DNA of 64,000 bases, taken from positions 124,001 through 188,000 of the forward strand of contig NZ_JBBUKT010000004.1 in assembly GCF_038066715.1 (NCBI RefSeq), given 5' to 3'. The translations under genes and the position numbers were made by a program. Under the pieces are notes generated by a model. That model saw only the letters and a list, made by a program, of their open reading frames with translations. It was not told the origin of the DNA and did not search any database. Of this stretch, positions 1-64,000 are shown piece after piece. This stretch comes from Luteolibacter sp. Y139. GTDB lineage: Bacteria > Verrucomicrobiota > Verrucomicrobiia > Verrucomicrobiales > Akkermansiaceae. Positions within the stretch are counted from its first letter, which is position 1, and the number at the start of each line of letters is the position of its first letter.

Positions 1-2526
1 TATGCGAACCAAGCGGAGGCCGCGGGGATCGGGGCTATCGGGGCGGTCGCAGCGAGCACGCTGAGCTATGCGGTGGCGCCGACGGTTTTTGCGGAGGCAG
101 ACCGGACGATGTTCTCGGCGGATTTGGGCACGACGCTCGCGAATGGGAGTGGCGAAATCGCGGTGTTCCTTGATGACCTCGCGCCGGTGCTCGGGCCGAA
201 TGACCGGACGTGGTTCGACGGTCTCTCGTATGAGGTGGCGACGCCGGTGAATGCGGTCCGTTATGTGGATGCCACGACGGCGAACACGACGCACTGGGAC
301 GGGGCGACCTTCGCGCCGGCGGCCGAGGGTGTGACGGGTGCTGACAACAACTGGGAGCAGCGGACGCTGGGCAATGGCGGCTCGGCCTTCGAGGCGAACT
401 TCGAAGCGCCAGAGAATGCGCCGTTGTTAGTGACGACGCTTACCGGGCTGACTCCTTCGAGTTCGTATGTGCTCTACTGCTACTTCTGGACCGATGGCGG
501 GAACTGGCGACTGAAGGCATCCGCGAAGGTTGCCGACATCCAGACCAATGGGACGGCGGGAAATCTAACGGACGACTTCCTGCCGAGCACGCCGCGAACT
601 CATTTCGCCGCGGACAACAACGCCGGTGGAACCGCAACGGCCGGGGTCTTGGCGGCGGGCACGACCTTTACGACCACGCCGCTGCTGACGGAAGGAAATC
701 GCACCTTGATGCAGGCGAACCTTGGTGTGGCGACGAGTGACTCGACTGGGACGCTCAAGGTCTACATCGATGACTTTGCTGATGGCAGTGCGGTGCCGCG
801 CACGTGGTATGATGGTGTGGGTTACAAGCCTGCGCAGACCTTGGATCCGGCATTGGACGAGGATGGCGATGGGCTGACGAATGCGCAGGAGGTTTCCTAT
901 GGCACCGATCCGTATCTGGCCGATACGGACGGGGACTCCTATGGCGACAAGGTGGAGGTGGATGCGGGTTCCAATCCGCTGAATGCCTCCTCCATTCCGC
1001 CGTTGCCTGGCAACGGACTCCAGATCGCTCCGGATGGCGCTTGGACGTGGTTCAATGACGAGCGAGCGATCTTTCATCAGGGTTCGCTTTTCAGCGGGTA
1101 TGTGAAGGCGAATGGGCAGTATGGCATCACGCGCTACGATCCGGTGGCGCATGAGGTCTTCCACATGATCATCAGCACCGCGGCTTCACAGCAGCAGGAC
1201 GATCACAACAACTGCTCCATCACCGAGCTGCCGGATGGGAAGCTGCTGGTGATGTATTCGAAGCACCTCGGCGGCTCGCAGTTCTACAAGCGCACGTCGC
1301 TGGTGGCTCTGCCTTCCACAAATGCGGATTGGGGGCCGGAAATCACGGTGGCGATGCCGGACAATCACACCTACTCGAACGCCTACCTGCTGACCGGTGA
1401 GAACAACGCGATCTACAATTTCTCGCGCTGCATCAATTTCAATCCGACCGTCACCAAGTCGCTGGATCAGGGCGTCACTTGGGAGACGCCGCAGCAATTG
1501 ATCGAGGTCGGGAACAACAACGTGCGGCCTTACCCGCGCTACTGCTCGAACCACACCGACCGGATCGACCTGATCTACACGGACGGCCATCCGCGTGACG
1601 TGGATAATTCGGTCTACCACATGTACTACAAGGGCGGGTCGCTCTACAAAACCGACGGGACGCTGATCGATTCGCTCGCCAACCTGCCGCTCGACCATGA
1701 AGGAGGGCAGCGCGGGTCGGTGATCTATCAATTCTCCAATGCCGCGTGGGGTGTAGGTCAGGGGCCGGACAATTGGATCCCCGGTGCACGCGGGTGGACT
1801 TGGGACGTTCACTACGGCAAGGACGGGAATCCGGTGTGCGTGTTCCAGGTGCAGACCGGCACCGACGCGACTTGGTCGACCTCGCGGATCTACTATTACT
1901 TCGCGCGGTGGAACGGGACGGCGTGGGAAAGGAAGTTCATCGCGCAAGGAGGTCGGGGCATCTATGCGGCGGAGTCGGATTATGGTGGAGGGATGACGAT
2001 TGATCCTTCGCATCCAAACGTGATCTACATTTCCTCGAACGCGGCGAATCCCTTCAGCCTTGGCGATGTGAGCAACGTGCCGCTTCGCGCGAACGCGCGT
2101 TTCGAGCTCTACCGCGGTGTCACCAACGATGGTGGCCAGAGCTTCACGTGGGAGCAGCTCACCACCAATTCGGAGAGCGACAACCTGAGGCCGATTGTAC
2201 CGGAGAGTCATGGCTATGACCGTGCCTTGCTGTGGTTCAATGGAACCTACAATTCCTACACCAGCTTCAGCACGCGGGTGCTGGCGGTGCTGGAGAACGA
2301 TCTCGCGGTGAAGTCGATGGCCTTCGGCGGGAACACCGGCACGCTGACTTGGAAATCCTCGCCGGGGCACAGTTACCGGATCACAGGGTCGGCGGACCTC
2401 ACGGGATTCCCTTACCAGGTGGGCACTGGGATCGAGGCGCAGGGTGGAACGACGAGCCACACGTTTGCCTTCCCGCCGCCGCTCCAGAACCAGCCGAAGG
2501 CGTTCTTCCGTGTCGAGACCGAGTGA
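1..2526 (+). CDS. BNR_4-type secreted protein, 5'-truncated by the window edge
   Basis: The frame is open from base 1 (YANQAEAAG...), so the true start and any signal peptide lie outside; 841 codons are visible. The first ~280 visible residues are Thr/Gly-rich beta-type sequence with two similar blocks ending in TWFDGLSYE and TWYDGVGYK, which suggests a duplicated sandwich domain. A thrombospondin type-3-like calcium motif follows (DEDGDGLTNAQE ... DTDGDSYGD). The rest resembles BNR_4 beta-propellers found in secreted polysaccharide-acting proteins, beginning at GAWTWFNDERAIF. The last ~65 residues form a C-terminal module ending AFFRVETE, of a type common on large verrucomicrobial secreted proteins. 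Exact substrate unknown. The stop codon overlaps a possible 18-codon ORF that leads into the sigma factor gene. Confidence 0.75.
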   Translation, partial: YANQAEAAGIGAIGAVAASTLSYAVAPTVFAEADRTMFSADLGTTLANGSGEIAVFLDDLAPVLGPNDRTWFDGLSYEVATPVNAVRYVDATTANTTHWDGATFAPAAEGVTGADNNWEQRTLGNGGSAFEANFEAPENAPLLVTTLTGLTPSSSYVLYCYFWTDGGNWRLKASAKVADIQTNGTAGNLTDDFLPSTPRTHFAADNNAGGTATAGVLAAGTTFTTTPLLTEGNRTLMQANLGVATSDSTGTLKVYIDDFADGSAVPRTWYDGVGYKPAQTLDPALDEDGDGLTNAQEVSYGTDPYLADTDGDSYGDKVEVDAGSNPLNASSIPPLPGNGLQIAPDGAWTWFNDERAIFHQGSLFSGYVKANGQYGITRYDPVAHEVFHMIISTAASQQQDDHNNCSITELPDGKLLVMYSKHLGGSQFYKRTSLVALPSTNADWGPEITVAMPDNHTYSNAYLLTGENNAIYNFSRCINFNPTVTKSLDQGVTWETPQQLIEVGNNNVRPYPRYCSNHTDRIDLIYTDGHPRDVDNSVYHMYYKGGSLYKTDGTLIDSLANLPLDHEGGQRGSVIYQFSNAAWGVGQGPDNWIPGARGWTWDVHYGKDGNPVCVFQVQTGTDATWSTSRIYYYFARWNGTAWERKFIAQGGRGIYAAESDYGGGMTIDPSHPNVIYISSNAANPFSLGDVSNVPLRANARFELYRGVTNDGGQSFTWEQLTTNSESDNLRPIVPESHGYDRALLWFNGTYNSYTSFSTRVLAVLENDLAVKSMAFGGNTGTLTWKSSPGHSYRITGSADLTGFPYQVGTGIEAQGGTTSHTFAFPPPLQNQPKAFFRVETE

Positions 2527-2582
2527 TGAGCACGGCCAATCTTCCCATCTCGACAAGTTTCACCCGGGATTTTACGCTGTGA
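2526..2582 (+). CDS. possible 18-codon coupling/leader ORF
   Basis: ATG at 2526 overlaps the stop of the BNR gene (TGATG, 2524-2528). The frame runs 18 codons (MSTANLPISTSFTRDFTL) to a TGA at 2580-2582 that overlaps the proposed GTG start of the sigma factor (GTGA, 2579-2582). This double overlap is the classic geometry of translational coupling by re-initiation. Nothing shows that the peptide itself has a function, and chance is possible in a 56-base gap. Confidence 0.25.
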   Translation: MSTANLPISTSFTRDFTL

Positions 2583-3172
2583 AAAACCCAATTTTGAGCG
2601 AACTCACGCGCATCCTCGAGACGGCTGGCGGGAACGCACTGCCGATGTCGGCGGAGCTGTTGCCGCTGGTCTATGACGAGCTTCGCAATGTGGCGCGCGA
2701 ACGGATGTCAAACCTGGCACCCGGGCAGACGCTGCAGCCGACCGCGCTGGTGCATGAGGCGTGGCTGAAGCTTTCCAGCGAGGAGGGCCGGGTTTGGAAC
2801 GATCGCGCGCATTTCTTCCGCGCCGCGGCCCAGGCGATGCGCCAGATCCTGGTGGACCGGGCGCGGGCCAAGGCGACCCGCAAGCGGGCGGTGAATCCGG
2901 AGGTTTTCGAGCAACAGTTCGACCTCGCGGACGCGACGCTCGATGAGCGAGTGCTGCTGGTCGACGAGATGATGACTCGTCTGGAAGCCGAAGAGCCGGA
3001 CAGCGTGCGGCTGATCACGCTGAAGTTTTTCGGTGGGCTGACGAATCAGGAGATCGCGGCGATGGACGGGGTGACCGAGCGCACCGTGGAGCGCCACTGG
3101 GCCTATGCGAAGGCGTTGCTCTATCAGATGATCCGTGAGGAGACCGGCGATGAAGCAGCCTCCGTCGATTAA
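2579..3172 (+). CDS. ECF-type RNA polymerase sigma factor (TIGR02999-like)
   Basis: 197 residues with the standard sigma2-sigma4 ECF layout. The GTG start at 2579 gives an N-terminus (SELTRILETAG...LLPLVYDELRNVARERM) matching the TIGR02999/Sigma70_ECF family common in Planctomycetes and Verrucomicrobia; frame upstream of it is unlikely to be translated. Region 2 contains PGQTLQPTALVHEAWLKL, where ordinary ECFs carry an acidic DAED-like patch before LVQE. Region 4 helix-turn-helix is GGLTNQEIAAMDGVTERTVERHW. No anti-sigma gene is adjacent; instead a Ser/Thr kinase gene overlaps the 3' end by 23 bp. This suggests regulation by phosphorylation, with Thr51 or Thr55 as candidate site (inference). 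Confidence 0.9.
   Translation: MKNPILSELTRILETAGGNALPMSAELLPLVYDELRNVARERMSNLAPGQTLQPTALVHEAWLKLSSEEGRVWNDRAHFFRAAAQAMRQILVDRARAKATRKRAVNPEVFEQQFDLADATLDERVLLVDEMMTRLEAEEPDSVRLITLKFFGGLTNQEIAAMDGVTERTVERHWAYAKALLYQMIREETGDEAASVD
3137..3142 (+). promoter_or_regulatory. Shine-Dalgarno site of the kinase gene, inside the sigma gene
   Basis: GAGGAG lies 7 nt upstream of ATG 3150 and decides the kinase start over the in-frame GTG at 3135. It sits inside the last codons of the sigma factor, consistent with coupled translation of the two genes. Confidence 0.6.
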
Positions 3173-5327
3173 CCGGCTGCTCTTCGTGGCGGCGTCGAAC
3201 TTCTCCACGGCGGAGGAAAGGCGCGCGTTCCTGGAGTTTGCGTGCCGTGACGACGAAGCGCGGCTGAAGCGGTTGGAGGTTTTGTTAGAGGCACGGGGTG
3301 AGGCGGAGGAGTTCTTCGAGTTCCAGCCGGCGGTGGAGCCGGTGCAGGAAACGCCGGGTGAAGGGGAAGGTGGATTGGGGGCTCGGATCGGGCCTTACCG
3401 GCTGATTGACCGGATCGGGGCGGGCGGTTGTGGCGTGGTTTATCTCGCCGAGCAGCTGGAGCCGGTGAAGCGCAAGGTGGCGCTGAAGATCATCCGGCTC
3501 GGGATGGATACGGAGAGTGTGATCGCGCGCTTCGCGATGGAGCGCGAGGCCCTGGCGCTGATGGATCATCCGAATATCGCGCGCGTGCTGGATGCGGGGA
3601 CGACTTCGTCGGGGCGGCCATTTTTCGTGATGGAACTGGTCGATGGTGAGCGGATCACCGACTACTGCGACCGCAAACGGCTCGGCTTGCGCGAGCGGCT
3701 GGAGCTTTTCACGCGCGTGTGCGAGGCGATCCAGCATGCGCACCAGAAGGGCGTCATTCACCGCGACATCAAGCCTTCGAACGTGCTGGTGCGGGATCAT
3801 GATGACCGGCCGGAACCGAAGGTCATCGACTTCGGCATCGCGAAGGCCACCGCGGGTGGGTACGAGGGCGATGTGACCTACACGAAGGTCGGGCAGCTTG
3901 TCGGGACGCCGGCCTACATGAGTCCGGAGCAGGCGGAAGGCGGGGTGGACATTGATACGCGGAGCGACATCTACAGTTTGGGTGCGATGCTGTGCGAGCT
4001 GTTGACCGGTCGCGCGCCGTTCAGTCCGGAGCAGTTCAAGGACCGTGGCCCGGATGAGATCCGCAGCATCCTGCGCGGCGAGGAGACTGGCATGCCATCG
4101 ATCCGGCTGCGAAGCGTCTCGAAGGATGAGATTGGCAAGGTCGCCGAGCACCGCGCGGCGGATCCGCTGCGTTTGCCGGGTCAGCTTGCCGGCGACCTGG
4201 ACTGGATCGTGATGAAGGCGATCGAGAAGGATCGCCGCCGCCGCTATGAGACCGCCAATGGTCTGGCGATGGACGTGCAGCGCTATCTCAATGAGGAGCC
4301 GGTGCTGGCACGTCCGCCGAGCCAGGGCTACCTGCTGATGAAGCTGGTGCGGCGGAATCGCATCGCCTTCGCTGCAGGCAGTGTGGCGATGTTCGGGTTG
4401 CTCGCGGGCTTTGGAGTTTCGACGTGGTTGTTTCTTCGCGAGAAGGAGGCTCGAGCGAATGCCGAGGAGGCTCGTGCCAATGAAGAGACCCTCCGCAAGA
4501 ACGCCGAGGCGGCGGACCGGGTGAACCAGGCAGCGGTGTTGATGCGCTACGACGAAGGACAAATCGCCAAGGTCGACCAGTTGCTGGAAGGAGTGAAGCC
4601 GGATCAGGTTCCCAAGTTGGGGGAGGTCGCCGAGATGCTGAGGAAGGTCGCCGAGTGGAACCTGCTGCAGGGGCGTTGGAAGGCAGCTTCGGCGCGCTTC
4701 AGTGCGCTGGCGCCGGTCATCACCAGTGTCGACCTGACGGATACCGACCAAATGTCGCGGATCCTGATGCCTGCCGCTACCGCCATCAAGGAGTGGGGGC
4801 AGCCGGAGGAATACGACCGCTTCCGCGAATTGGTGATCCGCCGTTTTGAAAGCTCGAAGAATCCGGGAGTGGTTGCGCAGGTCATGAAGTCATGTCTGCT
4901 GCAGCCGGCGGACGAGAAGACGCTGAAGGCGCTCGCGCCGATGTCTGCCGTTCTGGAGAACAAGATGAAGGATGAGGAGAAGAGCAGCCTCTATGTGGCA
5001 GCGTGGCGGAAGTTCTCGCTGGCGGTGCTGGCTTATCGTCAGGGACACTTCGACACGGCGGGCTACTGGGCTCGCCTGAGTTTGGCATCGACCGCCACCA
5101 GCCCGCCGTTGATGGCGTCGAATCAGACTTTGTTGGCGATGATCGATTTGCGCCAGGGTCGGGCTGAGAAGGTGCCGGAGACACTGAAGAGCGTCCGCAA
5201 GCAGCTTGCCGATTGGGAATCGGCACCCTTTGGTCTCGGGTCCGGCACGAATTTGTGGTTCGACTGGGGGAACGTGCGGATTTTCCTGCGGGAGGCTGAG
5301 GGGATGCTCGCCGGGCAGGCGCACTGA
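3150..5327 (+). CDS. transmembrane Hanks-type Ser/Thr protein kinase
   Basis: 725 residues. After a ~75-residue N-terminal region the kinase domain runs from IGPYRLIDRIGAGGCGVVYL (glycine-rich loop, ~res 81-100), with VALKII (ATP lysine), HRDIKPSN (HRD at 204-206), DFGIAK and the activation-segment motif GTPAYMSPEQA all intact, so it should be active. A single hydrophobic segment (IAFAAGSVAMFGLLAGFGV, ~res 407-425) is followed by an Ala/Glu/Arg-rich coiled-coil-like stretch and ~280 helical residues that look TPR-like. The topology places the kinase in the cytoplasm and the helical part outside as a sensor. No PASTA repeats. It overlaps the sigma factor gene, so the sigma factor is its likely substrate (inference). 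Confidence 0.92.
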   Translation: MKQPPSINRLLFVAASNFSTAEERRAFLEFACRDDEARLKRLEVLLEARGEAEEFFEFQPAVEPVQETPGEGEGGLGARIGPYRLIDRIGAGGCGVVYLAEQLEPVKRKVALKIIRLGMDTESVIARFAMEREALALMDHPNIARVLDAGTTSSGRPFFVMELVDGERITDYCDRKRLGLRERLELFTRVCEAIQHAHQKGVIHRDIKPSNVLVRDHDDRPEPKVIDFGIAKATAGGYEGDVTYTKVGQLVGTPAYMSPEQAEGGVDIDTRSDIYSLGAMLCELLTGRAPFSPEQFKDRGPDEIRSILRGEETGMPSIRLRSVSKDEIGKVAEHRAADPLRLPGQLAGDLDWIVMKAIEKDRRRRYETANGLAMDVQRYLNEEPVLARPPSQGYLLMKLVRRNRIAFAAGSVAMFGLLAGFGVSTWLFLREKEARANAEEARANEETLRKNAEAADRVNQAAVLMRYDEGQIAKVDQLLEGVKPDQVPKLGEVAEMLRKVAEWNLLQGRWKAASARFSALAPVITSVDLTDTDQMSRILMPAATAIKEWGQPEEYDRFRELVIRRFESSKNPGVVAQVMKSCLLQPADEKTLKALAPMSAVLENKMKDEEKSSLYVAAWRKFSLAVLAYRQGHFDTAGYWARLSLASTATSPPLMASNQTLLAMIDLRQGRAEKVPETLKSVRKQLADWESAPFGLGSGTNLWFDWGNVRIFLREAEGMLAGQAH

Positions 5328-5371
5328 GGGGCGGCTCCCCCGTACGTTGGAGAGTCTGAAAAAAGTGCGGT

Positions 5372-5391
5372 CCCCGTGTCGGGGGATTTTT
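5372..5391 (+). terminator. possible weak terminator after the kinase gene
   Basis: CCCCG (5372-5376), loop TGT and CGGGG (5380-5384), followed by a short T run (5387-5391). The stem is only five pairs. The right arm overlaps the CGTGTCGGGG block shared with the leader of the second autotransporter-repeat gene, so the sequence may serve another purpose. Confidence 0.3.
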
Positions 5392-5468
5392 GGGGATCTC
5401 GTTTGTTTGACGAATCCTTCGCTCCGGGTTGCCCGCCCGGTCGCCGTTTCCAGCCCTCGGAGAAACGG
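5375..5468 (+). promoter_or_regulatory. leader with sequence blocks shared with the second repeat-protein gene
   Basis: Four short blocks occur here and, in the same order, upstream of the gene at 10490: CGTGTCGGGG (5375-5384), CGAATCC (5411-5417), TTGCCCG (5429-5435) and CGTTTCC (5445-5451). The last overlaps a 7-bp inverted repeat, CCGTTTC (5444-5450) with GAAACGG (5462-5468). Function unknown; a promoter, operator or structured 5' leader are all possible. Confidence 0.35.
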
Positions 5469-5499
5469 TGGTGACTCGCGAAAACCGACAACAAACCCC

Positions 5500-8400
5500 A
5501 TGAAGCCCACTTCTTCCCGCCTCGGCGCCTATGTTGCCCGTACCACCGTTGCCACGCTTTTGGCGACGGCTTGCCAGACCGCTTACGCGGCCTTCATCGA
5601 CAAGGCCGACAACGCCGACAATCTCAACCTCACCTCCAGCTGGAATGGCGGCGTGGTCCCGGGCAGCAATGACCTTGCCTCGTGGTTCAATTTGACCGGC
5701 GCAAATACCGTTTCGCTCGGAGCCGACCTCAGCCTGAAGGGGATCGCGATCAGCTCGACTGGCGGCGCGGTGACCTTGAACGGTGCGAACACGCTGACGA
5801 TCGGCAGCTCCGGCCTCGACCTGAGTTCATCGACGCAGAATCTCACCATCAACGCGAACGTGGCGACCGGAGCCGGCAGCCAGCCGTGGAGCGTGATCAG
5901 CGGCCAGACCCTGAGCCTTCAAACCGGCACCTTCACTCGTGCCGCAGCGGCGGGCGTGGTGATCGACAAGACGCTCGGTGCCGGAACGATCACCGCCTCC
6001 AATATCTCGAATACCAACGGCATCGTCGGTCCGTGGATGTCGGTGAGAAACACGGGTGCCGCCGCGAACGCCTCGTCCGCGGGCTACACGTATGCCGCGA
6101 ATGGCGCGGCTCTCGACGCTTACCTTGGAGCCACCGCTTCGGCGAACTACGGATATGCCACGAGCACGACGGCGAACTACGACGTCAATTTCACCGGCAA
6201 CCAGACCTTCGGCAGCAGCCGCGACGCGAATACCGTGCGTCATATCGGTGGTGCAGCGACGCTGATCTCCAACTCTGCCCAGACCTGGGGTTTCAATGGC
6301 CTGATGAATGCCGGCACCGGCCTGCTGACGCTGGGTGACACGGGCAACCAAGTGCTGAACATCAAGGCGGGTGTGGGCACCGGCACGGAGCTGGTGCTGC
6401 ACGCGGCCAGCGGGAACATTTCGATTCTCGATCCGATCATCAACAACGGTGCGAATGCATCATCGGTCACGGTCAACGGTCCCGGCACTGTGACGCTGAA
6501 CGTTGCCAATACCTACACCGGCGGCACGACGATCAACAGCGGCACGGTGGCGACCACCCAGAACCTGGGCGCCGCGAGCTCGAATGCCGTGCTCAACAGC
6601 GGCGCGATACTTTCGATCACCGGAGCGCCGACCAACTCGAACGTCTTGACCGGTGGCGGCACGATCAACTCCACTGGTGCAACGATCTCTGGCAACTGGA
6701 GCAACTTCGCGGGCAGCTACACTCACAACAACACCCTCGCTTCGACGTCTTACAACGCCGCCAACGCGACCAGCAAGTTTGCCGCGTATAACATCGCGAG
6801 TACGCAAGGGGGAGCTCAAGGCATGATCGCCGGTTTCAACACCGGCAGCGCGAGCGGCACTTACACTCTGGAGCTGGGATCGCTGACCGGTGTGGCGGGC
6901 TCGCTGTTCCGCGGCGGCAATACCGCACAGGGGATCGCCACGCTGCGGATCGGCAATCTCAACACGAGCACCACCTTCGCGGGCACCTTCAACGACGGGA
7001 CCAACACGAAGATCGCTATCGACAAGGTCGGAAGTGGCACGCTCACGCTCTCGGGTAGCAGTGGGAATACTGCCGGTGTTTCCGTTTCGTCCGGCACCTT
7101 GCTGCTCACCGGTGGGTTTACTGCAGCGGGGAATGCGATGTCGGTGGCCAACGGAGCCACGCTTGCTGGCACCGGCAGTGTGGCTGGCACCGCTACCATC
7201 GCGAGCGGCGGTATCATGGAAAATGGCAATGGTGGCTCCGCCGCGCTGACCTTCGGTGGTCTGACGTTTGGCGGTGCGGCGACGGTCAATGCGCACTACA
7301 GCGGCACGGGGCCCGCGTTGGCAGTGACTGGGGCACTTGCCACTACGCCGGCCAACGGCCAGGTGACGCTCAATGTTGCGTCCGCGGTTCCGCTGGCGAA
7401 CGGCACTCACAACATCATCAGCTATGGCAGCTTCGGTGGCGCGGCCACCAACTTCAGCGCCCATGTCACCTCGGGGCTCAATACCCGCCAGTCCGCCTTG
7501 CTGGTGCTGAGCGGCAACAACGTCGCCCTGCAGGTCGCCGGCGATTCGCCGAAGTGGACCGGTGCGCGCAACGATGGTCTGTGGACGACCACGACCCAGG
7601 CTTCACCGAAGAACTGGAAGCTCATCACCGGTGGCACCGCCACCGACTTCATCTCAGGTGACAATGTCCTCTTCGACGACACCGCGACCGGCACCACGGC
7701 GCTCAACCTCGACGGTGGCATCACCGCCGGCGTGGTCGAGTTCAACAACAGCACCAAGGCCTACAGCATTTCCAGCACGACCTTCGGCGGCCTGATCGAT
7801 GGGGCGCTGATCAAGAATGGCACCGGGAGTCTCACGATCAATACCACCAACAGCTACTCCGGCGGCACCACCTTCAACGGTGGCACGCTCAACCTGAACA
7901 GCGACTCGGCACTCGGTTCCGGCCTGTTCACCATCGGAGCCGGCAGTGCCAAGGTCCTCAACAACGGCTCCGGTGCGGACGTTTTCTTCAATACGAATCC
8001 TACCCAGCAGTGGGCGGATGACTTCACCTTCACCGGTTCGAATAGCCTCGATGTGGGCAGCGGCGCGGTGACGATTTCCGGTGCCGGGACGGATCGCACG
8101 GTCACCGTGAGTTCCGGGTCGCTGACCGTGGGCGAGGTGAAGGCCGCCGCGCACGGCCTGATCAAGCAGGGCACTGGCACGCTGGTGCTCAGCTCGGATG
8201 GAGCGGGAGCCGCGGCGAGCACGCTCGCAGGCACCCTGAACATCGCGGCTGGCACGATCCAGATCAACCGCGCCACCGGAAACAGCGGCGACCTGACGGC
8301 CACCGGCCTCACGGGCACCGGCACCATCACGAACGGAGCGGCGATCGAGCGCTGGTTCCTCCTGAATACCACCGGCACTTCCACCTTCACCGGCACGCTT

Positions 8401-10287
8401 GCCAACGGCGGCACCGGTGGCCTCGGCTTCAACAAGCAGGGCGCGGGCAGCGTCACGCTGTCCGGAAACCTGTCCTATACCGGCCAGACCACGGTCGAGG
8501 GCGGCACCCTGACAATCCCGGTCGCCAATACCGGCGCGGGCTCGAATGCCCAGGTAACGTCGGGCACGCTGGTGATGGGTCATCCTTCCGCGTTTGGCAC
8601 GGCGGGAACCATCCGTCTCGCGGGGAACAATGTTTCGACCTTCGACATGGCGACCGATGGGGGCGACAACGCCTACGGCATCGTGTGGGGCACCGGCACG
8701 ATTGCGACAATCGTCTCCGATCGGGCGACTGCCGGGGCGGGAATCAATCACACCTTGAGTACGCTCGGCGCAGCCGGTGTCGGCGGCGGCACCATCACGA
8801 TCACCAGCGGGGTCAATGTTACCTCGGGCGCGGGCCGGATCACCTTCACCAATCTCGGCCTGTCCGCCGGTACTGTTCAGACCACGGCGCTGAACCCGAC
8901 TTCGGCCAATGTCACGGTGGGTCCGGTTTCCAAGGTGGCGAACACCGGGCTGAGCCAGACCCTGGAGCTGGGAGGCACCACGCTTGAAAACGAAGTTTCC
9001 GGCGTGATCTCCAACGGCGACGGCGCGGCCATCATCTCGGTGATCAAGTCCAACAGCAGCACCTGGACGATCTCCAATACCAACACCTACACGGGCACGA
9101 CGACGGTCGGCACGGCCAATGGAGCTGGCATTCTCCGCGCCACCGCGACCAACGCGCTGGGCACCGGCACGATGATCTTTGACGGCTCGGGTGGAACTCC
9201 CGGCCCGACCAGCCGCCTGGAGCTCTCCAACAACATCACGCTGCCGAACAACATCACGCTCAGCCAGCGCAACAATACTTCCGCTGCCATCCTCAATGTC
9301 AGTGGCAACAACACGCTGACCGGAGCGATCGACCTGAATGCGGGAGGCAATGCGGGCAATATCGCTTCCGACGGTGGCTTGCTCAGCCTTTCCGGCAATA
9401 TTTCCACCACCACCGCCGTAGCCCGCAACCTCCACCTCGGTGGTGCAGGCAATGGCCAGGCGAGCGGTGTGATTTCCAATGGTGCGACTGCGACGGGTGT
9501 GGTCAGCGTCACCAAGGAAGGTGCCGGTAGCTGGACCCTGTCCGGAGCAAACACCTACACGGGTGCCACGGTGGTCAGCGCGGGCACGCTCAATGTCTCG
9601 CAAGCGGTGCTTGCCGACGCGGCCACGGTCAACGTCGCCTCAGCGGGCGTGCTCAACCTGACTCACGCTCTCACCGACACGGTGGATCGCTTCTACATCG
9701 ACGGCGTGGAGCAAGCTTCCGGAACGTGGGGCAGCTTGGCCTCGACCGCCACGCACAAGACGGCCCGCATCACGGGCACCGGCATGCTGCTCGCCACCAA
9801 TGGTGTGGCTGCCGGTGGCTACTCGACGTGGGCCACTACCCTCGGCCTCACCGCGGGTGTGAACGATGGCGCTGCGCAGAATCCGGACAACGATGGCTTT
9901 GAGAACGGCACCGAATACATCCTCGGCGGCCACCCGCTCAACGGCTCGAACAATCCGAAGATCTATGCCTTGGTCGCCGATAGCGATGATGTCGGAACGG
10001 ACAAGGAGCTGATCATGACGATCGCGGTGCCGCAGGGCACGCCTGCCTTCCCGGCGGGTTCGCCGACGTCCTCGGTCACGTTTGAAGGCTTCGGCATCAC
10101 GGTGAAAGGCAGCACCAGCCTCGCGACCTTCCCGGTGACGGTGAACCCGGTCGCTCCGGTGACCACCGGTCTGCCGGCAGCGCCAACACAAGGCGGTATC
10201 ACTTATGAATACCGCTCCTTCAGCCTCGGCGGATCGAATGGCGCCACGGGCAGGGGCTTCCTGCAGGTGACCGTGACGAATCCCTGA
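5500..10287 (+). CDS. giant autotransporter-associated beta-strand repeat (PATR) protein
   Basis: 1595 residues from ATG 5500. A Sec signal peptide is visible (VARTTVATLLATACQTAYA, cleavage after AYA near residue 29); the open frame extends further upstream but that part is non-hydrophobic and lies in the leader. The body is extremely rich in Gly, Thr, Ser, Asn and Ala and built of parallel beta-helix repeats. At least six PATR-type units are recognisable, e.g. GTVTLNVANTYTGGTTINSG, GSVTLSGNLSYTGQTTVEGG and GSWTLSGANTYTGATVVSAG. The C-terminus has a YSTWATTLGLTAGVNDGA...NPDNDGFENGTEYILGG module common in large verrucomicrobial exported proteins. It lacks a C-terminal beta-barrel and a PEP-CTERM tail, so how it is held at the surface is unclear. 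Likely a surface or secreted stalk-like protein; ligand unknown. Confidence 0.85.
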   Translation: MKPTSSRLGAYVARTTVATLLATACQTAYAAFIDKADNADNLNLTSSWNGGVVPGSNDLASWFNLTGANTVSLGADLSLKGIAISSTGGAVTLNGANTLTIGSSGLDLSSSTQNLTINANVATGAGSQPWSVISGQTLSLQTGTFTRAAAAGVVIDKTLGAGTITASNISNTNGIVGPWMSVRNTGAAANASSAGYTYAANGAALDAYLGATASANYGYATSTTANYDVNFTGNQTFGSSRDANTVRHIGGAATLISNSAQTWGFNGLMNAGTGLLTLGDTGNQVLNIKAGVGTGTELVLHAASGNISILDPIINNGANASSVTVNGPGTVTLNVANTYTGGTTINSGTVATTQNLGAASSNAVLNSGAILSITGAPTNSNVLTGGGTINSTGATISGNWSNFAGSYTHNNTLASTSYNAANATSKFAAYNIASTQGGAQGMIAGFNTGSASGTYTLELGSLTGVAGSLFRGGNTAQGIATLRIGNLNTSTTFAGTFNDGTNTKIAIDKVGSGTLTLSGSSGNTAGVSVSSGTLLLTGGFTAAGNAMSVANGATLAGTGSVAGTATIASGGIMENGNGGSAALTFGGLTFGGAATVNAHYSGTGPALAVTGALATTPANGQVTLNVASAVPLANGTHNIISYGSFGGAATNFSAHVTSGLNTRQSALLVLSGNNVALQVAGDSPKWTGARNDGLWTTTTQASPKNWKLITGGTATDFISGDNVLFDDTATGTTALNLDGGITAGVVEFNNSTKAYSISSTTFGGLIDGALIKNGTGSLTINTTNSYSGGTTFNGGTLNLNSDSALGSGLFTIGAGSAKVLNNGSGADVFFNTNPTQQWADDFTFTGSNSLDVGSGAVTISGAGTDRTVTVSSGSLTVGEVKAAAHGLIKQGTGTLVLSSDGAGAAASTLAGTLNIAAGTIQINRATGNSGDLTATGLTGTGTITNGAAIERWFLLNTTGTSTFTGTLANGGTGGLGFNKQGAGSVTLSGNLSYTGQTTVEGGTLTIPVANTGAGSNAQVTSGTLVMGHPSAFGTAGTIRLAGNNVSTFDMATDGGDNAYGIVWGTGTIATIVSDRATAGAGINHTLSTLGAAGVGGGTITITSGVNVTSGAGRITFTNLGLSAGTVQTTALNPTSANVTVGPVSKVANTGLSQTLELGGTTLENEVSGVISNGDGAAIISVIKSNSSTWTISNTNTYTGTTTVGTANGAGILRATATNALGTGTMIFDGSGGTPGPTSRLELSNNITLPNNITLSQRNNTSAAILNVSGNNTLTGAIDLNAGGNAGNIASDGGLLSLSGNISTTTAVARNLHLGGAGNGQASGVISNGATATGVVSVTKEGAGSWTLSGANTYTGATVVSAGTLNVSQAVLADAATVNVASAGVLNLTHALTDTVDRFYIDGVEQASGTWGSLASTATHKTARITGTGMLLATNGVAAGGYSTWATTLGLTAGVNDGAAQNPDNDGFENGTEYILGGHPLNGSNNPKIYALVADSDDVGTDKELIMTIAVPQGTPAFPAGSPTSSVTFEGFGITVKGSTSLATFPVTVNPVAPVTTGLPAAPTQGGITYEYRSFSLGGSNGATGRGFLQVTVTNP

Positions 10288-10325
10288 TCGGATCGATCGC
10301 CAATCCCTTCTCTTGGGTAATGGGT

Positions 10326-10362
10326 AGCCGGGAACCGTAGGAGCGGTTCCCGGCTCTTTTTT
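10326..10362 (+). terminator. strong rho-independent terminator
   Basis: Perfect 12-bp stem AGCCGGGAACCG (10326-10337) / CGGTTCCCGGCT (10344-10355), 6-nt loop TAGGAG, then CTTTTTT. It closes the first repeat-protein gene. Confidence 0.9.
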
Positions 10363-10388
10363 GTGACGAAGAAAAAATTGTCGGCGGG

Positions 10389-10473
10389 CGTGTCGGGGTT
10401 TTCCGGCGAATCCCGTTCTTTTGCCGGAGCCTCGATTCTGTCTTGCCCGTTCGGAATGGCGGCCCGCGTTTCC
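10389..10473 (+). promoter_or_regulatory. leader with blocks shared with the first repeat-protein gene
   Basis: CGTGTCGGGG (10389-10398), CGAATCC (10407-10413), TTGCCCG (10443-10449) and CGTTTCC (10467-10473) occur in the same order as upstream of the gene at 5500. Start-codon distance from the first block is 101 nt here and 125 nt there. The spacing between outer blocks is similar (78 and 70 nt). Role unknown. Confidence 0.35.
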
Positions 10474-10489
10474 CCAGAAAAACCTCCTG

Positions 10490-13400
10490 ATGAAAAACCC
10501 ATTTCGAACCACTTCTCCGGTGGGTCGTACTGCTCTGCTTGCCACCGCGCTGACGGTGGGTATTTCCCTGAATCCTGCGTCGGCTGCGAACATCACCTGG
10601 GATGGTGGCGTTGGTGGGACTGGCACGGATTTCGGCACTGCCGTCAATTGGAACGGCGATGTATTGCCGAGCGTTTCGACGCCAGATACGGCGCAGTTCA
10701 CCGGTGCCGTGTCCGGAGCGCTGAATCTGGCTTACAGCAACACCGCCTTTGCCGGTGCCGCGGGCAATACGGGCATCAATCTCGAGCTTACTTCAACGCA
10801 GCTCGATGCGGTGAGCATCGACTCCGGTTCCAACACCGGGTCGCTGCGCATGAACAATCTCACGATTGGCAGCGGAGCGGGTGCCTTCTCCCTGGGGAAC
10901 GGCGCGAATACCTTCAACATTACCCTCGGTGGAGCGGGTGGCCAGACGCACACGTGGACGAACAATTCGGCGAACGGCGTGACCGTGGGTTCCGATGTGG
11001 TCTTCGGACTCGGCGGCGGTGGAAGCCATACGCTGGCTTTGGCGGGATCGGGCAATTTCACATTTAGCAACGCGATGGGGTCGCTGGCGCTGGCCACGAC
11101 CAAGAGCGGCACGGGCACTGCGGTGATGTCCAGCGTGGGCACGGGGGCGATTACCGCCGCGGGCGGAACGCTGCGTCTCAGCGGCACGGCGGGCACCAAT
11201 ACGACCAACGCGAACTTCCGGGTCGGCACCGTGACGAATACCGCGGCGCGTTTGGAAATCGTTGCAGGGACCAACATCACCAACCGCCTCAACCTTTTCA
11301 TCGGCGACGCGGGTGGTGGCACCGGTGGTGGTGCGGTGTATCAGACTGGCGGCACCTTGACCCTGACCCAGGCGGCGGGCGTCGATAACCTTCGCATTGG
11401 CTCGAATGCCGGCGGCTACGGCTATTATAGTATTTCCGGCGGCTCGCTGACCGCGAATGAAATCGGGCTCGGCGCGAGCCTCGCCGATACGACGGGGGTC
11501 GTGGATGTTTCGTCTTCAGGCACGGTCACCACCAGCGGCTGGATCGCGATGGGCCGCGGCAGTGCGACCAGCTCGGGTCTGCTCAATCTCACCGGCGGCA
11601 CGGTCAATGCGGCGCGCATCGACATGAACTGGGGGACCAGTGCCACGGCGCAGTCGGTGCTGAATGTCGCGGGTGGCAATGTGAACCTGAGTGGCGCGGG
11701 CACGGGTCTCAACCTGGCCAGCGCCAGCACCACGGCCGGTGTGCAAGGTGTCGCCAACTTGCTGACGGGCGGCACGCTGACGACGACCATCGTCCAAGCC
11801 AGCCAGGCCAATCAGGTGACCGCGCTCAATTTCGACGGCGGCACACTCAAGGCGGGCGCAACCAACTCGGGCGCCAACTTCCTCAACAGTGCGGGCATCG
11901 ACCGGGTCAATGTGATGGCCGGCGGTGGCACGATTGATAACAACGGCACCGCGATTGGCATCGGTAATGCGCTGGTTGCGCCGGATGGCCAAGGCGTGAG
12001 CGGTACGACGGTCGCGGTGGCCAGCGGCGGCAGCGGCTATACGGGCGCGCCGATGGTGAAGTTCTCCGGCGGCACCGGCACCGGTGCGACCGGTTATGCG
12101 GTGATAACCGGTGGCGTGGTCACCAGCATCGTGATGACCAGCGCGGGCACCGGCTACACGGCGGGCGACACGCTGACAGCGACCTTTGTCGGCGGTGGCG
12201 CGGCGACCGCGGCAACGAATGTCACGGGCATCGCGGTCGCCGCGAACACCAGCGGCGGGATGACCTTCATCGGTAGCGGCACGACGACGCTCACCGGCGC
12301 GAACACCTACACTGGCAACACCACGATTAGCGCGGGCACGCTGCAGATCGGCAATGGCGGCGCCACCGGTTCGCTGTCCACCTCCAGCGCGATCATCGCG
12401 AATGGAACGCTGGCCTTCAACCAGAGCGACACCGTCACGCAGGGAACGGATTTCAGCGGCTCGGCCATCACTGGCACGGGCATCGTGGCCAATCTCGGGG
12501 CCGGTGCGCTGGTGCTGAACACCGCCAACAACTACGGCGGTGGCACGACCATCGGTGTGAACGCCGGAGCTTCCGTGATCCAAGCGACCGCGAGCGGTGC
12601 GTTGGGAAGCGGCTTGGTCTTCGTCGCGGGGAACGGTGGCACCAATCGCCTCGAGGTGAGCGGTGGCATCACGCTGAACAATAGTTTCGCGATCAACGGC
12701 AAGGGCAATGGTGCGGGGCAGGCGGCGAGCTTGCTGAACGTATCCGGCAGCAACTCCATCAATGGCACGGTGACCGTGCAAACCGGCGGCACCGACACCA
12801 CCATTCAATCGGATTCGGGCCTGCTCACGCTGGGTCATGCAACCTCGCTCACCACGAACGCCAGCAGTGCCCGGACGGTTTCGCTCGGGGGTAGCGGTGC
12901 CATCGCGGTCACGGGTGCGATTGTCGACAATGCAGGCAACGCGGCCGGCACGGTGGGCATCACCAAGACCGGCTCGGGCACGCTCACGCTTTCCGGCAGC
13001 AGCACCTACACCGGGGCGACCACGGTTTCCGCCGGGACGCTCTATGTGTATGGCTCGCTTGGGAATACCGCCGTGAGTGTCACGGGTGGCACGCTCGGAG
13101 GTTCCGGCAGCATCGCTGGCACCGTGTCGGTTTCCGGCACCGGCAGCCTGGCGGCCGGTAACTCGATCGAAAGCCTGACGACCGGCGCGCTGACGATGGG
13201 CAGCGGAACGACCTTTGTCTATGAGGCGGCCAACAATGGCAGCACCGGCGCGGATCTGGTGGCCGTAGGCGGCACCCTGTCGCTGACCGGTGTGACGCTC
13301 GACCTCTCGGGCGCGAATCTTTCCGCGGGCTCTTGGCTGATCGGCGACAAGCTCACGCTGATGAGTTACTCCGGAGCCGGTATCACCAGCGGCTTCACCG

Positions 13401-13597
13401 GCTTCGACGATGACACGGTGTATACCTATGGGGCGAACCAATGGCGCTTCGACTACAACGATGCATTCGCTGGCAGCAACTTCGCCGCGGATGCGGCAGG
13501 GACCTCATTCGTCACCATGACCGCGGTGCCGGAGCCGGGTGCTGCCCTGATCGGCAGCTTCGGGATGCTCGCGCTGCTGCGTCGCCGGCGGAAGTAA
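10490..13597 (+). CDS. PATR repeat protein with PEP-CTERM sorting tail
   Basis: 1035 residues from ATG 10490. The signal peptide is GRTALLATALTVGISLNPASA, with cleavage after ASA. The body is Gly/Thr/Ala/Asn-rich with PATR units such as GTTTLTGANTYTGNTTISAG and GTLTLSGSSTYTGATTVSAG, plus a GSGYTGAP...GTGATGYAVITGG...GTGYTAGD module seen in long repeat proteins. The C-terminus AVPEPGAALIGSFGMLALL followed by RRRRK is a PEP-CTERM-type signal: PEP motif, hydrophobic helix, basic end. By family knowledge this directs exosortase-dependent sorting across the outer membrane; no exosortase gene is in the window. It is monocistronic between two strong terminators. Likely a surface or extracellular-matrix protein. 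Confidence 0.88.
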   Translation: MKNPFRTTSPVGRTALLATALTVGISLNPASAANITWDGGVGGTGTDFGTAVNWNGDVLPSVSTPDTAQFTGAVSGALNLAYSNTAFAGAAGNTGINLELTSTQLDAVSIDSGSNTGSLRMNNLTIGSGAGAFSLGNGANTFNITLGGAGGQTHTWTNNSANGVTVGSDVVFGLGGGGSHTLALAGSGNFTFSNAMGSLALATTKSGTGTAVMSSVGTGAITAAGGTLRLSGTAGTNTTNANFRVGTVTNTAARLEIVAGTNITNRLNLFIGDAGGGTGGGAVYQTGGTLTLTQAAGVDNLRIGSNAGGYGYYSISGGSLTANEIGLGASLADTTGVVDVSSSGTVTTSGWIAMGRGSATSSGLLNLTGGTVNAARIDMNWGTSATAQSVLNVAGGNVNLSGAGTGLNLASASTTAGVQGVANLLTGGTLTTTIVQASQANQVTALNFDGGTLKAGATNSGANFLNSAGIDRVNVMAGGGTIDNNGTAIGIGNALVAPDGQGVSGTTVAVASGGSGYTGAPMVKFSGGTGTGATGYAVITGGVVTSIVMTSAGTGYTAGDTLTATFVGGGAATAATNVTGIAVAANTSGGMTFIGSGTTTLTGANTYTGNTTISAGTLQIGNGGATGSLSTSSAIIANGTLAFNQSDTVTQGTDFSGSAITGTGIVANLGAGALVLNTANNYGGGTTIGVNAGASVIQATASGALGSGLVFVAGNGGTNRLEVSGGITLNNSFAINGKGNGAGQAASLLNVSGSNSINGTVTVQTGGTDTTIQSDSGLLTLGHATSLTTNASSARTVSLGGSGAIAVTGAIVDNAGNAAGTVGITKTGSGTLTLSGSSTYTGATTVSAGTLYVYGSLGNTAVSVTGGTLGGSGSIAGTVSVSGTGSLAAGNSIESLTTGALTMGSGTTFVYEAANNGSTGADLVAVGGTLSLTGVTLDLSGANLSAGSWLIGDKLTLMSYSGAGITSGFTGFDDDTVYTYGANQWRFDYNDAFAGSNFAADAAGTSFVTMTAVPEPGAALIGSFGMLALLRRRRK

Positions 13598-13623
13598 GGT
13601 TTCTAGGTTCGGATCATGGAATG

Positions 13624-13656
13624 GCCGGGAATCGCGAGAGCGATTCCCGGCTTTTT
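13624..13656 (+). terminator. strong rho-independent terminator
   Basis: 12-bp stem GCCGGGAATCGC (13624-13635) / GCGATTCCCGGC (13640-13651) with a GAGA loop and TTTTT tail. The outer half of the stem (GCCGGGAA/TTCCCGGC) equals that of the terminator at 10326. Confidence 0.9.
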
Positions 13657-13708
13657 GCGTGCATTCCCGCCATCGACAGCCCGCCGCCGGGGCTTCATGG
13701 TCCGCGGC

Positions 13709-14113
13709 ATGCAAACTTCCGACCTGACCTTGCTCGGCCACTCCGAGAACCGGCTGCCGAAAAGCCCGGACGAGGCGAAGCTGGAGACGTTTCCGAATTG
13801 CCGGCCAGGCCGGAAGTTCTGGATCACGCTGGATTGCCCGGAGTTCTCCTCGCTGTGCCCGGTGACCGGCCAGCCGGATACCGCGCACCTCGTGATCCGC
13901 TACGTGCCGGGCGAGCGCTGCGTGGAGACGAAGTCGCTGAAGTTCTACATGGCGTCCTATCGCAATCTGCCGGCTTTCAATGAGGAGATCGTGAACCGCG
14001 TGCTGGATGATCTGGTCGCGGCGATGGAGCCGGTTGAGATCACCGTAAGTGGAAAGTTCGGTGCGCGTGGCGGGATCCAGCTCACGTGTGAAGCAAGCCA
14101 TCCCGAGGCATGA
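13709..14113 (+). CDS. queF: NADPH-dependent 7-cyano-7-deazaguanine reductase QueF
   Basis: 134 residues, the size of the short (type I) QueF. It reduces the nitrile preQ0 to the amine preQ1 in the queuosine tRNA-modification pathway, in the cytoplasm. The active-site Cys and Asp lie in SSLCPVTGQPDTAHL, and the QueF signature ESKSLK appears as ETKSLKFYMASYRN. The start ATG 13709 (MQTSDLTLLGHSENRLP) follows family alignments; ATG 13697 is a possible alternative. The stop overlaps the queC start by 4 bp (ATGA), so queF-queC is a coupled operon. Confidence 0.95.
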   Translation: MQTSDLTLLGHSENRLPKSPDEAKLETFPNCRPGRKFWITLDCPEFSSLCPVTGQPDTAHLVIRYVPGERCVETKSLKFYMASYRNLPAFNEEIVNRVLDDLVAAMEPVEITVSGKFGARGGIQLTCEASHPEA

Positions 14114-14790
14114 AAACGGTCGTGCTGCTCAGTGGTGGAATGGATTCCGTCACCGCGTTTTATGAGGTGCGTCGCCAGCACGAGGTCGTGGCGGCGCTGT
14201 CATTCGACTACGGGTCGAAGCACAACGCCTGCGAGATTCCGTTTGCGAAGTTGCATGCCGAGCGTGCCGGAGTGCCGCATCGGACGATCGACCTTGGTTT
14301 CATGAATGACTGCTTCGCCTCCGATCTGCTGAAGAGCGGCGGCGACATTCCGGATGGCCACTACGCCGAGGAAAACATGAAGCGCACCGTGGTGCCGTTT
14401 CGCAATGGCATCATGCTGGCCGTTGCCTGCGGCTTTGCGGAGAGCGTGGAGGCGGATGCGCTGGCGATTGCGGCGCACTCAGGGGATCACGCGATCTATC
14501 CGGACTGCCGGGAGCCCTTCATGCAGGGTATGGCGGCCGCGATGGAGGCGGGGACGTATGCGCGCATCCAGCTGCTGCGGCCATTCATCGCGATGGACAA
14601 GACGGCCATCGCACGGCGTGGCGTGGAGCTGGGGATCGACTTCGCCGAGACGTGGTCGTGCTACAAGGGCGGCGAAATCCACTGCGGGACCTGCGGCACG
14701 TGTGTGGAGCGGCGTGAAGCGTTTCTGTTAGCCGAGCTGCCGGATCCGACAGCTTATTTGGCGACGCCGGAGATTCCCGAGGCACCTTGA
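14110..14790 (+). CDS. queC: 7-cyano-7-deazaguanine synthase QueC
   Basis: 226 residues. QueC converts 7-carboxy-7-deazaguanine to preQ0 using ATP and ammonia, giving the substrate of QueF encoded just upstream. The PP-loop ATP motif is at the N-terminus (LLSGGMDSVTA) and the zinc-binding cysteines are near the C-terminus (CYKGGEIHCGTCGTC). Length is typical. The start overlaps queF by 4 bp. The upstream-acting queD and queE are not in the window. Confidence 0.95.
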   Translation: MKTVVLLSGGMDSVTAFYEVRRQHEVVAALSFDYGSKHNACEIPFAKLHAERAGVPHRTIDLGFMNDCFASDLLKSGGDIPDGHYAEENMKRTVVPFRNGIMLAVACGFAESVEADALAIAAHSGDHAIYPDCREPFMQGMAAAMEAGTYARIQLLRPFIAMDKTAIARRGVELGIDFAETWSCYKGGEIHCGTCGTCVERREAFLLAELPDPTAYLATPEIPEAP

Positions 14791-14812
14791 ACTGGGCTCT
14801 CGTGGGCAGGCT

Positions 14813-15121
14813 TCAGGATTCGACAATCTCAAAATCGCTCTCGAGGCCGACCGATGGTTTCTTCTGGTCGATCAGCCAAACCCCGAAATAGCGAATTCCG
14901 TCGGCTTCTTCCGCTTGGAGAACAATACATCGCTCCCGGTCTCCGGTCTCATCGTCCACCATCCATGCGTAGCAAGGGAGCTTCAGGTCGATTGGCTCAC
15001 CGATTCTCACTCCTTCCGATTCGAGGAGGAAGGCGGCCCGCTTTGCACGAATATCCTCGGCTGTGGCAAGCCTGCCCACAGTAGCGCTGAAGTCAGAAAG
15101 CCGGGGCCAGCCTGTAAGCAT
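14813..15121 (-). CDS. small hypothetical protein
   Basis: 102 residues from ATG 15121 (MLTGWPRLSDFSATVGRL). No signal peptide or membrane segment, mixed alpha/beta composition, acidic, with the segment DLKLPCYAWMVDDETGDR in the middle. I recognise no family. It follows the regulator gene at 15151-15651 on the same strand by 29 bp and may be co-transcribed with it. Confidence 0.55.
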   Translation of the reverse strand: MLTGWPRLSDFSATVGRLATAEDIRAKRAAFLLESEGVRIGEPIDLKLPCYAWMVDDETGDRERCIVLQAEEADGIRYFGVWLIDQKKPSVGLESDFEIVES

Positions 15122-15150
15122 GTTATCGCCCAATCGGTAGCAGCCGCTCC

Positions 15151-15651
15151 TTACTTCACCTGATACCGCGGCGGGCCTTCGGAAGGCTTCGGGATGTGCA
15201 GCATCTGGTCGTAGTCGCCTTCCTCGCAACAACGGACAAACCCTTCGGCGTAGCTCTTCAGCTTGTCCCAGCATTCGCGGATGTCCTTCGCCTCTTGTTT
15301 GGTGATGGAGTGATCGAGCGCGGCCGTGGAGATCTCCTGAAGGAGCGCGGAAAACTGGCCGACGATTTCGTTGGTGGCCGGCAGGACTTGGTAGGCCTTC
15401 TGGCTGGAGCTCTTGGGGTTCCGCACGAAGTAACCGCCGCTCTGCTGGCAGATCCACTCGACGATGCGGAGGTCGTCGCTCAGCTCGATGATCTTAAGGA
15501 GCCGGTCGAGGGGATTGCGGCTGCCACTGCCGTCGTCGCTTTGCTTCTCCGCCCACTTGTAAACGAGTGAGAGGGAGATCCCCAAGTCCGAGGCAACCGC
15601 CTTCGGGCTGGTTTTGGAGAACGCGTTGCGGAGGACTTCGTGGCTTTCCAT
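15151..15651 (-). CDS. HTH regulator resembling phage CII-type (CP76) proteins
   Basis: 166 residues. The N-terminus (VLRNAFSKTSPKAVASDLGI SLSLVYKWAEK, split here) is a helix-turn-helix of the kind that reads as 'do not act until the domain is selected'; it is followed by RNPLDRLLKIIE and by WICQQSGGYFVRNP, a pattern known from phage regulatory CII/CP76-like proteins that also occur on chromosomes. The C-terminal half is predicted helical (EISTAALDHSITKQEAKDI). It is probably a DNA-binding regulator. No phage structural or integration genes are nearby, so a prophage is not implied. Target unknown; the small gene at 14813 may be its partner. Confidence 0.65.
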   Translation of the reverse strand: MESHEVLRNAFSKTSPKAVASDLGISLSLVYKWAEKQSDDGSGSRNPLDRLLKIIELSDDLRIVEWICQQSGGYFVRNPKSSSQKAYQVLPATNEIVGQFSALLQEISTAALDHSITKQEAKDIRECWDKLKSYAEGFVRCCEEGDYDQMLHIPKPSEGPPRYQVK

Positions 15652-15693
15652 GCGCGCGACCCTAGCAGGTGCGCGGACGCTGCAAATGCGAAA

Positions 15694-16701
15694 TTATAAC
15701 GCCGAAACGGCCGCCATATCTGCCGCCGTGGCGAGCGACAGGGCTGCGATGTCTTCGACTTCGACGACCGACTGGACTTGGGCCAGCCGCTGACGCAACT
15801 CCTTGGCACCGGGGAAGCCCTTGCAGTAGGCCATCAGCCGGGCGCGCATGGACATCATGGCGTGCTTTTCGGCGCCGTAGCGGGCGCTGTTCACCGCCAG
15901 CTGGCAGTGCCGGAGGACCAGGGCCCAGCGGTCTTCCAGCGGGACGGGGGGGAGGGCTTCGCCGGTTTGGAGGAAGTGCTTGGCTTCGCGGAAGACCCAG
16001 GGGTTTTGCATGGCGGCGCGGCCGATCATGACGCCGGAGACGGCGGTTTCGCGCTTGCGGCGTTCGAGGTCGGCGCCGGTGGAGATGTCGCCATTGCCGA
16101 TGACAGGGATTTTCACCGCCCGGGCGCAGGCGTCGATGACTTCCCAGTTCGCCTCGCCGGAGTAGCCCTGCGAGCGGGTGCGGCCGTGGACGGCGATCGC
16201 TTCCATGCCGCAGTCCTCGAGGATGCGGCAGACTTCGACGGCATTGATGGTCTTGTCATCCCAACCGATCCGCATCTTGGCGGTGACGGGGACCTCGTCG
16301 CCGACGCCCTTTTTCACCCCGGCCGCGACCGAGGCGAGGGTGGGGCAATCCTTCAGGAGGGAGGAGCCGCCGTTCTTCGATACGACCTTGTTGACCGGGC
16401 AGCCGAAGTTGATGTCGATGAAGTCGGGCTGCTTCCAGCCGATGATCTTCTTGGCGGCCTCGCCCATGCGCTCGCCGTCGCCACCGAACAGCTGAACACC
16501 GACGGGGCGCTGTTCCTCGGTGAATTCGGTGTATTTCCGCGTCCGGTCGTCGGCCTGCATGATGCCCTCAGCCGAGACGAACTCGGTGACCATCACGTCC
16601 GCGCCGAGTTCCTTGCAGATCTGGCGAAAAACCACGTCCGTGACCCCGGCCATGGGGGCCAGATAGAGGGGAAACGCGCCGTTTTGGAACCAAGGGAGCA
16701 C
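15694..16701 (-). CDS. dusB: tRNA-dihydrouridine synthase (DusB-like)
   Basis: 335 residues, typical length. This FMN-dependent enzyme reduces uridine to dihydrouridine in the tRNA D-loop. Motifs: LAPMAGVTDVVFR at the N-terminus, the catalytic cysteine in INFGCPVNKV, KMRIGW, HGRTRSQGYSGEANW and VIGNGDI for FMN/phosphate binding, IGRAAMQNPW near the end of the barrel, and a C-terminal helical domain. A GTG start at 16701 (MLPWFQNGAFPLYLAPMAG) fits the family. It is transcribed divergently from the broken symporter gene. Confidence 0.93.
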   Translation of the reverse strand: MLPWFQNGAFPLYLAPMAGVTDVVFRQICKELGADVMVTEFVSAEGIMQADDRTRKYTEFTEEQRPVGVQLFGGDGERMGEAAKKIIGWKQPDFIDINFGCPVNKVVSKNGGSSLLKDCPTLASVAAGVKKGVGDEVPVTAKMRIGWDDKTINAVEVCRILEDCGMEAIAVHGRTRSQGYSGEANWEVIDACARAVKIPVIGNGDISTGADLERRKRETAVSGVMIGRAAMQNPWVFREAKHFLQTGEALPPVPLEDRWALVLRHCQLAVNSARYGAEKHAMMSMRARLMAYCKGFPGAKELRQRLAQVQSVVEVEDIAALSLATAADMAAVSAL

Positions 16702-16828
16702 GGGGGGAGGGTAAGGGCGATGTGGAAAGTGCCAAGTGCCAAGACGCCCGATGGTGCTTGCCCCGGTTTGCCCCAGTCCCTTGTCTAACCGGTACTAGGC
16801 GTGCTCACGAGTTCGCCAATCCTCTATC

Positions 16829-18161
16829 ATGAAACGCCGCCTCGCCCTCCACTGGCAGATTCTCACCGCGCTGCTGCTTGCCACGCTGACGGCGGCGACG
16901 TTCCGCGGATTGTTCGGCGAGAAGTCGGATGTGACCTTCGTCACTGGCTCGCTGGAAGGCTGCAAGCTGGTTGGGGATTTGTTCCTCAGGGCGCTGAAGA
17001 TGATCATTATCCCGCTGATCGTTACCTCGGTGGTGGGGGGGATTGCGGGGTTGAAGGATGCGCAGGGCTTTGGTCGCCTGGGGTTGAAGACGCTGGGGTT
17101 CTATATGTCCACGGGGTTGCTCGCGATCCTGCTCGGGCTGTTTCTTGTTAACACGATCCAGCCGGGGCTTACCGATGGACAGCCGAACGTAGCCATTCGC
17201 GATGCCTTCACCCATCACGACGGCGTCAGTGAGAGCGACATGGAAAAGGTCCATGCGGCTTCCGGGAACATCCCGAAGGGCAAGGGGATCTGGGCGAGTA
17301 TCTCGGGAATCTTTCGCTCGATGCTGCCGGAAAACATCTTCTCCGCAGCATCGTCGAACGAGTCGGTGCTGGGAGTGCTGATCTTCAGCATGCTGTTTGC
17401 GGTGGCGGTCACGCGTTTGCCGGAGGAGCAAGGGGAAGAGCTTGCGGGAGTTCTTCATCGCGGCCTCTGAAGCGGTGGGGACGATCGTGCATTGGATCAT
17501 GTCCTTCGCTCCGATCGGGGTGTATGCGCTGATCCTTCCAGTGGTCTATTCCACCGGCTTCGGCTTGTTTGCGAATCTCGGGAAATACGTCGTAACCGTG
17601 GTGCTCGCGCTGGGCCTGCACCTTGGCGTGACCATGCCGATCGTGCTGCTGCTGGTGGCTCGCGTGAGTCCGAAGCGTCACTTCGCGGCGGTGAAGAGCG
17701 CGCTGGTGATGGCGTTTTCCACCGCTTCCTCATCGGCCACGCTGCCGCTGACGATGGAATGTGTGCGCGACAAGTGTGGGGTGTCGCCGCGGGTGACATC
17801 GTTCACACTGCCAATCGGGACCTCGATCAATACCGACGGGACGGCGCTCTATGAGTGCGTGGCGGTGATGTTCGTGGCGCAGGTGATGGGGGCTCACATG
17901 GGATTTGGGGAGATGTTCTTCGTGGTGGTTGCTGCGTTGCTTACCAGCGTCGGCATTGCCGGGGTGCCGCATGCGAGTCTGGTGGCGATCCTGCTGATTC
18001 TGAAAAACTCGCACATTGAGAATGCCGAGTTGGCGGTCGGCGTACTGCTGGCGGTGGACCGCTTCCTCGATATGAGCCGGACGGCGGTGAATGTCTTCGG
18101 CGATACCTGCGTGGCCGTGCTGGTGGCCCGGAGTGAGGGCGAGGCGACCCTGGTGAGGTGA
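16829..18161 (+). pseudogene. dicarboxylate/amino acid:cation symporter (SDF family), one frameshift
   Basis: Two frames together give a full-length (~440 aa) sodium:dicarboxylate symporter. Frame A (ATG 16829) encodes the N-terminal membrane half (LALHWQILTALLLATLTAAT, IIIPLIVTSVVGGIAGL, SVLGVLIFSMLFAVAVTRLP) and then runs out of family similarity. Frame B resumes at REFFIAASEAV and carries the core motifs FSTASSSATLP (serine-rich re-entrant loop) and SINTDGTALYE (the NMDGTA substrate motif). The junction reads E-E-L then one extra base then R-E-F-F, so a single inserted base near 17444 explains it. All functional motifs are intact, so this is a very recent lesion, phase variation or a sequencing error rather than an old pseudogene. 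Confidence 0.8.
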
Positions 18162-18197
18162 CGCGGTGGGGTGGACGGGCGCTCGGCGTGCGAGATG

Positions 18198-18228
18198 CCA
18201 CGATTTGTGAAAAACCCAAGAATCGTGG
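18198..18228. repeat. 8-bp inverted repeat upstream of the alpha-2-macroglobulin gene
   Basis: CCACGATT (18198-18205) and AATCGTGG (18221-18228) flank a 15-nt A/C-rich loop. It lies between the symporter stop and the next start, with only a weak T run after it. It could be an inefficient terminator or an operator. Confidence 0.35.
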
Positions 18229-18285
18229 ATTTCGGGTGTCACAACTGGAGCCACCCGATTCAAGGTGGAGGGAGCCTTCACGATT

Positions 18286-21200
18286 ATGAAATCCATCCGA
18301 ACGCTGATCCGGGCTTTGGGAGCCTGCTGCCTCACCCTGACCCTGGCGATGGCCGGCCCCCGCGACGGGGAGTGGAAAAAGGTCGCCGAGGCGCGGGAGA
18401 AACAGCAGCCGAAGACGGCGATCGAGCTACTCGCCGGTATCGAAAAGGCGGCCTTTGCCGACGGCTCTTGGGCAGAGGGCACCCGCGCGCTGGCCTCGCG
18501 GATTGCACAGGAAGCTGCGATCGAGCGCCAGGCGCCGCCGATCAAGAAGCTCGAGGCCGCCATCGATACGGCACCCGAACAGGCCCGGCCGGTATTGCGG
18601 GCGCTGGTGGCGCGCTGGATGGCCGGCTACTATCGCGCGAATCAATGGCGCTTCATGCGGCGCAGTTCGACCGGTGCGCCGGTGGGGGACGATCTTGAGA
18701 CCTGGGATCTCGCGCGGATTCTCACGGAGATCGATGTGCGGCTGCAGCGGTCGCTGGCGGATGGTGAGGCTTTGAAGAAAATCCCGGTGGCGGATTTCGC
18801 GGAGTTGTTAGAGGCCGGTTCGCTGGGTGATGGCTTGCGGCCGACGCTGTATGACTTTGTCGCCCACTCGGCGCTCGATTTTTACTCGGCGGAGGAGGTG
18901 GCAGTGTCGCGGCCGCAGGATAGCTTCGAGATTGCGGCGGATTCGGCGGTGCTTGGCACGGCGGATGAGTTTATCGCGTGGAAGCCGGAGATCGCGGACG
19001 CGGCTTCTCCGAAGGCGCGGGCGCTGAAGATTTTCCAGGAGCTGCTGGCTTTCCATAAGGGCGACGCGGATCGCGGAGCCTTCCTGCTGGCAGATCTGGA
19101 GCGGATCCGCTGGGGTGGAATCGCGACGACCATCGAAGGCCGGGAGGCGCGGTTCGAGGCAGCGTTGCGGCGCTTCATCACGGACAATGCGGCGAGTCCG
19201 GTGAGTGCGTGGGCGCGGGTATCGCTGGCGGAGATTCTGGAGCAGAAGAAGGCGACGAAGGAGGCGTATGAAATCCTGAAAGCGGGCGTGGCTGCTTTCC
19301 CCGAGCATGCCTTCGGCAAGCTGTGCGGGAACGGGGTGCGGGAATTGGAACAGCGCGAGATTTCCCTTCAGACAGAGACGCATTGGACCCCGGCTGGCGA
19401 GGAGATCCGGGTGACGCACAAGAACCTCAAGCACGTCTGGTACCGCCTGCATGCGGTGACCTTCACGCCGGGAAAATCCACGCTGGAGGAAGACCCGCTG
19501 CCACAGCTGGGCAAGACGGCGCCAGTTCGCGCGTGGGACAGCGATCTGCCGGATGACGGCGATTTCCGCCAGCGGGAGACGCGGGTGAAGACTCCTGCCG
19601 ATCTGCCGCCGGGCTACTACGTGCTCACGGCGAGTGCGCGGGAGGACTTTTCGAAAGACGACAATACCGTGGCGGCGGTCGGAGTTCATGTGACCTCGCT
19701 GGCGATGACCGTGAGGGGCAACCGAGCGGGCGGCATCGAAGGGATGGTGGTCGATGCGGTCACCGGTACGCCGCAGGCTGGTGTGGAGGTGGGTGTGTGG
19801 GTGGAACGTGAATCGGTGCCTCTCACCCGCAAGCTATCGGCGACGACCAATGCGGAAGGTCGCTTCGAGTTTAAGGACGAACTCAACAGCCGCTACCTGG
19901 CGGTCGCCCAGCGAGAAAAGGATCGGGCGGTGGTGCGAGGTTGGGGCGGCGGTGTCCTGCCCCCGCCTCCAGAAGAGCGGCGGCAAGCAGTCTTCTTCAC
20001 GGACCGGGCGATCTATCGGCCGGGACAGACGATTCACTTCAAGGGCATCTGGTGCGAGGCGGACGTGAATGGCGGAAAATACCGCACGCTCACGAAGAAA
20101 GGCGGCTCGGTGATCTTGCGCGATCCGAATGGCAAGGAGGCCGGCAAGCTGCCAGTGACGACCAACGAGCAGGGATCATTCAGCGGCACGTTTACCGCGC
20201 CGGAGGGCAGTGTGCTGGGAATGTGCACGATCCAGTTGGAAGGCGTGCCGGGTGTGGCTCGGGTGCGCGTGGAGGAATACAAGCGGCCGAAGTTTTTCGC
20301 GGAGGTGGATGCGCCCAAGGAGCCGGCGACGCTTGGGAAGAAGGTGAGCGTGAAAGTACGAGGAGAATCGTACACCGGTGCGCCGGTCGATGGGGCGAAG
20401 GTTTCGTGGAGGGTCACTCGAATGACGCGACTTCCCGTTTGGCTGCGCTGGTGCTGGTGGTGTCCGCCGATTTCAGGAGATTCGGAAGAGATCGGCCATG
20501 GAACTGTTGAGACCGCTGCGGATGGCTCGGTCATGATCGAGTTCACTGCCAAGCCCGATACTTCGGTGCGGGAGGACGTGGAGCCGGTCTTCGATTTTCA
20601 GGTCACCGCCGATGTGACTGATGCCAATGGCGAGACGCGTTCGGCGACGCGCATGGTATCGGTGGCCTATACTGCGCTGAAGGCGGATCTCGAGGCGGAT
20701 GAATGGCTCGAAGCTGGCAAGGAGCTGGAGTTGCGGGTAAAGACGACTTCACACGATGGCGAAGGCCGCGCGGCGAAGGGGGTGATCAAGATTCACCGGC
20801 TGAAGGAACCCGCCACTTGTCCGCGGCCGGAGGAGGAAGACGAGTCGGGGCAAGATCCTGAGAACAAGCAGGACCCCGCGCGTCCATCGATCGATCCGGA
20901 CAAGTGGGAACCTGGTGAGGTCGTGGCCGAGCTGCCGGTGGAAACGAATGGCGAGGGCAAGGGGTCCGTGAAGCGCGCGCTCGAGGCGGGAGCCTATCGC
21001 CTGATCTATGAGACGAAGGATGCGAACGGGCGTGCGGTGAAAGCGATCCTCGGCATCCAGGTCGTCGCGCCGGACGCGGCGGATTTTCCGACGATGATGC
21101 CGTTTTACACCCGCTTGTCCGAGGAGTCGGTCGAGCCGGGCAAGGAGGCGGTGCTCTTGTGGGGTAGCGGTCACGACAAGGCGCGGGCCTTCATCGAATG

Positions 21201-24200
21201 GCGGATGGGGGGCAAGGTTTTGAAACGCGAGTGGTCGGCCGAAGGGCGGACCCAGCAGGTATTCCGTTTTCCCATCGAGGAGAAGTATCGCGGCGGAATC
21301 TCGGTCGCGATCACGCAGGTGACGATGAACCGCCTGAACCAAATCGATCACTCCGTGGAGGTCCCGTGGACGAACAAGGAGCTGAAGCTGCGCTGGGAGC
21401 ATCTCGTTTCGAAGCTTGAGCCTGGTGCGAAGGAAACGTGGACCGCGGTGATCGAGGGGCCGGGTGGTGAAGCCGTCGCAGCGGAAATGGTGGCGACACT
21501 CTATGACGCTTCGCTCGATGCCTTCGCGCCGCACTCTTTCCAGAACCTAGCGAACCTGTTGCGCCGGGAGTCGAGCGATCCGCCCTATTGGCAATTCAGC
21601 AGCGAGCAACGGGGCTTCGAAGAACGATGGGGCTTTCCGGGGTGGAATCGTTTCGATCCCGGCGAACCGTTCCGGCGTTTTCGCGATGAGCTTGAAATTT
21701 ACGGGGGCGGCGTCTCCTTCGGAAGAGGTGCTGGTATTGGGCATGGCGTCCGCTTTGCGATGGGCGGGGCTGTCGCCAAGTCACGGTTCCGCTCCAATGC
21801 CGACTTCTTCGCCGAGAGTGCCGGGGCGCCCGCGACTCTTTCCGCCCTCCCCATGCCGGCGGCGATGGATGCCAGCGACATCACGACCGCCGGCAATCGT
21901 TCCGGGCTGGGTGCGATCAACCGCAACAGCATCGATGCCATCCTTAATAACAGCGGTCGCGAGCAGCAGGCGCCAGCGGTGGACGTGGGGCAGATCACTG
22001 CGCGCGCGAACTTGCAGGAGACCGCATTCTTCTTTCCCGATCTCACCAGTGGTGACGATGGCAAGGTGCGGATGACTTTCACGATGCCGGAGGCTCTGAC
22101 GAAGTGGCGCTTCCTCGGCCTCGCCCATGACAAGGATCTGCGCAGTGGTTTGTTAGATGGTGAAACGGTGACGGCGAAGGACCTGATGGTGCAGCCGAAT
22201 CCGCCGCGATTCCTGCGCGAGGGCGATGAGCTGTGGTTCACGGTGAAGATCACCAATACCAGCGATAAGGAGCAGGCGGGAACCGCGCGGCTCACGCTGG
22301 CGGATGCGGCGACGGATGCGGACAAGACGGCTGCGCTCGGTGTCGCCGCGCCGGATCAGCCCTTCACCGTGCCGGCGAAGGGAAGCCGCAGTGTGAAGTG
22401 GAAGCTGGTGGTGCCGGATGGTGCGGGCTTCCTGCGCTACAAGGCGGTCGCGAGCAGTGGTGCGCTGAGCGATGGTGAGGAGGGTTGGCTGCCGGTGATT
22501 CCGCGACGGATCCTCGTCACGGAATCGCTTTCGCTGCCGATCCGCAATGCGGGGACGAAGGCTTTCGAATTCGAGAAGCTGGTGAAGAGCGGAGGCTCGC
22601 CGACGCTAGAAAATCGCTTCTTTCACGTGCAGGTCGCTTCTCAGCCGGCGTGGTATGCGGTGATGGCGCTGCCTTACCTGATGGAGTTCCCGCACGAGTG
22701 CTCGGAGCAGACCTTCAATCGTTACTATGCGAATGCGCTGGCCCGGCATATCGCAGGGTCTGATCCGAAGATCCACAAGGTCTTCGATCGTTGGAAGGCT
22801 GGTGGTACGGCGCTGGATAGTCCGCTGGAAAAGAATGCGGATCTGAAGGGCATCCTGCTGGACGAGACGCCATGGTTGCGCGAGGCGAAGGATGAATCGG
22901 CGGCTCGCCGACGGGTGGGACTCTTGTTCGATGACAACCACATGGATCGCGAGCTGGAGAAGGCGATGGCGAAGCTTTCGGCGATGCAGCTTGGCAATGG
23001 TTTGTGGCCGTGGTTCCCGGGCGGTCGTGGCGACAAGTACATCACGCGCTACGTCGTTACCGGTTTCGCACGTTTGCGTTCGCTGGGCGTGGCGACGGAC
23101 ATCACGGCGGCCATGAAGGCGCTGGGCGCCTTGGATGCCGATCTTACGGAGCGCTACGAGTATCTTCGCGAGCACAGGCTGCTGGACCACGAGAATCTCG
23201 ATGCCGAGGTGGCCTTCCACCTCTACATGCGGACCTTTTTCCTGAAGGACAAGGCGCTGAATGCGGACGACAAGGTGGCGTTCGATTACTTCGCCGGCCA
23301 AGCGCGCAAGCATTGGACCAAGCTGGGCAGCCGGATGTCGCGCGCGCATGTCGCGCTGGCTCTGAATCGCATCGGCGACAAGGAAGTGCCGGGCTTGATC
23401 ACCCGCTCGCTGAAGGAGCATGCGACGGTGGAGGAAGAACAGGGGATGTATTGGAAGGACAGCGAGGGCGATGGCTGGTGGTGGTGGCAGGCGCCGGTGG
23501 AAACGCAGGCGATGATGATCGAGGCTTTCCGCGACATCGACGCTGACACCAAGGCGGTCGAGGATTGCCAGGTTTGGTTGATCAAGCAGAAGCAGGTTTC
23601 CAACTGGAAGACCACCAAGGCGACTTCCGATGCGGTTTACTCGATCCTGCGGAGCGGGAAGAACTGGTTGGCCTCGGATGCCCTGCTGAAGATTTCACTG
23701 GGCGGCACGGAGGTGAAGCCGGAGAGCGTGGAGGCTGGCACGGGCTTCTATGAAAGCCGCTTCGTGGGTGAAGCGGTGAAGCCGGAACTCGGGAAGATCG
23801 AGCTGAAGAAGGAAGACGAGGGCGTGAGCTGGGCCAGCGTGCATTGGCAGTATCTGGAGGACATGGCGAAGGTGACCTCGCATGGCCAGAGCGCAATGAC
23901 GCTGGAGAAGTCACTCTTCCTGCGGAAGAACACCGACAAGGGGCCGGTGCTGGAACCGCTGAACGGCGCGGTGAAGGTGGGCGATGAGCTGGTGACCCGC
24001 GTGGTGCTGAAGAACGATCGCGCGATGGAGTATGTCCATCTGAAGGATCTTCGCGGCAGCGGCACGGAGCCGCTGAATGTCCTCAGTGGCTACCGTTGGC
24101 AGGATGGTTTCGGCTACTATGAGGTGACCCGTGATACCGCGAGCCACTTCTTCATCGATCGCTTGCCACCCGGGACGCACGTCTTCGAGACGAGCGTGCG

Positions 24201-24306
24201 GGTTCAGCATGCGGGGAAATATCAGACGGGTATTGCGGAAATCGGGTGCATGTATGCGCCGGAGTTCAATGCGCACAGCGGCAGCCTGGAGGTGACGGTG
24301 GAGTGA
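18286..24306 (+). CDS. alpha-2-macroglobulin family protein with intact thioester
   Basis: 2006 residues from ATG 18286 (GGAGGGAG 11 nt upstream). A signal peptide is present (IRALGACCLTLTLAMAG). Order: ~400-residue N-terminal helical/MG region; an Ig-like segment (GIEGMVVDAVTGTPQAGVEV); the MG2 domain (FFTDRAIYRPGQTIHFKGIW, ~res 568); further MG domains; a Gly/Ser/Ala/Asn-rich linker (~1138-1238) where a protease bait region would sit; the A2M domain (LQETAFFFPDLTSGDDGKVR, ~1242); and the thioester motif PHECSEQTF with Cys ~1472 (CxEQ). A helical thioester domain and C-terminal beta domains follow. Bacterial A2Ms trap proteases in the envelope. No pbpC neighbour, and no clear lipobox: the Cys residues fall inside the hydrophobic core. 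Likely periplasmic or secreted. Confidence 0.9.
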   Translation: MKSIRTLIRALGACCLTLTLAMAGPRDGEWKKVAEAREKQQPKTAIELLAGIEKAAFADGSWAEGTRALASRIAQEAAIERQAPPIKKLEAAIDTAPEQARPVLRALVARWMAGYYRANQWRFMRRSSTGAPVGDDLETWDLARILTEIDVRLQRSLADGEALKKIPVADFAELLEAGSLGDGLRPTLYDFVAHSALDFYSAEEVAVSRPQDSFEIAADSAVLGTADEFIAWKPEIADAASPKARALKIFQELLAFHKGDADRGAFLLADLERIRWGGIATTIEGREARFEAALRRFITDNAASPVSAWARVSLAEILEQKKATKEAYEILKAGVAAFPEHAFGKLCGNGVRELEQREISLQTETHWTPAGEEIRVTHKNLKHVWYRLHAVTFTPGKSTLEEDPLPQLGKTAPVRAWDSDLPDDGDFRQRETRVKTPADLPPGYYVLTASAREDFSKDDNTVAAVGVHVTSLAMTVRGNRAGGIEGMVVDAVTGTPQAGVEVGVWVERESVPLTRKLSATTNAEGRFEFKDELNSRYLAVAQREKDRAVVRGWGGGVLPPPPEERRQAVFFTDRAIYRPGQTIHFKGIWCEADVNGGKYRTLTKKGGSVILRDPNGKEAGKLPVTTNEQGSFSGTFTAPEGSVLGMCTIQLEGVPGVARVRVEEYKRPKFFAEVDAPKEPATLGKKVSVKVRGESYTGAPVDGAKVSWRVTRMTRLPVWLRWCWWCPPISGDSEEIGHGTVETAADGSVMIEFTAKPDTSVREDVEPVFDFQVTADVTDANGETRSATRMVSVAYTALKADLEADEWLEAGKELELRVKTTSHDGEGRAAKGVIKIHRLKEPATCPRPEEEDESGQDPENKQDPARPSIDPDKWEPGEVVAELPVETNGEGKGSVKRALEAGAYRLIYETKDANGRAVKAILGIQVVAPDAADFPTMMPFYTRLSEESVEPGKEAVLLWGSGHDKARAFIEWRMGGKVLKREWSAEGRTQQVFRFPIEEKYRGGISVAITQVTMNRLNQIDHSVEVPWTNKELKLRWEHLVSKLEPGAKETWTAVIEGPGGEAVAAEMVATLYDASLDAFAPHSFQNLANLLRRESSDPPYWQFSSEQRGFEERWGFPGWNRFDPGEPFRRFRDELEIYGGGVSFGRGAGIGHGVRFAMGGAVAKSRFRSNADFFAESAGAPATLSALPMPAAMDASDITTAGNRSGLGAINRNSIDAILNNSGREQQAPAVDVGQITARANLQETAFFFPDLTSGDDGKVRMTFTMPEALTKWRFLGLAHDKDLRSGLLDGETVTAKDLMVQPNPPRFLREGDELWFTVKITNTSDKEQAGTARLTLADAATDADKTAALGVAAPDQPFTVPAKGSRSVKWKLVVPDGAGFLRYKAVASSGALSDGEEGWLPVIPRRILVTESLSLPIRNAGTKAFEFEKLVKSGGSPTLENRFFHVQVASQPAWYAVMALPYLMEFPHECSEQTFNRYYANALARHIAGSDPKIHKVFDRWKAGGTALDSPLEKNADLKGILLDETPWLREAKDESAARRRVGLLFDDNHMDRELEKAMAKLSAMQLGNGLWPWFPGGRGDKYITRYVVTGFARLRSLGVATDITAAMKALGALDADLTERYEYLREHRLLDHENLDAEVAFHLYMRTFFLKDKALNADDKVAFDYFAGQARKHWTKLGSRMSRAHVALALNRIGDKEVPGLITRSLKEHATVEEEQGMYWKDSEGDGWWWWQAPVETQAMMIEAFRDIDADTKAVEDCQVWLIKQKQVSNWKTTKATSDAVYSILRSGKNWLASDALLKISLGGTEVKPESVEAGTGFYESRFVGEAVKPELGKIELKKEDEGVSWASVHWQYLEDMAKVTSHGQSAMTLEKSLFLRKNTDKGPVLEPLNGAVKVGDELVTRVVLKNDRAMEYVHLKDLRGSGTEPLNVLSGYRWQDGFGYYEVTRDTASHFFIDRLPPGTHVFETSVRVQHAGKYQTGIAEIGCMYAPEFNAHSGSLEVTVE

Positions 24307-24328
24307 ACGGGCGAGATGGGGCCTACCA

Positions 24329-24386
24329 GGAGCGCGGAATTCATTCCGCCCGAATGTTTCGTCGGGCGGGATAAATCCCGCGCTCC
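24329..24386. repeat. REP-like cruciform element
   Basis: A 25-nt arm (24329-24353) and its imperfect complement (24362-24386) match at 22 of 25 positions around an 8-nt loop. Each arm is itself palindromic (GCGGAATTCATTCCGC on the left, GGGATAAATCCC on the right), so the strand could fold into a cloverleaf. The element sits between the A2M gene and a convergent gene, a typical REP/BIME position. No T run, so it is not a standard terminator. I see only one copy in the window. The ~130 bp from here to 24520 hold no gene I can support. Confidence 0.7.
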
Positions 24387-24520
24387 CGGTATTTCAGGCG
24401 AGTGCGTCTGCGTTGACCGGATGCCGTCGGTGAGCATCAGGATGACGTTGTCCGCCGAGAGCGGGATCTTCCTGATCCAGCGCGCGATACCCGGTGGCGC
24501 CGGTGGATTCGAAAAAGTGA

Positions 24521-26065
24521 CTACTCCTGCCCGGCCGGGACCTCGACCTGGATGTCGTCGTTGGTGGTCGTGGCGTCAGGCCCTTGGCTGACGATGATGG
24601 CCAGGGGCTTTCCATTCTTTTCCCGGATGACGAGGCGATAGGCTCCGCCCCATGGGTCGGTGGGGACTTTTTCCATGAGCTTCAGCCATCGTCTCGGAGG
24701 CGGTGCGAGGCGTGGCTTTTCCACGAGGGCGGCGAGGCCTTGTTGCTCGGTGGGATAGTTGCCGCTGGTGACGCGATAGGTTTCCAAGGCGGCGCCGAGG
24801 GCTTCGGCGTCGTCCTTAACTTGCTCGCGCTTTGCTTCCAGGGAGCCGGTGGCTTTTTCTTCCTCGACGGTCGGGGCCGTCATTCGCAGGAGCTTCTTTC
24901 CATCGCTCACGATCTTGATGCCGGGGATGGTGCCTTTGACGAGGCGAGTGGTGTCAGGGTCGAGGACGAAGCTGCCGGTGATCGAGGGTTCGCCGCCTTG
25001 TTTGCCGAGGATCCAGCCGCCTGCGTCAAGGCACTCTTGGAAAAAGTCCGGTGGTTGAGCGAGTGCGATCAGCGTGATGGTCAGCGGCTTGGAAGCGGTG
25101 GGCTGCACGGTGAAGACGACCGCTTGGAGGAATGCGGCCAGATTTCCCGGATCAATGGCTCCGAACATGAGACTCGCCGAGGTTCCTTCCGGCGATTCTC
25201 CGATCGACCAATGCAGCGCCGTGCTTCGATCGAACAGGGCGTTGATCTGGGGGCTCTCGGAGTCGGAAGGATTGAAGAGGTCGTAGTAAAGCGTGTAGGG
25301 GCGGCCGAGAACTTCGAGGGGATTTTCAAAGGTGTCTCCCGCCCAGACTGGCAGGAGAAGCCATGTTGGTCGCTCGGGGTCATACTCGCTGGGCGGGCTG
25401 AAGGGGATCAGCACTGGCGGGCGAGCAGGAGCGGCGGCGGTTTTGGTGACGCCGGGGAAGACGACGCGGGCGATGCCGAACCGGTTGGTTTCGACGTGGC
25501 AACCGGGGACGGGTGTTGGCTCGACGGGCGGGCCATCGGGCTCAGGCTCCGTGATGTAATTGCCGGCGAATTTGTCCGCCCATGACTTGTCCTCGGGTGC
25601 GTCGCAGACGACTTCGATCCGCAGGGGAAGCTTCGGGCGCGCGTAGGTTCCCCGCAGCAGGCATTGCAAGGTGGCCGCCATCACTTGCTCGCGGGTGTAG
25701 GGACTGTAGGCCGGTGCAGGCCATGCCTTCACCCGCAGGGTCACGGGCAGTGCGGGGACTTGGGTGGAATCCTTCGGATCGACGATGATGCCGAAGACGT
25801 GGGCGAGGTTCTGATCGAGTTCCGTGCCTGCCTTCCACTCCATGGCTCCGAACTGGCAGGGCCGGGGTTGGCTGATCACGGCGTGGAGGCCGTAGTTGTA
25901 GTTGCACTCGACTGGAACCGGGCCGAGCGGAATGGAGGCGGGATCGGCGAGTGCACCGAGGTTGACCGGCTGCTCGACGGTGTTGACGCCGACGTTGGTG
26001 GCGGTGGCGCGGGAAACGAGCCAGCCGAGGGTGATCAGGGCGATCACTGGGGAGGGGAGACGCAT
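24521..26065 (-). CDS. exported protein with C-terminal GspG-like domain
   Basis: 514 residues. A signal peptide is likely (SPVIALITLGWLVSRATA). The first ~390 residues are Pro-rich beta-type sequence I do not recognise. After a charged stretch (EEEKATGSLEAKREQVKDD), the last ~100 residues match the globular domain of type II secretion major pseudopilin GspG: LGAALETYRVTSGNYPTEQQ, GLAALVEKP, KLMEKVPTDPWGGAYRL, and SQGPDATTTNDD, the calcium-site loop region. There is no prepilin leader (GFTLIE) or pilin helix. Two smaller proteins with the same domain are encoded at 29510 and 29961. Function unknown. Confidence 0.7.
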   Translation of the reverse strand: MRLPSPVIALITLGWLVSRATATNVGVNTVEQPVNLGALADPASIPLGPVPVECNYNYGLHAVISQPRPCQFGAMEWKAGTELDQNLAHVFGIIVDPKDSTQVPALPVTLRVKAWPAPAYSPYTREQVMAATLQCLLRGTYARPKLPLRIEVVCDAPEDKSWADKFAGNYITEPEPDGPPVEPTPVPGCHVETNRFGIARVVFPGVTKTAAAPARPPVLIPFSPPSEYDPERPTWLLLPVWAGDTFENPLEVLGRPYTLYYDLFNPSDSESPQINALFDRSTALHWSIGESPEGTSASLMFGAIDPGNLAAFLQAVVFTVQPTASKPLTITLIALAQPPDFFQECLDAGGWILGKQGGEPSITGSFVLDPDTTRLVKGTIPGIKIVSDGKKLLRMTAPTVEEEKATGSLEAKREQVKDDAEALGAALETYRVTSGNYPTEQQGLAALVEKPRLAPPPRRWLKLMEKVPTDPWGGAYRLVIREKNGKPLAIIVSQGPDATTTNDDIQVEVPAGQE

Positions 26066-26173
26066 GACCTTGTTACGTGAGAGTTACAGGAAAAATCGCA
26101 GCGCTTCGGACGGACGAAAGCGATTCCTTTCCTTGCTGCGGGATCGACGCGGGATCAGCCTGCTCAGTAACCT

Positions 26174-26866
26174 ATGCCTGCAAAGCCGCCGCTCCGAGCC
26201 GATTCGATTTTATGTCTCCGGTCGTCGTGGCGATCCGTAGTGCGAGGTGCTGCGTGGGGTGCTTTGGGTCTGCTGGGTTCGTGTGCCGCTCCTGTGAAGT
26301 CGGCACCGGCGGAGCAGTCAAAGCCACCCTCTCCCGCGCCGGAGGTGGTGAAAAAGCCCGCGAAGCCGAAGGTCGCCAAGCCCGGGGATGCGGGGCCGCT
26401 TCTCGCGGCATTGAACCATTTCCGCTCCCTTCCCGATCTGCCGGGACCCAAGGATGACGGGGTGTTGCTGGTCGAAAAGTATTACGGGGGAAAGTCGGGC
26501 TTCCTCTCCGCAGACCAGCTCAGGAGTGAGCTGTCTGAAGAAGGCTGGACGATTCCCGAGGAGGCACGCGCAGACCTGGAGCGGCGTGCGCGGGGTGAGG
26601 GCCGTGTGTCCTTTGCGAAACTTCCGCCGACCCTGCAGCTGTTCGAATTCACGGAGGAGGACACTTATTTCCAGTTCAGGAACCGTCACCCCGGGACATG
26701 CGCCTGGGTGTCCATGTGGCGGCCGGGTTTCACGAAGGATGGCAGGCAGGCGGTGGTGCGATTCATGTTCGGGCCGACTCCCCATGGCGCGGCTGCCACC
26801 TATCTGCTGGAGCGGCGCGACGACGGGTGGCATGTGGTTCACCACTCCCTCAGCTATTTCGCCTGA
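26174..26866 (+). CDS. putative lipoprotein, hypothetical
   Basis: Up to 230 residues. The hydrophobic stretch GAAWGALGLLGSC ends in a lipobox (LGSC), so the mature protein is probably lipid-anchored. An in-frame GTG at 26240 would give a more normal signal peptide (MRGAAWGALGLLGSC) than the ATG at 26174; I give the longer form. A Pro/Lys/Ala-rich linker (~40 residues) follows, then a globular part with DGVLLVEKYYGGKSGFLSAD and C-terminal beta strands (WVSMWRPGFTKDGRQAVVRF, GWHVVHHSLSYFA). No family recognised. It is divergent from the GspG-domain gene and converges with the U32 gene. Confidence 0.65.
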   Translation: MPAKPPLRADSILCLRSSWRSVVRGAAWGALGLLGSCAAPVKSAPAEQSKPPSPAPEVVKKPAKPKVAKPGDAGPLLAALNHFRSLPDLPGPKDDGVLLVEKYYGGKSGFLSADQLRSELSEEGWTIPEEARADLERRARGEGRVSFAKLPPTLQLFEFTEEDTYFQFRNRHPGTCAWVSMWRPGFTKDGRQAVVRFMFGPTPHGAAATYLLERRDDGWHVVHHSLSYFA

Positions 26867-26884
26867 GCCGGAGAGAGTCCGTGG

Positions 26885-29338
26885 TCAGACGAGTGTGCCT
26901 TCGGTGACGCCGAGTTTTTCGAAGGCCTTCACGTTATCGAGCAGCGTGGCGGCATCGGTGCGGCCGGAGAGGAGGTCCTGGTAGGCGGAGATGGTGCGGA
27001 GGGCACCGAGGTCGTCTTCGTCGAGGAGTTCGATGCGGAACTTCGCGAGGCCCGTGGTACGAAGGTCATCGTAGAAGCGGGCGCCGGTCTGGGCGCGGCC
27101 ATTGAAGAGGGTATTGCGGCAGCCGACGTCTGCCATGAGGCGGTGCTTCTGGCCGACGCGGTCGCGGAGGTGGACGACGTGGCTTTCGCAGGGGCGGCCG
27201 CAGTCCTTGTAGGTGGTGCCCTTGCTGAGGAAGGTGCAGAAGACGCAGTGCTCCATATGGAACATCGGCATGTGCTGGTGGAGCGTGAGCTCGAACCACT
27301 CGGGCGGTGCGCCGTGGAGGAGGTCCATCACCTGGCCGATATTGAGGTCGTAGGAGATCGTCAGCGTGTCGAGGTTCGCGGCGTGCTTGAGCAGCTTCGC
27401 GGTGATGGGGTTGGCGACATTGAGCGAGAAGTCGCCGATTTTCTGGAGGTCGCTACGATCCTTGTAGTAGTCGAGCGCGGCGAGGTTGCGGAGGAGGACG
27501 CCGTCGGGTTCGGCGCGCTCGATGAGTTTGAGGTAGCCATTTTCTCCCGGCTTGAGGATGCGCGGGGTGGCGAGGGAGATCGAGGAAGTCGCAGATGACT
27601 TGAGAGCGACGGCTTCCTTGTAGCGGCGCGGGTCCTCGAAGTCGCAGTAGATGGTGGCGATGCCGGAATCGAGGGCAGCCTCGACTTGGGGGAGGCTGCG
27701 GCAAAGGACGGAGAGTTGCGGGTTGCTGGCGTCGGATCGTGGGTTCGAAGCCGGCAACAAATCGCGGACCGTGATGGTGGAGCGTGGGGCTTCGGGTTGG
27801 GTGCCGGTTTCCCGGGCATCCAAGGCATCGACGAGTTCGCGGCGGAGTCGATTGAGTTCGGAGAGGGCGAGGTGGCAGTTGCCTTCGAGCTGGCAATCGA
27901 GGGAGGCGAGTTCGTAGGGGGTGTCGCCGAGACGGCCGAATTGGGCGATGAGGGTTTCCTGGGAGAGCGGGCGCTTGGATGCGGGTTCGAGCGGCATTTC
28001 GCTGATCGCTTCACAGTCGCCGCTCGTCACCTTGAGCGGCTCGCCGGGTTTGCCGGTGATGGTGAGATGGAGAGGCGTCTTTTTTTCGCTGAGCTTGGCG
28101 TTTTGCCAGAAGCGGCGGATGTCGGACTCGAGCTTTTCGTCGGAGGTCTTGTAGAGCGTTTGGCCCGGCCGGAGGCGGGTGAAATTGATGCCGCTGAAGG
28201 TGCGGTGGAAGACGATGCGCGGGCCTTCGATTTTCCAGATCTTGGCGCCTTGTTCGAGGTCGCGGTTTTCACCGGCATCGAAGACGACGCCGTCGCCGGG
28301 CTTGAGGGGGATGGCGGTGCGGTCGGTGAGTTCGATCCAGGTGCCGCCGCAGGCTGAGATGGTGCCGAGGAGTGGGCCGCGCTTTTTGCCGAAACGGCCG
28401 TGGGTGAGCAGGGGATGATTGGTGCCGCCGAGCCAGCCGGTTGTTAGGCCGCGGGAGAAGGTCATTTCCAACTCGTAGCGGTCGTCGCTGGAGATGGGAG
28501 ATGGCAGATCGGAGATGGTAGATGAAAGGCAGGCATCGAGGGCCTTGCGATAGACGCGGGTGACGGCGGCGACGTACTCGGGTGTCTTGAGTCGGCCTTC
28601 GATCTTGAAGGACTTCACGCCGGCTTTGACGAGATCGGGGATGAGATCGACGGCGGCGAGGTCCTGCGGGCTGAGCAGGTAGCGGACTTCGCCGAGTTCG
28701 CGCCGTTCGCCATCGACTTCGATCTCGTAGGGCATGCGGCAGGCTTGGGCGCATTCGCCGCGGTTGGCGGAGCGTTGGCCGAGTGACTCGCTGGTGAGGC
28801 ATTGGCCGGAGTAGGCGACGCAGAGGGCGCCGTGGACGAAGACCTCGAGAGGAGTGGAGGGTGAGCCGCCGAAGCGCTCGATTTCCTTTACGGAGAGTTC
28901 GCGGGCGAGAACGGCGCGTTCGAGGGGGAAGAGGGATTCGATGAAGCGCAGTCCCTCGGGCGAGGTGATGGTCATCTGGGTCGAGGCGTGGAGCTCGACC
29001 TTTGGCGCGATCTCGCGGGCCATCTTGGCGAGGCCGAGGTCCTGGATGATGAGGGCATCTACACCGGCATCGGCGATGAGGCGGAGCTGGCGTTCCGCGG
29101 CTTCGAGCTCGCCGGTGAAGATGAGGGTGTTCATCGCGATGAAACCCTTCACGCCGTGCTTGTGGAGGAAGGCCATCAGCTCGGGGAGGTCTTCCTCGGT
29201 GAAATTGTCGGCGCGGAGGCGTGCGTTGAACTTGGGCAGGCCGAAGTAGATCGCATCCGCCCCGGCGGCCACGGCGGCGCGGGCGCAGTCCCAATTGCCG
29301 GCGGGGCTGAGGAGTTCGGGCGTCAAATCGGCGTGCAT
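26885..29338 (-). CDS. U32 peptidase-family protein (RlhA/TrhP-type RNA hydroxylase relative)
   Basis: 817 residues. The N-terminal TIM-barrel-like part (ELLSPAGNWDCARAAVAAGA) and the U32 signature EVFVHGALCVAYSGQCLTS, followed by ANRGECAQACRMPYEI with clustered cysteines, place it in family U32. A DUF3656-like insert follows (DGVVFDAGENRDLEQGAKIW). Despite the peptidase name, characterised members RlhA and TrhP hydroxylate rRNA or tRNA using prephenate and an Fe-S cluster. The C-terminal ~250 residues form a second barrel-like part with Cys pairs HMEHCVFCTF and YKDCGRPC, absent from shorter members. Substrate RNA is not determinable. It stands alone on its strand. Confidence 0.85.
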   Translation of the reverse strand: MHADLTPELLSPAGNWDCARAAVAAGADAIYFGLPKFNARLRADNFTEEDLPELMAFLHKHGVKGFIAMNTLIFTGELEAAERQLRLIADAGVDALIIQDLGLAKMAREIAPKVELHASTQMTITSPEGLRFIESLFPLERAVLARELSVKEIERFGGSPSTPLEVFVHGALCVAYSGQCLTSESLGQRSANRGECAQACRMPYEIEVDGERRELGEVRYLLSPQDLAAVDLIPDLVKAGVKSFKIEGRLKTPEYVAAVTRVYRKALDACLSSTISDLPSPISSDDRYELEMTFSRGLTTGWLGGTNHPLLTHGRFGKKRGPLLGTISACGGTWIELTDRTAIPLKPGDGVVFDAGENRDLEQGAKIWKIEGPRIVFHRTFSGINFTRLRPGQTLYKTSDEKLESDIRRFWQNAKLSEKKTPLHLTITGKPGEPLKVTSGDCEAISEMPLEPASKRPLSQETLIAQFGRLGDTPYELASLDCQLEGNCHLALSELNRLRRELVDALDARETGTQPEAPRSTITVRDLLPASNPRSDASNPQLSVLCRSLPQVEAALDSGIATIYCDFEDPRRYKEAVALKSSATSSISLATPRILKPGENGYLKLIERAEPDGVLLRNLAALDYYKDRSDLQKIGDFSLNVANPITAKLLKHAANLDTLTISYDLNIGQVMDLLHGAPPEWFELTLHQHMPMFHMEHCVFCTFLSKGTTYKDCGRPCESHVVHLRDRVGQKHRLMADVGCRNTLFNGRAQTGARFYDDLRTTGLAKFRIELLDEDDLGALRTISAYQDLLSGRTDAATLLDNVKAFEKLGVTEGTLV

Positions 29339-29509
29339 GGGGGACCGATGCCACGGATTTGCGGGCTTGGGAAGGGTTGTGCGGGGTGTGGGAGCCTAAC
29401 GGGGGAAGATGATCGACAACGAAACGAACGAAAATGGCGAAATTGGAGAGGCAGAAGAAGGGGAGGCAATTTGGCGGGTGGAGGGTTTTTCTACCGGTGA
29501 AGTCTTCTC

Positions 29510-29899
29510 ATGAGAATCGTCGGCGCATTTGTCCTCATGGGTGCCTTGGCACTGGTATGGTTCATGACTTTGGGTCGACCTGAGGGAGCGAAGCTCGCAT
29601 ACGCGCCTCCTGATAGCGCGGTAATTTCAAACACTCTCAAGGCCTACGTCATCAACGCGGGGCGGCTTCCCTCGACGGAGCAAGGGCTGATGGCGTTGGT
29701 GGAAGAGCCGAAGACCGGCCCCAAGCCCAGACGTTGGACTCAACTCATGAAGAGGCTTCCCACGGACCCATGGGGAAATCCCTATCGCTACCGCCTTCTT
29801 TCGGAGGAAAGGGGAAAGCGGAGCTTTGAGCTTAGCAGTGCCGGCAAGGATGGAATCCTCCAGACCGAAGACGATTGGGCGAAGGAGATTGATTGGTAG
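29510..29899 (+). CDS. small membrane-anchored GspG-domain protein
   Basis: 129 residues. The N-terminal hydrophobic segment (IVGAFVLMGALALVWFMTL) could be a signal anchor but lacks the prepilin peptidase motif. The rest matches the GspG globular domain: LKAYVINAGRLPSTEQGLMA, KTGPKPRRWTQLMKRLPTDPW, GNPYRYRL, LSSAGKDGILQTEDD. It is too short for the long pilin helix plus domain of real pseudopilins. A close paralogue starts 61 bp after its stop, so this is a tandem duplication. Confidence 0.75.
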   Translation: MRIVGAFVLMGALALVWFMTLGRPEGAKLAYAPPDSAVISNTLKAYVINAGRLPSTEQGLMALVEEPKTGPKPRRWTQLMKRLPTDPWGNPYRYRLLSEERGKRSFELSSAGKDGILQTEDDWAKEIDW

Positions 29900-29960
29900 C
29901 GATGATGCGCAGGCAAGAACGGAGTCGGGCGGGTTTTCGTCGTGGAAGGAGCTTCGACTG

Positions 29961-30434
29961 ATGAGGAAGTCCACATTCTATGGTTTGGCTGCGTTCAGTG
30001 GTGTGTGCGCGATGGTCTGTGCCTATGTGGCAAGGGAGAGGTTCTTCGCGGTCGGTAGCTGCCACTGCAGTCGCGTGGATATGGACTTCCTGGCGATTGG
30101 GAATGCCCTCAAGAGCTACCAGATCAACGCAGGACAGCCGCCCACCACCGCCCAAGGATTGGCCGCTCTTGTCAGCGTGCCTACTTCAGGACCCAAGCCA
30201 AAGCGCTGGGTTCAAATCATGAAGAAGCTGCCTCGTGATGCTTGGCTGAATCCGTATCGCTACTCGCTGCTGTCTCCGAAAGAATATGAATGGCGCTGGG
30301 AGCTTCGTAGTGCGGGGCCGGATGGTGTTTTCGGCAGCAGCGATGACCAAGCGATCGAAGAGGAGTCAGGAAGGATGATGGCATCGATCCCGGAAGCGCC
30401 GGAAGCGGGATCGAACTCACGTCCTTCGTATTGA
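29961..30434 (+). CDS. small membrane-anchored GspG-domain protein (tandem paralogue)
   Basis: 157 residues from ATG 29961 (AAGGAG 9 nt upstream). N-terminal hydrophobic segment (FYGLAAFSGVCAMVCAYVA), then LAIGNALKSYQINAGQPPTT, AQGLAALVSVP, KRWVQIMKKLPRDAWLNPYR and LRSAGPDGVFGSSDD, the GspG globular domain again without a prepilin leader. Compared with its neighbour at 29510, DPWG has become DAWL and the C-terminus is longer (SIPEAPEAGSNSRPSY). No other type II secretion gene is nearby. Confidence 0.75.
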   Translation: MRKSTFYGLAAFSGVCAMVCAYVARERFFAVGSCHCSRVDMDFLAIGNALKSYQINAGQPPTTAQGLAALVSVPTSGPKPKRWVQIMKKLPRDAWLNPYRYSLLSPKEYEWRWELRSAGPDGVFGSSDDQAIEEESGRMMASIPEAPEAGSNSRPSY

Positions 30435-30498
30435 ACGATTGAAGAACGCCTCCATCCCGCTAGCCTCGCCCCATGACTTCCGGACAATTCCTCACCGC

Positions 30499-30888
30499 AT
30501 GAGCGAGGCGGTGCGTGTGGACAAGTGGCTGTGGGCGGTGCGGCTTTTCAAGACCCGTAGTCAGGCGGCGAAGGCTTGCGAGGCGAGCCGGGTAAAGTGT
30601 GGGGAGAAGATCCTGAAGCCATCGTCGGAGTTGAAGGGGGGCGAGTTGCTGGAGCTGCCATGGTCGGAAGGCCCGGGAACGCGGACGGTGCGGGTGCTTG
30701 GTCTGATCGAGAAGCGGGTGGGGGCGCCGGAGGCACGGCTGGCGTGTGAGGAAATCACGCCGCCGGAGGTGATCGAGCAGCGGAAGATTTGGACGGAGAG
30801 CCGGATGCATCGCCTGGTAGGCGATCAAGGGCGGCCGACGAAGAAGAACCGGCGCGAGATCGAGAAGAACCGTGGGTTCTTCGAATGA
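30499..30888 (+). CDS. hslR: S4-domain RNA-binding protein, Hsp15-like
   Basis: 129 residues from ATG 30499. The S4 fold is clear at the N-terminus (VRVDKWLWAVRLFKTRSQAA, KACEASRVKCGEKILKPSSE), followed by a basic tail ending GRPTKKNRREIEKNRGF. In E. coli Hsp15 binds stalled 50S subunits that carry nascent peptidyl-tRNA and recycles them. Length and tail match that family. It starts 64 bp after the GspG-domain gene. Confidence 0.88.
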   Translation: MSEAVRVDKWLWAVRLFKTRSQAAKACEASRVKCGEKILKPSSELKGGELLELPWSEGPGTRTVRVLGLIEKRVGAPEARLACEEITPPEVIEQRKIWTESRMHRLVGDQGRPTKKNRREIEKNRGFFE

Positions 30889-30969
30889 GCGACAAAACCG
30901 CAGGCTAATGCGGTTTGATTGATATTTCGTTTTGACGAAATACTGCGGGATTTCTACGGTAACGGAGAG

Positions 30970-31623
30970 ATGAAGTGCCCCCGCTGCGTGCAAGTGATCC
31001 ACCGTGGGGCGGGTCTGTGCCCGCACTGCGGATTTGGCATCGCGGAAATGGATGCGCGGCATGGGAAGGATAATGTCTCGCTGCGCCGGCTGGCGGATGT
31101 CGCGGGCCTGATGCGCAGCCGTGAGCGCGGCAAGGTGCAGTCGGCGCTCGATGGATTTTCCCGGCGCTTCCCGCAGTTGTTTTTCGCGGTGTACACCGGC
31201 TCGGCGCAGGGCGGGGGAAATCTGCGGCAGTTCGGATTCTGGCTTTTGAATCGCGCAGCCTTCGAGGACGTGCCGGTGGACCGTCCGAATGAGGCGGGCA
31301 TCCTGCTGGTGATCGATCCCGAATCAAAGTCGGCGACGCTGACCTGGGGCTATCATCTCGATCCCTTTTTGACGGAGGAGGATACCTTCGTCTGCCTGAG
31401 CCGCGCGCACGCCTATTTCATCGAAGGACGCTTTGCGGATGGAACCGTGGTGCTTGCCGAGCAGCTGGGGAAAATCCTGCGCAAGCGAGCTGCCCAGGCA
31501 CGTCGTGATCCGGAGAAATTCGAGCGCAAGGTGGCACCGCCGCCGCGCACCGGGGAGATCGCGCGGAGAATCCGCGAGGGACATCGGCAGATGCCGGTGA
31601 AATCGACGGAGGTGATTCCGTGA
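30970..31623 (+). CDS. TPM-domain protein with N-terminal zinc ribbon
   Basis: 217 residues from ATG 30970 (an upstream in-frame start at 30919 is possible). The N-terminus MKCPRCVQVIHRGAGLCPHC has two CxxC pairs (Cys 3, 6, 17, 20), a zinc ribbon. The middle matches the TPM (TLP18.3/Psb32/MOLO-1) fold: SRRFPQLFFAVYTGS, GFWLLNRAAF, AGILLVIDPESKSATLTWGY, FIEGRFADGTVVLAEQLGKI. TPM domains are usually exported, so a cytoplasmic zinc-ribbon form is unusual. The C-terminus is basic and probably disordered. The gene is coupled (4-bp overlap) to the membrane protein gene that follows. Confidence 0.75.
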   Translation: MKCPRCVQVIHRGAGLCPHCGFGIAEMDARHGKDNVSLRRLADVAGLMRSRERGKVQSALDGFSRRFPQLFFAVYTGSAQGGGNLRQFGFWLLNRAAFEDVPVDRPNEAGILLVIDPESKSATLTWGYHLDPFLTEEDTFVCLSRAHAYFIEGRFADGTVVLAEQLGKILRKRAAQARRDPEKFERKVAPPPRTGEIARRIREGHRQMPVKSTEVIP

Positions 31624-32630
31624 AGATGAAGAGCCTGGTTTGGATGCTCTCGGCCGGATTGGCTGCGGGCGCGGTGAAGGCACCGCTGCCGGAGTGGAGC
31701 CCCGCCGACAAGACGGCGCTGGAAAAAGGCGAACTGGTGCCGGGGCTGGCGCTGCTGCGACAGGATCCCGCGGAGGAACAGGCCGGCGCGAAAGTGCCCC
31801 AGCCGACGCCGGAGGAGCTGGTGGAGAAGGAAAAGGCCTCGCCGGATGTGCCGGAGAAGTACTGGGATGCTTACTTCGGCGAGCGGCCCACGTCATTCCT
31901 CGTCGATCCCCAGGGACTGCTGGGCACGAAGGACACGCGGGACCGTGAGAGCTTCCTGAAGTACCACTCGGGTGACTCGCACGTGGACCTGTTCGTTTAC
32001 CTTTTCGACGGTCACCAATCGATCCCCTCGGAAGTGCGCGAGGAGGAAATCGTGGAGCGGTTCTTTTCCGAAGGGAAGCCGGCGGTAGTGGTCTACTACT
32101 ACCTCGGCGCGCCGCAGAAATCGGACATCTACGTGAGCCCGCAGCTCAGTGACGCGGTGTCCGCGGCGGAGCAGCGGCGGGCGCTGACGAGCTCGGTGGA
32201 AGAGGCCTTGGAAAAGCCGGACTCGATGGCGCAGTTCGAGGCATTCTGCGTGCAGCTTTCGATCCGCATTTTCTGGATGGAGAAGGCCGCCGGTCTGGTG
32301 ACCGAGGAGGCGACGCCGGCACCACTGCCGCGTCGTTCGAAGTCCCATGAGGCAGAGAAGAAGGAATCCCCGGAAATCGTGCTCCGCGCCAAGGAGTTGG
32401 GGGCTCAATATGGGCCGCCCGCGGGGATCATGGCGGGTGCGATTCTGACGGTGGTCGCGGGGCTGGCGCTGGTGCGGAGCCGCGCGCGGCATCGTTTCCC
32501 GGTGTTTGAAGTCGCGCCGCGGATGGGTGGTGCCCACGCGGCGGGGATCGGGGCGGTGATTTCTTTTGGAAGCACCACCCAGTCTCCGTCCTCGCAGCGG
32601 AATGACGTGCCGGACTACCTCGGACTCTGA
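31620..32630 (+). CDS. membrane protein encoded with the TPM protein
   Basis: 336 residues from GTG 31620, which overlaps the preceding stop (GTGA); ATG 31626 is an alternative. A signal peptide is likely (SLVWMLSAGLAAGAVKA). A ~220-residue alpha/beta region follows (SHVDLFVYLFDGHQSIPSEV, KPAVVVYYYLGAPQKSDIYV), then one membrane helix (GIMAGAILTVVAGLALV) and a short basic tail ending VPDYLGL. The FFSEGKPAVVVYYYLG region looks like a distant TPM-like fold. Probably forms an envelope complex with the TPM protein; function unknown. Confidence 0.65.
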   Translation: MKMKSLVWMLSAGLAAGAVKAPLPEWSPADKTALEKGELVPGLALLRQDPAEEQAGAKVPQPTPEELVEKEKASPDVPEKYWDAYFGERPTSFLVDPQGLLGTKDTRDRESFLKYHSGDSHVDLFVYLFDGHQSIPSEVREEEIVERFFSEGKPAVVVYYYLGAPQKSDIYVSPQLSDAVSAAEQRRALTSSVEEALEKPDSMAQFEAFCVQLSIRIFWMEKAAGLVTEEATPAPLPRRSKSHEAEKKESPEIVLRAKELGAQYGPPAGIMAGAILTVVAGLALVRSRARHRFPVFEVAPRMGGAHAAGIGAVISFGSTTQSPSSQRNDVPDYLGL

Positions 32631-32634
32631 GGCG

Positions 32635-33267
32635 ATGACTGACTGGGACGAGCGCTGGCGACAGGGCGACACGCCGTGGGACAAGGGCTACGCCGCGCCG
32701 CCGCTCAGCGAGTATCTGGAATCCGGCGCCACGGAGCTGCACCGCGCCCGGCGGGTGCTGGTGCCGGGCTGCGGTAGCGGGCATGACGTGCGCGAACTTT
32801 CGAGCCGTGGAATCGGGGCGACGGGCCTGGATCTCTCGGCGGCGGCCGTGGAGCGGGCCCGCAGCGAAACTCCGGCCGGTCGCGAGGACTACGTGGACGG
32901 CGATCTCTTCGATGCGGAATGGCGGATCGGGCGTGAATTCGACGCGGTGTGGGAGCACACGTGTTTCTGCGCAATCGATCCCTCGATGCGCCCGGCGTAT
33001 GCCAAGGCGATGGCGGAAATCCTGCCGACGGGCGGGCATCTGGTCGGCGTGTTTTTCCTGACGCCGCGGGACCCCGGCGATCCCGGGGAAGGCCCGCCGT
33101 TTGGGGCTTCCCGGGAGGAAATCGAGGCCCTGTTTGCCCCGTGGTTCGTGCTGAAAAGCGGGCGGGTGCCGGATCGGGCCTATCCCGGCAGGGAAGGACG
33201 GGAATGGCTGGCGGTGTTAGAGCGCCGCGCGAACCCCGGAGTTGCGGAGGCGGCTCCTTCTGTATAA
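32635..33267 (+). CDS. SAM-dependent methyltransferase, TPMT-like
   Basis: 210 residues from ATG 32635. N-terminal WDERWRQGDTPWDKG and PLSEYL are hallmarks of the thiopurine methyltransferase superfamily. The SAM motif I is VLVPGCGSGHDVRELSSRG, with GLDLSAAAVERAR after it. The motif WEHTCFCAIDPSMRPAYAKA in the middle is also typical. Family members methylate thiols, selenium, tellurite or thiocyanate; the substrate here cannot be told. It begins 4 nt after the stop of the membrane protein gene. Confidence 0.88.
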   Translation: MTDWDERWRQGDTPWDKGYAAPPLSEYLESGATELHRARRVLVPGCGSGHDVRELSSRGIGATGLDLSAAAVERARSETPAGREDYVDGDLFDAEWRIGREFDAVWEHTCFCAIDPSMRPAYAKAMAEILPTGGHLVGVFFLTPRDPGDPGEGPPFGASREEIEALFAPWFVLKSGRVPDRAYPGREGREWLAVLERRANPGVAEAAPSV

Positions 33268-33287
33268 GCTGCGAGGTGTTTCCCAGA

Positions 33288-34283
33288 ATGACGGATTACT
33301 CCTCTGGCCTGCTGCTTGGCGCGTTCACCGGTTTGCTGTTGTTGTTTTCAACGCAAGCCGAGGCTGCCCGGCCCTATATCGATGACAAGAAGGCGCCGGA
33401 GAACCGCCATGACCTGGAGGTGATCCAGAAGCATCTGATGGACACCCTGCCTGCGGCTCGCAAGGCGACGGTGTGCATCGACCTCGGCGACGGCTCCGGC
33501 AGCGGGGTGGTGGTGTCCCCGGAAGGGCTGATCCTCACCGCCGCGCACGTGACCGGCGGGGTGGGGAAGGAATTCACCGTGATTTTCGAAGACGGCAAGA
33601 AGGTGAAGGCCGAGTCGATGGGAGTGATTTCCACCACCGACTGCGCGATGGCGCGGATCACCGAGCACGGCACCTGGCCGTATGTGGAGATCGACCGTGA
33701 TGATTCCTCGAAGCTCGGCGACTGGGTGTATTCGCTCGGTCACTCCGGCGGCTTCGACAAGGAGCGCGGCGTGAACGTGCGCCTCGGCCGGCTGGTACAG
33801 GTGAAGGATTCCACGGTGCAGTCGGATTGCTCGCTGATCGGCGGCGATTCAGGCGGCCCGCTATTCGACCTGAATGGCAAGCTGATCGGCATCCATTCAC
33901 GCGTCGGCCAGCGCACGCAGGAGAACATGCACGTGCCGGTGCGCGAGTTCCTGAAGAACTGGGATGCGCTGCAGAAGAGCGAATTCGTCGGCGATGGTCC
34001 CTTCGCGAAGAGGCCGGAAAAAGGGAAGGGATTCCTGGGGATCGGCACCGAGCCGCGGGCCGAGGGCGGCCTGAGCGTGCACAAGGTGGGCCGGGAATCT
34101 CCTGCGGAAAAGGCCGGCCTGAAGGCGGGCGATGTCTTGCTCAAGATGGACGGCGTGGACCTGAAAACGAAGGAACAGTTCCAGGATTTGCTGAAGGAGA
34201 AGGCGCCCGATGACCGGGTGGCCCTCGAACTGCTCCGTGAGGGCAAGACCGAAACTCTCACCCTGCGACTTGGTGAACGCTAA
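33288..34283 (+). CDS. HtrA/DegP-type S1C serine protease with one PDZ domain
   Basis: 331 residues. The start ATG 33288 gives a signal peptide (LLLGAFTGLLLLFSTQAEA). The trypsin-like domain keeps the full triad: His87 in LTAAHVTGG, Asp118 in STTDCAMARI and Ser188 in GGDSGGPLF. One PDZ domain follows (FLGIGTEPRAEGGLSVHKVG, PAEKAGLKAGDVLLKMDGVD). It should act as an envelope quality-control protease. Its stop overlaps the start of a paralogue with a ruined active site (11-bp overlap), so the two are made together and may form hetero-oligomers. Confidence 0.9.
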   Translation: MTDYSSGLLLGAFTGLLLLFSTQAEAARPYIDDKKAPENRHDLEVIQKHLMDTLPAARKATVCIDLGDGSGSGVVVSPEGLILTAAHVTGGVGKEFTVIFEDGKKVKAESMGVISTTDCAMARITEHGTWPYVEIDRDDSSKLGDWVYSLGHSGGFDKERGVNVRLGRLVQVKDSTVQSDCSLIGGDSGGPLFDLNGKLIGIHSRVGQRTQENMHVPVREFLKNWDALQKSEFVGDGPFAKRPEKGKGFLGIGTEPRAEGGLSVHKVGRESPAEKAGLKAGDVLLKMDGVDLKTKEQFQDLLKEKAPDDRVALELLREGKTETLTLRLGER

Positions 34284-35280
34284 ATCCATCGCCTTCATCG
34301 TGCTGCTGGCCACCCGGATGGCCACGGCGGCGCAGACGCTCGAAACGACCTACCGCACGAACGGCGCGACCGTTCAGGCGACCTTCGAGTCCGTGCGCGC
34401 GGTGCTGCAGGATTGCAGCGCCGTGATTCAGCGCGGGCGGACGGAGATCGCCTACGGCACGGTGATGTCCGCCGATGGCTTCATCCTCACGAAGGCCAGC
34501 GAGATCGGCGATGGGAATGGCATCACGGTCACCGTGGGCGAAAAAGTTTATCCCGATCCAGAACTGGTTTCCACCGATCCTACCTGGGACGTGACGCTGC
34601 TGAAGATCCCGGCTTCGGACCTCAAGCCGGTTTCCCTGGCGCTCGATCAGCCTGATCCTGCCCGTGGCACGTGGGTGATCGCCAATGGCGCGACCACGCG
34701 GATCCACCGCCGCGTGCAGATCGGTATCATCGCCGCCACTGCCCGTGAGATTCCCCACGAGGGAGGACCGGTGCTCGGCGTCGCCTTCGAGGAAAAGAGC
34801 AAGAAGCTCGTCGTCACCCAGGTCGCTGAAAAGAGCGGTGCCGCGACTGCTGGCGTTGAGAAGGATGATGTGCTCCTGCGGGCCGATGGCGAGGAGATCG
34901 CCAGCGCGGAAGTGCTGGGCGATATCATCGGCAAGCACCACGTGGGCGATCAGGTCACCCTGACCGTCGAGCGCGCGGGCAAGACGATGGAGATGAAGAT
35001 CGAGCTGAAGGGACGCGTGGATGTCTTCGGCGACAACCCGGATGAGATGAGCCGGAATGACATGATGAGCGGCCGTTTCTCCGAGCGCCGCAGTGGTTTC
35101 CCGCGGGTCATTCAGCACGATATCATTGCGGACCGCCAGCGGATCGGCGGCCCGGTGCTGGATCTCGACGGCCGTTGCCTCGGAATGAACATCGCCCGCG
35201 CGAATCGCGCCGAGACGTTTGCGATTCCGGCGAGTGATTTGAAGAGCCTGGCGGACCGGCTGATTTCGCAGGCGAAGTGA
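34273..35280 (+). CDS. pseudoprotease paralogue of HtrA with internal PDZ
   Basis: 335 residues from GTG 34273; the signal peptide is SIAFIVLLATRMATA. The first half of a trypsin-like fold is present (GTVMSADGFILTKASEIGDG, DPTWDVTLLKIPASDLKPVS), but the catalytic His position (TAAHV in the neighbour) reads TKASE. A PDZ domain follows (KSGAATAGVEKDDVLLRADG). The second half of the trypsin fold comes after it (RIGGPVLDLDGRCLGMNIAR, ETFAIPASDLKSL), with the nucleophile motif GDSGG changed to QRIGG. So the PDZ is inserted within the protease fold, and both His and Ser are lost. It is likely a regulatory or substrate-binding partner of the active protease. Confidence 0.8.
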   Translation: MNAKSIAFIVLLATRMATAAQTLETTYRTNGATVQATFESVRAVLQDCSAVIQRGRTEIAYGTVMSADGFILTKASEIGDGNGITVTVGEKVYPDPELVSTDPTWDVTLLKIPASDLKPVSLALDQPDPARGTWVIANGATTRIHRRVQIGIIAATAREIPHEGGPVLGVAFEEKSKKLVVTQVAEKSGAATAGVEKDDVLLRADGEEIASAEVLGDIIGKHHVGDQVTLTVERAGKTMEMKIELKGRVDVFGDNPDEMSRNDMMSGRFSERRSGFPRVIQHDIIADRQRIGGPVLDLDGRCLGMNIARANRAETFAIPASDLKSLADRLISQAK

Positions 35281-35287
35281 GCGGGCC

Positions 35288-36178
35288 CTAGGCTGAGCGC
35301 ACCACTTCGGTCAGCCGCGCCCATAGCTGGTGAACCGGGATCTGGCTCAAGCCGGAGAATTGCCCGTCGCCCACCTCAATCACCCTCCAATCGCCTTGCT
35401 TGGTCTGGCCGATGTCCACCGTGAGGTAGGGGACTTCCAGCCGACGGAACGCTTCAAGGGCGAGGCGGGTGACTTGGTCGCGTTCGGACGCATCGAGTGA
35501 GGCCAGTTCATCCTCGCCTTCCCAATAGTAGCCGAGTCCCACGACGTGGCCGGCATGGACGAAAACGCGATACTCGCGTCCGAAGGGAAATCCCCCGGGG
35601 CCGATCCGGCTGTAGCGCAGATCCAGAAGCTTTCGCACGATGACCGTTCCCAGCGAGCGCCGATGGCTGGATAGCAAGGCGGTGGCGATGGTGGCGAGCT
35701 GTTCAGCGTCGTGCGCCACACAAGATCCGATGCCTTTCGCCTTATGCGATTGGATGGTGCCTTTGAGGAAGACCGGATAGCCAAGCTGTTGCGCGGCTTC
35801 CTCACACTCGGCCATGCTAGAAACGCACCGGCTCTCCGCGGTGAGATCCTCGATGAAGGGATAGAAGCGGTCGAACTCTTCCGCCCGGCGGTATTGGCCC
35901 GGTGAATTGAGCAGGCGGATATTGCGGCTCAGCGCGGCTTCGTAGATTTGCTCGTAGTGGGACGGCAGCGGAATGTAGCCGATCCACACTCCGGGAACGA
36001 TTTCGGGCTGGCGAGGGATGTGCCACATCGCGTCGTCCGCGCTGACGCCCTCGGGTAGATCCTGAGGGATGGAATACACCTGCCATCCGGCGAAACGCGC
36101 CGCTTCGGTGGCGAGGGTGATGTCCCTCAAACTGGCGGAGTCGGGAACCTGGGGTGATGCTTCGCTGAGGGCGATCAT
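35288..36178 (-). CDS. ATP-grasp domain protein
   Basis: 296 residues from ATG 36178 (an upstream TTG in frame is less likely). The central and C-terminal parts look like an ATP-grasp ligase fold: LGYPVFLKGTIQSHKAKGIG (ATP lysine and glycine-rich loop), TVIVRKLLDL, REYRVFVHAGHVVGLGYYWE and LTVDIGQTKQGDWRVIEVGD with the metal-binding acidic residues. Family relatives are predicted peptide or amino-acid ligases of unknown substrate. No signal peptide. It runs 55 bp downstream of the photolyase gene on the same strand, so the two may be co-transcribed. Confidence 0.72.
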   Translation of the reverse strand: MIALSEASPQVPDSASLRDITLATEAARFAGWQVYSIPQDLPEGVSADDAMWHIPRQPEIVPGVWIGYIPLPSHYEQIYEAALSRNIRLLNSPGQYRRAEEFDRFYPFIEDLTAESRCVSSMAECEEAAQQLGYPVFLKGTIQSHKAKGIGSCVAHDAEQLATIATALLSSHRRSLGTVIVRKLLDLRYSRIGPGGFPFGREYRVFVHAGHVVGLGYYWEGEDELASLDASERDQVTRLALEAFRRLEVPYLTVDIGQTKQGDWRVIEVGDGQFSGLSQIPVHQLWARLTEVVRSA

Positions 36179-36232
36179 GTTAGAGCGAATGATCGAGGCT
36201 AGCGGCAGCAAGATCAGGGGGCAAGATACCCT

Positions 36233-37648
36233 TCACCGCCGCCGGTGCTTCTTGAAGATCGCGAGCGTGCGGTCGCGCTCGGCGGAGTGATCGACGCAGG
36301 GCACCGGGTAGCCCGGGGCGATGGGCTGGCCGTCCTTGGGTGGGGCTAACAGTTTTTCCGCGGGCACTTTTGCCAGCTCGGGGATCCAGCGTTTGGTGTA
36401 GATGCCGTCGGGATCGTAGCGCTTGGCCTGCGACCAGGGGTTTTGGATGCGGAAGTAGGGCGCGGCGTCGGCTCCGGTGCCGGCGCTCCATTGCCAGCCG
36501 CCGTTGTTCGAGGCGATCTCGCCGTCGATGAGGTGCTGCATGAAGTGCTGCTCGCCGAGCCGCCAATCGATGTGGAGGTCCTTGGTGAGGAACATTGCGG
36601 TGATCATGCGGACGCGATTGTGCATGAATCCAGTGGCGAGGAGTTCGCGCATGCCGGCGTCGACGATGGGGAAGCCGGTGCGGCCCTCCTTCCACGCCTC
36701 GAAGTTCTCGTCCGGCTCCGCCCACCAGAGGCCGCGCCAGTCGGGATTGAACTCCTCATGAAGCACGTTCGGGAAATGCCAGAGGAGGGCCATGTAGAAT
36801 TCCCGCCAGGCGAGCTCCTTGATGAACTTCTCCATGCCGGATCGCGCCGAGGCGGATTTGGATTTCGCCATGGCCTTGGAGGTCTCGGCGTAGATGGTCC
36901 GAGGCGAGAGCAGGCCGAAGCGGAGATCCTGGGACAGGCGGGAGGTGCCGGGGACGGAGGGGATGTCGCGGGTCTCGCCGTAGGTGGCGAGCCGCTTGGA
37001 AATGGCGGTCTTCAGGCGCTGGTGCGCGGCGTGTTCGCCGGCTTCGACCAGATCCGCGTCGGGATTCTTCCAGCCCCAGTGGGAATTGCCGGGCAGGGGG
37101 AGCGAGGGGATCTTGGCGGGAGTGTGGAGCGCCTTCGGCTTGGGCAGGGGAGCCGGCTTTTCCAAGGAAAGCCAGTTTCTCGAATAGGGGGTGTAGACCC
37201 GGTAGGGCTTGCCCTCCTTCGTCAGGACTTCTTCCGGGCCGTGAAGGGTGACGTCGTGGTGGCCATGACAGGCGATTCCAAGCCGGGCGGCCATGGCCTC
37301 GACCCTCTTTTCCGCCTCCCGGCCGAAGGGATCGGGGTCGCGGTTGTAAAAAATGGCGTCCGCTCCGGTCTTCTTTACTAAATTTTCCAACTCCGCCTCG
37401 GCAGAACCGCTCCGGAAGATCAGCCGCCCGCCGATCGATTCCAAATCCTTCCCCAGCGATTCAAGGCAGCGGCACAGGAAAATCTGCCGTTTTTCCCCCG
37501 TCCACAGGTGGCGCTTCTTCCAATCGCTCAGGACGTAGACTGGGACCACAGCTCCGGCGGCGGCTGCCGCATGGTACAGAGCCGTATTGTCGGAGATCCG
37601 GAGATCGCGGCGGAACCAGTGGATCGCAAGGCGGTACGGGGGAGCCAT
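36233..37648 (-). CDS. phrB: deoxyribodipyrimidine photolyase
   Basis: 471 residues from ATG 37648 (MAPPYRLAIHWFRRDLRISD). The N-terminal alpha/beta antenna domain and C-terminal FAD domain are complete: LAWREFYMALLWHFPN, GRTGFPIVDAGMRELLATGF, MHNRVRMITAMFLTKDLHID, SNNGGWQWSAGTGADAAPYF, RIQNPWSQAKRYDPDG. These match class I CPD photolyases, which split UV-induced cyclobutane dimers using light. An alternative is a (6-4) photolyase or cryptochrome of the same superfamily, but the sequence is closest to classical PhrB. Confidence 0.93.
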   Translation of the reverse strand: MAPPYRLAIHWFRRDLRISDNTALYHAAAAAGAVVPVYVLSDWKKRHLWTGEKRQIFLCRCLESLGKDLESIGGRLIFRSGSAEAELENLVKKTGADAIFYNRDPDPFGREAEKRVEAMAARLGIACHGHHDVTLHGPEEVLTKEGKPYRVYTPYSRNWLSLEKPAPLPKPKALHTPAKIPSLPLPGNSHWGWKNPDADLVEAGEHAAHQRLKTAISKRLATYGETRDIPSVPGTSRLSQDLRFGLLSPRTIYAETSKAMAKSKSASARSGMEKFIKELAWREFYMALLWHFPNVLHEEFNPDWRGLWWAEPDENFEAWKEGRTGFPIVDAGMRELLATGFMHNRVRMITAMFLTKDLHIDWRLGEQHFMQHLIDGEIASNNGGWQWSAGTGADAAPYFRIQNPWSQAKRYDPDGIYTKRWIPELAKVPAEKLLAPPKDGQPIAPGYPVPCVDHSAERDRTLAIFKKHRRR

Positions 37649-37695
37649 CCGGGCTAACAAAGCCGGACCCTCCGTCTACGCAAGCGTCTGATGCG

Positions 37696-37983
37696 TTACG
37701 GCGTTCCCAGCAACTTCTCCGCCTTCTTGACGGTGACGTTGCTAAGGCGGCCGTTCACCTTTTTAGAACCGTCCAGGAGCCCTTTCAGCTGCTCCAGGGT
37801 ATCCTCGGCTGCATCCAGTGCTTTTCGGCCACCACCGTAGTGTTTGTCCGAAAAATACTTCGTGAAGGTAACACCTCCGCGGCTCAGGCAAAGCCGCCAG
37901 CCTTGGAATGCGGTGTTCTCGTAGGTGAATCGAGTCAGGTTACGCTTCGATTTCATTGCGGGGGCTGTTTCGAGAGCATTCAT
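37696..37983 (-). CDS. small protein with AP2-like DNA-binding domain
   Basis: 95 residues from ATG 37983 (GGTGG about 11 nt upstream; ATG 37998 also possible). The core FQGWRLCLSRGGVTFTKYFS, then DKHYGGGRKALDAAEDTLEQ, fits the AP2 pattern: W and R on strands, KYFSD, YGG and the Ala-rich helix. Bacterial AP2 domains occur in homing endonucleases, integrases and small stand-alone regulators; no nuclease or integrase domain is attached here. The basic N- and C-terminal ends fit nucleic-acid binding. It is divergent from rpoA. Confidence 0.6.
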   Translation of the reverse strand: MNALETAPAMKSKRNLTRFTYENTAFQGWRLCLSRGGVTFTKYFSDKHYGGGRKALDAAEDTLEQLKGLLDGSKKVNGRLSNVTVKKAEKLLGTP

Positions 37984-38091
37984 GTGAAAGCATTCCACCG
38001 ATTTGCCCTCATGGCCACTCCATTTTTGTTTGAGAAATGTTAGAGACCGTGAAAAACGCCCTAACTACGCGGTTTTACGGGGTTTCCGCGT

Positions 38092-38134
38092 ATTAAAAAA
38101 ATTCGTTGCCAATGGCGGGGGCTTCTCCTTAAGT
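38092..38134 (+). promoter_or_regulatory. candidate rpoA promoter with UP-like A/T tract
   Basis: An A/T tract (38092-38103, TATTAAAAAAATT-like) is followed by TTGCCA (38106-38111), 17 nt, then TTAAGT (38129-38134). The -35 matches 5 of 6, the -10 only 3 of 6. Such an A-rich UP element would suit a strongly expressed ribosomal/RNAP operon. Start-site mapping would be needed. Confidence 0.35.
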
Positions 38135-38237
38135 CCCCGCCCGCGCGAGCCCCGACAAGCCGCCGTAGGTCCTCCAGCCACGCCGCAACCGCGACGTGAC
38201 CCGCTCGCGGGAGGGTAACCCGGCCACCAAATACGAC

Positions 38238-39320
38238 ATGTCAGCCACCAAACTTGCTCGTTTCGAGCTCCCGAACCGCCTCGTCAAGCACGAGGACACC
38301 GCCACTGAGACGTTTGCCCAGTTCACCGCCGAGCCTTTCGAGCGCGGCTACGGGCACACCCTTGGCAACTCGCTCCGCCGCGTGCTGCTCGGCTCCCTCG
38401 AAGGCGCCGCCATCACTTCCGTCCGCATCGCCGGCGTGCAGCATGAATTCTCCAGCCTCCCGGGCGTGGTGGAAGATGTCACCGACATCATCCTGAACCT
38501 GAAGAAGGTCAAATTCGCCCACAACGACAAGGAGCCCCGCATCCTCACCATCAAGGTGGAGAAGGAAGGCGTGGTCACCGCCGGTGACATCCAGGGCGAC
38601 AACCTCTACGACGTGGTTAATAAAGACCAGGTCATCTGCACCCTCGACAAGAAGGTGAAGTTCGACTGCGAGTTCGAAGTCCGCGTCGGCCGTGGTTTCT
38701 CCACCGGCGACGAGAACAAGCGCAAGGACCAGCCGATCGGCGTCATCGCCATCGACTCGATCTTCTCCCCGGTCACCCGCGTGAAGTACGCGGTCGACAC
38801 CACCCGCGTCGGCCAGATGACCGACTACGACAAGCTGGTGCTCGATATCTGGACCGACGGCCGCATCACCCCGCAGGATGCGCTGCTCCAAGCTTCCGCA
38901 ATTCTTCGCCACCACCTCGACGTGTTCGTCAACTATGACGAGAACGCCGTGGACTTCGAAGAAGCGCCGACCGAATCCAACGAAGAGAACGCCGCTCTCA
39001 AGAAGCTTCTCAACATGAGCGTCAACGAGATCGAGCTTTCGGTCCGTGCCGCCAACTGCCTCAACAACGCGAACATCACGTCCGTCGGCCAGCTGGCCAT
39101 GAAGTCGGAAGCGGAGATGCTCAAGTACCGCAACTTCGGCAAGAAGTCGCTTAACGAGATCAAGGACAAGCTTTCCGAACTCGGCCTCGGCCTCGGAATG
39201 TCCCTCGATCCGTCCCTCCTCTCCGGCCCGGTGCCGGCCGTTCGCGGCCCGCGTCTCGGTGTCGAGGAAGAAGCCCCAGTGGGCCTTGCCGACCTGATCG
39301 CCCAGAACCTCGACGACTAA
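38238..39320 (+). CDS. rpoA: RNA polymerase alpha subunit
   Basis: 360 residues from ATG 38238. The N-terminal dimerisation domain is complete (EPFERGYGHTLGNSLRRVLL, EGAAITSVRI, SLPGVVEDVTDIILNLKKV), with DSIFSPVTRVKYAVDTTRVG and DKLVLDIWTDGRITPQDALL. The C-terminal domain (MSVNEIELSVRAANCLNNAN, YRNFGKKSLNEIKDKL) binds UP elements and activators. It is slightly longer than E. coli RpoA. No good Shine-Dalgarno lies at the normal spacing; GGGAGGG is 23 nt upstream. Only rplQ follows: rpsM, rpsK and rpsD, usually upstream, are absent and a divergent gene takes their place. Confidence 0.97.
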   Translation: MSATKLARFELPNRLVKHEDTATETFAQFTAEPFERGYGHTLGNSLRRVLLGSLEGAAITSVRIAGVQHEFSSLPGVVEDVTDIILNLKKVKFAHNDKEPRILTIKVEKEGVVTAGDIQGDNLYDVVNKDQVICTLDKKVKFDCEFEVRVGRGFSTGDENKRKDQPIGVIAIDSIFSPVTRVKYAVDTTRVGQMTDYDKLVLDIWTDGRITPQDALLQASAILRHHLDVFVNYDENAVDFEEAPTESNEENAALKKLLNMSVNEIELSVRAANCLNNANITSVGQLAMKSEAEMLKYRNFGKKSLNEIKDKLSELGLGLGMSLDPSLLSGPVPAVRGPRLGVEEEAPVGLADLIAQNLDD

Positions 39321-39341
39321 TTAAGAAAGGGACCGCACCCG

Positions 39342-39848
39342 ATGAGACATCGCCGCAATACCACCAAGCTCAAGCGCACCGCCGCCCACCGGCGCTCGCT
39401 GCTTGCAAACCTCGCCTGCAGCCTGATTGAGCACGGCCGCATCCGCACCACGCTCGCCAAGGCCAAGGCCCTGCGCCCGGTCGCTGAGAAGATGATCGGC
39501 CTCGGCAAGCGTGGAGATCTCCACGCCATCCGCCAGGCTGTCGCATTCCTCCGCCAGAAGGACACCGTGAAGAAGCTCTTCAATGAAGTGGCTCCTCTCT
39601 CGAAGGACCGTCAGGGCGGCTACTGCCGTATCACCAAGCTCGGCGCCCGCATGACCGACTCCGCTCCGATGGCCGTCATCGAGTGGGTGGATCAGCCGAT
39701 CGTGGAAGAAGCCGCTGAGGCTCCCGCCGCCGTCGCCGCTGAACCGGCTCCGGTCGTGGAAGAGGCTCCTGCTGCTGAAGAGGCCGCTGCCAAGCCTGCG
39801 AAGAAGAAGGCCACCAAAAAGGCCAAGGCCGAAGCCGACGCCGAGTAA
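39342..39848 (+). CDS. rplQ: 50S ribosomal protein L17 with acidic/basic C-terminal extension
   Basis: 168 residues. The first ~115 are standard bL17: [80 protein letters not shown]. The last ~50 are an Ala/Glu/Pro stretch that switches to a Lys/Ala end ([17 protein letters not shown]), probably disordered on the ribosome surface. It is 21 bp downstream of rpoA and closed by a strong terminator. Confidence 0.96.
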
Positions 39849-39882
39849 TCGGCTGGGATTCGACCCGATCGAGATTCTGAAG

Positions 39883-39913
39883 ACACCCGCCGGGAAACCG
39901 GCGGGTGTTTTTT
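39883..39913 (+). terminator. rho-independent terminator of rpoA-rplQ
   Basis: 11-bp perfect stem ACACCCGCCGG (39883-39893) / CCGGCGGGTGT (39898-39908), GAAA tetraloop, then a T6 tail (39908-39913). Confidence 0.93.
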
Positions 39914-39937
39914 CGTTGGGCGGGTTTCTAGGGGAGC

Positions 39938-40474
39938 ATGGAAGGTGCGCGACCGATTCGATGGGGATGTCTGGTCCTCGTGATTGCCTTGCTGGCAGGA
40001 GCTGGAGGCTTCCTGGTGTGGTTCAACCACGAGGCGGTCCTAACAGTGTCTGGAAAGGAGTATCCGCCGCGGGAGACGGAGGCGTGGCTCCGGCAACAGC
40101 TTGAGTCGCACTTCCATTGGGCCGGGCTGCCTGGGAACGGTCTCGAGAAGGTGTGGATCGAGGGATTTCAAGACCACACCAGCCTGTATCGCATCCGGCT
40201 TTCCCCGGAGCAATTCGCCGATCTCCAGCGGGCGGTCCTGGCCAGCAAGGCAGAGGGCGTGAAGCTGGATGATGGGGATGATTTGAAGCTGTGCCCACGA
40301 GGATTTGGAACGTCGTCCCCACAAGGGCCGAAGGGACTGAAGATTCCCGAGTGGTGGGACGTTACGTCGCTTCGTTCGGTGGAGGGTCTTCTTTGGAAGT
40401 CGACCCGGGAAGGATACTGGTTCGGATATGACCGGGAGAGCGGCGTCCTTTACCTTTTGGGCTACGATACATGA
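39938..40474 (+). CDS. membrane-anchored hypothetical protein
   Basis: 178 residues. One N-terminal hydrophobic helix (WGCLVLVIALLAGAGGFLVW), then a soluble domain with YRIRLSPEQFADLQRAVLAS and the ending GYWFGYDRESGVLYLLGYDT. The layout (anchor, ~130-residue alpha/beta domain, final hairpin) resembles the protein at 45183. No family recognised. It begins 25 bp after the rplQ terminator and converges with the DUF1801 gene. Confidence 0.6.
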   Translation: MEGARPIRWGCLVLVIALLAGAGGFLVWFNHEAVLTVSGKEYPPRETEAWLRQQLESHFHWAGLPGNGLEKVWIEGFQDHTSLYRIRLSPEQFADLQRAVLASKAEGVKLDDGDDLKLCPRGFGTSSPQGPKGLKIPEWWDVTSLRSVEGLLWKSTREGYWFGYDRESGVLYLLGYDT

Positions 40475-40567
40475 TCGGCCGCTGGCGATTGAGGAGATCT
40501 CGTGATGGCCTTGCCGCCGTCAGCGAGAAGTGATTGGTGCCATTTGGCTCGGCGGCCGACTTCGGAC

Positions 40568-41074
40568 CTAGCGCTTCTTGCCTCCGAGACCGGGCACGGA
40601 GGTGACTTGTTTCATCCACTCCGCGATCTGGCGCTCGTCTAGGTCGTCCAAGGTTTGAAGCTCCACGCCGCGCGTGGCCTTGCCCATCGCCACCGGTGTC
40701 ACCGGCGGCACTGGCTTGAGAGCCTCGCCGTTGATGAACATGAGTTTGACGTGACTGGCGAAGCCGCCGCAGGAGAAGCACCAGCCATCGCCGACGCCAT
40801 AGTAGGCCATGCCCCACTTCACGGAACGCTCCAGATTCGGCAGCGTCTTGGCCGCTAGGGCATCGATGCTTTCGGCGATGCCGCGCTGTGGCTGCGGCAG
40901 GCTGGCGATGTAGGCGAAGACCGGTTTGTCACCGGCTGCCGCCTTCGCGGAGCTTGCCTTGCCGGTGGTCATGGACTCCGGCAGCGCCGTCGCGGCTTGG
41001 CCTTGTGTCGCCGTGCGCCTGGCCGCTTTCCGGACTGCGGGCTTGGGGGTCTCGTCTATCTTGCGAGCGGGCAT
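40568..41074 (-). CDS. DUF1801 domain protein
   Basis: 168 residues from ATG 41074 (AGGA about 9 nt upstream; longer in-frame starts are less likely). After a ~50-residue basic Ala/Lys-rich tail, the domain reads VFAYIASLPQPQRGIAESID, LERSVKWGMAYYGVGDGWCF, SHVKLMFINGEAL and ATRGVELQTLDDLDERQIAE. This is the DUF1801/YdhG fold, structurally related to iron chaperone frataxin-like proteins; function is unproven. Expressed alone. Confidence 0.75.
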   Translation of the reverse strand: MPARKIDETPKPAVRKAARRTATQGQAATALPESMTTGKASSAKAAAGDKPVFAYIASLPQPQRGIAESIDALAAKTLPNLERSVKWGMAYYGVGDGWCFSCGGFASHVKLMFINGEALKPVPPVTPVAMGKATRGVELQTLDDLDERQIAEWMKQVTSVPGLGGKKR

Positions 41075-41398
41075 GGTGGTATCCTGTAGGCCTCGACGGC
41101 TTTCGCCGTTCTCCTTGTTCGATAGCATGAAGCCATAGTCGCAGCTGCTGACGGGCGTCAAGCTCGTGGGCCGGCCGGAGTCAGGATCGGCGGCGGTGGC
41201 GATGCGGTATGAGCCGAGGGGGCTTGGTTGAATTCAGGGGCCGGTCTCCGAGGTGGGTGCTCGCCGATAGCGAAGTGATCCCGCTGAGTTCTTGCTGCCG
41301 CTTGAGAGAGGTGATTGATAGAGGCCGTTGCCTTGGAGACTTGGCGGGATCGGGACTTCGATTCCATTTGTCCACACAGCCCCTAACAAACGACCATC
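41075..41398. other. intergenic region without a supported gene
   Basis: Between the divergent DUF1801 gene and the repeat protein gene I see no ORF with family similarity, no strong hairpin with T tail and no tRNA. It should hold both promoters. CCCCTAACAAACG lies just before the ATG at 41399 without a Shine-Dalgarno. Confidence 0.5.
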
Positions 41399-41659
41399 AT
41401 GAGGTATTGCTCCAAACCTTTGTCGCGCGAATACGGTGTGCGCGTCGGTGCGCGTGCGATTGGAGCGAGTGCTACGGGAGCCTATGCCATTGGAACGGCG
41501 GTGCTCGGGGCGGTGGCGGTGGGGGCTTTGGCGATCGGGGCGGTTGCCATTGGCCGTTTGGTGATCGGGCGGGCTCGGATCCGGCGGCTGGAGATTGATG
41601 AGCTGGTGGTCCGGCGGCTCCGCATCGTGGAGCAATTGTTGACGCCGCCTGACCCCTGA
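41399..41659 (+). CDS. small Ala-Ile-Gly repeat protein, possible mini beta-solenoid
   Basis: 86 residues. After a short N-terminus (MRYCSKPLSREYGVRVG), the protein is a string of ~5-6-residue repeats of the form A-(I/V/L)-G-A (ARAIGASATGAYAIGTAVLG, AVAVGALAIGAVAIGRLVIG) that turns into RARIRRLEIDELVVRRLRIV. The repeats have no acidic residue and look either like a very short left-handed beta-helix or a Gly-zippered membrane hairpin. Similar small proteins occur widely as hypotheticals. Function unknown. Confidence 0.6.
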   Translation: MRYCSKPLSREYGVRVGARAIGASATGAYAIGTAVLGAVAVGALAIGAVAIGRLVIGRARIRRLEIDELVVRRLRIVEQLLTPPDP

Positions 41660-41671
41660 ATCTCGATTCTC

Positions 41672-42010
41672 ATGACCCTCCAAGAAGCCCGTAAGTTCGC
41701 GCTGTCGCTTCCGGAAGCGACGGAGGAGCCGCACTTTGATTTCACCTCGTTCCGGGTCGGCGGGAAGATTTTCGCCTCGGCTCCGCCGGAGAGCGAATAC
41801 CTCCATGTCTTCGTCCCGGAGGAGTTCCGCGAGGCGGCGCTTGCCCGAGGGTCGGACTTTCTTGAGGAGCTTCATTGGGGCAAGCGCGTCGTCGGTCTGC
41901 GGGTGATCCTGCCGGCGGCGAAAGCGGTGGAAGTCCATGCGCTGCTGGAACAGGCGTGGAGCCACAAGGCACCCAAGCGGCTGCGCGCCTTGAGGGAGGC
42001 GAAGGAATAG
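41672..42010 (+). CDS. MmcQ/YjbR family protein
   Basis: 112 residues. Matches the MmcQ/YjbR fold: ALSLPEATEEPHFDFTSFRV, GGKIFASAPPES, and a C-terminal helix ending SHKAPKRLRALREA. The fold resembles CyaY-like DNA-binding domains, but no function is established. It starts 12 bp after the small repeat gene and precedes the OmdA gene by 20 bp on the same strand. Confidence 0.85.
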   Translation: MTLQEARKFALSLPEATEEPHFDFTSFRVGGKIFASAPPESEYLHVFVPEEFREAALARGSDFLEELHWGKRVVGLRVILPAAKAVEVHALLEQAWSHKAPKRLRALREAKE

Positions 42011-42030
42011 TCTATCCAACCTCTCAAAGC

Positions 42031-42282
42031 ATGAGCACGCAAGAGCTTGGGGACGGCACGGTCCATTCACTGCCGGCAGATTTCCGGAAGGCCATCGAGG
42101 CGAATGCCAAAGCCAAAAGCTTGTGGTGCGATATCACGCCGCTGGCACGAAACGAGTGGATTTGCTGGGTGACGTCGCCCAAGCAGGAAGCCACCCGGGA
42201 GCGGCGGATCAAGGTGGGCATCGACAAGATGCAGGGCGGCATGCGCAGGCCGTGCTGCTGGCCGGGTTGTCCCCACCGCTGA
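42031..42282 (+). CDS. YdeI/OmdA-type small protein
   Basis: 83 residues from ATG 42031. It matches the OmdA (bacteriocin-protection, YdeI) C-terminal family: LPADFRKAIEANAKAKSLWC, RNEWICWVTSPKQEATRERR, IKVGIDKMQGG and the family-typical ending RRPCCWPGCPHR. Relatives often carry an N-terminal DUF1905 domain; here only the OmdA part is encoded, from a sensible start. Confidence 0.8.
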   Translation: MSTQELGDGTVHSLPADFRKAIEANAKAKSLWCDITPLARNEWICWVTSPKQEATRERRIKVGIDKMQGGMRRPCCWPGCPHR

Positions 42283-42311
42283 AGTGCGATCGCCACCAAC
42301 TTGAACTCACC

Positions 42312-42506
42312 ATGAATCCAAAAGACAATCCACCGGCGAACCTGAAGGATGGTGCCCATTGCCGGGTTGTAGCCGGCACGCATGCCGGGAAGTCCGGGAT
42401 CGTGGCAGACATCAAGACCAGCAAGTCGGGATTCGTTACGATCACGGTCGTCCAAGAGGATGGGGAAAGGTTCAAGACCTTGGCCAAGAACACCGTCATT
42501 TCCTGA
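42312..42506 (+). CDS. small KOW-motif protein
   Basis: 64 residues from ATG 42312. DGAHCRVVAGTHAGKSGIVA is a KOW motif as in ribosomal L24, NusG and related RNA-binding proteins, followed by FVTITVVQEDGERFKTLAKN. It is a single SH3-like barrel with nothing attached, likely an RNA or ribosome binder. It starts 29 bp after the OmdA gene. Confidence 0.75.
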   Translation: MNPKDNPPANLKDGAHCRVVAGTHAGKSGIVADIKTSKSGFVTITVVQEDGERFKTLAKNTVIS

Positions 42507-42628
42507 CGATGTCGGATGCTGGGAACCCTGCGAGGAATTCACCTTGAGCCGGGATCGCGACAGGACACGCCGGAGAGATTCGCACGATCAAGAATGAAAC
42601 CCGCCGCATCGTCCGGACGTATGGCGGA

Positions 42629-43405
42629 ATGATGTTGCCGCGCTACTCATGGATTCGCTTCGTCGTCCTTTCCGCACTGATCGGGTGGATTTCCGGGGCA
42701 AGGGCGGCGGAACTTCCTGCGGAAGCGGATTTACGGCCGCAGATGAAGGCATGGGATCTGGGGCCGCGATCTCAGGGCGGGCGGCCGACTTGCTCGGTCT
42801 TCACCTTTACGGGCGGACTGGAATTCGCCTTGGGGAAGGCGCGGAAGAAGGGAGCGCGGTTGAGCGTGGATTACGTGAACTGGGCGGCGAATCAGGAGCG
42901 GGAGAAGGCGCGGGACGGTGGATTTTTCTCGGACATGTGGAAGGGCTTCGCGCGGCACGGGGTGTGTGCGGAGGACGAGATGCCGTATGGGAGGAAGTTC
43001 GATGCGGAGCGGAAGCCGGATGAGAAGGCGGCGGCTTTTGCCAAAGAGACGATGGCGCTGGGGCTTTCCGAGCATTGGCTCAAGGCGTGGAATCCGAAGA
43101 CGGGATTGAGCGAAGAGGAGCTCGCATCGATCAAGGGGACGCTGAATGCGGGTTGGCCGGTATGTGGCGGGTTTCGTTGGCCGAATCATGCGGCTTGGAA
43201 AGACGGGGTGCTCCAGGTGTGCGGGGCGGACGAGGTGTTCGATGGGCACAGCGTGCTGTTAGTCGGCTACCGTGATGATGCGGCGCAGCCGGGCGGCGGG
43301 GTTTTCCTGATCCGGGATTCTGGAAGTGGTGAGGACCGCGCGATGCCTTATGGCTATGCGAAGGCGTTCATGAACGATGCGCTATGGATCCGTTCGGGGA
43401 AGTGA
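42629..43405 (+). CDS. exported papain-like (C1) cysteine protease
   Basis: 258 residues (ATG 42629 or 42632). Signal peptide SWIRFVVLSALIGWISGARA. The catalytic Cys segment is GPRSQGGRPTCSVFTFTGGL, equivalent to the QGxCGSCWAF motif of papains with CWAF replaced by CSVF. The His segment is FDGHSVLLVGYRDDA. The usual Asn-Ser-Trp (NSWG) reads IRDSGSGED, so the Asn is changed to Asp or lost. Gln, Cys and His are kept, so activity is possible but altered. Substrate unknown; expected in the periplasm or outside. Confidence 0.75.
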   Translation: MMLPRYSWIRFVVLSALIGWISGARAAELPAEADLRPQMKAWDLGPRSQGGRPTCSVFTFTGGLEFALGKARKKGARLSVDYVNWAANQEREKARDGGFFSDMWKGFARHGVCAEDEMPYGRKFDAERKPDEKAAAFAKETMALGLSEHWLKAWNPKTGLSEEELASIKGTLNAGWPVCGGFRWPNHAAWKDGVLQVCGADEVFDGHSVLLVGYRDDAAQPGGGVFLIRDSGSGEDRAMPYGYAKAFMNDALWIRSGK

Positions 43406-43492
43406 TCGTTTGGTTTCAATTTTGGCGATGACTTGAAGGCGGGTTTCACCGGGGTTGATCCACGTGGGAATTGTGTGCCTGCGAAACCGACC

Positions 43493-43924
43493 ATGCTTAC
43501 CAAAGCCTACCTAGAGCCGACCCAGGAGTCGGGCCGCGCGTTTTTCTCCCGCCAGATTTCTGGAAGTGTCGTGATGCTGAATCTGCTGCGCTTTCGCGCG
43601 ATTGCGGATTACTCGGCTGCACCGGATCTCGCGCCGGCCTCGCCGATCACGGGAGAAGAAGCCTACCGCCTCTACATGGAGCACACGCTGCCGCATCTGG
43701 AGAAGTCCGGTGGTGAGATTGTCTTCTTCGGCCGTGGCGGTGAGTTCCTGATCGGGCCGAGTGAGGAACGATGGGATGCGGTGATGCTGGTGCGCCAATC
43801 CAGCATGGCTTCCTTTCTGGAGTTCGCCTCGAACGAGGCCTATCTCGCGGGGATGGGGCATCGCGTCGCGGCTTTGGAAGACTCGCGCTTGCTGCCGATC
43901 ATCGAGGAGGAGACTCGTCCCTGA
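43493..43924 (+). CDS. DUF1330-family protein
   Basis: 143 residues from ATG 43493. The pattern GSVVMLNLLRFRAIADY, GEEAYRLYMEHTLPHLEKSG, GGEIVFFGRGG and WDAVMLVRQSSMASFLEFAS, ending NEAYLAGMGHRVAALEDSRL, is that of DUF1330/ABM-like dimeric ferredoxin-fold proteins. No function is known. No signal peptide. Confidence 0.75.
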   Translation: MLTKAYLEPTQESGRAFFSRQISGSVVMLNLLRFRAIADYSAAPDLAPASPITGEEAYRLYMEHTLPHLEKSGGEIVFFGRGGEFLIGPSEERWDAVMLVRQSSMASFLEFASNEAYLAGMGHRVAALEDSRLLPIIEEETRP

Positions 43925-43975
43925 GGAAGCCCGCTTCTCCATGCAGCCGCGGTTTGGCACGTTTGACAGAATAAG

Positions 43976-44641
43976 ATGACTCCAGGAGAAATCGCACAGG
44001 AAGAACTTCGGAAGAAGTATGGCACGCTCTTCGATGAAGTCAGCGCGTTGCTTTTCCGGCACGATCCGATCGGGATCAATTTCGAGTCGAATGGCGACGA
44101 GTATGATCCTGAGGCGCGGACCATTCTACCGCGACTTCCCGAGTGCAAATCCGAGGCGGATGTCCTCGCGGTGGTGCATGACGAGTTCCGCCGATGGTTT
44201 GGTGAGGCGGGGCCGATAAGGAATTACGCAAAAATTGCTGGTGAGATCTGGGTGCTTTGGCGTGAAAAGGCGATCCATCCCATGCCTGATTCCCTCTTGC
44301 CTGAAAAGGAACTGCTCCTCGCCGCTTATGTGGCTTTCAATGCGCGTGACATTGATGCCGCGCTTGCCCTCATGACTTCCGACGTGGCCTGGCCGCGAGC
44401 GTTCAAGGGCGGGTTTGTCCGTGGTCCGGAGGAAGTCCGTGCTTATTGGACCGAGCAGTGGAGCGAGATCGATCCGCATGTGGAGCCGGTCGCTTTTCAT
44501 CCGCAGGATGACGGGAGCATCCTGGTGGAGGTGCAGCAGGTGGTTCGCGATTTGAACGGCAGCGTGCTGGCTGATGAGCGGGTGAGGCATCGGTTCACCT
44601 TGGAGGGTGGCCTGATCCAGCGGATGGAGGTTGATGGCTGA
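43976..44641 (+). CDS. two-domain protein with C-terminal SnoaL/NTF2-like fold
   Basis: 221 residues. The N-terminal ~100 residues (LRKKYGTLFDEVSALLFRHD, YDPEARTILPRLPECKSEAD) resemble small proteins of unknown function that bear the PIGINF and DEYD motifs, complete in themselves up to AIHPMPDSLLPEKE. The C-terminal ~115 residues are a SnoaL-like domain (LLLAAYVAFNARDIDAALAL, MTSDVAWPRAF, RGPEEVRAYWTEQWSE, VRHRFTLEGGLIQRMEV). It looks like a fusion of two usually separate proteins. Neither activity can be named. Confidence 0.65.
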   Translation: MTPGEIAQEELRKKYGTLFDEVSALLFRHDPIGINFESNGDEYDPEARTILPRLPECKSEADVLAVVHDEFRRWFGEAGPIRNYAKIAGEIWVLWREKAIHPMPDSLLPEKELLLAAYVAFNARDIDAALALMTSDVAWPRAFKGGFVRGPEEVRAYWTEQWSEIDPHVEPVAFHPQDDGSILVEVQQVVRDLNGSVLADERVRHRFTLEGGLIQRMEVDG

Positions 44642-44699
44642 AATTTGAATTTCTGATGAGCGGGAGTTTGCTCGGGCTGGTAGAATTGAAGAACAAGCC

Positions 44700-45116
44700 A
44701 TGAAAACCCAACGCATCGCGCTCGCGCTCACAGCTATCAACTTAGTCCTGCTCGTCTTCATTCTGATCCGTCTGCGTCCTGCGGCGGCAGGGCAGGGCGT
44801 GGTGCCTGTGTTGCGAGCGCGCTCTTTGGAGATCGTCGATGAGCAGGGGAGAGTGCGTTCGCAGATCCTCGTGACCACGCCAACGACGATGCCCGATGGG
44901 AAGAGCTATCCGGAAGGAGCGTTGTTCCGGTTGATCGATCCGAATGGACGGCCGGTCGTGAAAATCGGCGGGTCGGTGGATGGCTCGGCAATCAGTCTCG
45001 GCGGAGATTCCGAGCGCAGGGAGTGGAGCGGCATTCAACTTCTCGCCGAAGGCTCGGGCAGCACGGTGAAGCTGACGAACAAGGACGGACGCCAGGAGGT
45101 GGTTACGCCGAAGTAG
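44700..45116 (+). CDS. membrane-anchored hypothetical protein
   Basis: 138 residues. N-terminal hydrophobic helix (IALALTAINLVLLVFILIRL), then a beta-rich domain (RARSLEIVDEQGRVRSQILV, GALFRLIDPNGRPVVKIGGS, LTNKDGRQEVVTPK). The pattern 'IVDEQGRVRAQI...LIDxNGRPxVKI' occurs in other bacterial hypothetical proteins. Probably a periplasm-facing beta domain. It starts 58 bp after the SnoaL gene. Confidence 0.6.
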   Translation: MKTQRIALALTAINLVLLVFILIRLRPAAAGQGVVPVLRARSLEIVDEQGRVRSQILVTTPTTMPDGKSYPEGALFRLIDPNGRPVVKIGGSVDGSAISLGGDSERREWSGIQLLAEGSGSTVKLTNKDGRQEVVTPK

Positions 45117-45182
45117 GCGGGTCTTCTCGCCTTCTGAAAGAAGGTTGCGACGGAAGCGGAAGCCAGCGGCTTTGAAGTAGCG

Positions 45183-45647
45183 ATGCTGGTTTTGCGGAGG
45201 AGAGTGAAGAAGCGTTGGATCGTCGTTGGGATCGCCCTGCTGGGAGCCGTCGGGTTGCTCTATCTATTCTCTCCGAAGCGCGATCTGGAAGTGGCGTTGG
45301 GCGTGAAGCGACTGCCCGGCTCGCTGAAACACGAACGGGTCAGGGTCGACAATTGGACCGACTACCTAGTGGATTCCTACTTCGAGATCGATCCTGCGGA
45401 TATGCGGTGCTTGCTAGCGGTCCGCCCCTATGAGGAAGTTGTGACGCCTTCGATCCTTAAAACGAAGATTCGAGCGGCCCCTTCATCCAAGCCGGCGGGT
45501 TTCTATTTTTTTCCCGAGGTTCCTCGCTTCGAGACAAAGCACCGCTGGGAGTGGGAGCCAACTCCGGGAGTAGCTGATTCCCCTCGTTGTGAAATTTCGG
45601 TCAGCGAGGATTTCTCCAAGGCTTACATCCAATATTCCGGAGGCTGA
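45183..45647 (+). CDS. membrane-anchored hypothetical protein
   Basis: 154 residues. A basic N-terminus (LRRRVKKR) precedes one helix (WIVVGIALLGAVGLLYLF). The soluble part includes DYLVDSYFEIDPADMRCLLA and ends EISVSEDFSKAYIQYSGG. This resembles the protein at 39938 in layout and in the segment before the final hairpin, so the two may be distant paralogues. Converges with the lipoprotein gene, 8 bp away. Confidence 0.55.
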   Translation: MLVLRRRVKKRWIVVGIALLGAVGLLYLFSPKRDLEVALGVKRLPGSLKHERVRVDNWTDYLVDSYFEIDPADMRCLLAVRPYEEVVTPSILKTKIRAAPSSKPAGFYFFPEVPRFETKHRWEWEPTPGVADSPRCEISVSEDFSKAYIQYSGG

Positions 45648-45655
45648 ACGATGGC

Positions 45656-46045
45656 TCACTGCCCCTGATAGGGAAGCGGTGCGTCCTTTGGGAGCGGAGG
45701 GCTGTCCGGGGGAAGTGGTGGCAAGGTATCGCCGGTCTGGGTGGGTGAGGTTGCCGGCTGGTCGAGGTGCTGGCGCTGTTGCTGGGTTGCGTCGGAGTGG
45801 CGGTTGATCTCGGCGGCGCGCTTGGCCTTGTCCTCATCGGCCTCCTTCTTGGCCTTCTCTTCCTTTTCCTTCTTCTCCTTGGCCTTTTCCTCGTCGCTTT
45901 TGCTGAAGGCTTTCTTCGTGCTTTTGTAGCCGGCCTTGCCGACGTCGGCAGCGGCCCCCACGACGCGGAAGGGGAGCTTGATCAGCCCGCAGGATGGCAG
46001 CAGGCCGGTGGCGAGCAGGCAGGAAAGGAGCAGGCGGCGGTTCAT
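45656..46045 (-). CDS. small lipoprotein with charged coiled-coil segment
   Basis: 129 residues. The N-terminus MNRRLLLSCLLATGLLPSCG is a lipoprotein signal with lipobox LPSC. After LIKLPFRVVGAAADVGKAGY comes a Lys/Glu/Ala-rich run of about 40 residues (DEEKAKEKKEKEEKAKKEAD and on) predicted as a single charged helix, then a Gln- and Pro-rich tail ending PLPYQGQ. It looks like an envelope spacer or linker; no family recognised. Confidence 0.65.
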   Translation of the reverse strand: MNRRLLLSCLLATGLLPSCGLIKLPFRVVGAAADVGKAGYKSTKKAFSKSDEEKAKEKKEKEEKAKKEADEDKAKRAAEINRHSDATQQQRQHLDQPATSPTQTGDTLPPLPPDSPPLPKDAPLPYQGQ

Positions 46046-46131
46046 GGCGGCGAGCCTAGCGGGCGAAATCGCGGCGGCGAGCGGATTGAAAGTCTTCCGC
46101 CGGGTGCGGGCTTCGCGTTAGAACGGCGGGC

Positions 46132-46839
46132 GTGAAGGGAACGCTATGGTGCCTGCACGGGGCGGTCGGCCAGGCGGCGGACTGGCAGGGGTTCGCCGTG
46201 CCGGGCTGGGCCGTGAAGCGGGTGGACTTGTGGCGTTTCCTCGCCTGTTGCCCGATGACGATGCCGGAGTTCGGGCGGGCGCTGAATGAGGAGGCGCGGG
46301 CGGTGGAGGGGAAGCAGGTGCTCATTGGCTACTCGATGGGGGCGCGGCTGGGCTTGCATGCGCTGTTGAATGGCGGGCCTTGGGATGCGGCAGTGTTGGT
46401 CGCGCCAAATCCGGGGCTGGAGTCGGAGGTGGAACGTGCTGCGCGACGGGAAGGCGATGCGGAGTGGGCTAGTCGGGCGTTGTCCGGGGAGTGGGCGGAT
46501 TTTCTGGAGGCGTGGAATGCGCAGCCGGTGCTGGCGGCCTCGGATCGGAGGCAGGGACTGTCCGCGCATTTCCGGCGGGAGGTGGCGCGGAGCTTTATCG
46601 ATTGGTCGCTGGGGGCGCAGGAGCCGCTGTGGGGGAGGCTCGGAGAGATCGGCTGTCCGGTGCTGTGGTGCACGGGGGAGCGGGATGGGAAATTCACGGC
46701 GCTGGGCGAGCGGGCGGTGCGGTCTTTGAAAGACGGCGAGCTGTGGGTGGCGCCGGGCGCGGGGCACCGGGTGCCGTGGGATGCGCCGGCGGCGTTCCAG
46801 CAGCGGGTCGGGGAATTTCTTGAGCGGGTGGGTTCCTGA
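46132..46839 (+). CDS. menH: alpha/beta hydrolase, likely MenH
   Basis: 235 residues from GTG 46132 ([18 protein letters not shown]). The nucleophile motif is [15 protein letters not shown] (GxSxG), the catalytic Asp is likely in GERDGKF and the His in PGAGHRVPW. The order and motifs fit the MenH subfamily, which eliminates pyruvate from SEPHCHC to give 2-succinyl-6-hydroxy-2,4-cyclohexadiene-1-carboxylate. The assignment rests mainly on menB being only 17 bp downstream; the sequence alone would say 'alpha/beta hydrolase'. Confidence 0.75.
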
Positions 46840-46856
46840 GCCAAGACTCCGCCGCC

Positions 46857-47672
46857 ATGTGGAGCCCCGTTTGCGAATTCCAGGACATCCGTTACGAGAC
46901 GACCGACGAAGGTCAGATCGCCAAGATCACGATCAATCGCCCGGAGGTGCGGAACGCCTTCCGCCCGCAGACGGTCAATGAGCTGCTGCAGGCCTTCGAG
47001 ATGGCGCATCAGGACCCGCAGGTGGGTGTCATCATTCTCACGGGCGAGGGGCCGGATGCCTTTTGCTCCGGCGGCGACCAGAAGGTCCGCGGCCATGCCG
47101 GCTATGTCGGCGACGATGGGGTGCCGCGCCTCAACGTGCTGGATCTCCAGAAGAAGATCCGCGGCTTGCCGAAGCCGGTGGTGGCGATGGTGGCGGGTTA
47201 TGCGATCGGCGGCGGCCACGTCTTGCACGTGGTCTGCGATCTGACGATCGCCGCGGACAATGCCCGCTTCGGCCAGACCGGTCCGAAGGTGGGCTCGTTC
47301 GATGGCGGCCTCGGCTCCAGTTACCTCGCCCGCATCGTCGGCCAGAAGAAGGCCCGCGAGATCTGGTACCTGTGCCGCCAGTATGATGCACAGCAGGCGC
47401 TGGACATGGGCCTGGTGAATACCGTGGTGCCGCTCGCCGATCTGGAAAAGGAAACGCTCCAGTGGTGCCGGGAGATGCTCCAGCACTCGCCGCTGGCGCT
47501 GCGCTGCCTGAAGTCCGCGCTGAATGCCGACTGCGATGGCCAGATGGGCCTGCTGGATTTGGCCGGAAATGCCACGCTGCTCTATTACATGAGCGAGGAG
47601 GCGAAGGAGGGCAAACAGGCCTTCGTCGAGAAGCGGAAGCCGGACTTTTCGAAGTTCCCGCGGGTCCCGTGA
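46857..47672 (+). CDS. menB: 1,4-dihydroxy-2-naphthoyl-CoA synthase MenB
   Basis: 271 residues, the family's usual length. It closes the second ring of the naphthoquinone from o-succinylbenzoyl-CoA. Crotonase-fold motifs are complete: [68 protein letters not shown] (oxyanion and active-site Asp region), [17 protein letters not shown] and the C-terminal [19 protein letters not shown], which is diagnostic of MenB. It forms an operon with menH. Confidence 0.96.
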
Positions 47673-47714
47673 GGAAGTGGTCCGAGTTTCCGGAGTTTCA
47701 GAATTGATTGATCT

Positions 47715-47749
47715 CCGCCCGCTCCGGTCATCGCCGCGCGGGCGGTTTT
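47715..47749 (+). terminator. probable terminator after menB
   Basis: CCGCCCGC (47715-47722) pairs with GCGGGCGG (47738-47745) around a 15-nt loop, followed by TTTT. The long loop makes it less ideal than the other terminators in the window. Confidence 0.6.
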
Positions 47750-47841
47750 GCGCGGGTAGGTGTCAAAGGTCAGGCTTGCCGTGACGTTTGAAGCTGCTAG
47801 AAAGCGGATGGTCGGGAAAGCCCGATCCCATTCGCACAACC

Positions 47842-48993
47842 ATGAAACACAACGACTCCTCCAAATTCCTGTGCAGTGTCTTGCTGGCACTCGCCGCGGC
47901 CACGCCGTTGGCACATGCGGGCAAGGGACCACCAGAGCCCGACTTCGACACCGGGCTCCTCCTCGCTTCCGGTATCGGAAATGCGGCGCTGACCACCGCA
48001 CGGACCACCACCCGCGATGTGGGTGACCGCCTGTTCGCGATGCGCGCGGGCATTCGCCCGATGGAAGAGACAGTGCAATCCGAAGCCGCTGCCGCCGATC
48101 CCAAGGGTGGCATGGCCAAGAGCCCGATCACCCGGACTGTCAGCAGCCTGCGCTGCTGGGAAGTCTATGGCTCGCTCTACTACTACAACGAGGAGCAGGC
48201 CGCCCAACTGGGCTTCATCCCCGGAATCGTGGGCGGTCCGAATGGCGGATTGCTGCCGGTGCACCCAAGCACTGACGTCGACATCTTCGGCGGCAACATC
48301 GGCATCGAGCGTCACTTCACCGAAAACTGGAGCGCTGGCCTCGCCCTCGGCTATGCGAATACCGATGCGGACATGGCCTTCGCCGGTACCAGCGACATCG
48401 ATACCTTTTCGATCACTCCCTACGTCTCCTTCTACAAGGCGGATGCCTTTGGCTCTGCCGACTACTGGGCGGACCTGATGTATTCGCATGGTTTCAACGA
48501 TTTCGACATCCATCGCCTGACCGGCGGTGGCTTCACCAGTGCTTCGCCGGAAGCTGACACCGACGAGGTCGAATTCACCACCGGTATCAACCTGGGTTCC
48601 GCCAAGTTGGTTCATGGCCCGTACGCCGGCCTGCGCTGGATCACTGGCACGATCGACTCCTACAACGAAATCGGTGCCGGCGGTGGCTTCTTCCCGGAGC
48701 AGGACATCGACTCGCTGGTCAGCACGCTCGGCTACCAGCTCTCCTTCCCGATCGCCCTGAGCCACGGCACGCTGGTGCCGCAGGTGCGCGGTGCGTGGGA
48801 GCATGAGTTCGAGGATGGCAACACCATCTTCGGCATTCCGCTGGGCCAGCCTGCCGAGGATGTGGCAGTGCTCGGTGCTGGCCTCGGCTTCTATTGCCAG
48901 AGCGGCTGGAACGCGGTGCTCGACTACGAAGCCCGCCTCAGCAGCGATATCGAGGGACACTACGTCTCGCTGAAAATCGGCAAGGAATTCTGA
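47842..48993 (+). CDS. outer-membrane beta-barrel protein (autotransporter-barrel type)
   Basis: 383 residues from ATG 47842. Signal peptide KFLCSVLLALAAATPLAHA. A ~100-residue N-terminal part with an Ala/Thr-rich helix (GIGNAALTTARTTTRDVGDR) is followed by alternating amphipathic strands typical of a barrel (DIFGGNIGIERHFTENWSAG, LALGYANTDADMAF, SITPYVSFYKAD, LVPQVRGAWEHEFEDG, NAVLDYEARLSSDIEG). The chain ends HYVSLKIGKEF; a terminal Phe is the sorting signal of outer membrane barrels. Large passenger repeats are absent, so it is a stand-alone barrel. Confidence 0.8.
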   Translation: MKHNDSSKFLCSVLLALAAATPLAHAGKGPPEPDFDTGLLLASGIGNAALTTARTTTRDVGDRLFAMRAGIRPMEETVQSEAAAADPKGGMAKSPITRTVSSLRCWEVYGSLYYYNEEQAAQLGFIPGIVGGPNGGLLPVHPSTDVDIFGGNIGIERHFTENWSAGLALGYANTDADMAFAGTSDIDTFSITPYVSFYKADAFGSADYWADLMYSHGFNDFDIHRLTGGGFTSASPEADTDEVEFTTGINLGSAKLVHGPYAGLRWITGTIDSYNEIGAGGGFFPEQDIDSLVSTLGYQLSFPIALSHGTLVPQVRGAWEHEFEDGNTIFGIPLGQPAEDVAVLGAGLGFYCQSGWNAVLDYEARLSSDIEGHYVSLKIGKEF

Positions 48994-49020
48994 TTTCCTT
49001 GCGTTGTTCGGATTGCTTTT

Positions 49021-49056
49021 GCCCGTCCCGGTGACTGCCGGGGCGGGCATGTTTTT
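49021..49056 (+). terminator. rho-independent terminator after the barrel gene
   Basis: 11-bp stem GCCCGTCCCGG (49021-49031) / CCGGGGCGGGC (49038-49048) with one G-T pair, loop TGACTG, then ATG and T5 (49052-49056). The right half (49030-49057) recurs nearly unchanged at 55863-55886. Confidence 0.85.
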
Positions 49057-49161
49057 GATGGGAGTGCGCTCGGTTGGGGGGAGATTTGGGAGCGCGAAGC
49101 GCGTCTAACAGATTCAAAACTCAAGGACTGGCACCTTTGAAGGAGGAAAGACAGCGGATCA

Positions 49162-50301
49162 TTACTTGAGAAGCTTCTTGAGTCGAGGAAGGGCGGCCTC
49201 GTAGATCGACCGGTGACCCGCCGCGGTAGGATGCTGGCCATCCGCCGTATCGAACTCGATGGAACCAAGATCCAGGAGTTGGGTTTTCGCATCCTTGTTA
49301 GATCCGAGGTAGCTTTCCACAGCCGCGGTAACTTCCGCACGGGCCCTGCCGGAAATGGGGATCATCACGATGATGCGGGTCTCCGGCACGCAGCGCTCAC
49401 GCAACTTCACGAGAGCGGCGATGACGGTCTCCGGCTCGGGTGCTCGGTTTTCCCCGAGGTTGATGAGCACCACCTTGGGACAAGGCTCCAGCTTTCCCCC
49501 GGTCAAGCGGGATGAAGTGCTGGTGATTTGATCCACGAGATCGGCCACCTGAGGGTTGTTTCCGCCACCTCCAGACCAGGCATAGCCGCCGAAGGCCAAG
49601 CGTGATTCGCGATAGCCGAGCTGCTTGGCCAGCAGGTAGCCATAGCTCGCCCGTGCGTCATCGGAGGCGGCCCATTGGTCATCGGGGGGGCGACCTTGCT
49701 TCGACTCATAGGCCGCCGCATCTCCCGAGAGAATGGAGTCACCCAGATTCAGCCATAGCGGCGCGGCGGGCGGGGCCTTGATCGTGCACTTCGGAGCCAC
49801 GGTGAAGCCGGTCAGCGTGACCGCATTGGCAGGCACATCTCCATGGAAGCGGTCTTCAAATGGGGAGAGACCCTTGATGTAGAAGTCGATGACCGGGTTC
49901 GCCACCGCGTCTGACAGGATGACGCTGGATTCCCCTGCGGCAAGCTGGTGGCTCTGGAGAGGACCGTTGTTCACCGTCCATGCCAGGATGGGAAAGCGGG
50001 ATGGTGAAGGATACTTCAGGCGTGAGGTATCCACGTTGAGAACCACCCGCTTGGTGTCCACGAAGGCGAACTTGAAGGAAGCCCCGCAGACCGGCGAATG
50101 CATGGCTCCCCCGCTGCGGATCCAATTGAGTGGCGAGAATCCCGCGATAAGCCCCTCATCTGTCATAGGAACGAGCTTGCCCTCGTGGGACACCGCTGGA
50201 GCCTCCTTGCCGGGCGAGGCGGGAGGTTCCTGTGGATCGGCAAAGCTGACGCCGCTGAGTGAGAGGACAAGCAAGGAGTGGCAAATCAAGCGGCGTGGCA
50301 T
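49162..50301 (-). CDS. secreted SGNH/GDSL hydrolase
   Basis: 379 residues. Signal peptide LICHSLLVLSLSGVSFA. A beta domain (~res 60-170: FKFAFVDTKRVVLNVDTSRL, PILAWTVNNGPLQSHQLAAG) precedes the SGNH domain, a layout like carbohydrate esterases of the CE2/CE3 type. SGNH blocks: Ser in LNLGDSILSG, Gly in AFGGYAWSGGGGNN, Asn in VVLINLGENRAPEPE, and Asp/His in DGQHPTAAGH. It probably removes acyl groups from polysaccharide. It lies 215 bp downstream of the GH81 glucanase gene on the same strand. Confidence 0.8.
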   Translation of the reverse strand: MPRRLICHSLLVLSLSGVSFADPQEPPASPGKEAPAVSHEGKLVPMTDEGLIAGFSPLNWIRSGGAMHSPVCGASFKFAFVDTKRVVLNVDTSRLKYPSPSRFPILAWTVNNGPLQSHQLAAGESSVILSDAVANPVIDFYIKGLSPFEDRFHGDVPANAVTLTGFTVAPKCTIKAPPAAPLWLNLGDSILSGDAAAYESKQGRPPDDQWAASDDARASYGYLLAKQLGYRESRLAFGGYAWSGGGGNNPQVADLVDQITSTSSRLTGGKLEPCPKVVLINLGENRAPEPETVIAALVKLRERCVPETRIIVMIPISGRARAEVTAAVESYLGSNKDAKTQLLDLGSIEFDTADGQHPTAAGHRSIYEAALPRLKKLLK

Positions 50302-50516
50302 GGCTGATTGGAGTCAGGATTGCACGGGAATACGATCCAATCCTGCGAACGCTTGCCCGGCTTGATCAAGGCAATGGTGAAATGCCGTCAAACGACGTCC
50401 AGGTCGGAATTTGCGTCTCCTGCCTTTTCAGCTGAGCATGAGCGGTGAAAACAAGCTTCCCGACAGTCCTCTCGTCGCCGTGGTGCGAAGTGCTCAAATC
50501 CCGGGGAGGGGGTAAC

Positions 50517-53500
50517 CTATTCGGTGACCTCGATGCTGATGAAGAGAGGCTGGGATACCGGAGCAGGCCATTCCACGGTCGTTTCATAGAGGCCGGTGCC
50601 GGGGTTGAATGACTCGCCTGCCATGGGGACTGGCGACCAGTCGATGAGGTTGGACGAACGCCTTACCTGGTAATGCAGGTCCGCGCCTGCTTTCGGATAG
50701 GCGACGGTGACCATTCCGGTGGAAGTATTCCTGGTCACCAGCGGATAGCGCGCTTGGGTTCCGGACTTGGGAGGCGTGCCGAAGGCGAACTCAAGGAAGT
50801 TCACCACACCGTCCTTGTCGTAGTCATCCTGTGCTCCGCTGTTGGCGGGTTGGCCGGGACCGAAGTTTTCCTGCTGGTAAGCGGCATAGCCGGAAGCGAC
50901 CGGGAAGATCTGCACCGGGGTGAAGGTGGCGTTGATGAGCGAAAACTGGGGAGCGGCGGTGCCCTTCTTGGTCACGACCTCGAAGCGGAGGAGGTTGTCC
51001 CCCGCGTTGAGCGTGATATTGCCAAAGTCAAAGCCGGCGGGGGTGATGCCGAGGGTTTCATCCAGGAGTTTGTTCGGCACATCCGTGCCATTGAGGACCA
51101 GCTTGACGATACCGCGGCCGGGATTCTGCCGGTAGGTGACCATCAGGTTATAAATTCCTGCCTGCTCGGCGGCGATCCTGAGGGTCACGAAATCACCCAC
51201 GGCGTCGAAGGCCCAGATCCGCGCGCCGGAGACGGTGCTGGTGGCTTCACCCGAACTGGCGACTTGGGTGAATTTGCTCCAGTCCAAGGTGGTGGGCCAA
51301 CTGGCCAGCACGGTATCCGCCTGGCGGGTGATGAAGGTGAAGGTCTCCGCGGTGCTCAAGGTCTGGCCGTAGACGTCGGCCACGCTGCCGGGGATCGTCA
51401 GGGTGTAGGAACCTCCGGGCTGCAAGTCGGAGCCGATATTGAAGACGGCCTTGCGGGGAGTGCTGGCGGATGAGTTGTAGGTGAGGGCTGGATTGCCCGC
51501 GCCAGCCAAGGTGACCGCGCCGAGCGTGGCCGGATTCACGCGGCTGTTGAAGGTGACTTCGATGGTATCGAGTCCGGGGTCCACGCCGGTGGCAGCGGTG
51601 GCCGGAGTGGTGCCGGTGATGTCGAAGCCGAAGGGGCCCTGGATGGTGAAAGAGAATTGCCGTGCGGTGCCCACCGTGGAGGTATTGGTCGCATTGGCAA
51701 CGGTGGCCGGTACGTGGATGGTGTAGGTGGCACCGAGCGTCCAATTTCCCACGATGCGATACTCCGCGATCTGCGGCGAGGGGCTGGCGAGATACTGGAG
51801 GGTGAGGCCACCGGGACCGGAGATGGTGACTTCCGTATCGAGCGTGGCCGGGTTGAAAGGTTCGCTGAAGATCACGGCGATCTTGTCCTGATTGACGGAA
51901 ACATTGGTGGCGTTGTTTTCCGGCACGGTGCCGATGGGCGCGAAGTCCTCGGTGGCTTCCAAGAGGCCCTTTTGCAGGGTGGTGGTTTTCGGATAGGCCA
52001 GGACCTGTCCGATCACGGCTCCACCTTCGAAGACGTCGACCAGCCGATAGGAAGCGGACATGTTCTGGACCATGTAATTCCGCTCGCCGCCGGCGGTCTT
52101 GAAGACGGCACTGGTGCCGATGCCAAGATGCTGGTCGGTCTGGATCGTGCCCAGGCCTTGCAGCGAGGTGAGGTAGTTGTAGAAGAACATGTTCGACTCG
52201 GTATCGGTCGCGAAGGACAGGTTGCGGCGGCGGTATTCCGCGATGACCTTGAGGGCGAATTCCGGCTCGGCGAAACCGTCGTAGCAGAGCGCGATGAGCG
52301 GCCAGGAATTGCCGCCGATGTCCTGCATGGACTTGAGCAAGCCGGTGATGCTCGCGGCACTGTCACGCGAGGAATAGTCGGCAGGATCCCAACTGTAGGC
52401 CGCCTTGTAACGGGCCCAGTCGGGGCCGGGTCCACCACCGGCCGTGTGCATGCCGGCGATCCATTGCACGAGGGAGTAGTTGGGAAGATCTGCGGAGTTC
52501 GCGGGTGGGACGAGATGAGGGTTGTCGGCGATGAGAGCGTCCGGTGTCCAGATGGCGGCGGGGAAAGTGACCTGCGCGCCGAAGGTGTCGGTGGCGGGGA
52601 AAGTGACCAGCCACTGGCCGTTCCGGTAGAGCGGGTTGTTGGCGGTTTGCCGGGCGTAGGCGGGATTGAGTTCATAGACCGTCTGGATGGCCCACTTGAT
52701 GCCATAGGTCGGCCAGCCTTCATTGATGGCGACGACGCGCTGGTCCGGATCATCGGCGGTGGGAGCGCTGTACCATTTGTTCCGGCTGTTCTGCATCGAG
52801 GTCCGCAAGGGATTGAGCGAGCCGATGGCATAGTGATCGCCGCGATACTTGAAGAGCGTGTTGAACTGGCCGCGGATGAAGTCTGGATCGCGGGCGAGGA
52901 ACATCATGTGCGGCGCATTGGGGAGCCACTGGATGCCGTAGGTGTGAGCGGGTTCGCCGGAGAAGTAGTTGGCGAAGGAGTTCCCGTTGTCGCTCATGAT
53001 GCCGTTGGTGAAGATCCACGCGGGATGGTCGGGATATTCGGAGGCGTATTTGCCGTAGCGGAACGAGTCCGGCCAGTTGCCATAGCGGAGGTTGCCGACG
53101 GCCGGTTGGCCGTTGCGGTCGAGCGGTTTGGCGGAGAAGGGGCTGCCGTGGTAGTCGCAGTAGTATTCGTAAACGGCGCGGGTCTCGATGGCGTAGCCGA
53201 AGGCGGCGGTGGCCTGGATATCGGCGGCGCGGGGATCGTTTCCGCGCAACACCTCGCCTAACAAAAACATGCCGGCCCATGCCTGGATGGACTCGGAGGA
53301 AGATTCCTGGTTATTGCCACCGCTGCCGCCCGCATAGGAGTGGCCGACCATGGGCTCGAAGGTGCGCATCCAGGGATACTGCATCTGGTTCTGGGCGTTC
53401 CGCATCGTGGTCGGGTGCTCCCAGTTCGCGTAGGCACGAGCGAGCTCCACGGCGATGTCCTTGAACTGATCGCGGAATGCCTCGTCCTCCTGCGCGAGGA

Positions 53501-55625
53501 GCGCGTAGGCGAGCGTGTAGTAGCCGTAGTGGAAATGGACGTCGGTGAAGCCGGCGAGATTGAAATCCGGCACGAAGTTATGGCCGATGATGTGACCCCA
53601 GCGATCGTTGTGGGCGAAGTAGTGGTTCTGCTCGGTGCCGTCGTAAGTGAACCAGTCGGTGAGCGAGGCTTTCAGCTCGGCCTTCAGGTTTTCATAAACG
53701 TCGGTGAGGCCAAGTTCCTTGGCCATGTGCATGGCGCGGCCATGCTTCACGAGGTTCTTGGCGCCGAAATAGGTGTCATCGCAGACGCCGTTGTTGGTGC
53801 GGTCGTAGTCGCGGAGGAGGGTCTCCATGTAGGCGGGATCGAAGCCGTCCGGGAGGTTCCGCACGGTGGGCGTGGCGAAATTCCCGAGGATGCCATTGAA
53901 GCCGTAGTTGATGGTGAAGCCGGTGGAGGCGACCGCTTCGCCGCAGCGCAAGAGGCCACGCGGGGTGGCGTATTCCAGACCTGCCACGAAGCCGAGGTTT
54001 GCCCCGGTGTCCCGGTAGTGCGGTGGCAGCCAGCCCTGGAGAACCTTGTTAGCGCCGGGTTTCAGCGAGGTGATCTGATAGCTCCAGTTCGATTGCACGG
54101 CACCGCCGGTGGGACGGGCCGGATCGTAGGCGTAGGTGACGGTGGTTTTTTCCGGACGGGCGTAGGCATAGGTGTCCAGGGTAGCGAGCTGGTTGGCAGC
54201 AAGCATGGCGCTGACCACGAGGTAATCGGAACCCGCCGTGTCCGGAAGGAAGGCGGTGAGCCTGCGGGTGGTGGAGTCGTAGGCAAAGGAGGTGCCGGCC
54301 GGGGCGTGCAGGCCGTAAAAGCGGCCGGAAACCTCAACGGACAATTTCTCATGGATGCCCAGATCCCCGCTGGAAAGCGTGGTCCCGGCCGCATTCCGGA
54401 TGACGGGGGCGACATCGAAGCTGACGCGGGGGTTCGCATTGGCCAGCTGCACCCAGGCGAAGGGCATGTTGCGGGCGAGCGAGACATCCATGGTCATGTT
54501 CGGATTGATGGAGTCGGTCTTGCGGACCTTTACCATCCAGTCCGACCAATCACGGACGAGGGCGCCGCCGGAGATGAGGCGGGAGCCGGGGCGGGTAACG
54601 GGAGAGAGCGGTTCATTGCTCAACAACATCTGGTCGACCACGATCCAAGCGCCGGTGGAATTATCCACCACGCGGATCCGCAGGCTCTGCCCGGTGCGGC
54701 CGGTGAGGTCGAAGCGCTGCCAGATCAGCGTGGTGGTGTTCGACGTGGGAGTGGTGCCACGCATCTGGCTATCCAGGACCGTGCCGGCGCTGTCGATCAG
54801 CTCGACGCGGAGCTCGGCGGTGTTTGCCTGGCCGCCGATCTGATAGTGAAGGTAGCCACGATCCACCGTGAAGGCGGGGCTGGTGACCATGCCACGGGGC
54901 GTGTTGCTATTGTCCGGGTTGATGTTCTTCGTGATCAGGAAGCGCTCGCCGGAAAAACCCGTGGGATCGAGCCCCGGGGTTTCCGCGACGTTCTTCACGG
55001 GATTGGTAATGAGGACCACGCCGGTGGCACCGGGGATGGTCGAGATCGTCCAACCAGCGGGGAGGCTGGGGCCATTGCCCTCGAAGTCCGAACCGGGGAG
55101 TGGATAGTCGGGCAGGCCGGAAGTATTCGGTTTCTCCAAGGCCTCGACGCGGAGGACGCCTCCCGTGGCGAAGCCGGTGGCAGGAGTGCCGGGTGAAGTG
55201 CTTCCGGGACCGAGGATGTGTTGAAGCTCGATGCCGGCGGCGATGAATTTGGAAGTGATGGGATACTGCCAGAGGGTGCCGCCATCGCCGCTCATGAGGA
55301 CGCTGGTCCACCAGTCGGTGGTGGGTAGGGGGCGGATGGGATTGCCAGCGGGATTGAGATTGTCCGGAGTGACGTAGATCGGCCGGGTGAATGCCTCGCG
55401 GGTGCGGCTCTCGTTGATGTCGTCGGTATCGTCCGCGGGGTTTTCGATCTGCTCGTGGGGCGGGGAGTAAGCGGCCACGGTGGCATTGCCGCCGATATTG
55501 ACGATGGGAGGTGGAGCCGTGTAGCCGGGCGCGGGGTCGGTTTCACCATTCTGTGCCCGGGCAGGAGGCAGAGCAGCGGCACATGCGAGAGCCAGGGCCC
55601 ATGAACGAAATATCCGGGTTTTCAT
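50517..55625 (-). CDS. multi-domain GH81 endo-beta-1,3-glucanase
   Basis: 1702 residues. Signal peptide SWALALACAAALPPARA. GH81 sequence starts at NPIRPLPTTDWWTSVLMSGD (~res 95), is interrupted by an inserted ~165-residue sandwich domain (~175-340), and resumes at DWSDWMVKVRK. Catalytic regions: GFTDVHFHYGYYTLAYALLA (Asp695) and GNNQESSSESIQAW (Glu774 and Glu778), matching the Asp and paired Glu of characterised GH81 enzymes. Next come two bacterial Ig-like domains (VPENNATNVSVNQDKIAVIF, TPATAATGVDPGLDTIEVTF), a CBM6/35-like module (WAFDAVGDFVTLRIAAEQAG) and a verrucomicrobial C-terminal module (DYDKDGVVNFLEFAFG). It should cut laminarin or similar beta-1,3-glucans outside the cell. Confidence 0.93.
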   Translation of the reverse strand: MKTRIFRSWALALACAAALPPARAQNGETDPAPGYTAPPPIVNIGGNATVAAYSPPHEQIENPADDTDDINESRTREAFTRPIYVTPDNLNPAGNPIRPLPTTDWWTSVLMSGDGGTLWQYPITSKFIAAGIELQHILGPGSTSPGTPATGFATGGVLRVEALEKPNTSGLPDYPLPGSDFEGNGPSLPAGWTISTIPGATGVVLITNPVKNVAETPGLDPTGFSGERFLITKNINPDNSNTPRGMVTSPAFTVDRGYLHYQIGGQANTAELRVELIDSAGTVLDSQMRGTTPTSNTTTLIWQRFDLTGRTGQSLRIRVVDNSTGAWIVVDQMLLSNEPLSPVTRPGSRLISGGALVRDWSDWMVKVRKTDSINPNMTMDVSLARNMPFAWVQLANANPRVSFDVAPVIRNAAGTTLSSGDLGIHEKLSVEVSGRFYGLHAPAGTSFAYDSTTRRLTAFLPDTAGSDYLVVSAMLAANQLATLDTYAYARPEKTTVTYAYDPARPTGGAVQSNWSYQITSLKPGANKVLQGWLPPHYRDTGANLGFVAGLEYATPRGLLRCGEAVASTGFTINYGFNGILGNFATPTVRNLPDGFDPAYMETLLRDYDRTNNGVCDDTYFGAKNLVKHGRAMHMAKELGLTDVYENLKAELKASLTDWFTYDGTEQNHYFAHNDRWGHIIGHNFVPDFNLAGFTDVHFHYGYYTLAYALLAQEDEAFRDQFKDIAVELARAYANWEHPTTMRNAQNQMQYPWMRTFEPMVGHSYAGGSGGNNQESSSESIQAWAGMFLLGEVLRGNDPRAADIQATAAFGYAIETRAVYEYYCDYHGSPFSAKPLDRNGQPAVGNLRYGNWPDSFRYGKYASEYPDHPAWIFTNGIMSDNGNSFANYFSGEPAHTYGIQWLPNAPHMMFLARDPDFIRGQFNTLFKYRGDHYAIGSLNPLRTSMQNSRNKWYSAPTADDPDQRVVAINEGWPTYGIKWAIQTVYELNPAYARQTANNPLYRNGQWLVTFPATDTFGAQVTFPAAIWTPDALIADNPHLVPPANSADLPNYSLVQWIAGMHTAGGGPGPDWARYKAAYSWDPADYSSRDSAASITGLLKSMQDIGGNSWPLIALCYDGFAEPEFALKVIAEYRRRNLSFATDTESNMFFYNYLTSLQGLGTIQTDQHLGIGTSAVFKTAGGERNYMVQNMSASYRLVDVFEGGAVIGQVLAYPKTTTLQKGLLEATEDFAPIGTVPENNATNVSVNQDKIAVIFSEPFNPATLDTEVTISGPGGLTLQYLASPSPQIAEYRIVGNWTLGATYTIHVPATVANATNTSTVGTARQFSFTIQGPFGFDITGTTPATAATGVDPGLDTIEVTFNSRVNPATLGAVTLAGAGNPALTYNSSASTPRKAVFNIGSDLQPGGSYTLTIPGSVADVYGQTLSTAETFTFITRQADTVLASWPTTLDWSKFTQVASSGEATSTVSGARIWAFDAVGDFVTLRIAAEQAGIYNLMVTYRQNPGRGIVKLVLNGTDVPNKLLDETLGITPAGFDFGNITLNAGDNLLRFEVVTKKGTAAPQFSLINATFTPVQIFPVASGYAAYQQENFGPGQPANSGAQDDYDKDGVVNFLEFAFGTPPKSGTQARYPLVTRNTSTGMVTVAYPKAGADLHYQVRRSSNLIDWSPVPMAGESFNPGTGLYETTVEWPAPVSQPLFISIEVTE

Positions 55626-55704
55626 GCGTCAGGAGCGTGAAGGATCGGTGGGATGAAGGCGGACCACCAATGCGAAGGGTTTTGAAGTGGAACGGGGATC
55701 GAGT

Positions 55705-55712
55705 TGGAATAA
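55705..55712 (-). promoter_or_regulatory. CGTGTCGG block upstream of the GH81 gene
   Basis: On the minus strand CGTGTCGG lies about 87 nt upstream of the GH81 start, followed by ACTTATTCC. The same 8-mer, extended to CGTGTCGGGG, begins the shared leader blocks of the two PATR genes. Weak evidence by itself. Confidence 0.2.
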
Positions 55713-55862
55713 GTCCGACACGGTATGTAATTTTATGCAACGAAAAACCGTGAAGATGAAGCGTCCCAGGCTTTTAAGGCTTTGATTGCACGTCTGTTAC
55801 CTGTGGAAGATTTACGCGCTTTGAGCCACTGAAGTGCCGCAGTTGCAGACCGACGCTACATT

Positions 55863-55886
55863 GGTGATGCCGGGGCGGGCTTTTTG
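55863..55886 (+). repeat. truncated copy of the 49021 terminator, upstream of menA
   Basis: GGTGATGCCGGGGCGGGC (55863-55880) plus TTTTTG repeats the loop and right arm of the terminator at 49030-49057 with one base and an ATG triplet missing. The left arm (GCCCGTCCC) is absent here, so it cannot form the hairpin. It lies directly upstream of the menA start region. Confidence 0.6.
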
Positions 55887-55922
55887 TTTGCGTGGGGGAG
55901 CGGTGCCGGGCTTGTTCCGGGC

Positions 55923-56798
55923 GTGATCGCGCCGCTGCTGCTCGCCACCCGCCCGAAGACCCTGCCCGCCGCGATCGTGCCGGTGTGGGTGGGCTGCGTG
56001 CTGGCGTGGAAGCTGACGGGAAAGTTCAGCCTGCCGCTGGCGCTTGCGACGGTGGGCGGGGCGGTTTTCATCCAGATCGCCACGAACCTTTTCAACGATG
56101 CGATCGATGCGGCGAAGGGCGCGGATACCGAGCGCCGGCTGGGGCCACAGCGGGTGACGGCGAGCGGCTTGCTTTCGCGAACCGCGGTGATGTCGGCGGC
56201 GGCGGTGTTCCTGGGGCTGGCGATCGCTTGTGGCGTGGTGCTTTACCAAGCGGCGGGCTGGCCGATCCTGGCGATCGGGATTCCCTCTCTCTATCTGGCG
56301 TATGGCTATACCGGCGGGCCGTTCCCGCTGGCGTATCGTGGGATGGGGGAGCTGTTCGTGATCCTTTTCTTCGGCCTCGTGGCGGTGTGCGGCACGGTTT
56401 TCGTCCAGACGTTGGAGTGGCGGAAGGAGGCGCTGCTGCTGGGCGCGCAGGTCGGCCTGCTCTCGGCGGCGTTGATTTCCATCAACAACCTGCGCGATCG
56501 CGAGGAAGACAGTACGACCGGCAAGCGGACCTTTGCGGTGAGATTCGGCTCAAAGCCGGCGCGCGTGATCATCTGGATGGAGATCAAGCTGGCGGCCTTT
56601 CTCGGGCTGGTGTGGCTCGTCTTCGGGCTCCCGTGGCAGGTGCTCGCATCCATCCCGATGCTGAGCCTCGGCATGCGCTTGAGCTGGGGCGCGCTGACGA
56701 TGCCGGAAGACCGCGGCATGAACCGCCTGCTGGCGATGGCGGCGGGGCAGCTGGTGGCCTTCGCAGTGCTATTCCATTTCCTGGCGGTGAAGCTCTAA
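55923..56798 (+). CDS. menA: 1,4-dihydroxy-2-naphthoate polyprenyltransferase MenA
   Basis: 291 residues from GTG 55923 (a TTG at 55884 in frame would add 13). It attaches the prenyl tail to DHNA at the membrane. UbiA-superfamily motifs are complete: ATRPKTLPAAIVPVWVG, the first Asp-rich motif ATNLFNDAIDAAKGAD and the second NNLRDREEDSTTGKRT. Several membrane helices are clear (AVMSAAAVFLGLAIACGVVL, LFVILFFGLVAVCGTVFV, LAAFLGLVWLVFGLPW). It ends 9 bp before menC. Confidence 0.93.
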   Translation: MIAPLLLATRPKTLPAAIVPVWVGCVLAWKLTGKFSLPLALATVGGAVFIQIATNLFNDAIDAAKGADTERRLGPQRVTASGLLSRTAVMSAAAVFLGLAIACGVVLYQAAGWPILAIGIPSLYLAYGYTGGPFPLAYRGMGELFVILFFGLVAVCGTVFVQTLEWRKEALLLGAQVGLLSAALISINNLRDREEDSTTGKRTFAVRFGSKPARVIIWMEIKLAAFLGLVWLVFGLPWQVLASIPMLSLGMRLSWGALTMPEDRGMNRLLAMAAGQLVAFAVLFHFLAVKL

Positions 56799-56807
56799 TC
56801 TCATCTC

Positions 56808-57770
56808 ATGTCCACTCTGCTCTGGTACTGGCACTATCGGCTGAAAAGCCGCCGCGGGCTCAATGCCCGGTCCACTCGTGGTGACATCGAGGGCGTGCTT
56901 TTGAAGGATGCGGAGGGTGGGCACGCTTGCCTCCAGCCGTGGCCGGAGCTCGGTGATCCATCATTGCAGAAATGCCTCAGTGATTTGGCCGGAGCACGGC
57001 GCTGGCCGCTCGTGCGAAGGGCCCTGCGCTGCCTGGAAATGGATGGTGCGGCGCGTTCGATACCGGATGCCTTATTCGAGGATCTGGAGGTTCCGCTGAG
57101 CCATGCGACTCTGGCGACCCGCGATGCCGCGATGGTGGATCAGGCGGTGATGGCCGGGTTTACCACGATCAAGCTGAAGTGCGGCAGGGACTTCCCGGAC
57201 GAACGGAAGTTCATAGCGGTGGCGTCTTCCAAATACCCTGAATTGAAGTGGCGGCTCGATTTCAACGAGACCGGCGATGACGGTGAACTCGCGGAATGGC
57301 TGATGTCGTTGTCGGTGGAAGAAAGGAGTCGCATCGATTTCATTGAAGACCCGTGTCCGTTCTCAGACACGAAGTGGCGCGAGCTTTTCCTGAAGACGCG
57401 TGTGCCGCTGGCGGTGGATCGCGAGGCGGCGCCGCATCGTTCGGAGGCGCAGTATACCGTGATCAAGCCGGCGATTGATGAGCCTTGGCTGTTGGCGGAA
57501 GCGGCGCAGGAATCCGGCCAGCGGGTGGTGGTGACGAGCTACATGGATCATCCGCTGGGGCAGTCTTTCGCGGCGTGGGAAGCGGGGCGGTTGGCGCTGC
57601 AGTTCCCGGGCTTGGTGGGGCTGTGTGGCTTGCAGACGCACCATCTTTTCGAGCCGGACGCCTTTACGGAGGCGCTTGGGCCGTGGAAGCCGGAGTTTCG
57701 TGCGGCGCCGGGGAATGGCCTGGGTTTCGATGACTTGCTCGCGAAGTTGCCATGGAAGCGTCTCTCCTGA
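56808..57770 (+). CDS. menC: o-succinylbenzoate synthase MenC
   Basis: 320 residues, enolase superfamily. It dehydrates SHCHC to o-succinylbenzoate. Active-site pieces: TTIKLKCGRDF (KxK catalytic lysine), WRLDFNETG, DFIEDPCPF and PLAVDREAA (metal-binding Asp, Glu, Asp), YTVIKPAI (second lysine). The C-terminus GLCGLQTHHLFEPDAF is typical of MenC. The frame overlaps menE by 19 bp. Confidence 0.92.
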   Translation: MSTLLWYWHYRLKSRRGLNARSTRGDIEGVLLKDAEGGHACLQPWPELGDPSLQKCLSDLAGARRWPLVRRALRCLEMDGAARSIPDALFEDLEVPLSHATLATRDAAMVDQAVMAGFTTIKLKCGRDFPDERKFIAVASSKYPELKWRLDFNETGDDGELAEWLMSLSVEERSRIDFIEDPCPFSDTKWRELFLKTRVPLAVDREAAPHRSEAQYTVIKPAIDEPWLLAEAAQESGQRVVVTSYMDHPLGQSFAAWEAGRLALQFPGLVGLCGLQTHHLFEPDAFTEALGPWKPEFRAAPGNGLGFDDLLAKLPWKRLS

Positions 57771-58843
57771 CCGGTGCGGGGTTTTGGGAAAGCGACGCCC
57801 CGGTGATGATGGGCGGCGGTCCTGATGCGGACGTGCCGGGGCTGGTGTTCTTTCGCACGTCTGGCAGCACGGGGACACCGAAGTGGATCGGGCTGAGCCG
57901 GCGGTCGCTGCTGGTTTCGGCGGCGGCGGTGAATCGTCATCTGGATGTTTCGGCTTCGAGTTGTTGGGCGCTGGCGTTGCCGGTCGATCATGTTGGCGGC
58001 TTCGGGGTGGCGGCGCGGGTGTTCGAGTCCGGCTGCCGTTTGGTGGAGTTTGGGCGGAAGTGGAATGCTGCGGAGTTCGCGGCGTGGCTAGCGAGTTCCG
58101 GTGGGACTCATCTTTCGCTGGTGCCGACGCAGGTCCATGACCTGGTGGCTGCCGGGCTGCGTGCACCGGAGAGCCTGCGGGCGATCGTTGTCGGTGGTGG
58201 TGCCCTCGCGGAGGCCACGGGTCGGGCGGCGCGGGATCTTGGCTGGCCGGTGCTGGCGAGCTACGGGATGACTGAAACTTGTTCGCAGGTGGCAACGCAG
58301 GGACTTGAACTACTGGATTCGTCGTACCATTCCCTGCCCATTGCGTTGCTCCCGTGCTGGGAGGCGTGCGTGGATGATGATGGGCGGATCCTGCTGAAAG
58401 GTGAGGCCTTGTTCAGTGGCATGCTGGTTTCCGGCGAAGATGGCTGGAAGTACGAGGAACGTCGTAGCGAATGGCACGTGACTTCCGACTCGGGAAGGAT
58501 CGAGGGACGGGATGTTTTCCTCACTGGCCGGGCTGATACGCATGTGAAAATCCTGGGCGAATTGGTCGATCCGGTGGCGGTGGAGACGGAGTTGCTGGCG
58601 CTTTCGTCACGCAGGGATTTCGCGGTCGTCGCGGTGGCCGATGAGAGGGCTGGGAATCGGCTGGTTTTGGTTCATGAAGGCGATGCTGAAGGGCTTTCGG
58701 AAGCCGTTGATGCTTATCATCTCGCTTGCCCCGGGTTCCGGCGCATTTCGGGTTGTCTGGCGGTGGGGCGGATCGCCCGCAGCCCGCTGGGAAAAACCCT
58801 GCGGAAAGAGCTGTCACAGATCGTCGAGAATCGAGCGATTTGA
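57752..58843 (+). CDS. menE: o-succinylbenzoate-CoA ligase MenE
   Basis: 363 residues, somewhat shorter than most MenE because the N-terminal subdomain is reduced. Adenylating-enzyme motifs: FFRTSGSTGTPKWIGLS (P-loop near residue 35), ALPVDHVGGFGVAARVF, VVGGGALAEA, LASYGMTETCSQVA, LTGRADTHVKILGELVDP (hinge) and the C-terminal lysine region SPLGKTLRKEL. Activates OSB for MenB. Start overlaps menC by 19 bp. Confidence 0.9.
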   Translation: MEASLLTGAGFWESDAPVMMGGGPDADVPGLVFFRTSGSTGTPKWIGLSRRSLLVSAAAVNRHLDVSASSCWALALPVDHVGGFGVAARVFESGCRLVEFGRKWNAAEFAAWLASSGGTHLSLVPTQVHDLVAAGLRAPESLRAIVVGGGALAEATGRAARDLGWPVLASYGMTETCSQVATQGLELLDSSYHSLPIALLPCWEACVDDDGRILLKGEALFSGMLVSGEDGWKYEERRSEWHVTSDSGRIEGRDVFLTGRADTHVKILGELVDPVAVETELLALSSRRDFAVVAVADERAGNRLVLVHEGDAEGLSEAVDAYHLACPGFRRISGCLAVGRIARSPLGKTLRKELSQIVENRAI

Positions 58844-58995
58844 AGATTGCCAAGAGCTCGACGGCGGCGAATAGTTCAGGAGTCTTGATTAAAAGACCTC
58901 TCCACTTTTTGCCACCGCGTGGTGGCTTGCCAGAGACCGGTGGCGGACCGGTGCTCAGCCCCTCTTTCTCCGCCCGATCCAAAACCAAACCTGCC

Positions 58996-60528
58996 ATGCT
59001 CCAACGTGCCGAGGACGTCCAAGCTCGCCTTATCGAAATTCAACATGGGGGCTCCGTCCGCAAATCCAACGGTGCAGGAAAGCCGCGATCCCAACCTGGC
59101 GATCTAGGACTCAAGGCCCCCACGCAAACCGCCAAGAGCTTCGTTCTCGATACCAATGTGCTGCTCCATGACCCGGCCTGCCTTGGTCGCTTCACGGACA
59201 ATCATATTTGTATCCCGGTGGATGTGCTGGCCGAGCTGGATCGCTTCAAGACCGAGCAATCCGAGCGTGGTGCCAATGCCCGCAAGATCCACCGCAAGCT
59301 GACGGAGATGTTCTCCTGCTCAAAGCGGGTGACTGAAGGCGTGGACACCGATGGCGGCGGTACGATCCGACTGGTGGTGTATGATCCCGCGCTGTGCCCG
59401 AAGAACTCGGAAATGCTGCAGCGCTTCCACCGTATCTTTCCCGACAAGGAGCGAGTCGATCACCGCATCCTCGCCTGCACGCTGCTGCTGATGGCCTACA
59501 ACAAGGCTCCCGTGGTGCTCGTCACCAAGGACCTCAACATGCAGCTCAAGGCCCGCGCGGTCGGCATCGATTGCCAGGATTATCTCAATGACAAGGTCGA
59601 TGCCCGCGAGGTCTCCAGCTACGATGTCCGTCGTATCGAGGTCGAGGGATCGGAGATGCAGCGCTTCGCGAGCTCCGGCGAGATCGAGATCGAGGCCGAC
59701 CGGCTTTCCGAGCTGGTGCTGAACCAATATGTGCTGCTGGAAGCTGGCGAACGGCAGACGATGCCGGCGCGCATGGCTGCCGGTGGCAAACTGGTGCGCC
59801 TGCAAATTCCCGAGGCGCTCAAGATCCAGGACGGCACCGCGCTCAAGCCGATGAACCTCGGCCAGCGTTGCCTGATCGATGCCCTGCTCAATCCCGACAT
59901 CTCCCTGGTGACCTGCTATGGTCAGGCTGGCACCGGCAAGACGCTGGTAGCGGTGGCCGCGGGTCTCCACGAGATGTTCAACCGCCGCTACAATGGTCTC
60001 ACCGTCAGCCGCCCGGTGGTGGCGATGGGCGAGCAGCTCGGTTTCCTGCCCGGCACGCTCGATGAAAAGATGCGGCCATGGCTGCAGCCGATCCACGACG
60101 CGCTCGACCTGCTGATGCGCCCCACGACGCCGCTCGGCCCGCGCCGCAAGCAGCCGAAGAAGGAAGGCGGCGAGGGCGGTGGTCCGGTGAAAAAGCCCTG
60201 GGAGCACCTGATGGAGCAGGGAATCATCGAAATCGAGGCACTTGCCTACATTCGCGGACGCTCGATTCCGAACCGCTTCTTCGTGCTGGATGAAGCCCAG
60301 CAGCTGACGCCGCAGGAGGCCAAGACCGTGGTGACGCGCATGTCACGCGGCTCGAAGCTGGTGATGCTCGGCGACCCGGCGCAGATCGACAATCCGTATG
60401 TCGACAGCCGCAGCAACGGCCTTGTTTATACCCGCAACCGCCTGAAGGGGCTGCCCTTTGTCGCCCACGTTTCCCTGAACCGTGGCGAGCGTTCCGAGCT
60501 GGCGGATGCCGGCGCGCAATTCATGTGA
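58996..60528 (+). CDS. PIN domain-PhoH ATPase fusion (PhoH2-type)
   Basis: 510 residues from ATG 58996. The N-terminal PIN nuclease domain (~res 40-190) has FVLDTNVLLHDP, VDVLAELDRFK, RVDHRILACTLLL and VTKDLNMQLKARA with its acidic residues. The C-terminal PhoH domain has Walker A YGQAGTGKTLVAVAAGL, the TVSRPVVAMGEQLGFLPG block, Walker B RFFVLDEAQQLTPQE and LGDPAQIDNPYVDSRSNG. Mycobacterial PhoH2 is an RNA helicase/ribonuclease; YlaK in Bacillus is similar. A probable role is RNA turnover. Monocistronic, closed by a hairpin. Confidence 0.9.
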   Translation: MLQRAEDVQARLIEIQHGGSVRKSNGAGKPRSQPGDLGLKAPTQTAKSFVLDTNVLLHDPACLGRFTDNHICIPVDVLAELDRFKTEQSERGANARKIHRKLTEMFSCSKRVTEGVDTDGGGTIRLVVYDPALCPKNSEMLQRFHRIFPDKERVDHRILACTLLLMAYNKAPVVLVTKDLNMQLKARAVGIDCQDYLNDKVDAREVSSYDVRRIEVEGSEMQRFASSGEIEIEADRLSELVLNQYVLLEAGERQTMPARMAAGGKLVRLQIPEALKIQDGTALKPMNLGQRCLIDALLNPDISLVTCYGQAGTGKTLVAVAAGLHEMFNRRYNGLTVSRPVVAMGEQLGFLPGTLDEKMRPWLQPIHDALDLLMRPTTPLGPRRKQPKKEGGEGGGPVKKPWEHLMEQGIIEIEALAYIRGRSIPNRFFVLDEAQQLTPQEAKTVVTRMSRGSKLVMLGDPAQIDNPYVDSRSNGLVYTRNRLKGLPFVAHVSLNRGERSELADAGAQFM

Positions 60529-60538
60529 TTTGGCCATT

Positions 60539-60568
60539 CAACGGGGGCGTGAGAAAGCGCCCCCGTTG
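60539..60568 (+). terminator. hairpin downstream of the PhoH-type gene
   Basis: CAACGGGGGCG (60539-60549) pairs perfectly with CGCCCCCGTTG (60558-60568) around TGAGAAAG. There is no T run on either strand, so it may stabilise the 3' end or act with Rho. Confidence 0.5.
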
Positions 60569-60595
60569 ACAGGCAATCGGGGCCATCCTTTACTC

Positions 60596-61183
60596 ATGCC
60601 GATGTCGCCCTGGCTCCGCCGCTGCTTGGTATTCGCTCCGATCGCGGTGATGGCGGGGTGCGCGGTGATCCCGCAGCACGGTGGGTGGCGCGATGAGCTG
60701 TCGATGCGGGCATCCCAGCTCGGCTACCGGAACTGGATCGTGATCGCGGAGGCGTCGTTTCCCGGCTACAACCGGCCGGGACTCCGCCAGATCAATGCCA
60801 ACGAGGAGATTCCCGTGGTGGTGGACGAGGTGCTGAAGACCTTGGAGCGGACCGAGCATGTGACGCCCCGGATTTACACCGCGCGGGAATTGGACTCCCT
60901 CGAGAACGACTACGCGCCGGGGATCGACGATTTCCGCAAGAACCTGAAGCAGTCCATGCACGCGCATGAGACCACCGAGCTGGAGCAGCAATCGCTGCTG
61001 ACGCTGATGGAGGATACGAACAAGACCTTCGAGGTGCTCGTGATCCGCACCAATACGGCGCTGCCCTACACGAGCGTCTTCATGGAGCTGCAACCGGGCT
61101 ACTGGAATGCCGATTCCGAATCCGCGCTGCGGGACAAGATCGAGCGTCAGCGGATGGAAAAGCTGGCCCGGCCGATTCCCTGA
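60596..61183 (+). CDS. lipoprotein with RbsD/FucU-like domain
   Basis: 195 residues from ATG 60596 (or 60602). Lipobox MAGC with Cys22. The domain reads LGYRNWIVIAEASFPGYNRP, EEIPVVVDEVLKTLE, HVTPRIYTARELDSLENDYA, PGIDDFRKNLK and FEVLVIRTNTALPYTSVFME. The pattern G-(H/Y)-x-(N/D)-x-I-V-I-A-(D/E)-A-x-(F/Y)-P is that of RbsD/FucU sugar mutarotases, normally cytosolic. Their catalytic His at the first position (GH) is Tyr here. As an exported lipoprotein it cannot serve in the usual cytosolic step; function unknown. Confidence 0.65.
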   Translation: MPMSPWLRRCLVFAPIAVMAGCAVIPQHGGWRDELSMRASQLGYRNWIVIAEASFPGYNRPGLRQINANEEIPVVVDEVLKTLERTEHVTPRIYTARELDSLENDYAPGIDDFRKNLKQSMHAHETTELEQQSLLTLMEDTNKTFEVLVIRTNTALPYTSVFMELQPGYWNADSESALRDKIERQRMEKLARPIP

Positions 61184-61201
61184 GCGCAGGCTGCCGCGGC
61201 G

Positions 61202-61486
61202 ATGAACAAGACCGAGGAAATCCGTATCGAGCGCGAGGCCGCCTGGATCGGCGATGCCGTGCTGGCGCTCTTCGCCCGCTCATGGGTGTTGAAGGAGCGG
61301 GGGTCGATGGATGGCGAGTGGTTCACCCGGCTGACGTCGAACGGTTTCCTGAGTGCCTTCGGTGCGCCGACGGCGGTGGAGGCGAAGATCGGGAAGATTT
61401 ATCGCGAGCAGGGGCTGGAGGCGGCGTTTGCGTGGATGGAGGCGGAGTTTATTCCGCTGTTCCGGAAGCAGATGGCGAATCGGTGA
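61202..61486 (+). CDS. small RNase III-fold protein, divergent
   Basis: 94 residues. AAWIGDAVLALFARSWVL aligns with the RNase III signature (LGDAVL), and VEAKIGKIYREQGLEAAFAW with the second conserved segment (EAxIGAIYxxxGLEAA). There is no dsRNA-binding domain, as in Mini-III. Against canonical RNase III the metal-ligand Asp before VEA is Thr, and the Glu seven residues before GD is Arg with acids on either side, so catalysis is uncertain. Its last 38 bp overlap the end of the convergent HAD gene. Confidence 0.6.
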   Translation: MNKTEEIRIEREAAWIGDAVLALFARSWVLKERGSMDGEWFTRLTSNGFLSAFGAPTAVEAKIGKIYREQGLEAAFAWMEAEFIPLFRKQMANR

Positions 61487-61964
61487 GGCTGCCGGGCCCG
61501 GGGGCGAATGATCTGACCGCTTCGAGGATCGTGTCACCCCATTTCAGATCCTCGGGATCGATGATGAGCGCGTGGAAGCCGAATCGCGTGGCTTCCATGG
61601 CAACGCCCTCGGAGTCGTCGATATGAAGATCAGCGCCAAATAATCCCGGATGCTTGCTGGGAGGGCGACCTTGCCCATGTCGCCCCGCTACCGCGGCCTC
61701 GTGGATCGCGGCATTCACAATCAAATCGGGAGTGAGGCCGTAGCAACGCATCCAGCGGCGGATGTAGCCTGAGGAACGGGACGAGGTGGTGTAGATGCCA
61801 ATCCGCCAGCCGAGTGTGCGAAGATCATGGCAGAGGAGGCGGAAGCCCGGACGTAACGGTTCACGATACAGTAGACGGGCGAGCCAAGCCTTGGCCGGTG
61901 GCTCCGATGGCTGCGAACTGCCATGCAGCCGAATCGTGTCGTCGATGTCGAAGGTGATCAGCAT
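61449..61964 (-). CDS. HAD-like hydrolase
   Basis: 171 residues. HAD motifs: MLITFDIDDTIRLHG (DxD nucleophile), IGIYTTSSRSSGYIRR (Thr/Ser), a lysine around RPPSKHPGLF, and LHIDDSEGVAMEA (acidic motif IV). No large cap domain. Small sugar- or nucleotide-phosphate phosphatases are typical; substrate unknown. The final ~10 residues (SLTDSPSASGTAE) overlap the RNase III-fold gene on the other strand. It lies 10 bp downstream of modB. Confidence 0.75.
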   Translation of the reverse strand: MLITFDIDDTIRLHGSSQPSEPPAKAWLARLLYREPLRPGFRLLCHDLRTLGWRIGIYTTSSRSSGYIRRWMRCYGLTPDLIVNAAIHEAAVAGRHGQGRPPSKHPGLFGADLHIDDSEGVAMEATRFGFHALIIDPEDLKWGDTILEAVRSFAPGPGSLTDSPSASGTAE

Positions 61965-61974
61965 GGGAGCCGCA

Positions 61975-62643
61975 TTAGAATGGATGCCGGCCCTTGGTCA
62001 GACGTCCGGCGATCCACAGCGCGATGAAGGCAATCACCGCGGACACGCCGGCGAGCATCCATACGCGATCATCATCTCCGGCGTGGAAGCTGCGGTAGAT
62101 GGCGAGAGGGATGGTTTCCGTGACACCGGGGATGAGGCCGGCGACCATCATGGTGGCGCCGAATTCACCGAGGGCGCGGGCGAAGCCGAGCACGAGGCCG
62201 GCGGCGATGCCGCGGCGGGCGAGGGGGACGCTGACGCGGGAGAAGACTTGCCATGGGGTCTTGCCGAGAGTGGAAGCGGCTTCTTCCAAGTGACGCGGCA
62301 CTTCCTCGAAGGCCGTGCGGATGCAGCGGAGCAGGAGCGGGAAGGCCATGATGGCGAGGGCCAGCACGACGGCCTTCCAGGTGAAGATGATCTCAATGCC
62401 AGATCGTTCTAACAGCGCGCCGAAGGGCCCTTTCTTTCCGAAGAGCTTCAGAAGCACCAGGCCGGTCACCACGGGTGGCACCACCAGTGGCAACATGACC
62501 AGCGTCTCAACGAACGCCTTGCCCGGCCACTGCTTGCGGGCCAACAGCCAGCCAAGCGCGAGGCCGAAGGGCAGCGACAGGACGATCGCCGCCGCGGAGA
62601 CGCCGAGCGTGAAGAGGATTAGCCTGAAATCGTCCGCCGTCAT
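61975..62643 (-). CDS. modB: molybdate ABC transporter permease ModB
   Basis: 222 residues with five or six membrane helices (LFTLGVSAAAIVLSLPFGLA, AFVETLVMLPLVVPPVVTGL, WKAVVLALAIMAFPLLLRCI). The EAA coupling motif is EEAASTLGKTPWQVFSRVSV, followed by GLVLGFARALGEFGATMMVA, which is typical of ModB/CysU-type permeases. Its start directly abuts the modA stop. No modC (ATPase) follows: the next gene is a HAD protein. Confidence 0.93.
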   Translation of the reverse strand: MTADDFRLILFTLGVSAAAIVLSLPFGLALGWLLARKQWPGKAFVETLVMLPLVVPPVVTGLVLLKLFGKKGPFGALLERSGIEIIFTWKAVVLALAIMAFPLLLRCIRTAFEEVPRHLEEAASTLGKTPWQVFSRVSVPLARRGIAAGLVLGFARALGEFGATMMVAGLIPGVTETIPLAIYRSFHAGDDDRVWMLAGVSAVIAFIALWIAGRLTKGRHPF

Positions 62644-63372
62644 TTATTCCTTCGCGAGCCCGAAGCCGCGGGCCGTGAAGATCTTCGACGCTTCTTCCGA
62701 TTTCAGGAAGTCTGCAAATTTCTTTGCCTCATCCGCCTGCTTGGTGGCGGTGCAGACGGCCACCGGGTAGATGATGGCGGGGGCCTCGCCGGCCGGGACG
62801 GTCCAGGCAACCTTCACCTTCTTCGAGACGGCGGCGTCGGTCTTGTAGACGATGGCGGCGTCGGCATTGCCAGCTTCGACGGCGGCGAGGGCGGCGCGGA
62901 CGTTTTCGCTGCCGACGCACTTGGGGCCGATGCTTTCCCACAGGCCTTGCTTGGTGAGCCAGTTCTTGGCGTAGACGCCGGCGGGGACTGCCACGGGATC
63001 GCCGATGGAGATGCGCTTGAAGTTCGCGAGATCAGAGCCGCCGGAGACCTTGGCTTCGGATTCGTTGGGCACCACGACGACAAGTGCGTTGGTGAGGAGC
63101 TTGGTGACGTTATTCACCAGCTTGGCCTCCTCGACCTTCTTCATGTTCGCCTCGTCGGCGGAGATGAAGACATCGATGGGCGCGCCTTCCTCGATCTGGC
63201 GGGCAAGGACGTTCGATGCCGCCAGCACCGGGGTGATCTTGGTGCCGTTCGCCTTCTCATAGGCGGCACCGACTTCCTTGACGGATTCAGCGAGGCTGGC
63301 GGCGGCGGCGACGCGGAGTTCACCGGCCGCAGCGGCCAGCGAGGCGAACAGGAGAAGAAACAGGGATTTCAT
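62644..63372 (-). CDS. modA: molybdate-binding periplasmic protein ModA
   Basis: 242 residues. Signal peptide MKSLFLLLFASLAAAAGELR. The ligand-site pieces VAAAASLAESVKEVG and GAPIDVFISADEANM, then NALVVVVPNE, ISIGDPVAVPAGVYAKNWL and AAVEAGNADAAIVYKTDAAV, match ModA. Binds molybdate or tungstate and delivers it to ModB. It lies 85 bp after the TonB receptor gene. Confidence 0.94.
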   Translation of the reverse strand: MKSLFLLLFASLAAAAGELRVAAAASLAESVKEVGAAYEKANGTKITPVLAASNVLARQIEEGAPIDVFISADEANMKKVEEAKLVNNVTKLLTNALVVVVPNESEAKVSGGSDLANFKRISIGDPVAVPAGVYAKNWLTKQGLWESIGPKCVGSENVRAALAAVEAGNADAAIVYKTDAAVSKKVKVAWTVPAGEAPAIIYPVAVCTATKQADEAKKFADFLKSEEASKIFTARGFGLAKE

Positions 63373-63457
63373 GATTCAGGGGCGGTGGCGCGAGTGACGA
63401 GAGTCGATATCACCATGAATAGATATTGGAAATCATCCAGCGGTTTTCCGGTTCGAA

Positions 63458-64000
63458 TCAGAACTCGTAGCGAATGTCGCCGAAGAAGGTGCGGCCGGGT
63501 TCCGGGAAGCCTTCGTCCAGCTGCTGATTGCGATCGAGAATGTTGAGGACGCCGAAGCCGAGCTTTACGTCGCCGGGCAATTCGACCTCGGCCTTCACGT
63601 CGGCGGACGCGTAGATGCCGACGCGCTTGCCGGTGCTGGAGACCACGCGCGAGTCCGACCAGGTGAAGGACGGGATCAGGCGGAGGCGTTCCATGAGATC
63701 CAACTTCGAGAAGAGCGTCACCTCGTGCTCGGGGACGTTGATGATGCTGATTGCCGGGTTGGTGCGGTTTTCCGCGGAGATCCACGCGTAGTTGAAGCCG
63801 GCCTGGATGGTATCGGTGAATTTCGAAGCCATCGCGAACTCGAAGCCGCGGTGCTCGACCTCGCCGACATTCTGGAGCTGGAAGAGCCCGGCGCCTCCGG
63901 GAGTGAAGGCGACATTGTCGACGCGCTGGATGGCATCATCGATGCGGGAGAAGAAGAGGTTCGCTTCCCATTCGATGCGCTTGTCATTGGCCTTGCCGCC
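63458..64000 (-). CDS. TonB-dependent receptor, C-terminal part (cut by window edge)
   Basis: 180 residues visible; the frame is open to the last base, so the plug and most of the barrel lie outside. Visible barrel strands: WEANLFFSRIDDAIQRVDNV, FQLQNVGEVEHRGFEFAMAS (the NVGxVxxxGxE motif typical of TonB receptors), AGFNYAWISAENRTNP, GDVKLGFGVLNILDRN and the ending RTFFGDIRYEF with terminal Phe. Placed directly before modA-modB, it is likely to import molybdate, tungstate or a metal chelate across the outer membrane (inference). Confidence 0.88.
   Translation of the reverse strand, partial: GGKANDKRIEWEANLFFSRIDDAIQRVDNVAFTPGGAGLFQLQNVGEVEHRGFEFAMASKFTDTIQAGFNYAWISAENRTNPAISIINVPEHEVTLFSKLDLMERLRLIPSFTWSDSRVVSSTGKRVGIYASADVKAEVELPGDVKLGFGVLNILDRNQQLDEGFPEPGRTFFGDIRYEF

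Follow-up and report, generated by a model that had tools for sequence, protein, structure and literature searches.

Two adjacent genes of the verrucomicrobium Luteolibacter sp. Y139 encode an active HtrA-type serine protease (hereafter P1) and an HtrA-derived pseudoprotease that carries its PDZ domain inside the protease fold (P2), and because genes of these two kinds co-occur across the lineage and are sometimes fused, they probably specify a single two-component envelope protease in which P2 is the regulatory subunit. We consider it very likely that P2 partners P1 without being catalytic itself. The more specific route, in which P2 would activate P1 in trans through loop L3, is put forward only tentatively. 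The pair is located in the 64,000-nucleotide stretch of DNA that was analysed (the window), which is part of contig 4 in a genome of 7.1 Mb, and comprises the following features, given in window coordinates.

33288..34283, forward strand: P1, active HtrA/S1C-type serine protease of 331 amino acids, ATG to TAA (open reading frame listing and translation).
33498..33893, forward strand: trypsin-like domain of P1, residues 71-202 (Pfam PF13365, Trypsin_2).
33546-33548, 33639-33641 and 33849-33851, forward strand: P1 triad codons for His87, Asp118 and Ser188, respectively.
34029..34268, forward strand: C-terminal PDZ domain of P1, residues 248-327 (Pfam PF13180, PDZ_2).
34273..34283, forward strand: 11-nt overlap, with the GTG start of P2 within the end of P1, GTGAACGCTAA (sequence).
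34273..35280, forward strand: P2, HtrA-derived pseudoprotease with internal PDZ, 335 amino acids, GTG to TGA.
34417..34752, forward strand: first part of the P2 trypsin fold (barrel 1 and strands 1-2 of barrel 2), residues 49-160 (AlphaFold2 secondary structure; PF13365 at 62-158).
34489..34503, forward strand: TKASE of P2 in place of TAAHV, with Ser76 at the catalytic His site (alignment of relatives).
34588..34590, forward strand: Asp106 of P2, the catalytic Asp position, kept (98% conservation).
34744..34746, forward strand: Arg158 of P2 at the start of L3, equivalent to Arg178 of DegS, 98% conserved (alignment with E. coli DegS).
34768..35007, forward strand: PDZ domain of P2, residues 166-245, within L3 between strands 146-160 and 276-282 (PF13180; model).
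35053..35121, forward strand: segment RND-MSG-S-RRSGFP-Q-HD of P2, the joint between PDZ and barrel, residues 261-283, among them Gln281, equivalent to Gln191 of DegS (conservation).
35086..35277, forward strand: second part of the P2 trypsin fold (last strands of barrel 2 and C-terminal helix), residues 272-335 (alignment, model).
35143..35145, forward strand: Ile291 of P2 at the site of the Ser nucleophile (Val, Met, Cys, Ile, Thr, Ala, Gln or Glu in relatives).

P1 has the attributes of the HtrA/S1C proteases, namely the triad motifs TAAHV and GDSGG and a trypsin-like domain followed by a C-terminal PDZ, and the solved structures closest to it are those of DegP-like proteins, MucD and HhoA. 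The triad that the original prediction, made from the sequence of this locus, had assigned to His87, Asp118 and Ser188 is invariant in 36 aligned orthologues. The 11-bp gene overlap that it described is likewise present in the sequence, and the same GTG overlap recurs in 61 of 137 pairs of separate genes, with a 4-nt overlap in 19 of the 137. Since the N-terminal stretches of both P1 and P2 resemble, by eye, Sec signal peptides, both proteins are probably periplasmic. Clusters of flanking open reading frames consist mostly of antisense frames, and the recognisable conserved neighbours, rpoA and a photolyase, reflect synteny and give no functional lead to a substrate. Elsewhere in the window, positions 31620-32630 encode a 336-residue protein with an apparent signal peptide, one hydrophobic segment near the C-terminus and no Pfam match, and very long open frames are found at 18265-24306 (forward strand, 2013 residues) and 50517-55625 (reverse strand, 1702 residues). 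With 21 Trypsin_2 matches, the genome as a whole (G000) apparently possesses a rich set of trypsin-like proteins.

In P2, the His motif reads TKASE and the GDSGG motif reads QRIGG, as the original prediction had stated, and Asp106, which it did not mention, is retained. These substitutions are a property of the whole family. Among 157 distinct full-length relatives of P2, the His site is occupied by Ser in 149, Thr in 4, Glu in 2 and Ala in 2, and the Ser site by Val in 49, Met in 43, Cys in 24, Ile in 15, Thr in 10, Ala in 7, Gln in 5, Glu in 3 and Ser in one, this sole Ser being that of a badly aligned motif, TESTSP, in a single locus (L216). Thus, the His is missing in all 157 and the Ser in 156, the Asp is kept in 155, and none of these relatives has a full catalytic triad. 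Moreover, Lys74, two residues before the lost His (window 34492-34494), is 97% conserved in the family and corresponds to Ala in P1; it is possibly salt-bridged to the retained Asp106. Together, Cys at the nucleophile site in some members, the persistent Asp and the conserved Lys might be taken to suggest that P2 has kept enzymatic activity through a different active site, such as one with a Cys nucleophile in the fused lineage. However, the base position is never His, and the nucleophile site is variable and accepts residues such as Val, Met and Ile; such an enzyme is barely conceivable, and we rejected the idea of a hidden Cys protease on the same grounds. A recent pseudogene was rejected as well, given the open frame, the conservation across the family and the dN/dS of 0.10-0.26 (0.09-0.22 for P1).

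The order of domains in P2, namely a first trypsin half, the PDZ and a second trypsin half, is the one that had been read from the sequence alone, and four lines of analysis agree on it: Pfam matches, alignment with a Thermotoga HtrA, AlphaFold2 modelling and structural alignment. The Trypsin_2 match covers only positions 3-108 of the 144 of the profile and is followed by PDZ_2 at residues 166-245; both domains are present in all 41 members of the orthologue alignment. Residues 56-165 and the tail 278-335 align with consecutive parts of the protease domain of one Thermotoga HtrA, the PDZ lying between them, so that P2 has its PDZ inside barrel 2 rather than at the C-terminus as in HtrA. The AlphaFold2 model, built with 41 orthologues (pLDDT 90.5, pTM 0.81), forms barrel 2 from strands 134-141 and 146-160, the PDZ at 170-244, strands 276-282, 294-296, 302-309 and 315-319, and a C-terminal helix. 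By VIA-align, residues 37-334 of this model superpose on the protease domain of AlgW with Z 25.1 and 2.1 Å over 185 residues, and comparison with DegS, DegQ and DegP gives Z of about 24 (22-25 for HtrA protease domains overall). Given that the range 37-334 spans the PDZ insert, the segment after the PDZ belongs to the barrel, in agreement with its position in the AlphaFold2 model. P2 is accordingly a complete HtrA-type double barrel with an inserted PDZ; a chance PDZ match followed by an unrelated tail is ruled out by the sequence, the model and the structural alignment. Conservation across the family shows that the P2-type architecture, the loss of the residues and the arrangement of the genes are more than chance. 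The most distinctive conserved stretch of that family is the segment RND-MSG-S-RRSGFP-Q-HD, which is a candidate partner contact.

The association with an active HtrA is equally constant. Flanks could be read for 155 of the 157 P2 members (two have too little flank), and all 155 are accounted for: 137 have a separate HtrA with an intact triad directly upstream on the same strand, 16 are fused to an active HtrA (14 in one open reading frame with the active part first, two with the dead part first), one dead copy stands beside a live/dead fusion (L189) and one has its active partner on another contig (G336). In the tandem at L189 (2669-6477, forward strand), a 557-residue protein with the dead module adjoins a 753-residue live/dead fusion. 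The two dead-first fusions, L216 (2572-4482, reverse strand) and L217 (2654-4210, reverse strand), come from another class of the phylum and have the active half behind, with His in TAAHI and with GGDSGG; L217 contains an in-frame TAA ahead of its last part. On the P1 and P2 trees, the fusion state changed at least 4-5 times, without counting these reversed fusions. About 30 more natural fusions occur in the family. The fusions of about 750-900 residues at L046, L047, L048, L194, L195, L199 and L222-L250 consist of an active HtrA with its PDZ, a charged linker and a PDZ-inserted pseudoprotease, many with a coiled-coil-like tail and nearly all with Cys at the dead nucleophile site. The predicted structure of one natural live/dead fusion (713 residues, 51 alignment rows; pLDDT 86, pTM 0.71) aligns by VIA-align with known structures over individual protease and PDZ domains only, with an rmsd of 12-21 Å across longer ranges.

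The joint history of the two genes points in the same direction. When P2 was scored as absent at a best E above 1e-9 and P1 as present at E of 1e-50 or below, 164 of 195 Akkermansiaceae-type genomes contained both genes and 31, mostly small genomes of genus g3, contained neither, none of the 31 genomes without P2 being among the 164 positive for P1. Paralogous lineages of the pair are set apart by identical supported splits in the two gene trees, indicating joint duplication, and the distance matrices of P1 and P2 correlate at 0.94; because adjacent genes share their history, linkage would by itself account for this congruence, at least in part, and for some of the joint loss. Among these lineages is a second, diverged live/dead pair encoded in the same genome (G000:C5, around 402000-404050; L044 and L010), its dead part being 32% identical to P2 and having TKWSE, Cys at the Ser site and a C-terminal extension. 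That the dead paralogue serves the active enzyme, as the original prediction already proposed, is supported by its unfailing association with an intact HtrA, by repeated fusions in either order, by the shared pattern of presence, absence and duplication, and by purifying selection. An alternative is that P2 has an unrelated function, for example as a structural scaffold, and adjoins P1 only through descent by tandem duplication. There are precedents for HtrA pseudoproteases with other roles in PflC (PMC12222027) and in the metal-binding MamO (PMC4794232), but our survey found no P2 member in a genome without a P1-type gene, and fusion has occurred repeatedly and in both orders; we consider this alternative highly improbable.

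What P2 might do for P1 is suggested by the site at which the PDZ is inserted. When the P2 barrel was aligned with P1 and with DegS of E. coli (from NC_000913), the insert fell between Arg178 and Gln191 of DegS. Arg158 of P2, which corresponds to the former, is kept in 98% of 121 non-redundant members, and Gln281, which corresponds to the latter, in 97%. In DegS, loop L3 comprises residues 176-189, and in the active state its Arg178 forms an activation cluster with Thr167, Gln191 and the LD' loop contributed by the subunit next to it (PMC11642142); in HtrA1, activity is abolished by R302A, a substitution of the equivalent arginine (PMC5666011). Because the PDZ of P2 lies inside L3 and the L3 arginine is retained, we infer from these sequence comparisons that allosteric regulation is favoured over simple substrate presentation, although conservation of Arg158 and Gln281 could also reflect fold stability.

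Two further alternatives have to be weighed against this background. P2 could be a substrate adaptor or chaperone, with the PDZ and the dead cleft binding unfolded chains and handing them over while the catalytic state of P1 stays unchanged. An intact Pfam PDZ match in every one of the 41 members scanned is compatible with such a role, as are the constant pairing and fusion of P1 and P2. So is the situation in genus g3, where the active partner, of about 238-258 residues, has no PDZ match (L049, L051), and therefore the PDZ of the dead subunit is the only one left. A plain adaptor, however, would need neither a PDZ placed exactly in L3 nor a near-invariant Arg158 and Gln281, and we regard this explanation as unlikely. 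Alternatively, P2 could be a built-in inhibitor that keeps P1 at rest as long as neither a PDZ ligand nor stress has displaced it. This possibility would fit the observation that the L3/PDZ contacts of resting DegS are inhibitory (PMC11642142), since P2 fixes the PDZ in L3; yet full displacement is impossible in the lineages in which P2 is covalently fused to the active protease, and the arginine that P2 conserves is that of the active state. An inhibitor is thus somewhat less probable still, and in falling order of probability the alternatives are a substrate adaptor, an inhibitor, an unrelated scaffold and a cryptic enzyme.

The reading that we prefer, P2 as the regulatory subunit of a two-part protease, can be cast as a mechanism. 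P1 would be the catalytic HtrA subunit of the pair and P2 a dedicated, permanently non-catalytic subunit, whose PDZ would have left the C-terminus for loop L3, which in DegS-like HtrAs transmits the signal of the PDZ to the next subunit. P2 would assemble with P1; its PDZ, as can be expected from the PDZ family, might sense a peptide or a misfolded chain; and the resulting movement could be relayed via Arg158 of P2 to the LD loop at the active site of a neighbouring P1, switching cleavage on. It is conceivable, at somewhat less than even chances, that the pair is in this sense a split HtrA, with sensing assigned to the dead subunit and catalysis to the live one, the dead subunit having the PDZ built into its L3 relay and acting only in trans. 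With similar reserve, the recurrent fusions may be viewed as the repeated sealing of this allosteric switch. P1 may also work alone, because in most species it retains a PDZ and an L3 arginine of its own.

The pair resembles several known systems in part. P2 shares the trypsin-like barrel and the positions of Arg and Gln in L3 with DegS, AlgW and HtrA1, and P1 is ordinary among such proteins in sequence and domain order; in contrast to them, P2 lacks the His and Ser and has its PDZ inside L3, and a task performed there by one gene appears to be divided between two. A dead HtrA-type protein with an active HtrA-type partner is also known from magnetotactic bacteria, in which MamO is required for proteolysis by MamE, the two genes belonging to one gene island (PMC4794232). 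MamO has T225 in place of the Ser with the His kept, its C-terminal TauE transporter domain is needed for activation, and no physical contact with MamE was found (PMC4794232). P2 differs in having an internal PDZ and, with only Trypsin_2 and PDZ matched in Pfam, no TauE match; its score against the NCBIfam MamO model is 28.4 bits, with a cut-off of 800. PflC of the Campylobacter flagellar motor is likewise HtrA-derived, periplasmic and devoid of the triad, but it is a structural lattice protein with the order protease-PDZ-PDZ, and no active-protease partner is described for it (PMC12222027). Deg5 and Deg8 of Arabidopsis are two different Deg/HtrA proteins in one hetero-oligomer, as we propose for P1 and P2, but these chloroplast hetero-oligomers are built of homotrimers, and neither a pairing of dead with live subunits nor an inserted PDZ is described for them (PMC4877387). 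SpoIVB (S55) is a PDZ-regulated, trypsin-like protease of clan PA, in which the PDZ precedes the protease rather than interrupting the barrel as in P2 (PMC6581720). Against the NCBIfam SpoIVB model, P2 scores 21.4 bits, with a cut-off of 305.25, and matches in the PDZ region 185-244 only. The S41 (CTP) proteases are also regulated by a PDZ and have another protease fold; the S41 matches listed for P2 in NCBIfam all fall in the PDZ (168-246) and below the cut-offs. A P2-like architecture was found neither in two surveys of PDZ domains and proteases (PMC6411480, PMC2605481) nor in the other open-licence literature searched. A dead HtrA barrel that has both a PDZ in L3 and an active partner throughout is seen in none of the compared systems.

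Strong hits to P2 come from the Akkermansiaceae-type family f1 (with Haloferula, Luteolibacter and Roseibacillus as named relatives), from all seven sampled members of family f2 of the same order, from several further families of the class and from family f79 of another class of the phylum. Among 387 genomes spread over the phylum, only 38 have P2. Confirmed hits in genomes that bear a name number 273, of which the best 80 all have verrucomicrobial titles, and in a viral library only general trypsin and PDZ matches were found. In the open-licence literature that was searched, the P2 family is described nowhere.

HtrA proteases control the quality of envelope proteins, and the crossing of the PDZ signal between subunits has been studied in homotrimers, in which each subunit is both sensor and enzyme. 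If a dead subunit indeed carries the sensor in the relay loop, these roles are separated in the P1/P2 pair, and activation between subunits would become directly testable. Furthermore, the P2 family, a conserved feature of Akkermansiaceae-type Verrucomicrobiota and probably also of Akkermansia of the gut, would gain a probable function.
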